NCBI GenBank assembly: GCA_021776915.1
Contig: JAIQZU010000055.1
Span: 1 to 32,378 of the forward strand
Length of the DNA stretch: 32,378 nucleotides
DNA from: Candidatus Scalindua sp.
Lineage (GTDB): Bacteria > Planctomycetota > Brocadiia > Brocadiales > Scalinduaceae
Reading direction: 5' to 3'
This document shows, piece by piece, positions 1-32,378 of this stretch (positions within the stretch are counted from its first letter, which is position 1; each line of letters opens with the position of its first letter). Below the pieces are notes generated by a model, which worked only from the letters and a program-made list of their open reading frames with translations, searched no databases and had not been told where the DNA came from. The position numbers and the translations under genes are program-made.

Positions 1-1682
1 TCTTTTATATTTGCTGTCTCTCTAAAGGGAGAATCGGTGCCTCCTGTGTCATGATGGTCCCTGCCTATCATAACCGGCCCTATTTCTCCTTTATGGACCA
101 TTTTATTGAATTTAAGTGCGATACTCATTCTGCCCGCTGCATCCTGGTATAATATCCTGGCCTGTGTGCCTACAACAAAGTTGTGTTTTTCGGCATCTCT
201 AATCCAAATATAATTATCTTTATCCTGGAATCTTCTGTTTGGGTCGATGCATGACATGGCCGCTTTATCGGTCTTGATAAGGTCCTCTTTTTTGCCGCTG
301 AGGCAAATCCATCTAAACGGGCCGTAGCCGTAATCGAAGAACACAGGGCCCATAATATCTTCGACATAAGATGGAAAGATAAATCCCTCAGTTGTGTCTT
401 TACCGTTTTTGCAGATTTCATTAACACCGGTATCAAAGACCGCTTTTAAGAAACTGTTTCCATAGTCGAAAAAGAACACCCCCCTGCCGACCATCGATTT
501 GATCAGTTCAAAATGGCGTTTCAACGACCGGTCTACCTGCTCTTTGAACATCGCATTATCTGTTTCTAGCAGTTCTGTTCGCTCTTCGAATGTCAGCCCC
601 TGAGGACAATACCCTCCTTCGTAAGCCGCATGACAGGAGGTCTGGTCGGATAACAGGTCGATTCTAATATTATTATCCACCGCATACTCCAGCAGGTCTA
701 CTATGTTTCCATAAAACGCGATAGACTGAGTTTCATTTTTCTGCTGGTACTCTTTTGCCAGATTGAATGCTTCAGCCGGATCATCGACGATTCTACCAAT
801 CCAACCCTGTTCGTGTCTTGTCCGGATTCTTGAATAATCAACTTCTGCGATGATACCAACACCATTTGCAATCTCTACTGCTTTCCCCTGAGCACCGCTC
901 ATTCCGCCAAGGCCGGAAGATACAAACAGATACCCTCGTAAATCCTTATCTTCAGCAATGTTGAGTTTCAGCCTGCCAGCATTCAGGATGGTACTATACG
1001 TTCCGTGGACGATACCCTGTGGTCCGATATACATCCATCCCCCTGCTGTCATCTGGCCGTAATTAGCAACGCCGAGGGCCGCCGCCCTGTGCCAGTTTTC
1101 CTGGTCATCAAAGCAGCCAACCATAAGGGCATTGGTGATTATCACTCGCGGGGACTCAGGTGCGGATTCGAACAGACCGACCGGATGACCGGATTCAACA
1201 ACCAGTGTCTGATTGCGTGTCAGCTCTTCCAGATATCTCTTGATAAGCCGGTACTGCATCCAGTACTGACAGACCTGTCCGGTTTCGCCATAAGTGACCA
1301 GTTCATAAGGGTAAAGCGCGATATCAAAATCAAGATTGTTATCGATCATTACCTGAAATGCTTTTCCTTCTATACAGTTGCCGTTGTATTGATCAACAGG
1401 CCTGGCAGTTATGTTTCCTTCCGGTCTGAAACGGTATCCGTAAATCCTGCCGGTAGTGAGCATCTCAACCAGAAATTCAGGTGCCAGTTCTGTGTGCCAT
1501 TTTTCAGGGATATATCGAAGAGCGTTCTTTAAGGCGAGTTCGGTCTCTTTCTGGGTTAAAGTAAATTCTCTCGTGGAAGCCCTCCGGATGCCTTCAATAA
1601 ATTCTGGCATTTGAGGTAATTGATTAACTGTTTCTTCAAGCTGGATAGTCATTGCCCCGGAAATATCACTATTACGAATCAT
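1..1682 (-). CDS. hutU: Urocanate hydratase (urocanase), C-terminus beyond window
   Basis: Converts urocanate to imidazolone propionate with NAD+ as cofactor in cytosolic histidine degradation. Translating the minus strand from ATG at 1682 (MIRNSDISGAMT) gives about 560 uninterrupted residues. They include the dinucleotide-binding stretch GLGGMSGAQGKAVEIANGVG, the conserved DQTSCHAAYEGGYCPQG segment and FDYGYGPFRWICLSG, which corresponds to the region holding the catalytic Cys of the Pseudomonas enzyme. At the edge the reading is GRDHHDTGGTDSPFRET, which lies roughly 110 residues before the end in known urocanases. The full protein should therefore be about 670 residues, the longer bacterial form, rather than about 555. 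A weak AAGGGA precedes the start. No other hut gene is visible, but the left flank is cut. The family call is certain. Confidence 0.95.
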   Translation of the reverse strand, partial: MIRNSDISGAMTIQLEETVNQLPQMPEFIEGIRRASTREFTLTQKETELALKNALRYIPEKWHTELAPEFLVEMLTTGRIYGYRFRPEGNITARPVDQYNGNCIEGKAFQVMIDNNLDFDIALYPYELVTYGETGQVCQYWMQYRLIKRYLEELTRNQTLVVESGHPVGLFESAPESPRVIITNALMVGCFDDQENWHRAAALGVANYGQMTAGGWMYIGPQGIVHGTYSTILNAGRLKLNIAEDKDLRGYLFVSSGLGGMSGAQGKAVEIANGVGIIAEVDYSRIRTRHEQGWIGRIVDDPAEAFNLAKEYQQKNETQSIAFYGNIVDLLEYAVDNNIRIDLLSDQTSCHAAYEGGYCPQGLTFEERTELLETDNAMFKEQVDRSLKRHFELIKSMVGRGVFFFDYGNSFLKAVFDTGVNEICKNGKDTTEGFIFPSYVEDIMGPVFFDYGYGPFRWICLSGKKEDLIKTDKAAMSCIDPNRRFQDKDNYIWIRDAEKHNFVVGTQARILYQDAAGRMSIALKFNKMVHKGEIGPVMIGRDHHDTGGTDSPFRETANIK

Positions 1683-2042
1683 GCTATTTTTCCCTTAATC
1701 CGGATGTATGGGTTGTGTGTGAAAACTGGTTTCTTACCGGTTAAATATTTTAACCCTGAAATACATGAGAATCAAAGGTAAATTGCCCGTTTCTCGTGCT
1801 TATTCATTTGTCTCTCTCTTCTTTCCTATTGTTTTGTTACTATTGCCTACTGTCTACTGACAACTGTTTTGTATCTTTCCTCAGCGTTCTCCCCGAATGA
1901 AAGGTGCCGAGGACTTTTCGTGTCTTCTTGTTCTCAACGCTTTTTTTTCGGGGAGCGGTGAAAAATATTTTATATTGCAATTGTGGCACAAACGGGCTAT
2001 TTTAAAATAAAAACTTTATTGATAACAAAGGAGAATAGAATA
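1683..2042. other. Intergenic region with repeat debris between hutU and dinJ
   Basis: No credible gene is seen. The first 60 bases should hold the hutU promoter (minus strand). The right half contains low-complexity phrases such as TGCCTACTGTCTACTGAC and the string CGGGGAGCGGTGAA near 1953-1967. The latter recurs near 2960-2975, so it belongs to a dispersed repeat family. The dinJ ribosome binding site AAGGAG lies about ten bases before 2043. Confidence 0.5.
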
Positions 2043-2309
2043 ATGAGTAAGGCTAAAACTGCTACAGTAAGAGCACGAATAAACCCTTCATTGAAGAAGG
2101 ATGTTGAAAGCCTTTTCGGAGAATTAGGATTATCTACGACTGAGGCAATCAACCTTTTTTATAAACAAGTCAAATTGAGAAATGGCTTACCCTTTAACGT
2201 GGTTGTACCAAATAAAGTCACTGGAAAGGTTTTAAAGGATACAGATGCTGGCAAGAACCTTGTACGCTGTGAGGATACCGAAGATATGTTCAGCAAATTG
2301 GGAATCTAA
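2043..2309 (+). CDS. dinJ: RelB/DinJ-family antitoxin
   Basis: Antitoxin of a type II toxin-antitoxin pair; it should bind and neutralise the YafQ-like RNase encoded next and repress their shared promoter as a ribbon-helix-helix dimer. I chose ATG 2043 (MSKAKTATVRARINPSLKKD) because AAGGAG lies about ten bases upstream; an upstream in-frame ATG at 1983 has no such site. The 88-residue protein has the N-terminal RHH pattern (TVRARINPSLKKDVESLF, then GLSTTEAINLFYKQV) and the typical GLPFNV motif at about residues 55-60, followed by an acidic C-terminal toxin-binding tail. Its stop TAA shares its last base with the toxin start ATG at 2309, so translation is probably coupled. Confidence 0.92.
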   Translation: MSKAKTATVRARINPSLKKDVESLFGELGLSTTEAINLFYKQVKLRNGLPFNVVVPNKVTGKVLKDTDAGKNLVRCEDTEDMFSKLGI

Positions 2310-2578
2310 TGTTAAAGCCAATATACACAAGACAATTTGCAAAAGACTTGAAGAAAATGCAGAAGCGTGGAAAGTTATCTAAAAAGATCAAAAACATAAT
2401 ACGTGATCTTGTAGGTGAGATTCATCTTGATGCAAGGTACAGAGATCACCGGCTGATTGGTTATTATAAAGGTAGACGAGAGTGTCATGTCGAAGCAGAT
2501 TGGCTCTTGATTTATAAAACGACAGAAGAAGAAATAATATTTGAAAGAACCGGAACGCATTCAGATCTCTTTGATTAG
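2309..2578 (+). CDS. yafQ: YafQ-family mRNA interferase toxin (RelE superfamily)
   Basis: Ribosome-dependent endoribonuclease of the RelE/YafQ fold, 89 residues, partner of the DinJ-like antitoxin upstream. Residues H47, H60, D64, R80, H84 and F88 occupy the positions of E. coli YafQ H50, H63, D67, R83, H87 and F91 with a constant offset of three, so the active site looks complete. The C-terminal motif ERTGTHSDLFD is the family hallmark. It overlaps the antitoxin by one base, giving an antitoxin-first operon. No frame damage is seen, so the module is probably functional. Confidence 0.94.
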   Translation: MLKPIYTRQFAKDLKKMQKRGKLSKKIKNIIRDLVGEIHLDARYRDHRLIGYYKGRRECHVEADWLLIYKTTEEEIIFERTGTHSDLFD

Positions 2579-2610
2579 ATTTTTCTTTTTACCCTTACCT
2601 TTGGCTCCAG

Positions 2611-2634
2611 TGTTAATCCGTGAAATTCGTGTCT
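2611..2634 (+). repeat. Dispersed 24-bp repeat, copy 1
   Basis: The motif begins GTGTTAATCCGTGAAATTCG and ends TGTC. Near-identical copies lie at 4369-4392 (one difference) and 4537-4560 (one difference). All three are on the plus strand in non-coding DNA and are followed by T-rich sequence. Confidence 0.8.
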
Positions 2635-2704
2635 TTATGTCTTGTAAAACAAACCCGCTATTTATAATTACGTGTTAGTAGGCAAAAGTCTTTGAGGAAG
2701 AATA

Positions 2705-2884
2705 ATGAAACGGAAAGTAAAGATTGCAAGCATGATCGGAATAGTAGCTTCCGGAATAAATTTGATTTTCAATGGCTGGCACATTATTGGGATAATTGCT
2801 CTGGCACTATTTTCGTTAATATTTGAAGCAACGTTCAACTTTTCGAGTAAATCTGCAGAATCTATGAGTCAGGAAAATGAGTAA
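2705..2884 (+). CDS. Small membrane protein, 59 residues, function unknown
   Basis: ATG 2705 is preceded by GAGGAAG at suitable spacing. The product (MKRKVKIASMIGIVASGINL...) has a basic N-terminus, a hydrophobic region from about residue 9 to 44 interrupted by NGWH (probably a two-helix hairpin or one long helix), and a polar tail rich in Ser and Glu. It stands alone after the dinJ-yafQ pair, with no overlap. I do not recognise a family. The ribosome binding site and clean membrane pattern argue for a real gene; with no homology evidence, that is the limit of what can be said. Confidence 0.6.
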   Translation: MKRKVKIASMIGIVASGINLIFNGWHIIGIIALALFSLIFEATFNFSSKSAESMSQENE

Positions 2885-3322
2885 TTATTCAGCAGGACTC
2901 CTCGTGTCTTCCTGTCCTCGGCGTCTTTTATGCGGGGAAAGTCCTCGGCGTCTTATGTCCGGGGAGCGGTGAATCTCGCTTCATTTCTTTTCCCGGATAG
3001 TGTAATGAAAAGAAACAGCTCTTCCCTGATAGTGTTACAAAAAGAGAAACATTACTCCTTTTTGCCATAAATCAATTTGCTTCTCGCCAAAGATTCAAAT
3101 CTTAACATACGTGTATTCCACTCCTTATAACAATATTCATTCTGTAATGCATTTTGGCATGACAATGGAATACCTTTTGCACTTTATTCCACATGATAAA
3201 GTAGTAAAGGTAGTTATAGCTGCATCAAATCAATGAAGAGCGTATGATTAATTTGTGTAACGCCTGGGAGAGATCGCTCTGCTCCCAAGCTTGTTTATTT
3301 ATTATAAGAAAAAGGTGTATAA
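2885..3322. other. Intergenic region with repeats and a hairpin
   Basis: Contains the repeated phrase CCTCGGCGTCTT...GGGGAGCGGTGAA near 2915-2975, related to 1903-1967, and a loose tandem of a GATAGTGT-containing unit near 2994-3050. At 3265-3287 a hairpin (TGGGAG / CTCCCA, inner AGA/TCT) is followed by a T-rich run just before the next gene; it could be a terminator or leader element. No gene is seen. Confidence 0.45.
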
Positions 3323-4036
3323 ATGCTAATATCCGGAAAGAGTAAGTTTGTCAAATCTCCATTTACTTCTGAAGATGAATTGAAAAAGATGGTTATAGAA
3401 AATGCTGATTACTTCTTTGCACCGAGCTCTTTTTGTCTATCAAGAGAGTTAATTTCGGATAAAGATGGTTTCGAAGCGTTCACCGATGGATTTGCAATTG
3501 ATATTGCGAGCCGACAATGGTTTATTGTAAATGCTACACTTGCCAAGCATAACGTTTGGAGTCATATTGTCCCGCAAGTAGTAAAACAGCTTGTCGCTGC
3601 TGATCGATCAACCACAAAACAACTGATCATTGAACTCATCATACAGCAATTTCGTGAGGACAGTAACATAATGAAAAAGTTTAATGATGAAGGCTATGGG
3701 AAAGAGGATGAGGGTGTTTTTTTGAATGAAATTCGTGGTGTTCTGGGAGAGGTTTTTGGTAAGTCTCCTATTGTTGGGATGCCAATAGATTCTATATCCA
3801 ACGATTTAAGGGATTGGGCCGATACGTTAAAGTCAAAGGTAAAAATGTCTGTAGTTAGGAAATACGTCGAAAGCGGGAATTCCGAAAATATAATATATGA
3901 AATTCCGGAAGAAGATCAAACTGAACAGGATACTGCTGAAAGCGGAAATGGACACTCTAAGAATACCGAAAGTGCTAAAACGACTAAAGAGAGTTTAAAT
4001 TCACGCGAAATTTATCTCACAAAGAAGAGAAAATAG
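3323..4036 (+). CDS. Nuclease-like (PD-(D/E)XK-type) protein with apparently lost acidic residues
   Basis: A 237-residue cytosolic protein. Residues 50-95 (DGFAIDIASRQWFIVNATLA, then KHNVWSHIVPQV) resemble a group of endonuclease-fold proteins whose core reads D...Wy(I/V)VExEL..H....HI..Q. D60, W66, L73, H76, H81 and Q85 fit, but the two positions that are Glu in the proteins I recall are N70 and T72 here. If the alignment is right, the metal site is broken. The C-terminal 40 residues are Ser/Thr/Glu/Lys-rich and probably disordered. No partner gene is adjacent. Function is unknown; the fold assignment rests on pattern memory and is tentative. Confidence 0.6.
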   Translation: MLISGKSKFVKSPFTSEDELKKMVIENADYFFAPSSFCLSRELISDKDGFEAFTDGFAIDIASRQWFIVNATLAKHNVWSHIVPQVVKQLVAADRSTTKQLIIELIIQQFREDSNIMKKFNDEGYGKEDEGVFLNEIRGVLGEVFGKSPIVGMPIDSISNDLRDWADTLKSKVKMSVVRKYVESGNSENIIYEIPEEDQTEQDTAESGNGHSKNTESAKTTKESLNSREIYLTKKRK

Positions 4037-4368
4037 GTCATTGTTTGTCGGGCTTAACGGGGATACAATGCTATGTATAAGCCCACAAATCTACTTTTAA
4101 TTGAATTGAGGATTTAATTTTCTATATTATGGTAGCCGTGGGCTTTCGCCAGCGTTTATCATCATCCGGTGAACACCAGTGAATTCCCTGTAAGTTAAGC
4201 AGCCTAAAGGATGCCGCCATACAAAACGCACAACTCAGGTTTTAACTGAACGGTAGAATCCTAAAAAAGGAAGTCTCCCTTTCTCCTCCTATTGTGCTAT
4301 TCTTTTTTTTCTTGTTTCTTACTCATCAATCATAAATCTAAAATTACCATATCACTCATATATCTTCA

Positions 4369-4392
4369 GTGTTAATCTGTGAAATTCGTGTC
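4369..4392 (+). repeat. Dispersed 24-bp repeat, copy 2
   Basis: Matches copy 1 (2611-2634) except for C to T in the AATCCG core (AATCTG here). It is followed by TAATGTCTTTTGCC; copy 3 is likewise followed by TAATCTTTT. Confidence 0.8.
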
Positions 4393-4536
4393 TAATGTCT
4401 TTTGCCTTTTTCTGCATCTATCTGTGGTTAACTAATCTTTTAATTTTTCCTTCATCTTTTCTTCCTGCCCGACGTGCTGTTTGGCGGGTGCGCTCTTTGC
4501 GTCTTGGCGGTGACCAATTTATTTGTTTTCCCATTA

Positions 4537-4560
4537 GTGATAATCCGTGAAATTCGTGTC
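4537..4560 (+). repeat. Dispersed 24-bp repeat, copy 3
   Basis: Matches copy 1 except for GTGATAATCC in place of GTGTTAATCC. It lies 145 bases after the end of copy 2. Confidence 0.8.
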
Positions 4561-4722
4561 TAATCTTTTATATTGCAAAACAACCCCACTCTTTTATAAT
4601 ATTCCTGATATAAGGGTTTTGTAAATTCCATGTCACAAATGGCAAATCACAAATAAAGCAAATGCTTATTTCTTTATTTAATAAAACACAAATGAATAGT
4701 TAACGTCCAGAGGGAAGTAATA

Positions 4723-4884
4723 ATGAAATTAAAAGTACTGATAGGAAAAGGTGAAGATGGCAACTTTGCAGTTCACTGTCCGTCTTTAAAAAGTTGCTGG
4801 TCTCAAGGAAAAACGAAAGAAGAGGCATTAAAGAATATTCAGGAAGCCATAGAGTTATATTTAGAGCCAGTAGTATCCGGTTAG
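4723..4884 (+). CDS. HicB-like antitoxin domain protein, orphan
   Basis: 53 residues: MKLKVLIGKGEDGNFAVHCP continues to a Ser-Gln-Gly-Lys-Thr segment, then EEALKNIQEAIELYLEP. This is the HicB partial RNase H-like fold (beta strands reading 'DG.f.v.cP.l..cwsqG.T.eEAl.ni.eAi'). AGAGGGAAG precedes the start. Full HicB antitoxins carry a C-terminal DNA-binding domain and pair with HicA. Neither is present: the protein ends after the first domain and no HicA-like frame is found on either side. It may be a stand-alone antitoxin-like protein or the remnant of a lost hicAB pair. Confidence 0.75.
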   Translation: MKLKVLIGKGEDGNFAVHCPSLKSCWSQGKTKEEALKNIQEAIELYLEPVVSG

Positions 4885-4908
4885 GTCTTTGCGCGTGTCG
4901 CTTTTGTC

Positions 4909-4933
4909 ATACCCGAATTCCTTTATCGGGTAT
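4909..4933. repeat. Hairpin ATACCCGA/TCGGGTAT downstream of the HicB-like gene
   Basis: An 8-bp perfect stem with a 9-base loop, 25 bases after the stop at 4884. There is no T-run, so it is more likely a dispersed palindromic repeat than an intrinsic terminator. Confidence 0.45.
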
Positions 4934-5040
4934 CTAAGAGGTTCGTTTATCTTAGGTTCCCGCTTAAAACATGCAGGAATAACAGTTTTGGGGCATTAAT
5001 TTGAACATGCAAAAACCTAACTTGATGATATTGATTTTAG

Positions 5041-5148
5041 CCTGAGATAGAGGGCTTTGTTGACGATGAAGTTGATCGTTTCACCTTAAAAGGCGCTTTA
5101 AAAGATGCAGAAGTCGATACGAGTAAATTTATAAAAAACATTAAGTAA
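5041..5148 (+). pseudogene. Truncated C-terminal gene remnant, 35 codons
   Basis: An open stretch without any start codon, reading PEIEGFVDDEVDRFTLKGAL...TSKFIKNIK and ending at TAA 5146-5148. An in-frame TAG lies just upstream at 5038-5040. The composition is protein-like, with a balanced acidic/basic helix pattern, and the codons look coding. I read it as the tail of a decayed gene of unknown family. The rest of 4885-5343 holds nothing recognisable. Confidence 0.35.
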
Positions 5149-5343
5149 ATCACTGAATCCTGCCAGTTATAGAATTATGCCACATGTCTTATCATAAAAT
5201 GATTATATGTTTTTACAGGGAAGTAAATACATAAACTTTCTCTTGCCTTCTCATAAAGTGCTATTAATGCCCGTGACCTATCCAGTGTGCTAGGGAGCCC
5301 CATATGCAAACCGTTATTTTTATGTGTAAAAAGGAAATAAGAA

Positions 5344-6066
5344 ATGAATCAACCTCATGATAGTTGGTCAAAATATTATGATTTTATTTACCAAAATGCT
5401 CTTGGGGATTTTTACGACTATGTAACAAATGAAACAGTAAAGGTGATTAATGAATTGTTACCTGATGGAAAGGTTATTGATTATGGTGCAGGAACGGGAA
5501 GGATAACGATACCGCTAAAAAAGCAAGGTTATAAAGTAATAGCTGTTGAAAAAAGCTCAGGAATGGCAAGTGAAATAAAAAAGAAAGGTAAAGGTTATTG
5601 CCTGGATATTCCTGTGCATAATTGTTCAATTAATGAGTTTAATAATGAGGAAGTTGATTTGGCTTTAGCCTTATATGCGGTTCTTAATTATTCAACAAGT
5701 GAGGGTGAATTAAAGCGTAATATTGTTGCCATTTATAATCAATTGAAACCCAATGGGTATTTATTTTTTGACCTTCTTGAGTTGTGGTTCTTTAAGATTA
5801 AAGAAATCATACACGTTAGTTTAGATGATTTTTCTCATAGAGAATGGCTGACACAACGTGAAGAAAATATTTACACCTATCATCTAGAAGGTAGTGGTGT
5901 ATTGGAAGGAAGCGAATTTCATTTTAACGAAGAGTTCTCAATAAGATATTGGGATTTGACAACTGTAAACGATATATTCATAGAAATAGGGTTTGAAGAA
6001 GTACAAAAAACCTTTCCCCAATTATCTTCAATAAGTTCAACTTATAATCTTTACAAGAAGCTATGA
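5344..6066 (+). CDS. Class I SAM-dependent methyltransferase, substrate unknown
   Basis: 240 residues. Residues 43-53 (KVIDYGAGTGR) are motif I of the Rossmann methyltransferase fold; E69 (VIAVEKSSGM) is the acidic residue that binds the ribose of SAM; VDLALALYAVLNYS is the motif II/post-II region; LKPNGYLFFDLLE is motif III. It resembles the small-molecule methyltransferases of the Methyltransf_25/11 group. The start is preceded by AAAAAGGAAATAAGAA, a usable ribosome site. Its stop (TGA 6064-6066) lies inside the transposase fragment that follows, so a rearrangement ended within a few bases of this gene. It has no operon partner, so the substrate cannot be named. Confidence 0.88.
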   Translation: MNQPHDSWSKYYDFIYQNALGDFYDYVTNETVKVINELLPDGKVIDYGAGTGRITIPLKKQGYKVIAVEKSSGMASEIKKKGKGYCLDIPVHNCSINEFNNEEVDLALALYAVLNYSTSEGELKRNIVAIYNQLKPNGYLFFDLLELWFFKIKEIIHVSLDDFSHREWLTQREENIYTYHLEGSGVLEGSEFHFNEEFSIRYWDLTTVNDIFIEIGFEEVQKTFPQLSSISSTYNLYKKL

Positions 6067-6214
6067 ATATATTGAACCAAAGGTGTTGATTGAAAGATGG
6101 CGTAAAGAGTATAACACGTTTCGACCGCATAGTGCTCTTGGATACTTGCCACCTTCTCCAGAGACAGTTGAAGCGATACAGACAATTTCCGCTATGCTCC
6201 AACTGTCTATTTGA
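6062..6214 (+). pseudogene. C-terminal fragment of an IS3-family transposase (OrfB, integrase core)
   Basis: The frame starting at 6062 reads YEYIEPKVLIERWRKEYNTF, then RPHSALGYLPPSPETVEAIQ and ends at TGA 6212-6214. The NTFRPHSALGYLPP motif is the well-known end of the rve integrase domain in IS3-type transposases. Only about 50 codons survive; OrfA and the catalytic DDE region are absent. The sequence after the stop (GGTGGTACAAAGAACGGGGG, about 6235-6254) is probably the right terminal inverted repeat. No left end is visible, so this is a dead fragment. Confidence 0.85.
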
Positions 6215-6257
6215 ACACAAACTCTAACTTTAAAGGTGGTACAAAGAACGGGGGTAG

Positions 6258-6353
6258 TGGCTTGGCTTCCTCAAAGGCACAATTATCGCACTAGTATTGT
6301 TTGCTGTGGAAGTTGTTGTTTCGTGGGTAATCCTTTTCGCCGTAATTGATTAG
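6258..6353 (+). pseudogene. Remnant of a small membrane protein cut at the IS end
   Basis: Immediately after the presumed IS end an open frame reads WLGFLKGTIIALVLFAVEVV...SWVILFAVID and stops at TAG 6351-6353. It is a clean transmembrane helix without a start codon. It may be the tail of a gene disrupted by the insertion. The case rests only on its hydrophobic pattern and its position. Confidence 0.3.
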
Positions 6354-6555
6354 GATGTTAACATCGGTTATGCTAAAATGAAAATACAGCCATAATAATT
6401 GGCTAAGGTTAGATTTTTTTACAAGCTAGCGACCCTCATACTACCAAAAACATGAGATAATTACCTTGGAAGAACGACCTACTGGCGAAGCCTATTTAAA
6501 GGTTGTCTATCTAATAGACTTTTTATTTATAAGCAATTAATAAATGAGGTATATC

Positions 6556-7032
6556 ATGAAAAAAATATTAGTTAATATTATATTTATGTTTGCCATAGCA
6601 ACAATTGCAGGATGTATCTATGGTCCTCCAGTGAAGGTAAGTTTATCCCATCTTGTTGATACGCCTTTTTTATACAGAAACAAGAAAGTGGAGTTCTCAG
6701 GACATGTAGTAAGAAATGAGTATTATGGTGACAAATACGTAACCTGGCAGTTGATTATGGAAGAAAATGGAAATCGTATATATTGTTACGAAGACGGTGA
6801 CAATCCGGATGTCATCACCAAATGTGTGAATCTGGCTGAAGAGGCGAAAGAGAACGGTGAAAAAATAATTGTCACGGGACGATTACGCGAAGGCGGATAC
6901 CGTGAGATAATCAGGGGTACTATTTTAGAGATAGACACCTTTGAGTATAAGAGCTATAAAATAGATACTGATTTTGGAGAATTTGGTATATGGTGTCCTG
7001 CTCACGGTACTTATGATTTTTGTAATTATTAA
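6556..7032 (+). CDS. Secreted lipoprotein with a probable OB-like domain
   Basis: 158 residues. I prefer ATG 6556 (MKKILVNIIFMFAIATIAGC) over ATG 6544, because GAGGT lies about seven bases before 6556 and the residues that follow form a textbook lipoprotein signal, with the lipobox TIAGC and lipidated Cys20. The mature part (VDTPFLYRNKKVEFSGHVVR ... WQLIMEENGNRIYCYEDG ... EKIIVTGRLREGGYREIIRG) has the alternating beta pattern and 'k.V..sG.V' / 'iivtGrlr' elements of OB-fold periplasmic proteins. It ends in CPAHGTYDFCNY, with two Cys that may form a disulphide or bind metal. It stands before the secreted CxxC protein. Function unknown. Confidence 0.75.
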   Translation: MKKILVNIIFMFAIATIAGCIYGPPVKVSLSHLVDTPFLYRNKKVEFSGHVVRNEYYGDKYVTWQLIMEENGNRIYCYEDGDNPDVITKCVNLAEEAKENGEKIIVTGRLREGGYREIIRGTILEIDTFEYKSYKIDTDFGEFGIWCPAHGTYDFCNY

Positions 7033-7093
7033 GTTAATTAGATTTGGTTGGCTAATTTTATCCCATAAACTATTTTATGAAAGGTGAAAGAAA

Positions 7094-7597
7094 ATGTTGA
7101 ATAAGAAATTTACGGGAACAGTTGCTTTTGCAGTTGCATTTATTAGCTTGACGATGCTGGCGGGTAATTTCGCTTATGCTCAGAAAGAGCCAAAGGGACC
7201 AGATCTTCCTGAACTCCAAGCCTATAATCCGCCATTATGTCCCACTTGTAAAAGTAAGGTTGCCACCCGTACTAAAGGAAAGGTGACAGCGCCAGTGGCT
7301 ATGCATTGCCCGGATTGTAAAAAAGAAACAACGGAGTTAGAGGTTTCTCATTGTGATAAGTGCGAAAAAGAGTTCCTGACATGCATAGAGTGCCTGAAAG
7401 CTTCAAAAGCAGTAACAACAAAGTGCCCAAAATGTAAAAAGGTACTTGCAAGACGTATCAAGGGGAAAATAGAGGCGCCTGTAAAGTGGGAGATGAAGTG
7501 TCCTGATTGTAAGAAAAAGCCTCAGGAGTGGCTCATACATCATTGTGATGAATGCGATGCAGACTTCCTGGCATGCCCGCTTTGCAAAGAAAAATAA
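7094..7597 (+). CDS. Secreted protein with eight CxxC zinc-knuckle motifs in two tandem repeats
   Basis: 167 residues with a signal peptide (MLNKKFTGTVAFAVAFISLT...NFAYAQ, cleavage probably near residue 29). CxxC pairs begin at C49, C72, C87, C97 and again at C111, C136, C151, C161. The spacings are 23-15-10 and 25-15-10, so the protein is an internal duplication of a unit of about 62 residues. Each unit holds CP.CK, a basic KGK..APV stretch, CPDCKK, HCD.C....L.C..C. The pattern suits two structural metal sites per repeat (zinc-ribbon or rubredoxin-like). Export is unusual for such knuckles. It is probably a monocistronic gene, as a hairpin terminator follows. Confidence 0.8.
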   Translation: MLNKKFTGTVAFAVAFISLTMLAGNFAYAQKEPKGPDLPELQAYNPPLCPTCKSKVATRTKGKVTAPVAMHCPDCKKETTELEVSHCDKCEKEFLTCIECLKASKAVTTKCPKCKKVLARRIKGKIEAPVKWEMKCPDCKKKPQEWLIHHCDECDADFLACPLCKEK

Positions 7598-7615
7598 AGG
7601 ACGTTATGAAAAAAA

Positions 7616-7656
7616 TAAGGTTGGAATGGAACTCAAATTTCATTCCAACCCTTCTA
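7616..7656 (+). terminator. Intrinsic terminator after the CxxC protein gene
   Basis: A stem of GGTTGGAATG (7619-7628) pairs perfectly with CATTCCAACC (7641-7650) and extends inward by three more pairs to a six-base loop. A short T-rich run (CTTCTAATT) follows. It lies about 20 bases after the stop at 7597. Confidence 0.7.
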
Positions 7657-8158
7657 ATTAGTCTGAGGCTTGAGTTTTTAAACAAATCAAAGACACCGTA
7701 TCAACTAAAAATACCAACTCACTTATCCGCTTCTTTATTACATATCAAATATTCAATCATAGTAATACCATAAGCAAAATCATTCATTACTCCAGAGGAT
7801 TATGTTTATAGTTTCTTTTCCCACACCTCTCTGTTTGGTATCCAACTAATAATTATTCATACACCTCTCCTTCATCCTCTAAATAAAAATTTATATCGAG
7901 CATATGTTCCGTGCAATCAATACGTTAAGTAGTCTCTTTAAAATTTTGCATCTTTTGGTATCAGGGTTGCGATAAACATAATTAGAGAATATGAATTCAA
8001 TTTAATGTTACGAGCGCTGAAGACTCAGCGGTTTATTTCATCGAAGCTTTACATGACAAGTCAGAAAAGGAAGGAGGTTTATCGGTATTAAATAAGTTGG
8101 TTTTTGTAGATAGTATTTTACTTTGTTAATTAAAATTTTGTAAAAAGGAGGTAAGAAA
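7657..8158. other. Intergenic region before the HMA protein
   Basis: No convincing gene. Short frames are present but have no ribosome sites or protein-like composition. The right end carries GGAAGGAGG near 8068-8078 and AAAAAGGAGGTAAGAAA just before 8159; the latter is the ribosome site of the HMA gene. The leader is long and may hold regulation that I cannot read. Confidence 0.4.
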
Positions 8159-8491
8159 ATGTTTACTAGCAAATACTTAAGCCTTGGTTATATTTCTATA
8201 ATTGCCATAATCCTTGGACTGGTAATAAACACAACTTTTGTTAATACAGCACAAGCCGCAGATGATAGAAAGATCGAATTAAAGATCAAGGGGATGGGTT
8301 GCGAGATGTGCGCACATGCTATTGATAAAGTAATCTCGAGTTGTGTTGGTGTTAAGGGTTGTGATGTAAGTTACAAAGATGGTAAGGCAACTGTAGAGAT
8401 TGAGGTTAAGGCAAATATTGAGGAAATTAAAAAGGCCGTTGGAGACGCAGGCTTTTTTCTCGACGAATGGTCAATAGAGGAGCTACAGTAG
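8159..8491 (+). CDS. Secreted HMA-domain heavy-metal-binding protein (MerP/CopZ-like)
   Basis: 110 residues. An N-terminal signal peptide or anchor (hydrophobic about residues 9-30, then AQAA, cleavage after about A34) is followed by a complete HMA ferredoxin-like domain: LKIKGMGCEMCAHAIDKVI with the metal-binding Cys48 and Cys51, then CVGVKGCDVSYKDGKATVEI and ANIEEIKKAVGDAGF. Cytosolic CopZ has no signal; export makes this MerP-like. Its role would be to bind Cu+, Hg2+ or another soft metal outside the cytoplasm. Two additional Cys (C62 and C68) are present. It has a very strong AAGGAGG ribosome site and sits upstream of the secreted YHS proteins; no transporter gene is adjacent. Confidence 0.88.
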   Translation: MFTSKYLSLGYISIIAIILGLVINTTFVNTAQAADDRKIELKIKGMGCEMCAHAIDKVISSCVGVKGCDVSYKDGKATVEIEVKANIEEIKKAVGDAGFFLDEWSIEELQ

Positions 8492-8594
8492 CATCTTTGA
8501 TGCCTGAATGATTACCTTTTTCCAGTTCCAGAATTAAATCATCCATTATACGGGTGAGAATGGCAAAAGCCATTCAACAATATTTAAAGAAATT

Positions 8595-8638
8595 GTCTCC
8601 TTCCGTAAGTCGCACTATTACAGAAGGAGACTTTTGTA
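8595..8638 (+). terminator. Intrinsic terminator between the HMA gene and the first YHS gene
   Basis: GTCTCCTTC (8595-8603) pairs with GAAGGAGAC (8623-8631); beyond one mismatch the stem continues with GTAA/TTAC. TTTTGTATT follows. It separates the HMA gene from the YHS gene, so the two are transcribed apart or with attenuation. Confidence 0.8.
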
Positions 8639-8689
8639 TTGTAAGAATCTTATTTTAGTACTTTAAAGTTTTTTTTTGGAGGTAAATAA

Positions 8690-9064
8690 ATGAAGAAGGT
8701 TTTAACTCTTGGACTTGTTTTTGTTTTTTTACTTGGTTTCTCTATCACTTATGCAAAAAACTTAACATACGCAGCTGGAGGTGGAAAAGTAATAGACCGT
8801 GTCTGCACCATGCAGATTGATAAGGGAACGGCTGAGACACTAACGAAAGATGGATATACTTACTACTTTTGCTCTAACAATTGTAAAACTGCTTTTGGAA
8901 AGAATCCAGAGAAATATGCATGTATATGTCCACAACTTCATGAAGGATGTGACTGCGGTCATTGTGCAGGAAAGGGTGTACCGTGCATATGTGCAGAGGC
9001 CCATGCAGAATCCCATACAGGGGAACATGAGCACGAACATGAGTGTGGAGAACATCAGCATTGA
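8690..9064 (+). CDS. Secreted YHS-domain protein with Cys-rich module and His-rich tail (copy A)
   Basis: 124 residues. Signal peptide MKKVLTLGLVFVFLLGFSIT (cleavage near residue 22-30); YHS domain at about 34-78 with C39 (RVCTM), the GYTYYFCSNNCKTAFGKNPE core and C61/C65; a compact Cys module with C78, C80, C87, C89, C92, C99 and C101; then a tail rich in His (H105, H109, H113, H115, H117, H122, H124) ending in GEHQH. YHS domains are metal-binding modules found in copper ATPases and related proteins. The combination suggests extracytoplasmic binding or storage of a soft metal. Ribosome site TTGGAGGT. A close paralogue lies at 11666-12058, with all ten YHS and module Cys positions shared. The metal is not known from sequence. 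Confidence 0.82.
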   Translation: MKKVLTLGLVFVFLLGFSITYAKNLTYAAGGGKVIDRVCTMQIDKGTAETLTKDGYTYYFCSNNCKTAFGKNPEKYACICPQLHEGCDCGHCAGKGVPCICAEAHAESHTGEHEHEHECGEHQH

Positions 9065-9081
9065 TTGAACTCTGAATACAA

Positions 9082-9159
9082 TCCCCATCCTCCCATTTAG
9101 TAAAGAGAGGACTAGGGGGATTAATAAAGTGGGGTTGGATGCATTGAGGAGGATGGGGA
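9082..9159. repeat. Inverted-repeat element after the first YHS gene
   Basis: TCCCCATCCTCC (9082-9093) is the exact reverse complement of GGAGGATGGGGA (9148-9159), enclosing 54 bases that include a GGGGGATTAATAAAG stretch. The type resembles the G/C-rich dispersed elements near 18.7 kb. It could also end transcription of the YHS gene, but no T-run follows. Confidence 0.55.
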
Positions 9160-9235
9160 ATTAAATATGGTTTATGATTAATAAATATACTCATCAAAAG
9201 CAGAATAATAATGACAAAAAACAAAGGGGAAAAAC

Positions 9236-9640
9236 TTGGAAAACCGGGAAACAAAAACTACCACAAAAAAAAGGATTTGGAAAGATGGCAAGAAAGAATC
9301 TGTATCAGTGCAAGAAACCATAAGAAACGTTGGGATAAATAAGGAGTATCTTAAGGCCAAGAATGTATGCCGGGTGACGTTCAGGTTGCCAAAGGTAGCT
9401 GTTCATGCCGCTAAAAGTGTATGTATCGTTGGAGATTTTAACAATTGGAATATTCATGCAAATCCAATGAAAAAGCTGAAAAACGGAGATTACACTATTA
9501 AGCTTGATCTTGAGAAAGGAAGGGAATATCAATTTCGTTACCTCATTGATGAGTCAAAATGGGAAAATGAGTGGAATGCTGACAAATACGTAAGAAGCCA
9601 TTATGGAGATAGTGATAACTCAGTTGTTGTGACTTATTAA
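9236..9640 (+). CDS. Stand-alone CBM48 (glycogen-binding / isoamylase N-terminal) protein
   Basis: 134 residues. A basic N-terminal stretch (about 1-45) precedes a CBM48/early-set domain: VTFRLPKVAVHAAKSVCIVG, then DFNNWN, PMKKLKNGDYTIKLDLEKGR and EYQFRYLIDESKWENEWNAD. The GDFNNW and YQFRYLID motifs match the AMPK-beta/isoamylase N-terminal family that binds alpha-glucans. No catalytic domain follows. The start is TTG at 9236 with AAAGGGGA upstream; an ATG at 9211 is in another frame. A role in glycogen binding or in targeting a partner to glycogen is likely. It sits between secreted metal proteins but has no signal peptide, so it is probably cytosolic. Confidence 0.82.
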   Translation: MENRETKTTTKKRIWKDGKKESVSVQETIRNVGINKEYLKAKNVCRVTFRLPKVAVHAAKSVCIVGDFNNWNIHANPMKKLKNGDYTIKLDLEKGREYQFRYLIDESKWENEWNADKYVRSHYGDSDNSVVVTY

Positions 9641-9758
9641 TGGATTCCAATCATTTAAACATGTTGTGTCAAAGATAATGTTTTCTTTTTATCCATCAGT
9701 TTTTTTGGCAGGAAGCTATTTTACTTGCTAATGAGTTAGCAAAAAGGAGCTGCGAATT

Positions 9759-10127
9759 ATGACTACTATCCTTCTTGTAGAAGACAATAAAAACCAACGC
9801 TTGCTTTATGACCAGGAATTAAGTCGTGAAGGTTATGAAATCGAAATTGCAGATAATGGTAAAGATGCTTTAGGAAAAGTTCAAGAACTTGCAATAGACA
9901 TCATCATACTGGACATTAATTTACCAAAAATGGATGGTATTGAGGCAATGGGCAGGATTTTAAGTACAAACAAAAAAATCCCTATCATTATTAACACCGC
10001 CTATAGCAATTATAAGGATAATTTCATGTCATGGGCTGCAGATGCTTATCTCGTCAAATCTTCAGATTTGTCTGGATTAAAGAACACAATTAAGGAACTA
10101 CTTACAAAGAAGACCAAAGGAATATAA
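9759..10127 (+). CDS. Single-domain response regulator (receiver only)
   Basis: 122 residues with the full CheY-like receiver and no output domain. E8/D9 form the acidic pocket, D52 (IIILDINLPKMDG) is the phospho-acceptor, T80 (IIINTAYSN) the switch residue and K100 (AYLVKSSDL) the conserved lysine. AAAAGGAGCTG precedes the ATG. No histidine kinase is adjacent, so it is probably an orphan relay protein. It lies just after the CBM48 gene in the same direction with a 118-base gap, so co-transcription is possible but not shown. Confidence 0.93.
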   Translation: MTTILLVEDNKNQRLLYDQELSREGYEIEIADNGKDALGKVQELAIDIIILDINLPKMDGIEAMGRILSTNKKIPIIINTAYSNYKDNFMSWAADAYLVKSSDLSGLKNTIKELLTKKTKGI

Positions 10128-10170
10128 TTTAATATTTGGAAACCTTTAGAAATAGAAAGGAAATTACACA

Positions 10171-10503
10171 ATGAATAGCATTTTACGTACAGCATTAATA
10201 ATTATCGTTATTGTTTGTTTAAGTGGAATATATGTGAGTAGTGCCATATGGGCAGGTAGTGGTGGATGTTGCGGAGGAGGGAATAGTGACAAGGAATCCG
10301 GTGTGCATCCAGATCAAACAATGACAGAAGTGAAGAGTGAAAGAGCCGATGTTATAAAAGACCCGGTTTGTGGTATGGAGGTCAACGACCTAAAAAAGTC
10401 ACTCTCAGCAGTGTACAAAGGGAAGGATTACTACTTCTGCTCAGAATATTGCAAAAAAACCTTTGAAAATGATCCTGCTTCCCACACATCTACAGGTGCA
10501 TAA
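10171..10503 (+). CDS. Secreted YHS-domain protein (short form)
   Basis: 110 residues. An N-terminal hydrophobic segment (about 7-28, ending SSAIWAG) acts as signal peptide or anchor. It is followed by GGCCGGG, a polar linker and a YHS domain at about 63-105: DPVCGMEVNDLKKSLSAVYK, then GKDYYFCSEYCKKTFENDPA. The three canonical Cys (C67, C90, C94) are present, and the PVCGMEV motif is nearer the family consensus than in the two longer paralogues. The vicinal C33-C34 pair in a Gly-rich context could be a second metal site. The gene begins 44 bases after the response regulator stop, so they may share a transcript. Confidence 0.85.
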   Translation: MNSILRTALIIIVIVCLSGIYVSSAIWAGSGGCCGGGNSDKESGVHPDQTMTEVKSERADVIKDPVCGMEVNDLKKSLSAVYKGKDYYFCSEYCKKTFENDPASHTSTGA

Positions 10504-10677
10504 CAGCACGGTAAGGGTTAAGGAAACAAGCACTGATATAACACGGTATATACCCTTTAGCAGCAGGTGGATAATGCAGGGATTAGTAAAGAAAAAAATT
10601 AAAGAAGGTGTTATTTATGACTCGTCTTGTAAAATTACTTAATTAACAAAATCTGAATTAACTATAAGGAGGAACGA

Positions 10678-10800
10678 ATGAGAATCAGATCGATTGTATC
10701 AGCAGCGCTTATTGTTTTGTTCGTGGCTATGGTCGCTGTAGGATGTGCGGACACAGGTGGGGGACAATATCAGGACTCCCATTCCGGCCATTCTCACTAA
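10678..10800 (+). CDS. 40-residue His-tailed lipoprotein
   Basis: ATG 10678 has an excellent AAGGAGGAACG ribosome site. MRIRSIVSAALIVLFVAMVA leads to VGC, a lipobox with lipidated Cys23. The mature peptide is only about 18 residues: CADTGGGQYQDSHSGHSH, with three His at the end. Such a short anchored peptide could be a membrane-tethered metal ligand. The SHSGHSH ending resembles the His tail of the YHS protein at 11666-12058 (GGGHSH). The strong ribosome site and following terminator support a real gene. Family unknown. Confidence 0.72.
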   Translation: MRIRSIVSAALIVLFVAMVAVGCADTGGGQYQDSHSGHSH

Positions 10801-10834
10801 GAGGCTTTTGAGGAAAAGCCGGTTAAATTGGTAT

Positions 10835-10871
10835 ATACTCCTCCTTTCCCTCCCTGGAATTGGAGGAGTAT
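10835..10871. terminator. Hairpin after the 40-residue lipoprotein gene
   Basis: ATACTCCTCC (10835-10844) pairs exactly with GGAGGAGTAT (10862-10871) around a 17-base loop. A smaller hairpin, GGCTTTT-GAGG-AAAAGCC, lies at 10803-10820. Together they probably end transcription, although a T-run is missing. Confidence 0.6.
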
Positions 10872-11082
10872 TACCAGAATCAGTATAAAAAAATAATGGT
10901 GATTTTAGAAAGAACGGTACAATTATTATAGATTTTGCTATGCATTTAAAAAAAAGGTATTGAAAGCAAAAGACATCTCTTGGGATGTACTTCCACTCCA
11001 TTGCCGATATATAATTATATTAATGTAAACTTTTTATCGTAATGAAGAAAATCTGTAATGTTAATATATTTTTTATTTTCAA

Positions 11083-11499
11083 ATGAAAATCCAACTTGCC
11101 CACGTTCAACATCTCAGGGATATTTGCGAACTGTTAAAGGTTCTCGATACTGAAAAACGCAAATTTTCTGAGGAAAAACAAAGCCTGTTTTTCATTTCTC
11201 AACAATGGTGCTATATTGCTGTGGAAAGTGGGAATGTTGTAGGTGTTATGGTGCTGGAACCTACAGAGGGATCTTACAAGATATACACATTGGTTTCTAA
11301 ACAGAAAGGCACAGGAAAACTATTGGTAAATTGGGCAATTGATATATGCCGTAAAAATAATATTCCCAAGCTATGGTGTTGGAGCCTTGCTCGATACGCA
11401 GCTGAAGGATTTTATAAAAAAATGGGGTTTGCCGAATCATTTTTGTTGCATAAACAATGGGATGGTGAGGATTGTTATTTTCTTGGAAAATTAATATGA
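11083..11499 (+). CDS. GNAT-family N-acetyltransferase
   Basis: 138 residues. Predicted to transfer an acetyl group from acetyl-CoA to an amine; the substrate is unknown. The acetyl-CoA pyrophosphate loop is V71-SKQKGTGKLLV (Q/R-x-x-G-x-G/A type); the C-terminal YKKMGFAES at 111-119 is the usual motif B. The N-terminal half has the expected helix plus the beta hairpin (WCYIAVESGNVVGVMVLEPT). There is no clear ribosome site before the ATG. It lies alone between metal-protein genes and shows no sign of export. Confidence 0.85.
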   Translation: MKIQLAHVQHLRDICELLKVLDTEKRKFSEEKQSLFFISQQWCYIAVESGNVVGVMVLEPTEGSYKIYTLVSKQKGTGKLLVNWAIDICRKNNIPKLWCWSLARYAAEGFYKKMGFAESFLLHKQWDGEDCYFLGKLI

Positions 11500-11665
11500 A
11501 TGGATTCTGAAGTTTCCTCTCCAGGGTTCGTTTAATAAAAATAGCAACACAAACACAAGATGAAAGCTGTAAAATTCTAGAACGTTTTAAATACTTGTTT
11601 CTTATTGTCACGACAAAGCTTATAGTATATTTATAATTTATTAATTCTATTTTTGAGGCAAACAA

Positions 11666-12058
11666 ATGAAAAAAGTTTTAACACTTGGGCTTGTTTTTAT
11701 CTTTTCACTTGGTTTATCGATTACTTATACAAAGAGCCTTGCGCTCGCAAGTCGCGTCGGAATGGTAATAGACCGTGTCTGTACTAAGCAGATTGATAAG
11801 GACGGGGCTAAAACGTATAAGAAGGATGGGCATAAATATTACTTTTGCTCAAAAAAGTGTAAAAAGATCTTTAAGAAGGATCCGGAGAAATATGCATGTA
11901 GATGTTCAGCGTCTTCCGATGGGTGTCCTTGTTTTCACTGCACAGGTACTGGCGAGTTGTGTGATTGTGCAGAAATAACAGTATATACGGAATCTCACTC
12001 TGGAGGACACAAACAAGAGCATGAATATGAGGATAAGGGTGGAGGACACAGTCATTGA
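11666..12058 (+). CDS. Secreted YHS-domain protein with Cys-rich module and His-rich tail (copy B)
   Basis: 130 residues, paralogue of the protein at 8690-9064. The signal peptide MKKVLTLGLVFIFSLGLSIT is almost identical, and C39, C61, C65, C78, C80, C87, C89, C92, C99 and C101 occupy the same positions. The YHS core here (GHKYYFCSKKCKKIFKKDPE) is much more basic than in copy A. The tail has six His, ending GGGHSH, but lacks the tail Cys (C119) of copy A. The similarity extends past both gene ends: the leader resembles that of copy A, and both stops are followed by GAATACAATC. A segmental duplication is therefore likely. Role as for copy A, with likely divergence in metal or partner. Confidence 0.82.
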   Translation: MKKVLTLGLVFIFSLGLSITYTKSLALASRVGMVIDRVCTKQIDKDGAKTYKKDGHKYYFCSKKCKKIFKKDPEKYACRCSASSDGCPCFHCTGTGELCDCAEITVYTESHSGGHKQEHEYEDKGGGHSH

Positions 12059-12280
12059 TTGGACACTGAATACAATCAATATTTTCATTCTTGTCATGCG
12101 TAAGGTATACTACCTATTTCCCCTTTTCTGGAATTTGTATATACTTAAAAATATTAAACATATTCCTTTTTTGTCATCAGGTAATATCTGCAACTATGGC
12201 TGTGTTTTCATTTTAAATTTATAACCAATATATAAAGTATCTTAAGAAAGAAAGGCTTTATAAAATTTTGAGGAGGAACG

Positions 12281-12895
12281 ATGAAAGTAAATAAAACATT
12301 TGTTATATTTTTCTTAATTTCGGCAGTCATAACATTTTCAACAATACATGCTTATGCCGATGAAGGTTCTGGAACCGTAAAGGGAAAAGTAAGCGTAAAG
12401 GTTAAGAAATATCAAAAAGATTCCGTTGTTTATATTGAAAGAGTAGAAGGCAACTTCCCACCACCGGAAGAACATGCCAAAATGGATCAGGTAGAACTGG
12501 TATTTATCCCTCACGTTTTAGTTGTCCTTAAAGGTACAACCGTTGATTATCATAATAGCGATGATATAGCTCATAATGTATTTTCACCCGACGATGTTGC
12601 TGATAAGATGAATCTTGGCACGTGGTTAAGTGGTGAAGTAAGGCCTTACACGTTCAATAAACTTGGCGCTGCTGCTATGCTTTGCAATGTACACCCTGAG
12701 ATGGAGGCTTTTGTTGTAGTCCTTCAAAACCCGTATTTTGCAAAGACGGACGAGGACGGAAACTATACAATAGAAAATGTCCCTCCCGGTGAATATACGT
12801 TGAAAGTATGGAATAAGAAGTACAGGGGAAAAGATGAAAAGATTAAGACAAAAAAAGGTGATACCATAACTGTAGATTTCAAATTAAAGAGGTAA
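12281..12895 (+). CDS. Exported cupredoxin with C-terminal carboxypeptidase-regulatory-like domain
   Basis: 204 residues. Signal peptide about 1-26 (ending HAYA). A plastocyanin-like domain follows with a complete type 1 copper ligand set: H98 (DIAHNVFSP), C135, H138 and M141 (LCNVHPEM). Residues 152-204 (AKTDEDGNYTIENVPPGEYT, then LKVWNKKYRGK) form a CarboxypepD_reg/SpaA-like beta-sandwich, as in 'methylamine utilization'-type cupredoxins. It is likely a small electron carrier outside the membrane. It is the first gene of the respiratory cluster: ribosome site GAGGAGGAACG, and the next gene starts 8 bases after its stop. Partner assignment to the Rieske/cytochrome b complex is by context. 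Confidence 0.9.
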   Translation: MKVNKTFVIFFLISAVITFSTIHAYADEGSGTVKGKVSVKVKKYQKDSVVYIERVEGNFPPPEEHAKMDQVELVFIPHVLVVLKGTTVDYHNSDDIAHNVFSPDDVADKMNLGTWLSGEVRPYTFNKLGAAAMLCNVHPEMEAFVVVLQNPYFAKTDEDGNYTIENVPPGEYTLKVWNKKYRGKDEKIKTKKGDTITVDFKLKR

Positions 12896-12902
12896 TCTTT
12901 AC

Positions 12903-14690
12903 ATGCTTGAAAGAAGATACAAAGTTGTTGTCCCTGATTTGCATTATTATCTTAAGCTCATAAATTGCAGAGATGCTTGCCCTATAAAGACACATGCCGG
13001 CGGATATGTGCGTGCTATATATGAAGGCAATATTGAGAAGGGTTATGAGATCGCTAGTGATACTAATCCATTGGTATCTGTTTGTGGCAGGATATGCGCC
13101 CATCCATGTGAAGATGCATGCAGAAGAGGAGATATTGACGAACCAATTTCCATACGTGCATTAAAGAGGTATGTTTGTGAAAAGTACGGAGTAGAAAGTA
13201 AAAACCCACCCCCGGTTCCAAAGATTAATAAAAGCAGGGCAAAGATTGCCGTAATTGGCTCTGGCCCGGCAGGACTCTCCTGCGCTTATGAACTAACAAT
13301 GCTTGGTTACAGTGTTACTATGTTCGAATCAGAGTTAGTTTTAGGCGGTATGCTTCAGACGGGTATCCCTGAATACAGACTTCCAAGAAGGGCCGTTGAG
13401 TTAGAAATCGATAGGATCCTGGAAATGGGAGTAGAATTAAGAGTCTCACAGAAGTTTGGTAAAGATTATGACATAGATGATTTAATAGATGAGGGTTTTA
13501 AGACTGTTTTTATCGCTATTGGCGCCCACAAGAGTATAGATATTGGATTGCCTGGCAGGGACTTCGATAATGTTTTAAGCGGGATAGATTTCTTATTAAA
13601 TGTTAATCTTGGCTACAAAGTAAATATTGGGAAAAAGGTTGTTGTTATAGGGGGCGGCAACGTTGCAATAGATATTGCAAGGACTGCGGTAAGGGGTACT
13701 CAGAAGCTTGAGGATGGTAGTACTTCGATGGATGCAGCGCGAATGGCAATTCGTATGGGGGCGAAAGAGGTGCATGTAATGTGCCTGGAATCCAGAGAAG
13801 AAATGCCTGCTTTCCAATATGATGTTGAAGAGGCTGAGAGAGAAGGTGTGATACTGCATCCATCTAAAGGACCTAAGAGAATCATCGGTGAAAATGGTAA
13901 AGCTGTGGGGCTTGAAACTCTGGATGTTGAATCTGTTTTTGATAGTAGCGGCAATTTTAATCCGACTTTTATTAAGGGCAGTGAAAACATTATATCATCA
14001 GATACTGTGATTTTGGCAATTGGCCAGACTCCTGACGTATCATGGTTGGAGAAATATTCTGAAATAGCACTGACACCGAGAGGAACAATAAAGGTGGACA
14101 ATGAAACACTTGCAACTACAAAACCAGGTATTTTTGCAGGAGGCGATGCTGCTTTTGGGCCAAGGATAGTAGTTGAAGCAATTTCAGATGGTATAAAAGC
14201 CGCTCACTCTATCGACAGACACCTGGGAGGTAAAATGCCAGAGCAAGTTAAGGCAAGGTTTGTAGAAATTAGTTCTAAACAATATGAGATGCCCATAAAT
14301 TATGAAAAGATACAAAGACAAAGCATCCCATCTTTACCAATATCCAGGAGGGTAGGGTTTTCTGAGGTGGAAATAGGATATGATGATGAAACGGCAAGGA
14401 TAGAGTCGAGTAGATGTTTAGATTGCAAAGTAAATACTGTTTTTGATAGCTCAAAATGTATTCTTTGTGGTGGCTGCGTGGACGTGTGCCCGGAAAATTG
14501 CCTACGGTTGGCAGGTATAGATAGACTTACCGGTGATGAGAAGTGTATAGACCTTTTTGAGAAACGTATCAAATCCATTGCAGTTATAAAAGATGAAGAA
14601 AAATGTATCAGATGCGGTTTATGTATGAAAAGGTGTCCTACAAAGGCAATAACAATGGAGACATTGGAACTTGTAACGGAAAACAGTTAA
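12903..14690 (+). CDS. GltD-like FAD/NAD(P) oxidoreductase with N- and C-terminal Fe-S domains
   Basis: 595 residues, cytosolic. An N-terminal Fer4_20-type domain has Cys at 22, 26, 61, 65, 69 and 73. The FAD-binding GSGPAG is at 119-124 and a second dinucleotide site GGGNVA at 250-255; the FAD-closing ATTKPGIFAGGDAAFGP is at 404-420. A C-terminal region has C505/C508, then two ferredoxin motifs: C519, C522, C525, C529 and C568, C571, C574, C578. The architecture is that of the glutamate synthase small subunit and related NAD(P)H:acceptor or bifurcating subunits. With no GltB-like partner here and a position within a Rieske/cytochrome b operon, it probably links NAD(P)(H) or ferredoxin to the quinone pool. 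The start is set by AGAGGT inside the end of the previous gene. The direction of electron flow is not decided by sequence. Confidence 0.9.
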   Translation: MLERRYKVVVPDLHYYLKLINCRDACPIKTHAGGYVRAIYEGNIEKGYEIASDTNPLVSVCGRICAHPCEDACRRGDIDEPISIRALKRYVCEKYGVESKNPPPVPKINKSRAKIAVIGSGPAGLSCAYELTMLGYSVTMFESELVLGGMLQTGIPEYRLPRRAVELEIDRILEMGVELRVSQKFGKDYDIDDLIDEGFKTVFIAIGAHKSIDIGLPGRDFDNVLSGIDFLLNVNLGYKVNIGKKVVVIGGGNVAIDIARTAVRGTQKLEDGSTSMDAARMAIRMGAKEVHVMCLESREEMPAFQYDVEEAEREGVILHPSKGPKRIIGENGKAVGLETLDVESVFDSSGNFNPTFIKGSENIISSDTVILAIGQTPDVSWLEKYSEIALTPRGTIKVDNETLATTKPGIFAGGDAAFGPRIVVEAISDGIKAAHSIDRHLGGKMPEQVKARFVEISSKQYEMPINYEKIQRQSIPSLPISRRVGFSEVEIGYDDETARIESSRCLDCKVNTVFDSSKCILCGGCVDVCPENCLRLAGIDRLTGDEKCIDLFEKRIKSIAVIKDEEKCIRCGLCMKRCPTKAITMETLELVTENS

Positions 14691-14694
14691 AAAC

Positions 14695-14719
14695 TATCAA
14701 TTCTCCCCAGAAATTGATA
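14695..14719. other. Hairpin between the oxidoreductase and Rieske genes
   Basis: TATCAATT (14695-14702) pairs with AATTGATA (14712-14719). The stem is AT-rich and weak, and the next ATG follows within 20 bases. It may act as an mRNA processing or attenuation point, or be chance. Confidence 0.3.
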
Positions 14720-14737
14720 ATTATTATTTCATGATCT

Positions 14738-15196
14738 ATGATAAAGAATAAATCTAGAAGAGAGTTTTTTTCTATTATAGGTTTTATTGGTCTTGCCTGC
14801 GGTATCGCAGGGTATATCTATTCTGCACTCCGTTTTATCTTTCCAAACATACTTTACGAACCACCCACTTCTTTCAGGATAGGCAAACCGGAGCAATATA
14901 AAATCAATTCTCCTGTTTTTATTAGAGAGAGACATATTTTTGTTTTTTATGATTTACAAGGAATATATTCAATTTCATCCATATGTACACATCTTGGATG
15001 TAGTGTAAACTGGAAACATGGTAAAGAAAGTTTTGAGTGCCCTTGTCATGGAAGCATCTTTGATAAAGACGGTAGAGTAAAGAAAGGGGCAGCCCCACGC
15101 CCATTAGAACGGTATGCCGTAGAACTAGCGGCAGACGGAAATCTAATAGTGAATACTGGAGCCAGGGTAGATCCAACTTACAGGTTGAAGGTGTAA
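14738..15196 (+). CDS. Rieske 2Fe-2S protein of a cytochrome bc/b6-type complex
   Basis: 152 residues. An N-terminal RRxFF-type sequence (SRREFFSIIGFIGLACGIAG) gives a Tat-like twin-arginine start and a single membrane anchor. The cluster motifs are C83-T-H85-L-G-C88 and C101-P-C103-H104-G-S. C83, H85, C101 and H104 should bind the 2Fe-2S cluster, and C88-C103 the stabilising disulphide. It moves electrons from quinol to a c-type haem on the outer face. It is encoded just before the cytochrome b gene, the standard order for these complexes. The protein is of normal size for the petC/QcrA group. Confidence 0.95.
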   Translation: MIKNKSRREFFSIIGFIGLACGIAGYIYSALRFIFPNILYEPPTSFRIGKPEQYKINSPVFIRERHIFVFYDLQGIYSISSICTHLGCSVNWKHGKESFECPCHGSIFDKDGRVKKGAAPRPLERYAVELAADGNLIVNTGARVDPTYRLKV

Positions 15197-15226
15197 CGTG
15201 TTATTTATATCCGGGAATATCAATCT

Positions 15227-15256
15227 CGTAGGAGCAATTCATGAATTGCTCCTACG
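15227..15256. repeat. Perfect 30-bp palindrome between the Rieske and cytochrome b genes
   Basis: The sequence CGTAGGAGCAATTCA is followed at once by its exact reverse complement, with no loop. It begins 30 bases after the Rieske stop and ends 53 bases before the cytochrome b start. The following TACATGTATGAGGAATTT resembles sequence next to the 74-bp repeats near 21.57 and 29.95 kb, so it belongs to the same repeat environment. Confidence 0.85.
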
Positions 15257-15309
15257 TACATGTATGAGGAATTTTACATTTTATTGAGTATGTACACGGA
15301 AATGAACTC

Positions 15310-16542
15310 ATGAAAAAAAATATTTTTGCCCGTATCTGGCGGTCAGTCTTCAGACACGGAATACCCGACACGGATATGAACCGTTCGCTGGTTGTCACAA
15401 GCAATATTTTTCTGCATCTTCATCCGGTAAAGGTCAGAAAACATGGTATCAAATTCTGGTATACTATGGGATTCGGAGGAACATCATTTCTTCTATTCAT
15501 CATACTTGTTGTGACGGGGGCATTACTCATGCTGTATTATACACCAGTCCCGTCTGAGGCATATAGAAGTATGAAAGATCTAAATTACGTTGTTTCTTTT
15601 GGTGAATTCCAGAGGAATCTTCATCGTTGGGCGGCTCATGGTATGGTTATTACAGTTTTTCTGCACGCCTGCAGGGTCTTTTATACTGCGGCATATAAAC
15701 CACCCAGGGAATTTAATTGGGTAATCGGGGTATTTCTGTTACTCATAACACTTGGATTAAGTTTTACCGGATACCTGTTACCGTGGGATCAATTGTCTTT
15801 TTGGGCTATAACAGTGGGTACAAACATTGTCGGCTATGCGCCATTTATAGGTGAGAAATTAAAGTTTCTTTTATTGGGAGGTAATACCGTTGGAGAAGGG
15901 GCACTTTTACGGTTTTATGTACTTCACTGTTTTGCACTACCACTCCTGATTAGTATCTTTATGGCTATTCATTTCTGGCGTATTAGAAAGGATGGTGGAA
16001 TATCAGGGCCTCCGGTTGAAGTTAAAGAGGTAGAAACAGAACTGCATTCTGAAAAGCCTGCACCTGAAAAAACTTACGGTTTAATGGCGCTGGTAGATGG
16101 CGAGTCTTTCATGGTTAAGAAGGAACCGGAAGATACAGTCTTTACGTGGCCTCACTTAGTACTTAGAGAATTACTCTGGGCTATGCTTGTAATTAACATA
16201 TTGGTATTGATATCATTGTACTTTAGCGCGCCGTTAGAAGAAATGGCAAATCCCTATAAAACGCCAAATCCTGCTAAGGCGCCATGGTATTTTCTAGGCT
16301 TACAGGAACTAGTCCATTACTCTGCATTCCTGGGCGGGATTTTGGTTCCAACCTTAGCCATTACGGCTCTTATTATATTACCTTATATTGATAGGAATCC
16401 ACGTGGTGAAGGTGTCTGGTTTTCACGTGAAAGGCAATGGATTCAGATAGTCTTTACGGTATGTGTAGTTGCCTTAATTGTACTTACAATTATTGGTGTG
16501 TTCTTTAGAGGAGCAAACTGGTCTTTTGTTGTTCCGTGGTAG
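15310..16542 (+). CDS. Cytochrome b, fused b6/subunit IV type
   Basis: 410 residues, integral membrane quinol-oxidising subunit. Haem-ligand His pairs are H105/H119 in helix B and H206/H221 in helix D. The 14/15 spacing and the following [11 protein letters not shown] are those of cytochrome b6 rather than mitochondrial b. A long polar linker (about 230-280) joins a subunit IV-like part, whose Qo motif is APWY (324-327) in place of PEWY. The position of the b6 Cys that binds haem ci is Thr52 here, so no covalent ci haem is expected. Helix count is about eight. The start is ATG 15310. It sits between the Rieske and octaheme c genes, with a palindrome in each gap. Confidence 0.94.
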
Positions 16543-16582
16543 TTTGCATAAATAGCAAGATTAAATTGATTAATGATATCCT

Positions 16583-16610
16583 GTAGGGGCGTATTGCAAT
16601 ACGCCCCTAC
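16583..16610. repeat. Perfect 28-bp palindrome between the cytochrome b and octaheme genes
   Basis: GTAGGGGCGTATTG is followed by its exact reverse complement. A related element starts at 29886 (GTAGGGGCGTATGGCAAT). The palindrome sits about 40 bases after the cytochrome b stop and 44 before the next ATG. Confidence 0.85.
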
Positions 16611-16654
16611 GTATATGCTTTGACAATAATTTTGAAATTCCGATACTGTAAATT

Positions 16655-18670
16655 ATGAATAAAACATTAGGATGGATGTTCGTGGTATTGGGTATGCTAT
16701 CTATAGGCACTATGTATCTTGTCTTGAGGAGCGAATATACGCAAGAATGGAAAAAATATCAGAAGGAATTTGAATTGGATTCAAAATACATAATTGGGGG
16801 TATTACGAAATCAAAGCCAAAAGAAATTAAACAAACAGTACTGGACAAACTTAAAAGGATTGACAGGTGTACGACTTGTCACTTAGGCATAAATAATGAC
16901 AAGTTTGAATGTTCTGAACAACCCTTTAAATCTCATTCAGGACAATACCTGGTCTGGCACCCTATAGAAAAGTATGGCTGCACTGTTTGTCATGAAGGAC
17001 AGGGCTTAGCAACAAATTATGAGGATGCTGCGCATAATCAAATATCTCATTGGGAAAAGACTATGATACCCCCAGGACTGACTCAGATTTCATGTGGCAA
17101 ATGCCATCTTGGTAAAAATGTTCCTTATGCATCCTTGCTTTCAGAAGGTAGAAAAGTACTTGAGAGATTAGGTTGTTATGGATGCCATGAAGTACAACGG
17201 TATAGTGAAGAGGTTAAACCCGCACTTTCTCTTGATAGATTGGGGGATAAGGTGAATAAAGAATGGCTTATCAAGTGGCTTAAGAATCCTGCCGATTATT
17301 TAAAGGAGGCAAAGATGCCACGGTTTAGTCTCTCTGAGGACGAAATAGTTGCACTAACAGAATTTTTAATGAGTTCTAAAGAAAAAGATGGTTTAAGCAT
17401 AATAGAAGGCGAAGGAGATTACGAAAAGGGAGGAAAATTATTCAGGCAATCACGTTGTATCAGTTGCCACAGCATTAATGGCAGAGGTGGAGTGTTGGCT
17501 TCAGAGCTTGGCAATATTGCAAGCAAGGTAAAGGGAAAGTGGTTAACGCTTTACTTGAGAGACGTGCATCATTACCAGCCGAGGATAAAGATGTTACAGT
17601 ATAACTTTACAGATCAGGAGATTCTGGATATTACAGAGTATATGATGGAGGAATTCTATTCTGAAGATGAAGCGGCTGAAGAGGAGGACACAGTCGGAGA
17701 AGAAGAGGAAGATGTTGAGGGTAAACTAAAGGAGGCAAATGTATCAGAAGACGCATTGAAGAATTCAATAGAAAATGGCAGAGAAATCTTTATTAAATAC
17801 GGATGTTTTGGTTGTCATGATAGGACTGATATTAAAACACAGGCAAAGGTTGGCCCTGATTTGAGTACAATCGGCTCAAAGACCAAAGATCAGTTTGGAT
17901 TTGGAAATATAAAGGATGTCAAAAGGTCTAGTGAGAATTACTTATTTTTGAAAATAAAAGATTCACGTTTCTTTGATGATAATGCAAAGATGCCTCAATA
18001 CAATTTTTCAGACAAAGATATGGTTGACCTGACAGTGGCTCTTTTGAGTTTTACCAAAGAAGAGATCCCTCTTGGTAACAGGGTGATTGAGAAAAATAAG
18101 ACAAAATTCAACCCTCAAGGGGAGTTCGGGTTACTGTTCAGAAAATACAGCTGTTACAGTTGTCATGAGGTATTTGGTGCAGGAGGAGAGTTGTCTACCG
18201 TGCCTCTTGATATGACAGGGAGCCAGCTCAAGAAGAAGTGGTTGTTCGAATATTTAAAGAAACCATACGCGGTAAGGACTAACGTAATTCCAAGGATGCC
18301 GCGTTTTAGAATGACAGATGAGGAATCAAAATACATGACTGATTATATAAGCGATGTTTTTGTTGATGATAGTATTCCCGAAGATTTTGAGAAACTATTT
18401 CTTCCTGGTGATGTTGATAAGGGTAAAAGGCTTTTTGAGGAAAAAGGGTGCATATCATGTCACATCCTTGGTAAGGGTGGTGGTTACGTAGGTCCTCAAC
18501 TTAATGCCGTTGGTAGTCGCTTGAAGTCAGGCTGGATATTTAAATGGATGCTAAATCCACAACTGTACAAACCTGATACACCAGAACCCAATCACGGATT
18601 TTCTGAAGATGAGGCAAGGGCATTGTCTGCTTATTTATCCGGTTTGAAACAGGTTGACAAATCTCCCTGA
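16655..18670 (+). CDS. Membrane-anchored octaheme c-type cytochrome
   Basis: 671 residues with one N-terminal transmembrane anchor (about 5-24) and eight CxxCH haem sites: C72, C109, C147, C174, C268, C384, C500 and C599. The first three are closely spaced (multihaem part). The last five sit in repeated class I cytochrome domains. In several of these a Met in an MPxF/MPQY motif follows (M221, M446, M548; M313 in MLQY) and is the likely sixth ligand. The last domain has EPNHGF at the equivalent place, so Met is missing and H647 may serve. A very acidic linker spans about 335-360. It should take electrons from the Rieske protein outside the membrane, in the role of cytochrome c1/f. No CxxCK site is present. 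Confidence 0.93.
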   Translation: MNKTLGWMFVVLGMLSIGTMYLVLRSEYTQEWKKYQKEFELDSKYIIGGITKSKPKEIKQTVLDKLKRIDRCTTCHLGINNDKFECSEQPFKSHSGQYLVWHPIEKYGCTVCHEGQGLATNYEDAAHNQISHWEKTMIPPGLTQISCGKCHLGKNVPYASLLSEGRKVLERLGCYGCHEVQRYSEEVKPALSLDRLGDKVNKEWLIKWLKNPADYLKEAKMPRFSLSEDEIVALTEFLMSSKEKDGLSIIEGEGDYEKGGKLFRQSRCISCHSINGRGGVLASELGNIASKVKGKWLTLYLRDVHHYQPRIKMLQYNFTDQEILDITEYMMEEFYSEDEAAEEEDTVGEEEEDVEGKLKEANVSEDALKNSIENGREIFIKYGCFGCHDRTDIKTQAKVGPDLSTIGSKTKDQFGFGNIKDVKRSSENYLFLKIKDSRFFDDNAKMPQYNFSDKDMVDLTVALLSFTKEEIPLGNRVIEKNKTKFNPQGEFGLLFRKYSCYSCHEVFGAGGELSTVPLDMTGSQLKKKWLFEYLKKPYAVRTNVIPRMPRFRMTDEESKYMTDYISDVFVDDSIPEDFEKLFLPGDVDKGKRLFEEKGCISCHILGKGGGYVGPQLNAVGSRLKSGWIFKWMLNPQLYKPDTPEPNHGFSEDEARALSAYLSGLKQVDKSP

Positions 18671-18745
18671 ATCCTCCTTTAGAAAAGGGGGGAATGATGG
18701 GGGTTTTAAAAGGGGGGGGGGGGCCAAGGGGGGATTTATTTAATA
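18671..18745. repeat. G-rich dispersed repeat with a 12-base G run
   Basis: AATCCTCCTTTAGAAAAGGG and GGTTTTAAAAGG lead into 12 consecutive G (about 18712-18723) and CCAAGGGGGGATTT. This is a typical low-complexity intergenic repeat. It lies between the octaheme and lipoprotein cytochrome genes. Confidence 0.6.
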
Positions 18746-18818
18746 TATGTAAATATTTTAGTGGCATGGACAAGTTTGTTTGTCCGTGATTGTGTTTAAA
18801 GAAAAGTAATGAAAAAGT

Positions 18819-19241
18819 ATGAAGAATAAGATAGCTTTATTATTGGTTTTTTTAGTATTCATTCCCTTTATTTCTTTTAGTTGTAACGGGACAGATAATA
18901 GCCGGTTGGAAATAAAAAATCCATTTATAGAGGCGGTTGAGAAAATAGACAGCGGACTTAATATTGTGCAGGCCAAGGGCAAGAAACTATATAAACAATA
19001 TTGCGCTATATGTCATGGAGAAGAGGGAAGAGGTGACGGCTTTAATGCATTCAACTTAAATCCAAGACCTGCAGACCTAACCGAGGTTTGTAAAGAGAGG
19101 GAAGATGGTTATATCATCAAGATTGTAACAGAAGGAACTAAGGCTGTGGGAAAATCATCCCTCAGTCCTCCTTATGGCAGAACAATTCAAAAGGAAGATA
19201 TCAATGCAATTATTTCATATTTGAAAACTTTAGGAAATTAA
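18819..19241 (+). CDS. Monohaem c-type cytochrome lipoprotein without a Met ligand
   Basis: 140 residues. The signal MKNKIALLLVFLVFIPFISF leads to S-C22, a lipobox. The class I cytochrome fold has C62-A-I-C65-H66 (KLYKQYCAICHGEEGRGDGF) and the C-terminal helix EDINAIISYLKTL. In this family a Met in a '(M)PPyG' loop normally binds the haem. Here the loop reads GKSSLSPPYG, and the mature protein contains no Met at all and no His besides H66. The haem is therefore probably five-coordinate or ligated by an unusual residue. It is the last gene of the respiratory cluster, after a repeat-filled gap of 148 bases. Confidence 0.9.
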   Translation: MKNKIALLLVFLVFIPFISFSCNGTDNSRLEIKNPFIEAVEKIDSGLNIVQAKGKKLYKQYCAICHGEEGRGDGFNAFNLNPRPADLTEVCKEREDGYIIKIVTEGTKAVGKSSLSPPYGRTIQKEDINAIISYLKTLGN

Positions 19242-19496
19242 AAATAGATTATACTGAGGATTGTATTTTACTTAAGGTATTAATACTTACTTTTGTAGTT
19301 CCCTGCTGTTATTGTGGACTTATGGAACTTAAGTTAAGATGGGGTATCAAGGACCCTCGCTTTGAGGAGAATGCCTCAGTTTAGTATCCTATATTCATCA
19401 AATTTCTTCGTACCGCTTTCACCAAATATCAATATTCTTGCCTGGGGGTGGGGATGCGGTGTATGTTCCACTTACCTGTAGCAATTAAAAAAACGC
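19242..19496. other. Intergenic region after the respiratory cluster
   Basis: No gene or clear terminator is seen. There is a small stem around CCCTCGCTTTGAGGAG near 19353-19368 and a run of GGGGGTGGGG near 19444. The right end carries the promoter of the next toxin-antitoxin pair. Confidence 0.4.
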
Positions 19497-19522
19497 TTGA
19501 CAGGGTTATCGCAAATGATAAC
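19497..19522 (+). promoter_or_regulatory. Promoter element with overlapping operator palindrome before higBA-1
   Basis: TTGACA (19497-19502) is a consensus -35 box. GTTATC (19505-19510) and GATAAC (19517-19522) form an exact inverted repeat with 6-base spacing inside the promoter region, right before the toxin start at 19531. The -10 box is not clear. The palindrome is a good candidate operator for the XRE antitoxin encoded second. Confidence 0.6.
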
Positions 19523-19530
19523 ATTTGGCT

Positions 19531-19854
19531 ATGGACTGGCATGTAACATTTTATAATGAAAAAGTTGAGGATGAAACCCTTTCTTTTCCAAAAGGCATCT
19601 TAGCCAACTTGTTACATATTATTGAAATGATGCTACAATTTGGACCAGCATTAGGAAGACCGTACACAGAATCACTTGGAGAAGGTCTTTTTGAAATTCG
19701 TGCAAAAGGAAAAGAAGGAATAGGCCGTTCACTTTTCTGTACACTCAAAGGTAAAGAAATTATCATTCTGCATTCATTTATCAAGAAAACGAAAAAAACA
19801 CCAAGAAAAGAATTGAAATTAGCAAGAAATAGAATGAAGGAGGTTAAATCATGA
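19531..19854 (+). CDS. HigB-like toxin (phage Gp49-like, RelE/ParE fold)
   Basis: 107 residues from ATG 19531 (MDWHVTFYNEKVEDETLSFP); a TTG two codons earlier is possible. The pattern is that of the Gp49-like/HigB toxin family: LLHIIEMMLQFGPALGRPYT, then ESLGEGLFEIRAK, a segment ending RSLFCTLKGKEIIILHSF, and the basic end IKKTKKTPRKELKLARNRMK. These toxins are ribosome-dependent RNases. The gene comes before its antitoxin, the order typical of higBA. There is no ribosome site; the promoter lies so close that the mRNA may be almost leaderless. It overlaps the antitoxin by four bases. Confidence 0.9.
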   Translation: MDWHVTFYNEKVEDETLSFPKGILANLLHIIEMMLQFGPALGRPYTESLGEGLFEIRAKGKEGIGRSLFCTLKGKEIIILHSFIKKTKKTPRKELKLARNRMKEVKS

Positions 19855-20153
19855 CAAGGCCAACATTCAATGATTTCAAAAGAAAAGCATTGAAGAAACC
19901 TGAAGTAAAAAGGAAATACGACACTCTTAAAGCAACTTACAGTCTCAGGAAGCAATTAATAGAAATCCGCTTGAAAGCAGGTCTCACACAAGAAGAACTA
20001 GCTGAAATTTTACATACAAAAAAAAGTAATATTTCTCGTCTTGAGAGTGTAAATTCTAAAAGCTCCCCTAAACTTTCAACTATTGAAGAGTATGCGAAAG
20101 CCGTCGGGTACAAATTAGAAATTAATTTTACCTCAAACAAACTGAAAACATAA
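19851..20153 (+). CDS. HigA-like XRE antitoxin
   Basis: 100 residues with a helix-turn-helix at about 36-85: LIEIRLKAGLTQEELAEILH, then TKKSNISRLES and LSTIEEYAKAVGYKLEI. It neutralises the Gp49-like toxin upstream and should bind the palindrome at 19505-19522. AAGGAGG sits before the ATG inside the toxin gene. The strong antitoxin ribosome site against a weak toxin start favours antitoxin excess. Confidence 0.92.
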   Translation: MTRPTFNDFKRKALKKPEVKRKYDTLKATYSLRKQLIEIRLKAGLTQEELAEILHTKKSNISRLESVNSKSSPKLSTIEEYAKAVGYKLEINFTSNKLKT

Positions 20154-20193
20154 CATAAAAAGATAAAGCCACTGGTATGACAGGAGGAGTAGC

Positions 20194-20343
20194 ATGAAAT
20201 ATGATAAGGAAGAAAGTAATATCCTGGAAGCATATAGAAGCGGGAAGATGAAACTCTCCACACCATCAAAAAAAGAAATAAAAGACATCATGTTAAACTT
20301 GTACATTGGGGGAGCTATATGGCTGAGGTTGATATTGAACTGA
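20194..20343 (+). CDS. Short antitoxin-like protein, probably truncated
   Basis: 49 residues: MKYDKEESNILEAYRSGKMK, then LSTPSKKEIKDIM and LNLYIGGAIWLRLILN. The first 33 residues resemble the N-terminus of small BrnA/CopG-like antitoxins ('eEe.ileayesGk.ks..s.kkei'), which normally continue into a ribbon-helix-helix. Here the ending is hydrophobic and unrelated, which suggests a rearranged or frameshifted gene. A very good CAGGAGGAGTAGC ribosome site is present. It overlaps the next small gene by 25 bases. Confidence 0.5.
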   Translation: MKYDKEESNILEAYRSGKMKLSTPSKKEIKDIMLNLYIGGAIWLRLILN

Positions 20344-20486
20344 TTGAGGCAAATGAAGGATGGTCACCTTACCTGTCTCTTGAAGATGCAGAAAAACTGG
20401 ATGATGTGAGAGAAGCGCTTCGTCGTGAAGATATTGATACCGCAAGTAAACTATCCAAAGTATATCGTCTTACCCCTGTAAATTAA
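20319..20486 (+). CDS. Small conserved protein, probable antitoxin-type
   Basis: 55 residues: MAEVDIELIEANEGWSPYLS, then LEDAEKLDDVREALRREDID and TASKLSKVYRLTPVN. I recognise the pattern 'eGWsPYLsleDA.kLDdVReALrrgDi..As....Vy.LtPV' as a short bacterial family often found beside small DUF2442-like or toxin genes; its biochemical role is not known to me. GGGGGAG lies just before the ATG. It is followed at once by a DUF2442-like fragment. The gene looks intact. Confidence 0.72.
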   Translation: MAEVDIELIEANEGWSPYLSLEDAEKLDDVREALRREDIDTASKLSKVYRLTPVN

Positions 20487-20500
20487 CAAAAGGATGAGTC

Positions 20501-20596
20501 GTGCCAGTCGTTCATCGTGCCGAGATTACTTTCGAAAATGGCAAGTCAGGCATTGTATATTTCTCCTCGTATTTCAAAAAAATAAAAAACGAATAA
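20501..20596 (+). pseudogene. Short DUF2442-like fragment
   Basis: From GTG 20501 the frame reads MPVVHRAEITFENGKSGIVY and FSSYFKKIKNE, 31 residues, then TAA. The 'aeitFenGksgivyfs.y.kk' pattern is the central part of DUF2442-type small proteins, which usually run to about 75 residues or more. AAGGATGA stands 7 bases upstream. It is probably truncated, or possibly a minimal form. Confidence 0.45.
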
Positions 20597-20708
20597 ATAG
20601 CTGACCACAGAACTTCTTGAAAAATTGTTTTAAAATAATATATATCATAGAGTCTGTCCATTTAATGTATGCTCGGATAGCCCAAATATAGCAAAGCAAA
20701 TTTTCCTG

Positions 20709-20737
20709 TTGATCCCAAAACGGTATCATGGTACAAT
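20709..20737 (+). promoter_or_regulatory. Sigma70-type promoter for higBA-2
   Basis: TTGATC (20709-20714), a 17-base spacer and TACAAT (20732-20737). The expected transcription start falls at about 20744-20745, right on the ATG at 20745, which predicts a leaderless mRNA. Confidence 0.6.
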
Positions 20738-20744
20738 TTTCAAT

Positions 20745-21047
20745 ATGAGAATAATTGCGAAAAGTACATTGCGCAAGTTTTGGGAATCCTCAGCACAATA
20801 TTTTGAAGCAAAAGCCCCTATTGAAGCCTGGCATGCTGAAGCTAAAAAAGCAAAATGGCAAGCACCGCAAGATATTAAAAAACAATTTCGTACCGTTAGT
20901 ATCCTAAAAAATAGTCGAGCTATTTTTAATATCGGAGGAAACAAATATCGTCTAGTCGTTGCAATTGATTATTATCGGCAAACAATATTTATTAGATTTA
21001 TTGGTACTCATCAACAATATAATAAAATCAATGCGGAGGTTATATAA
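20745..21047 (+). CDS. HigB-family toxin (HigB_toxin type, mRNA interferase)
   Basis: 100 residues from ATG 20745 (MRIIAKSTLRKFWESSAQYF). An upstream in-frame start at 20709 falls on the -35 box and is rejected. The conserved core is complete: IEAWHAEAKKAKWQAPQDIK, then SILKNSRAIFNIGGNKYRLV and IFIRFIGTHQQYNKI. It belongs to a different toxin family from the Gp49-like one at 19531. Predicted to cleave translated mRNA. It overlaps the antitoxin start by one base. Confidence 0.93.
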   Translation: MRIIAKSTLRKFWESSAQYFEAKAPIEAWHAEAKKAKWQAPQDIKKQFRTVSILKNSRAIFNIGGNKYRLVVAIDYYRQTIFIRFIGTHQQYNKINAEVI

Positions 21048-21415
21048 TGGACATTTATCCAATAAAAACAGAAGTAGATTACAAGAAAGCACTCTCCGAA
21101 ATTGAAAATCTTTGGGGTGCTAAGAAAAATACAAAAGAAGGAGATAAACTAGATATTCTTTTAGTTTTGGTGGGGGCATATGAAGAAAAACACTATCCAA
21201 TTGATCCACCTGATCCAGTAGAAGCATTGAAATTTAGAATGGAACAAATGAATTTATCCCGAAAGGATTTAGAACCATTTATAGGAAAACGTGGCCGTGT
21301 GTCAGAAATTTTTAATCATCAAAGAAATCTTACTTTAAGTATGATTCGGAAGCTCCATTTTAATCTTCATATTCCTTTAGAAAGCTTAATCGGGAAACCA
21401 ACATTAAAAGCATGA
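21047..21415 (+). CDS. HigA-family antitoxin with C-terminal XRE helix-turn-helix
   Basis: 122 residues: an N-terminal toxin-binding part (MDIYPIKTEVDYKKALSEIE), the central DILLVLVGAYEEKHYPIDPP, then the HTH (EALKFRMEQMNLSRKDLEPF, IGKRGRVSEIFNHQRNLTLS). This is the COG5499 type that pairs with the HigB toxin upstream. AATGCGGAGG before the ATG is a ribosome site inside the toxin gene. The last base of the toxin stop is the first base of this ATG. Confidence 0.93.
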   Translation: MDIYPIKTEVDYKKALSEIENLWGAKKNTKEGDKLDILLVLVGAYEEKHYPIDPPDPVEALKFRMEQMNLSRKDLEPFIGKRGRVSEIFNHQRNLTLSMIRKLHFNLHIPLESLIGKPTLKA

Positions 21416-21597
21416 CAAAAGTTTCAAGTGGATAGCAAGAAAACGTTGCTACTTAAACTTGCATTCGGTTTTTGGGTGAATTTACAAACAAATATTTGTC
21501 CGATTCTTCAAGTGCTTGAAGATGACAGTTTTTCCTAATGTGTGGTATCTCCTTATAACGTTCATATTAAATAAATGTATGAGTAATTTCGATTTTC

Positions 21598-21671
21598 TGG
21601 TAGGAGCCAACTCCCGTTGGCGATCGCCGTCAGGAGACAGCTCCTGCCGTGTCAAAAGTCACCGAAGGCCT
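21598..21671 (+). repeat. 74-bp structured repeat, copy 1 (upstream of the V-ATPase operon)
   Basis: Identical over 74 bases to 29971-30044, same orientation. Internal pairings: CCAAC-TCCC-GTTGG, the palindrome GGCGATCGCC, and outer arms GGTAGGAGC / GCTCCTGCC (one mismatch). The folded RNA would be a multi-branched structure. The core contains GCGATCGC. Confidence 0.9.
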
Positions 21672-21695
21672 AATTTGATGTATAGAAAATTCAAA

Positions 21696-21765
21696 GTCGG
21701 CGGGTAAGAAACCCGCCCTACAAAAATATTATATTTTTATGCGTAGGTCGGGTTTCTTACCCGAC
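21696..21765. repeat. Inverted repeat just before atpE
   Basis: GTCGGCGGGTAAGAAACCC at 21696 is mirrored by GGGTTTCTTACCCGAC ending at 21765, with small differences; an AT-rich palindromic centre (AAAAATATTATATTTTT) lies between. It ends 23 bases before the start of the subunit E gene and could fold in the operon leader. Confidence 0.75.
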
Positions 21766-21788
21766 ATTAATTATCTAATTTATAAAAC

Positions 21789-22421
21789 ATGAAAACTCCG
21801 GAAAGTTCAAAGACAAATCTTGATGATCTCATTCAGAAGATCAAGTCTGAAGGGGTAGAGGAGGCAGAGAGAAAGTCTGAGGAGATTATAAACGCAGCCC
21901 GGCTTACTGCATCTAAAATCACAGATAAAGCAAGACAGGATGCTGAGGCAATTACCAGAGAGGCGGAGGAAGAGATAGGGAAAAAGGAGAGTGCCGGCAA
22001 AATGGCTCTTGAACAGGCGGCAAGGGACATAATCCTCAGTATACGGACGTCCCTTACAGAGATATTTGATTCTCTTATTAAAAAAGAATACAAGAATGTC
22101 TTGTCCGGTAAGACCCTGGAAACAGTGCTGATTAAACTTATAGAGGGATGGCAGAAGGATGAGATGGGTGAATTGAATATTGAATTGCTTTTAAGTGAAT
22201 CCGACAGGAATGTTCTACTTGAGGGGTTTTTGTCAAGGCTTAATAAGGAAATAAAGGTTGGTATAGAACTTAAAGTCCACCCGAATATAGAGGGAGGCTT
22301 TCGCATTGGTATGAAAGGTGGCCATGTCTACCATGATTTTACAGATGAAGGTATCGCAGATGTCCTTGCGGAATATTTAAATCCAAGGTTTTACAATTTT
22401 ATAGATTCTCTGAAAAAGTAA
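21789..22421 (+). CDS. atpE: V-type ATP synthase subunit E (peripheral stalk)
   Basis: 210 residues. The long N-terminal charged helix (about 10-90, rich in Ala/Glu/Lys: EEAERKSEEIINAARLTASK, then ITDKARQDAEAITREAEEEI) is the coiled-coil stalk; the C-terminal globular part (VHPNIEGGFRIGMKGGHVYH, then DFTDEGIADVLAEYLNP) has the family's 'GGf.i....g...Dft..' signature. It anchors the A3B3 head to the membrane part. First gene of the operon; no ribosome site is visible before the ATG. Its stop overlaps the start of the next gene by one base. Confidence 0.92.
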   Translation: MKTPESSKTNLDDLIQKIKSEGVEEAERKSEEIINAARLTASKITDKARQDAEAITREAEEEIGKKESAGKMALEQAARDIILSIRTSLTEIFDSLIKKEYKNVLSGKTLETVLIKLIEGWQKDEMGELNIELLLSESDRNVLLEGFLSRLNKEIKVGIELKVHPNIEGGFRIGMKGGHVYHDFTDEGIADVLAEYLNPRFYNFIDSLKK

Positions 22422-22963
22422 TGAAGGAACAATACTACTACGTTATCACATCACTGCCATACCTTTCCTTAAATGAAGAACTTCCTGTCCGGAAAGATGA
22501 CTTCCTTGCAAACTGCAAGAAATATTTAAAGAAAACCGACTTTGACATACTTGAATCCGTAAGTTTATTTGATGCCGGGGAAAATGAAGTGCCTTTTGAC
22601 GTCATAAGACGTTTTTTCAGGTGGGAGACAGGTTTAAGAAGCTCGCTCGTCAGATTAAGGGTGGAAAGTTTGGGTCTTGAACCTGATGAATTTGTAAGAG
22701 GTGAAATATTTGATCATTCTCAGGCGCTTCTTGCAGAGGAAGCCTTCAATGCGGATTCTCCTCTTATGGCGGAAGAAATTCTTAATAAAGCAAGATGGAG
22801 GTATCTGGATGAGCTTGAATTCGAACATTATTTTGATATAGAGAGGCTTGTTATCTTTTTTATCAAACTTCAGATACTTGAGAGAATATCTTCTTTTGAT
22901 GCTGTGAAAGGCCGGGAAATAATGAATGCCGTTGTCAGTCAGGGTGTACCGGATACTGATTAG
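22421..22963 (+). CDS. DUF2764 protein of the V-type ATPase operon
   Basis: 180 residues: MKEQYYYVITSLPYLSLNEE at the start, a helical RRFFRWETGLRSSLVRLRVE and a C-terminal RYLDELEFEHYFDIERLVIF. It is the family found between subunits E and A in V-type ATPase operons of Chlamydia, spirochaetes and Bacteroidetes. No subunit C or F gene is present in this operon, so it may replace the socket or central-stalk component C; that is inference. Translation is coupled to atpE by a one-base overlap. Confidence 0.85.
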   Translation: MKEQYYYVITSLPYLSLNEELPVRKDDFLANCKKYLKKTDFDILESVSLFDAGENEVPFDVIRRFFRWETGLRSSLVRLRVESLGLEPDEFVRGEIFDHSQALLAEEAFNADSPLMAEEILNKARWRYLDELEFEHYFDIERLVIFFIKLQILERISSFDAVKGREIMNAVVSQGVPDTD

Positions 22964-23411
22964 TTGTTAAGCCTTTTATTTTAACGCAGAGGCGCTGAGG
23001 ACGCAGAGGGTTATAATGAATGGTGTAAATGAAGAAGGGAGTTATTCATTTTTATGTTTCTCACGCAGCCGCAGAGATCGCCAGGAAAATATAAAAAAGA
23101 AATGAAAAGATAAAACTTTTTTCCATTTGCGTTTTGCGTGAGAACTCTTTTTCCCCCTTTGAGGTATTATGCGATGAGATTTTTCGGGTAGTTACAAATT
23201 ATGATAAATCCCTTTTGTATGGGTTTAAATTCTTAAACCCCTACTGACAGGTTTATTGTATATAACCCATGGCTTTCTGCCCGGCCATGCCGTTCGGACG
23301 GATCTGACGGTAGGCCTTTCTTTCGAGAGGAGTCCAATACTGGAATCCTCTCGAAAGAGAGGAACGTGTCCTTGCTTTCGCTCGAATTTTAATCTTAAAA
23401 TTTTATAAGTA
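22964..23411. other. 448-base repeat-filled gap inside the ATPase operon
   Basis: No gene. Contains the phrases CGCAGAGGCGCTGAGGACGC (about 22985-23004) and CACGCAGCCGCAGAGATCGC (about 23063), a GGGTTTAA-ATTC-TTAAACCC hairpin (23221-23240) and a strong hairpin at 23320-23357: CTTTCGAGAGGA / TCCTCTCGAAAG, plus an inner TCCA/TGGA. These are dispersed repeat types. They separate the E-DUF2764 pair from A-B and may reduce read-through or supply a separate promoter. Confidence 0.6.
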
Positions 23412-25283
23412 ATGAAAAATACAGGCAAGATTGTTGGCATAAATAAAAACATGATCACGGTTGAATTTGAAGGCAACGTGAAACAAAATGAGGTTGCCTA
23501 TGCTGTATTAGATGAAAGCCGTCTTAAAACAGAGGTCATCCGCATAAGGGGAAACAGGGCCGACCTGCAGGTTTTTGAAGATACCAGAGGACTTAAGATG
23601 GATGACGTTGTTGAATTTACGGGTGAATTATTGTCTGTAGAGCTGGGGCCCGGACTCCTGGGGCAGCTCTATGACGGTCTTCAGAACCCCCTTCATAAGC
23701 TGGCCGGGGAGTTGGGCTTTTTCCTCCAAAGGGGCAAGCACATCAACGCCCTGCCTGAAGATACGAAATGGGAGTTTACACCCTGCGTGAAGCCTGGCGA
23801 CAAACTGCAGGCTGCTGATGCCGTTGGAACTGTTAAAGAAGGTGGTTTCACGCATAAGATTATGGTCCCTTTCCATCTACCAGACAGGTATGAGGTAGTA
23901 GAAATTGCTGAATCCGGAGAATATTGTGTAAAAGATCAGGTTGCGCTCATTAAAGATAAGAGAGGTTCGTTTATACCACTAAGTATGATGTTTGAATGGC
24001 CTATACGTAAACCAGTTACATCATACAGGGAAAGATTAGATCCTGCGGAACCGCTTATAACAAGAATAAGGATAATAGATACACTGTTTCCTGTAGCGAA
24101 GGGTGGGACTTATTGCATCCCGGGCCCTTTTGGAGCAGGCAAGACTGTGTTACAACAGATAACAAGCCGTAATGCAAAGGTAGACATAGTGATTGTCGCT
24201 GCCTGTGGAGAAAGAGCAGGTGAGGTAGTTGAAACTATAAAAGAGTTTCCTGGAATTATTGACCCATTTACAGGAAGGCCTCTTATGGAGAGAACAATCA
24301 TTGTCTGCAATACAAGCTCCATGCCGGTTGCAGCCCGTGAGGCGTCTGTTTATACTGCCATTACAATGGCAGAGTATTACAGGCAGATGGGACTTGATGT
24401 GCTGATACTTGCTGATTCAACATCGAGATGGGCTCAGGCAATGAGGGAGAGGTCCAGCAGATTAGAAGAGATACCCGGAGAGGAGGCGTTCCCTGCCTAT
24501 CTGGAGTCTACCATAGCAGGCTTTTATGAAAGGTCAGGATTGGTAAGGTTGAGGGATGGCAGTACAGGCGCTATAACTATAGGTGGCACGGTAAGTCCTG
24601 CAGGAGGAAACTTTGAGGAACCGGTAACACAGGCGACACTTAAGGTTGTAGGCGCCTTCCATGGATTATCACGGGATCGGTCGGATGCCAGACATTATCC
24701 TGCTATTGACCCACTCGATAGCTGGTCAAAATATACCGGCATTATTGATAATAGATCTAGAAATCACACAGTAAGACTTCTTTCAAAGGCCCATGAGATT
24801 AGCCAGATGATGAAAGTTGTGGGAGAAGAGGGGATAACCCTGGATGACTATATATTATATCTTAAGGGTGAGTTCTTTGATAATGTGTATCTTCAACAGA
24901 ATGCTTTTGACCCAGTGGACATGGCTACTTCAGAAGAACGCCAGAAAAAGGTCTTTTCAATAATTAAGGAAATTATCGATGCTACTCTTGATCTAAACAA
25001 TAAAGATGATGCCAGAAACTTTTTTAACAGGAGCAGACAGATATTCCTGGATTACAACAGCTCAGAGTGGGATACAAATGATTTTCTTGAAAATGAAAGA
25101 CTCATTAGAGAATTGTTCCACAAATATAGAAAAGCAGGCACAGAGATAGAAACACACATCTTTCGGCAGGCTCTTGTGGAATCAGAAATGGATTCACACT
25201 TCAGCAGAGCAAAAACAGCTAAAACAAAAAAAGGCGAAAAACTAACAATGGTTAAGGAAGAGAATGAGGAAGATATACAATAA
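23412..25283 (+). CDS. atpA: V-type ATP synthase catalytic subunit A
   Basis: 623 residues. An N-terminal barrel ([20 protein letters not shown]) leads to the V-type-specific nonhomologous region (about 110-190), then the Walker A loop G238-PFGAGKTV-246, the GERAGEV motif and the Walker B stretch [20 protein letters not shown]. It hydrolyses or makes ATP at the A/B interface. The loop has GAGKT where most V-type A subunits have GSGKT; both fit the P-loop consensus. The length is a little above the usual 580-600 owing to a charged C-terminal tail. No ribosome site is visible. The last 20 bases overlap the subunit B gene. Confidence 0.97.
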
Positions 25284-26577
25284 GATTACACAGATATCCG
25301 GCAACGTAATAGTACTTTCTGCAACCGGTATAAAGTATGGCGAGTTGGCTGTTATTAAGTCTGAGCGTGGCGACTCTTTTGCAGAGGTTATTCGTATTGA
25401 TGGCAAGCTGGTTTATCTCCAGGTTTTTGCCGGCAGTGGCGGAATTTCTACTGGTGATGAAGTACGCTTCTTAGGAAAACAAATGGAGGTCTCTTTCTCT
25501 GATAATCTCCTGGGGAGGGTATTTGACGGGACAGGAAGGCCGCGTGACGGAGGACCGATATTGACAAAAAACCTTATCGAGATAGGCGGGCCTACAGTAA
25601 ACCCGGCGAAACGTTTAATTCCTTCAAATATGATACATACCGGCATTCCCATGATTGATCTTTTCAATTCACTTGTCGAATCTCAGAAAATATCTATCTT
25701 TACAACCTCCGGGGAGCCCTATAATGAACTTCTGGCGCGTGTAGCCCTTCAGGCAAAAGTAGATATAATCATCCTTGGAGGTATGGGGCTAAGGTACGAT
25801 GACTATCTTTTTCTGAAGAATACCCTTGAAAGTGAAGGTTCTCTGAGCCGTTCTATTCTATGTATTCATACAGCAGCAGATCCGGTTGTGGAATGTATTA
25901 TGGTACCTGACATCTCCCTTACTATTGCAGAGAATTTTGCTCTTCATGGTAAAAAGGTTCTTGTTCTACTTACAGATATGAAAAATTTTTGTGATGCGCT
26001 CAAGGAGATAGCCATCACAATGGAACAGGTTCCTTCAAATAGGGGATATCCGGGGGATTTGTACAGTCAACTTGCAGCCAGATATGAGAAGGCTGTCGAT
26101 TTCGAAGATGCCGGTTCTGTAACTATTCTTTCAATCACAACAATGCCGGGTAATGATGTAACCCACCCGGTACCTGACAACACGGGTTATATCACTGAGG
26201 GTCAGTATTATCTTAACAATGGCAGGATTGAACCCTTCGGATCTTTAAGCAGGTTGAAACAGTTTGTGAATAAGAAGACAAGAGATGATCATAGGCCCTT
26301 GATGGATGCCATGGTACAACTCTATGCATATTATCAGGAAGTATTAGAGAAAAAGGCGATGGGCTTCAGGATGACCCGGAGTGACAACAGGTTTCTTAAA
26401 TATGGAATTCTTTTTGAACGGAACTTGATGGATTTATCTGTGGAAATGTCGCTGGAGGAAGCGCTCGATACAGGATGGAGAATCCTTTCTGAATGTTTTG
26501 TTCCTGAAGAGACAGGAATCAGGACAGAACTGATAAAGAAGTTCTGGCCGAAAGAGAAACCACAGGTTAATGCATAA
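25264..26577 (+). CDS. atpB: V-type ATP synthase regulatory subunit B
   Basis: 437 residues, the non-catalytic nucleotide-binding partner of A. The N-terminal barrel is [20 protein letters not shown]. Where A has the P-loop, B has [20 protein letters not shown], without Walker A, as expected. Other family motifs are [20 protein letters not shown] and [18 protein letters not shown]. The start ATG lies inside the end of atpA, so the A and B proteins are translationally coupled, fitting their 1:1 ratio. It is followed by a 281-base gap holding an inverted-repeat element. Confidence 0.96.
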
Positions 26578-26679
26578 TTATTTAATATCAAGTGGAATTT
26601 TTACTGTTTAGCGAGAATATCAACCCCGCTTTCGCAGGGATTCCAAGAGTTAGTGCTGCAATCTTTCCGAAAGGAAGGA

Positions 26680-26822
26680 TACTCAAACCTAAATTGAGCG
26701 ATTTTGTAGCCGCAACCTTGAGGTTGCGAAACTTACGTGACCCATCAAACGTTGAGGAACGCAGGCTAAAGCCTTCGCGACAATGGCATTTAATATAAAA
26801 TCGCTCAATTTAGGTTTGAGTA
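26680..26822. mobile_element. MITE-like element with perfect 26-bp terminal inverted repeats
   Basis: The left arm (26680-26705, beginning TACTCAAACCTAAATTGAGC) is the exact reverse complement of the right arm (26797-26822). The 91-base core has the hairpins GCAACC-TTGA-GGTTGC and AGGCT-AA-AGCCT and no coding capacity. Size (143 bp), perfect ends and structured core suit a non-autonomous element. No clear target duplication is visible. It separates atpB from atpD. Confidence 0.7.
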
Positions 26823-26858
26823 ACATTGAGGCATTAAGTTAATGTTGACTAATAATCT

Positions 26859-27455
26859 ATGAAAAAGATCAAGCTTACAAAGACAGAGCTAAAGAAGCAG
26901 AAGGACAGTCTCAAGCGTTACAAGCGCTATCTGCCAATCCTTAACATAAAAAAGCAGCAACTTCAGAGAGAGATAGAAGGGGTAAGGATTGAACTTGAAA
27001 GGACAGCGATTGAATTTAACAAATTAAGTGAAGAAATAATACCATGGATTTGCCTGCTTGGTGAGGAAGTGGGCCTTTCTGATTTAATTATATTAAAAGA
27101 GATCGAAACCGGTGTTGAAAATATAGCAGGGGTGGATATTCCTGTCTTTGTTGAGGCGCACATAGATATCAAAAGATACGATTTGTTTATATATCCTTTA
27201 TGGGTTGATAAAGCGGTTGACATTATCAGCAAAATGATAACTTTACAGGCAGAAGAAACTGTGCTTACGGAGCGGCTGCGCCGTCTCGAACAAGAACTGA
27301 ACATCACATCTCAGAGGGTAAACCTTTTCGAAAAGGTTAAGATTCCGGAGGCGAAAGTGGCGATCAGACAGATTTCAATATTTCTTGGAGACCAGCAGGC
27401 AGCAGCCGTGGGATGGGCGAGGATAGCCAAAAATAAGATACAGGGAGCAATATAA
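26859..27455 (+). CDS. atpD: V-type ATP synthase subunit D (central rotor shaft)
   Basis: 198 residues. Long N- and C-terminal helices (KLTKTELKKQKDSLKRYKRY at the start; ERLRRLEQELNITSQRVNLF near 145-165) form the antiparallel coiled coil that turns inside A3B3. The N-terminal KxTKTELKKQ motif is characteristic. The stop TAA is followed directly by the subunit I ATG with no spacer. Confidence 0.92.
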   Translation: MKKIKLTKTELKKQKDSLKRYKRYLPILNIKKQQLQREIEGVRIELERTAIEFNKLSEEIIPWICLLGEEVGLSDLIILKEIETGVENIAGVDIPVFVEAHIDIKRYDLFIYPLWVDKAVDIISKMITLQAEETVLTERLRRLEQELNITSQRVNLFEKVKIPEAKVAIRQISIFLGDQQAAAVGWARIAKNKIQGAI

Positions 27456-29255
27456 ATGATAGTAAGGATGAATAAGGTTACAATAGTCATCAAATCATCC
27501 TGGATGGATGACGTTTTGAATACCCTTGGTAAAACAGGTGTTGTACATCTGCAGCCTGTTGCTCCACCTGAAAACAGTACTATTGCAGAGTTAAGAGAGA
27601 AGATACTGTTAATGGAGAAAGCTGTCTCAATTATTCCTGAAAAATCTGTTAAAGATTCTTTTTCTTCTTTTAATGAAGAGGATGGATTCGTGCTTGCAAA
27701 GCAACTTCTTGGCTTTACTGAAGAGGTAAAACGACTTGAAGAAGAGATAGGTATGCTTGAGATTGAATATGAGGCGCTAAAGGTATGGGGAAGGTTTGAT
27801 CCTGGAGAGATTAATAGATTGAAAGAGGCGGGCATTCTAATAAAGCTATTCAAGTGCCGCAAAAGAGAGTTAAGTAAAATTCCAAAAAAGCTTAGTACCA
27901 ATATCATCTCTGAAGATGGGCATACTCTCTACCTTGCGATTATCTCTAAGGAAAAGGACATAAGTATTCCACTGGAAGAGATAGACGTTCCAGTTTCCGG
28001 AATGGATAAAATAGAGAACATGATTAAAGAAAAGAGTGCACGTCTTCAACATAAACAGAACGAAATGTCAAATCTTTACGATAAATCCTTAGTGATCAAG
28101 AGTGCTTTAATGAAATCAAGGGAGATACTGACCTATGAAGAGGCTAAAGCAGGAATGGGAAGAGAAGATGAAATCTCTTACCTGAAGGGTTTCTGTCCGG
28201 AGCCTTTGACTGAAAGTCTCAGGGAAATGGCGGGAAAGAAAGGTTGGGCAATACTCATAGAGAACCCTTTACATGATGATCCTGTTCCCACACTCCTTAA
28301 GCATTCGAAGTGGACAAAGGTATTCCAGCCAGTTATGAATTTCATTGGCGTCACTCCCGGCTACAGAGAGTTTGATACAAACGGTATATTTTTAATCTTT
28401 TTCAGTATATTTTTTGCAATGATTATAGGTGATGGAGGCTATGGAGTCGTTTTCCTCATTGCTACTTACATTGCAGGCAGGTTTTATAAAAACATTTCGA
28501 GAGAAAAGATAATCCTCTTCTACCTGCTTTCTATCACAACAATTATATGGGGGACTATTACAGGTTCATGGTTCGGGGTAGAGAGTATAAGCCAGCTACC
28601 TGTATTAAAGGAACTGGTCATTCCTTCCTTATACAGTTATACTCAGGAAAGTGAATCTAACATAATACGCCTCTGCTTCTTAATCGGTGCGCTTCAGCTT
28701 TCTCTGGCTAGAATCTGGTTTGCTGCAAGATTGTACCCATCCTTAACTGCTCTTGCACAAACAGGGTGGGCAGCTTTGGTATGGGGTATATACTATATTG
28801 TGAGGTTTCTCCTGCTGAATGAGGAACTGAGTATTATCGCAGTTTTTTTGGTTGGTTATTGGGCTGTTATGTTAATACTATTCGGAGAACAGAGAGGGGA
28901 GGGTTTTGTTAAAGGTCTTTACAGAGGAATAGCAAATTTCTTAATTAGTGTCATAACTGGTATTGGATGTCTTTCGGATCTTATCTCGTATATCAGACTG
29001 TTTGCAATTGGCCTTGCTACAAGGGAAGTTGCTATAGCCTTTAATAATATGGCAGGGGATATTGGTTTCAGTGAGATAAAATCAATTGTAATAGCAATTT
29101 GTATACTTATCTTCGGCCATACAATAAACATATTACTGGGAGCCATGTCAGTTTTAGTCCATGGTATCAGGCTAAATCTTCTTGAATTTTCAAAACACCT
29201 GAATATTCAATGGTCCGGTATTGCCTATCGCCCATTTAAAATACAGAGATATTAA
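27456..29255 (+). CDS. atpI: V-type ATP synthase subunit I (membrane stator)
   Basis: 599 residues. The N-terminal cytosolic half (about 1-290) is helical and attaches to the peripheral stalks. The C-terminal half has several transmembrane helices, beginning with FLIFFSIFFAMIIGDGGYGV. The essential stator arginine is R514 in YIRLFAIGLA, which faces the rotor Glu. The size is at the short end of the family (about 600-660). The ATG directly follows the atpD stop. The GDGGYG motif is the usual one for the prokaryotic type. Confidence 0.95.
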   Translation: MIVRMNKVTIVIKSSWMDDVLNTLGKTGVVHLQPVAPPENSTIAELREKILLMEKAVSIIPEKSVKDSFSSFNEEDGFVLAKQLLGFTEEVKRLEEEIGMLEIEYEALKVWGRFDPGEINRLKEAGILIKLFKCRKRELSKIPKKLSTNIISEDGHTLYLAIISKEKDISIPLEEIDVPVSGMDKIENMIKEKSARLQHKQNEMSNLYDKSLVIKSALMKSREILTYEEAKAGMGREDEISYLKGFCPEPLTESLREMAGKKGWAILIENPLHDDPVPTLLKHSKWTKVFQPVMNFIGVTPGYREFDTNGIFLIFFSIFFAMIIGDGGYGVVFLIATYIAGRFYKNISREKIILFYLLSITTIIWGTITGSWFGVESISQLPVLKELVIPSLYSYTQESESNIIRLCFLIGALQLSLARIWFAARLYPSLTALAQTGWAALVWGIYYIVRFLLLNEELSIIAVFLVGYWAVMLILFGEQRGEGFVKGLYRGIANFLISVITGIGCLSDLISYIRLFAIGLATREVAIAFNNMAGDIGFSEIKSIVIAICILIFGHTINILLGAMSVLVHGIRLNLLEFSKHLNIQWSGIAYRPFKIQRY

Positions 29256-29324
29256 AAATACAGAATACTGCATAGAATATGGTTAACAATTGTCAACACA
29301 TAGAATAATCACAGGAGGAATAGG

Positions 29325-29768
29325 ATGAATATATTGGAGGGCCTGGGAAATCCTGGCTATGTACTTGCATTAATCTGTGCTGCTATTGGTTCTGCATTGG
29401 GAACAAGCGCTGCGGGAATGGCTGCCCTTGGGGCATGGAAGAAATGTTTTTTGCAGAATAAAAACGCCCCGTTTATCCTTGTTGCTTTTGTGGGGGCCCC
29501 GCTTTCACAAACAATCTACGGAATGATTCTCATGAATGCTATCAAAGGAGCGCCGGAAACAGTCAGCCCTCTGACAAAGTTTACGATAGGTTTTATGGGT
29601 GGTTTGGCAATGGGTTTAAGCGCATGGCTTCAGGGTAGGGCGGGAGCGATGGCTTGCGATGCCCTTACAGAATCGCAAAAAGGTTTTGGAAACTACATTA
29701 TGGTGCTGGGTATCATAGAGACGGTTGCCCTCTTTGTTATGGTCTTTCTGATGACAACACTGAGGTAA
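29325..29768 (+). CDS. atpK: V-type ATP synthase subunit K (rotor ring, double hairpin) with Na+-ligand residues
   Basis: 147 residues and four transmembrane helices arising from a duplicated c-type hairpin. The carboxylate is E132 in helix 4 (GIIETVALF). S61, Q62 and Y65 (PLSQTIYG) line up with T64, Q65 and Y68 of Enterococcus hirae NtpK (PGTQGLYG); Q103 (WLQGRAG) lines up with Q110; the 29-residue spacing from Q103 to E132 equals that of Q110 to E139. The first hairpin lacks a carboxylate, giving one ion site per four helices. AGGAGGAATAGG is a strong ribosome site, as expected for the multi-copy subunit. Last gene of the operon. Confidence 0.95.
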   Translation: MNILEGLGNPGYVLALICAAIGSALGTSAAGMAALGAWKKCFLQNKNAPFILVAFVGAPLSQTIYGMILMNAIKGAPETVSPLTKFTIGFMGGLAMGLSAWLQGRAGAMACDALTESQKGFGNYIMVLGIIETVALFVMVFLMTTLR

Positions 29769-30109
29769 AATTCTAAACCCTCTCTTATGCAGCAGTAGTA
29801 TTCTGCTTATTAAATCTGGTTCACCATTTTATCCTTGATAATTATAATGCGGTTTGTTAAATCCTGATGTTTAGGAATTTCAAAGTAGGGGCGTATGGCA
29901 ATCCCCGGACAAACTGCGCCGAGGACTTTACGCCCTTACATTTATGTATGTATGAGGAATTTCAACTTTTTGGTAGGAGCCAACTCCCGTTGGCGATCGC
30001 CGTCAGGAGACAGCTCCTGCCGTGTCAAAAGTCACCGAAGGCCTGATTTTAATAAAGAGAAAAGATACCATATGCAGTTTTCTATCTTTACAATACTTTC
30101 AACAAAAAC
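29769..30109. other. Repeat-filled region after the ATPase operon
   Basis: At 29886-29940 an imperfect inverted repeat has ends GTAGGGGCGTA / TACGCCCTTAC. The second copy of the 74-bp structured repeat follows at 29971-30044. No gene is seen. No classic T-run terminator for the operon is visible; the repeats may do that job. Confidence 0.6.
29971..30044 (+). repeat. 74-bp structured repeat, copy 2 (downstream of the V-ATPase operon)
   Basis: Identical to 21598-21671 and in the same orientation. The sequence before both copies (TGTATGAG followed by AATTTC) is also alike, so the repeat unit extends to about 100 bases with mismatches. Confidence 0.9.
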
Positions 30110-30994
30110 ATGGATATAGATCAAAGAGATATTGAAAAAGGATCATTACCGGAAATATTGCCGAAATTCTATCCCAATAGCATTTCGTATCTAAGTGAAC
30201 TTAACGAATACAGGATGTATGCAGAAGTATGGAGCAATAAAAGAAGTAAGGAACGGGAAAAAAGAAGTGAAATTGGGCAGGAGGGATATTTAAAGACATT
30301 GGCGTTCGGGGAGGAGAAGAAAAGAAGAAAGATTGACAAAATAAGATTTGACTATTTTGTAGTTGCTAATTCAGTAAACTACATCGAAAAAGGGAGGAAA
30401 CCATACGCTCATATACAAATGGGAGGGATACAAACCAACTCAATTATTAACAAAATTATCAAATCAGAAAGACGTATCTTGAAAGAACTGTCTGATTATT
30501 CCCACTCCGATTTTCATTCTAAAGAATATTTACCAGAAACATTTGATATAAAATTTGATGAACTGGAGTTGCATCCGGACAAGAAAACAAATAAATATTA
30601 TTTTGAGATTCCTACTGACACGACTGATTTTTCAAATCCTTTCCAAAAGATAATTTTAGCACAGGTATTAGGAAAAGAAGCTCTTTCTGAGAAGCTGCAA
30701 CTTTTGCACAAGGTTGACCGCAAGTATATCAGGTGCCTTTTTGAAAATCCGGAAATTTCTAAGAGAAACACGAGTTCGTCCAATACACTCTCAAAGATGT
30801 GTGTTGCCTGGCCTTTTCTTGAAACAATAGTCTTTGATTTTGCAGGGACGCTTGAAGAATATAGCGACGCCTGTTTGCTCGGAACATTAATAAAAGAGAA
30901 GGAAGAGAAGGTTAAGAGAGATGAGAAGGCAACAGAGGGTCAGACAGAAGAAGAAGGATGGCTTGATGGCCCTAAAATCGACAGTTATGTCTAG
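30110..30994 (+). CDS. Uncharacterised 294-residue protein
   Basis: I do not recognise the family. The protein is highly charged. It has a Lys/Arg/Glu-rich N-terminal region (RSKEREKRSEIGQEGYLKTL), a mixed central part with FDYFVVANSVNYIEKGRKPY, a segment KCVAWPF-like in layout (SKMCVAWPFLETIVFDFAGT) and a very acidic/basic end (KEKEEKVKRDEKATEGQTEE). There is no signal peptide and no transmembrane helix. The start ATG 30110 lies in repeat-derived sequence with no ribosome site, so the true start could be internal (for example M66 codons later are absent, but alternative GTG/TTG starts exist). It stands alone between the ATPase operon and folD, which is convergent. Confidence 0.6.
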   Translation: MDIDQRDIEKGSLPEILPKFYPNSISYLSELNEYRMYAEVWSNKRSKEREKRSEIGQEGYLKTLAFGEEKKRRKIDKIRFDYFVVANSVNYIEKGRKPYAHIQMGGIQTNSIINKIIKSERRILKELSDYSHSDFHSKEYLPETFDIKFDELELHPDKKTNKYYFEIPTDTTDFSNPFQKIILAQVLGKEALSEKLQLLHKVDRKYIRCLFENPEISKRNTSSSNTLSKMCVAWPFLETIVFDFAGTLEEYSDACLLGTLIKEKEEKVKRDEKATEGQTEEEGWLDGPKIDSYV

Positions 30995-31043
30995 GTATTT
31001 ATAAATCATCCCTCCGGCTTGCTCATACAGAATTGTACTTGCA

Positions 31044-31955
31044 CTATTGTATGCCCAATCTGAATTTAAGAGATTTGAGGGTATTTTTCATAAGCATCGT
31101 AATCGTCATAGGGCCAACACCGCCTGGCACAGGCGTGATACTTCCTGCTATCTCTTTGGCTGCATCGAAATCAACGTCACCTCTCAAAACTGCGACCATC
31201 TTGTTTGGATCATTCTTGCTGGGCTTCTCACCGACTCTGTTAACCCCTACGTCAATCACACATGCACCCGGCTTTATCCATTCCGGTTTTACCAGGCCGG
31301 GAACGCCGGCGGCAACTATTAAGATATCAGCACGTTTGCAGTGTTCGTCCATATTCTTTGTGCCTGTATGAACAATTGTGACTGTAGAATTGGCGCCTTT
31401 TCCTTTCTGAAACATCATATTGGCGATTGGTTTTCCCACAATGTTTGAACGTCCGACCACGACTACTTCAGCCCCGCTTGTTTCAACGCCCGCCCGCACT
31501 ATCATCTCCTGAATACCGGCTGGTGTGCATGGCGGGAACTTTACCTCATTACCACCAATCATGAGACGTCCGACATTTACCGGATGGAAGCCGTCAACGT
31601 CCTTATCGGGATCAATGGCATTTAATACTTTCTTTTCATCAATATGATCAGGAAGGGGAAGTTGTACAAGTATACCATTGATTGAATCATCGTTATTGTA
31701 CTTCTCAACAAGAGCGAGAAGGTCCTCTTCCGAAATGTCAACCGGTTGAGAATCCTGAACCTCTTTAAAGCCAACCCTGTGGGCGGTTTTTATCTTCAGA
31801 GTTACATAAGACATGGATGCTGGGCTTTCACCTATCAGTATAGTAACAAGCCCGGGCACAACCCCATGCTTTTCTTTTATTTCAGCTACTTCAGCAGTAA
31901 TTTCTTCTAGTATCTGCTCTCTGATTTCAGTACCTTTGATTAGTTTTGCAGTCAT
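31044..31955 (-). CDS. folD: Bifunctional methylenetetrahydrofolate dehydrogenase/cyclohydrolase FolD
   Basis: 303 residues. It interconverts 5,10-methylene-, methenyl- and 10-formyl-tetrahydrofolate with NAD(P). Y50 and K54 (SYVTLKIK) are the catalytic Tyr/Lys pair, in the same numbering as E. coli. DKDVDGFHPVNVGRL is the conserved active-site segment; VVVVGRSNIVGKPIANMM is the dinucleotide-binding motif; the end ITPVPGGVGPMTITMLMKNT is the family signature. AAGGAG precedes the start by ten bases. In an acetyl-CoA-pathway organism it would also serve carbon fixation. No folate neighbour is visible. Confidence 0.97.
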   Translation of the reverse strand: MTAKLIKGTEIREQILEEITAEVAEIKEKHGVVPGLVTILIGESPASMSYVTLKIKTAHRVGFKEVQDSQPVDISEEDLLALVEKYNNDDSINGILVQLPLPDHIDEKKVLNAIDPDKDVDGFHPVNVGRLMIGGNEVKFPPCTPAGIQEMIVRAGVETSGAEVVVVGRSNIVGKPIANMMFQKGKGANSTVTIVHTGTKNMDEHCKRADILIVAAGVPGLVKPEWIKPGACVIDVGVNRVGEKPSKNDPNKMVAVLRGDVDFDAAKEIAGSITPVPGGVGPMTITMLMKNTLKSLKFRLGIQ

Positions 31956-32228
31956 TTTTCATGTTCTCCTTTTGATAATATGCGTGATATTAAATTGTAC
32001 AATACCAGTGGCATTTTATTGATTTTCCATTTGATATTGAGAAAAGTTCTATTCGATATTCATCATCTGTATTTCTTAGCTAATACGTTTAATGAGCTGA
32101 AATAATAGTAAAACAATCACTAAAATACAACTTTTTTCCCTTAATCTCTCCTGTGATTTTTTATTCCTGTCTTTTGAAAGCTTCAGTCTCAGTCTAACTT
32201 CATGTTTAGAATAATAACTCGTAATATT
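31956..32228. other. Intergenic region between folD and the right-edge gene
   Basis: AT-rich, no gene found. It should hold the folD promoter on the minus strand, but I see no clear -35/-10 pair. Confidence 0.4.
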
Positions 32229-32269
32229 ACAATAAATAAACCCACCGAGATGGTGGGTTTATTTATTGT
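32229..32269. terminator. Perfect 18-bp stem hairpin, bidirectional terminator
   Basis: The left arm (32229-32246, ending AAACCCACC) pairs perfectly with the right arm (32252-32269) around the loop GAGAT. A/T-rich outer arms give U-tracts on either strand. It probably acts as the second, distal terminator of the minus-strand gene at the right edge. Confidence 0.8.
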
Positions 32270-32275
32270 AACACC

Positions 32276-32314
32276 ACTAAAAAAAGAGGGAGCCGGGCAT
32301 AAACCCGACTCCCT
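32276..32314 (-). terminator. Intrinsic terminator of the right-edge gene
   Basis: On the minus strand AGGGAGTCGGG-TTTATG-CCCGGCTCCCT (one mismatch) is followed by CTTTTTTTAG. It lies 34 bases after the stop codon at 32348-32350. It is a classic Rho-independent terminator. Confidence 0.88.
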
Positions 32315-32347
32315 TTACTTGTACTGCAAACTTCTATATACATCAAC

Positions 32348-32378
32348 TTAATGATGAACGCCATGTGTACCGGCACTC
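32348..32378 (-). CDS. C-terminal end of an unidentified gene cut by the window edge
   Basis: The minus-strand frame reads SAGTHGVHH then TAA (32348-32350). Only nine codons are visible. The strong terminator just after it supports this frame. The protein cannot be named; the His-rich end is the only trait. Confidence 0.5.
   Translation of the reverse strand, partial: SAGTHGVHH

Follow-up and report, generated by a model that had tools for sequence, protein, structure and literature searches.

Genes of the cluster

In a 32,378-nucleotide stretch of DNA from Candidatus Scalindua, an anammox bacterium of the marine type (hereafter the window), we found a group of small genes between 6.5 and 12.1 kb, all on the forward strand. 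The first encodes a small lipoprotein of no family and without a Pfam match (6544..7032; start at 6544 or 6556), whose lipobox was recognised by eye. Next to it lie the genes for an exported protein of 167 aa with exactly eight CxxC motifs (7094..7597) and for an exported HMA-domain protein with the motif GMGCEMC (8159..8491; PF00403, E 8e-11). Three genes encode exported YHS-domain proteins. YHS-A (8690..9064; PF04945, E 2.6e-12) combines the YHS domain with a CxC/CxCxHC Cys-rich stretch and a His-rich tail, and its paralogue YHS-B (11666..12058; E 5.3e-12; 61% identical) has the same layout, while YHS-C (10171..10503; E 2.3e-14) is without the Cys-rich tail. A His-tailed lipoprotein of 40 aa is encoded at 10678..10800. 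Interleaved with these genes are those for a CBM48-domain protein that is not evidently exported (9236..9640; PF02922, E 1.1e-7), a receiver-only response regulator (9759..10127; PF00072, E 2.2e-24) and a GNAT acetyltransferase (11083..11499; PF13508, E 1.6e-7).

An earlier sequence-only reading had listed the eight-CxxC protein, the HMA protein, the three YHS proteins and the His-tailed mini-lipoprotein, and all six lie where it had placed them. The HMA and YHS domains score above the Pfam gathering score (46.9, 53.5 and 46.0 bits against 30.3 for the YHS domains encoded at 8690, 10171 and 11666). Signal peptides, which had been ascribed to all of these proteins, were judged by eye and with a simple filter. 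Across the 32-kb window this filter picked out 13 small ORFs as candidates for export, 7 of which are located at 6.5-12.1 kb and include every YHS, HMA and CxxC protein. The genes of the set are under purifying selection, with pN/pS values against orthologs of 0.24-0.46, among them 0.34 for the 6544 lipoprotein, 0.26-0.27 for the eight-CxxC protein and 0.32, over 40 codons only, for the 40-aa lipoprotein.

Intergenic gaps reach about 560 bp, so the set is not one tight operon. We found no promoter, sigma-54 or other, common to the set genes. The individual terminators proposed before did not hold up, as the region harbours 5 terminator-like sites compared to 3.5 +/- 1.8 in shuffled sequences, which is chance level. 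Upstream of the set, at 6083-6227, a remnant of an IS3-type transposase was recognised by eye.

Domains and relatives of the encoded proteins

The proposed metal ligands of the YHS domain, D36, C39, C61 and C65, are invariant in all 16 sequences compared. In PMC4626032, an Asp and three Cys are the ligand set proposed for this domain, and a YHS domain confers a Cu2+ response on an adenylyl cyclase of Mycobacterium phlei. The YHS proteins of the window resemble this copper-responsive cyclase in the domain and its D/C/C/C ligand set. They differ from it in being exported and, for YHS-A and YHS-B, in carrying CxC-rich and His-rich tails, whereas the YHS domain of the cyclase is called cytosolic (PMC4626032). 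The YHS domain is widely annotated, with scarce biochemistry; our search for open-licence papers on the YHS domain in anammox bacteria returned none. Orthologs of YHS-C are present in the relatives G045 and G049 (74% in both).

The Cys residues of the eight CxxC motifs are invariant or nearly so in 23 aligned relatives. The protein has no Pfam match above the cut-off; families of the zinc ribbon kind, PF07191 and PF12773 among them, reach at best 16.1 bits, below the gathering score of 25, and a sequence search of the PDB returned only generic zinc-ribbon-like chains (best E 0.014). The structure model is of low confidence (mean pLDDT 61.6, pTM 0.34), and a Foldseek search with this weak model gave nothing at E <= 0.001. 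The family was found in 27 of 392 genomes of the phylum, all 27 of them inside the anammox order, to which it thus appears confined as far as we searched. A plasmid origin was considered and rejected, as tblastn found no match in 72,556 plasmid records. In G049 the CxxC gene changes frame.

A full-length ortholog of the HMA protein was found only in G049 (62% identity), and a remnant in G048. The window protein shares with CopZ and MerP an HMA domain with GMxCxxC. However, it falls below every NCBIfam equivalog cut-off (46.3 bits compared to 180 for MerTP and 44.6 compared to 85 for CopZ), it is exported, unlike CopZ, and MerT and MerA are absent beside it in the window.

Genes for lipoproteins of the 6544 type precede the CxxC or HMA gene in G045, G048 and G049, and by this synteny the 6544 lipoprotein is a member of the set. 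An OB-like domain linking it with the HMA protein of S. sediminis was rejected, since BLAST detected no similarity. Short His-tailed lipoproteins with the 40-aa layout adjoin YHS genes in G049, G025 and G027. The interleaved genes recur as well: a CBM48 gene follows a YHS gene in G045, a response regulator adjoins YHS in G049 and several Brocadiaceae, and a GNAT gene lies beside YHS in G060.

SilE/PcoE-type periplasmic metal sponges and bacterial metallothioneins are Cys/His-rich exported buffers encoded beside efflux pumps. The set resembles these in layout alone; the repeats in the window are CxxC motifs of zinc-ribbon-like character and not Met/His runs.

Copper efflux genes in this genome and in relatives

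In the anammox family f3, loci with the gene order CsoR-CopA-CxxC-TolC-CusB-CusA were found, to which a YHS gene is added in three cases (L087, L099 and L190). Moreover, CusB of this family itself bears two to three C-terminal YHS domains, which is, by analogy, a parallel to the CusB-CusF fusions reported for 22 organisms (PMC3548706). Within the Scalinduaceae, G045 shows the order CusB-CusA-kinase-NtrC-TolC-HD-lipoprotein-CxxC-..-YHS, G048 has the same order from CusA to CxxC, and in G047, G051 and G059 a YHS gene immediately follows CusA; it is the orthologs of YHS-A that adjoin CusA in relatives. In S. sediminis, MerTP-like, RicR/CsoR-like and GDCCVxC genes lie beside the set.

When places within 2 kb were merged, 18 of 56 CxxC places were located less than 15 kb from a CusA-like place, compared to 0.83 expected, among the CusA-like matches listed; weaker RND places lie outside both the observed and the expected number. 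A neighbourhood count of 55 of these loci (leaving out G032:C1:3104375, E 4.7e-4) found CusA, CusB or CopA within 12 kb in only 25. A P2-type ATPase with Ca2+-pump-like motifs was a neighbour in 26, mostly in Brocadiaceae, and a multihaem cytochrome in 16. Copper alone does not explain why the P2-type ATPase is so often found beside the CxxC gene in Brocadiaceae. Within the genus, CxxC and YHS-A are mutually patchy, and certain YHS genes of f3 are found in places without pumps.

The pumps and regulators retain residues that we take to be Cu(I) signatures, or Cu(I)/Ag(I) signatures in the case of CusA. The Cys-His-Cys of CsoR is kept in 7 of 7 CsoR proteins from f3 relatives (counted without the L072 protein), and the P1B-1 motifs of CopA, N(x6)YN(x4)P and MxxSS(x5)N, in 6 of 6 pumps, including that of this genome (counted without L087 and L177). 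The three Met of CusA are kept in all 16 aligned CusA proteins of the order, again including that of this genome. A Pfam search for CusF (PF11604) gave no match in the representatives scanned.

In the genome under study, CusBA is encoded on contig C5, and CopA and TolC on contig C14. Thus the window, whose own contig has no CusA, CusB or TolC-type gene beside the accessory genes, holds a detached accessory module, whereas such genes adjoin its orthologs in relatives. The earlier statement that no transporter or metal regulator is adjacent therefore stands for this contig, save for the receiver-only regulator at 9759, and fails in relatives of the same family. Contig C5 ends 75 bp beyond NtrC, where relatives have TolC. 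Sigma-54 promoters linking the window genes to the NtrC of relatives were considered and dismissed (24 matches compared to 20.3 expected, with no consistent upstream site). The sites TGGCAY-N5-TTG(T/A) occur upstream of some orthologs, and not of the genes in the window.

Compared with CusCFBA, the loci of relatives are alike in that small exported proteins predicted to bind metal are encoded with CusA, CusB and TolC, and the Met triad of CusA is kept in the anammox order. In both, the chaperone domain is either free or fused to CusB, being YHS here and CusF elsewhere (PMC3548706). In contrast to CusCFBA, the chaperone domain is not CusF, a secreted multi-CxxC protein is added, a kinase and an NtrC-type (sigma-54) regulator take the place of CusRS, and in this genome the accessory genes lie away from the pump.

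Possible roles of the exported proteins

Gene identity, purifying selection, the signature residues of the pumps and CsoR, the gene neighbourhoods of relatives and the YHS-CusB fusion together suggest that the cluster probably supplies the extracytoplasmic accessory proteins of a Cu(I)/Ag(I) efflux system of anammox bacteria, its genes being set apart from the pump genes in this genome. The proteins would be located outside the cytoplasm and would be co-regulated. The YHS proteins would bind Cu(I) via the Asp-Cys3 site of the YHS/TRASH fold, YHS-A and YHS-B additionally via the CxC-rich stretch and the His-rich tail, and would pass it to CusB/CusA in the manner of CusF from other bacteria. Excess Cu(I) may be held by two buffers, the eight-CxxC protein and the His-tailed lipoprotein, and shuttled by the exported HMA protein. 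More tentatively, anammox bacteria might possess extracytoplasmic Cu(I) chaperones of their own in place of CusF: YHS domains, free, beside CusA or fused to CusB and partly equipped with a metallothionein-like CxC/CxCxHC stretch and His tail, alongside a secreted multi-CxxC buffer for copper that is peculiar to the order.

The CxxC and YHS genes in the Cu(I)-efflux loci of relatives and the intact signatures of CsoR, CopA and CusA thus support the earlier proposal of an extracytoplasmic set for soft metals, perhaps copper; for sulphur-metal chemistry we found no support. Scattering of the genes in relatives had been named as a result that would speak against such a set. The set does scatter among anammox genomes, but it does so around copper pumps. 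Defence against soft metals in general (Zn, Cd, Hg, Ag), with the CxxC protein as a secreted zinc-ribbon-type buffer and different pumps per lineage, seems to us rather unlikely. The weak zinc-ribbon similarity, the P2-type ATPase and multihaem cytochrome neighbours in Brocadiaceae and the MerTP-like, RicR/CsoR-like and GDCCVxC genes beside the S. sediminis set would fit it, whereas in f3 the regulator and P1B pump, where present, bear copper signatures, and every CusA examined beside the set keeps the Met triad for Cu/Ag.

It had also been suggested that the set serves the adjacent cupredoxin and cytochrome operon. Indeed, YHS-B lies directly upstream of a cupredoxin-like gene at 12281 (PF00127, E 9.4e-5), and in G002 the second gene after a cupredoxin encodes a YHS protein with CxC stretch and His tail, close to cytochromes c, although a TolC-like gene comes after this YHS gene. 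When the cupredoxin and bc1 proteins of the window were compared with 233 records (stretches L001-L181 and alignment rows), the cupredoxin reappeared in two genomes only, this one, at its own locus, and G002 (L102 and the shorter duplicate L017), and the YHS/cupredoxin adjacency of the window was seen in no other stretch examined. The bc1 complex is a core complex of anammox bacteria, and a helper role for it would be odd for CxxC and YHS genes that are patchy even within the genus. We therefore regard copper supply to the cupredoxin and bc1 complex as improbable. Still less probable is that the genes are decaying leftovers of a resistance island split by mobile elements, their joint job lost; the pump genes elsewhere in the genome, the transposase remnant, the frame change of CxxC in G049 and the HMA remnant in G048 point in this direction, but the window genes are all open and under purifying selection.

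The preferred reading, an accessory module of copper efflux, offers a role open to testing both for exported YHS proteins and for a protein family that has so far turned up within the anammox order alone. Anammox bacteria are drivers of marine nitrogen loss and also serve in the treatment of wastewater, where copper is known to cause stress, and this lends their copper defence practical interest. If the reading is true, Cus pumps would be fed in these bacteria by a route independent of CusF.

Gene content of the set and its host

The host genome comprises 3.79 Mb in 89 contigs, and the window is the complete contig C51. Hydrazine synthase alpha matches were found in this genome and others (40 of the 62 genomes of the anammox order in total), and one relative in its family is Ca. 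Scalindua sediminis; together these place the host among the anammox bacteria, in the Scalindua group. All six exported proteins named in the sequence-only reading are present where it had placed them, within 6.5-12.1 kb: the eight-CxxC protein (CxxC; 7094), the HMA protein (8159), YHS-A (8690), YHS-C (10171), the mini-lipoprotein (10678) and YHS-B (11666). We added a small lipoprotein (6544), which accompanies set members in relatives. Interleaved are genes for a CBM48 protein (9236), a receiver-only response regulator (9759) and a GNAT protein (11083). The set genes are real, and their pN/pS values against orthologs (0.24-0.46) indicate purifying selection. The proposal that several of the cluster genes have their own terminators was not supported, as terminator-like sites in the region were no more frequent than expected by chance. 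The window also contains a RelB/YafQ-type toxin-antitoxin pair (2043-2578) and, immediately upstream of the set, an IS3-type transposase C-terminal remnant recognised by eye (6083-6227).

Copper-efflux genes around the set in relatives

The 62 genomes were searched with four cluster proteins. Around the matches, stretches no longer than 20 kb were retrieved, and their genes were mapped by a simple caller and labelled by BLAST; Pfam confirmed these labels for representatives. Among the Scalinduaceae, genome G045 has the order CusB-CusA-kinase-NtrC-TolC-HD-lipoprotein-CxxC-..-YHS-CBM48, and G048 matches it between CusA and CxxC. The rows CusB-CusA-YHS, CusB-CusA-YHS-CxxC and CusA-YHS-YHS were found in G047, G059 and G051, respectively. 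In G049, CxxC lies about 10 kb downstream of CusA, and the order is NtrC-TolC-..-HD-..-lipoprotein-HMA-CxxC-YHS-methyltransferase-RR-YHS-mini-lipoprotein-..-YHS. As no other relative has every member of the set, and the CxxC gene of G049 itself changes frame, the set is patchy. In the rest of the genus (12 genomes), CxxC was found in G048, G049, G050 and G058; close relatives of YHS-A (E <= 1e-14) were found in G047, G049, G051 and G053.

Sigma-54-promoter-like sites (TGGCAY-N5-TTG(T/A)) occur upstream of CxxC in loci L072 and L076 and of YHS-B in L068 and L073. Such sites would be consistent with the presence of NtrC in the Cus locus; in the upstream regions compared, none precedes the window genes.

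In the anammox family f3, the order around CxxC is CsoR-CopA-CxxC-TolC-CusB-CusA, with a YHS gene inside the locus in L087 and L099, and L190 has the row YHS-CusA-CusB-TolC. By Pfam, CusB of f3 carries HMBD domains on its N-terminal side and two or three YHS domains on its C-terminal side. CusF fused to CusB is reported in 22 organisms (PMC3548706), so the fusion partner is YHS in f3 and CusF in other bacteria. This parallel is the strongest hint that YHS passes Cu(I) to the pump.

Overall, 18 of 56 CxxC places were within 15 kb of a CusA-like place among the matches listed, against an expectation of 0.83 based on genome size (P ~8e-20, Poisson-binomial, shared ancestry not corrected for). In raw counts over 55 CxxC loci, without a matched background and with several loci truncated at contig ends, a pump-related gene (CusA, CusB, TolC, CopA or P2-type ATPase) lay within 12 kb in 43, CusA, CusB or CopA in 25, and YHS was present in 24.

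In the host, the accessory set (C51) and the pump genes are on different contigs. Contig C5 carries CusB-CusA-kinase-NtrC, ending 75 bp short of the contig end, and C14 carries CopA and the TolC that shares 80% identity with its counterpart in the G049 locus. No pump genes were found in the 6.5 kb of C51 upstream of the set. Either the set is detached from the pump or the assembly is broken at that place.

Metal specificity and neighbouring genes

CsoR of f3 retains Cys-25-His-4-Cys in 7/7 sequences, CopA retains N(x6)YN(x4)P and MxxSS(x5)N in 6/6, including the host's copy, and the three Met of CusA are kept in 16/16. In the literature on CsoR, P1B-1 ATPases and CusA, these residues denote Cu(I)/Ag(I). 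The proposed metal ligands of YHS (D, C, C, C) do not vary among the aligned sequences. A YHS domain is reported to confer a Cu2+ response on a mycobacterial cyclase (PMC4626032). An observation that speaks against copper alone is that CxxC has a P2-type ATPase with the Ca2+-pump motifs PEGLP and N..TD nearby in 26/55 loci, mostly of Brocadiaceae (for example L078:10231-13011 and L082:11518-15021). A radical SAM protein or a multihaem cytochrome frequently accompanies this ATPase, and the cytochrome is near CxxC in 16/55. Copper does not explain these ATPase neighbours. In Ca. Scalindua sediminis, RicR/CsoR-like, MerTP-like, GDCCVxC and HMA genes adjoin CusBA-YHS-CxxC (L072:5840-7908).

The suggestion that the set serves the adjoining cupredoxin operon was not borne out, as the cupredoxin/bc1 operon is not conserved beside the set: among the retrieved stretches compared, the window cupredoxin recurs solely in the host's own locus and in G002, a genome of another anammox family. 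A small point in favour of such service is that in G002 a YHS protein with CxC and a His tail is encoded two genes past the cupredoxin, directly before a TolC-like gene (cupredoxin - ferredoxin-like - YHS - TolC; L102:8282-12119). In the window, a V-type ATPase operon (21789-29768) is located downstream of the set; in L075, L076, L077, L081 and L114 such an operon follows the CxxC region.

The YHS and CxxC proteins

Both YHS-A and YHS-B have a stretch of the form CxC..CxCxHC..CxC and a tail rich in His, a layout also found in G002 and f3. In the structure model of a YHS protein the YHS domain is folded (pLDDT ~80) and the tail disordered; Foldseek gave no match at E <= 0.001, and its top hits were the methane monooxygenase hydroxylase YHS domain and ribosomal L24e. 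In our proposal, YHS would pass Cu(I) to the CusB/CusA pump, while CxxC and the His-tailed lipoprotein may act as metal buffers.

The CxxC family consists of Cys-rich units in one to several repeats. Of 392 genomes of the phylum, 27 contained it, and every one of these lies inside the anammox order, to which ~36 of the 392 belong as judged from listing order. A search of the species-genome collection with one peptide pattern gave 28 loci, all titled Planctomycetes, Planctomycetota, Planctomycetia or named anammox groups.

Next to CxxC genes in a Brocadiaceae locus, a glucan-phosphorylase-like protein has a YHS domain fused to its front (L083:6331-8166, minus strand), and L105 and L114 contain similar ORFs. 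Given this fusion and the CBM48 protein in the window set, glycogen and metal sensing are possibly linked.

In all likelihood the set forms the accessory half of a copper efflux system whose type is known and whose parts are new.
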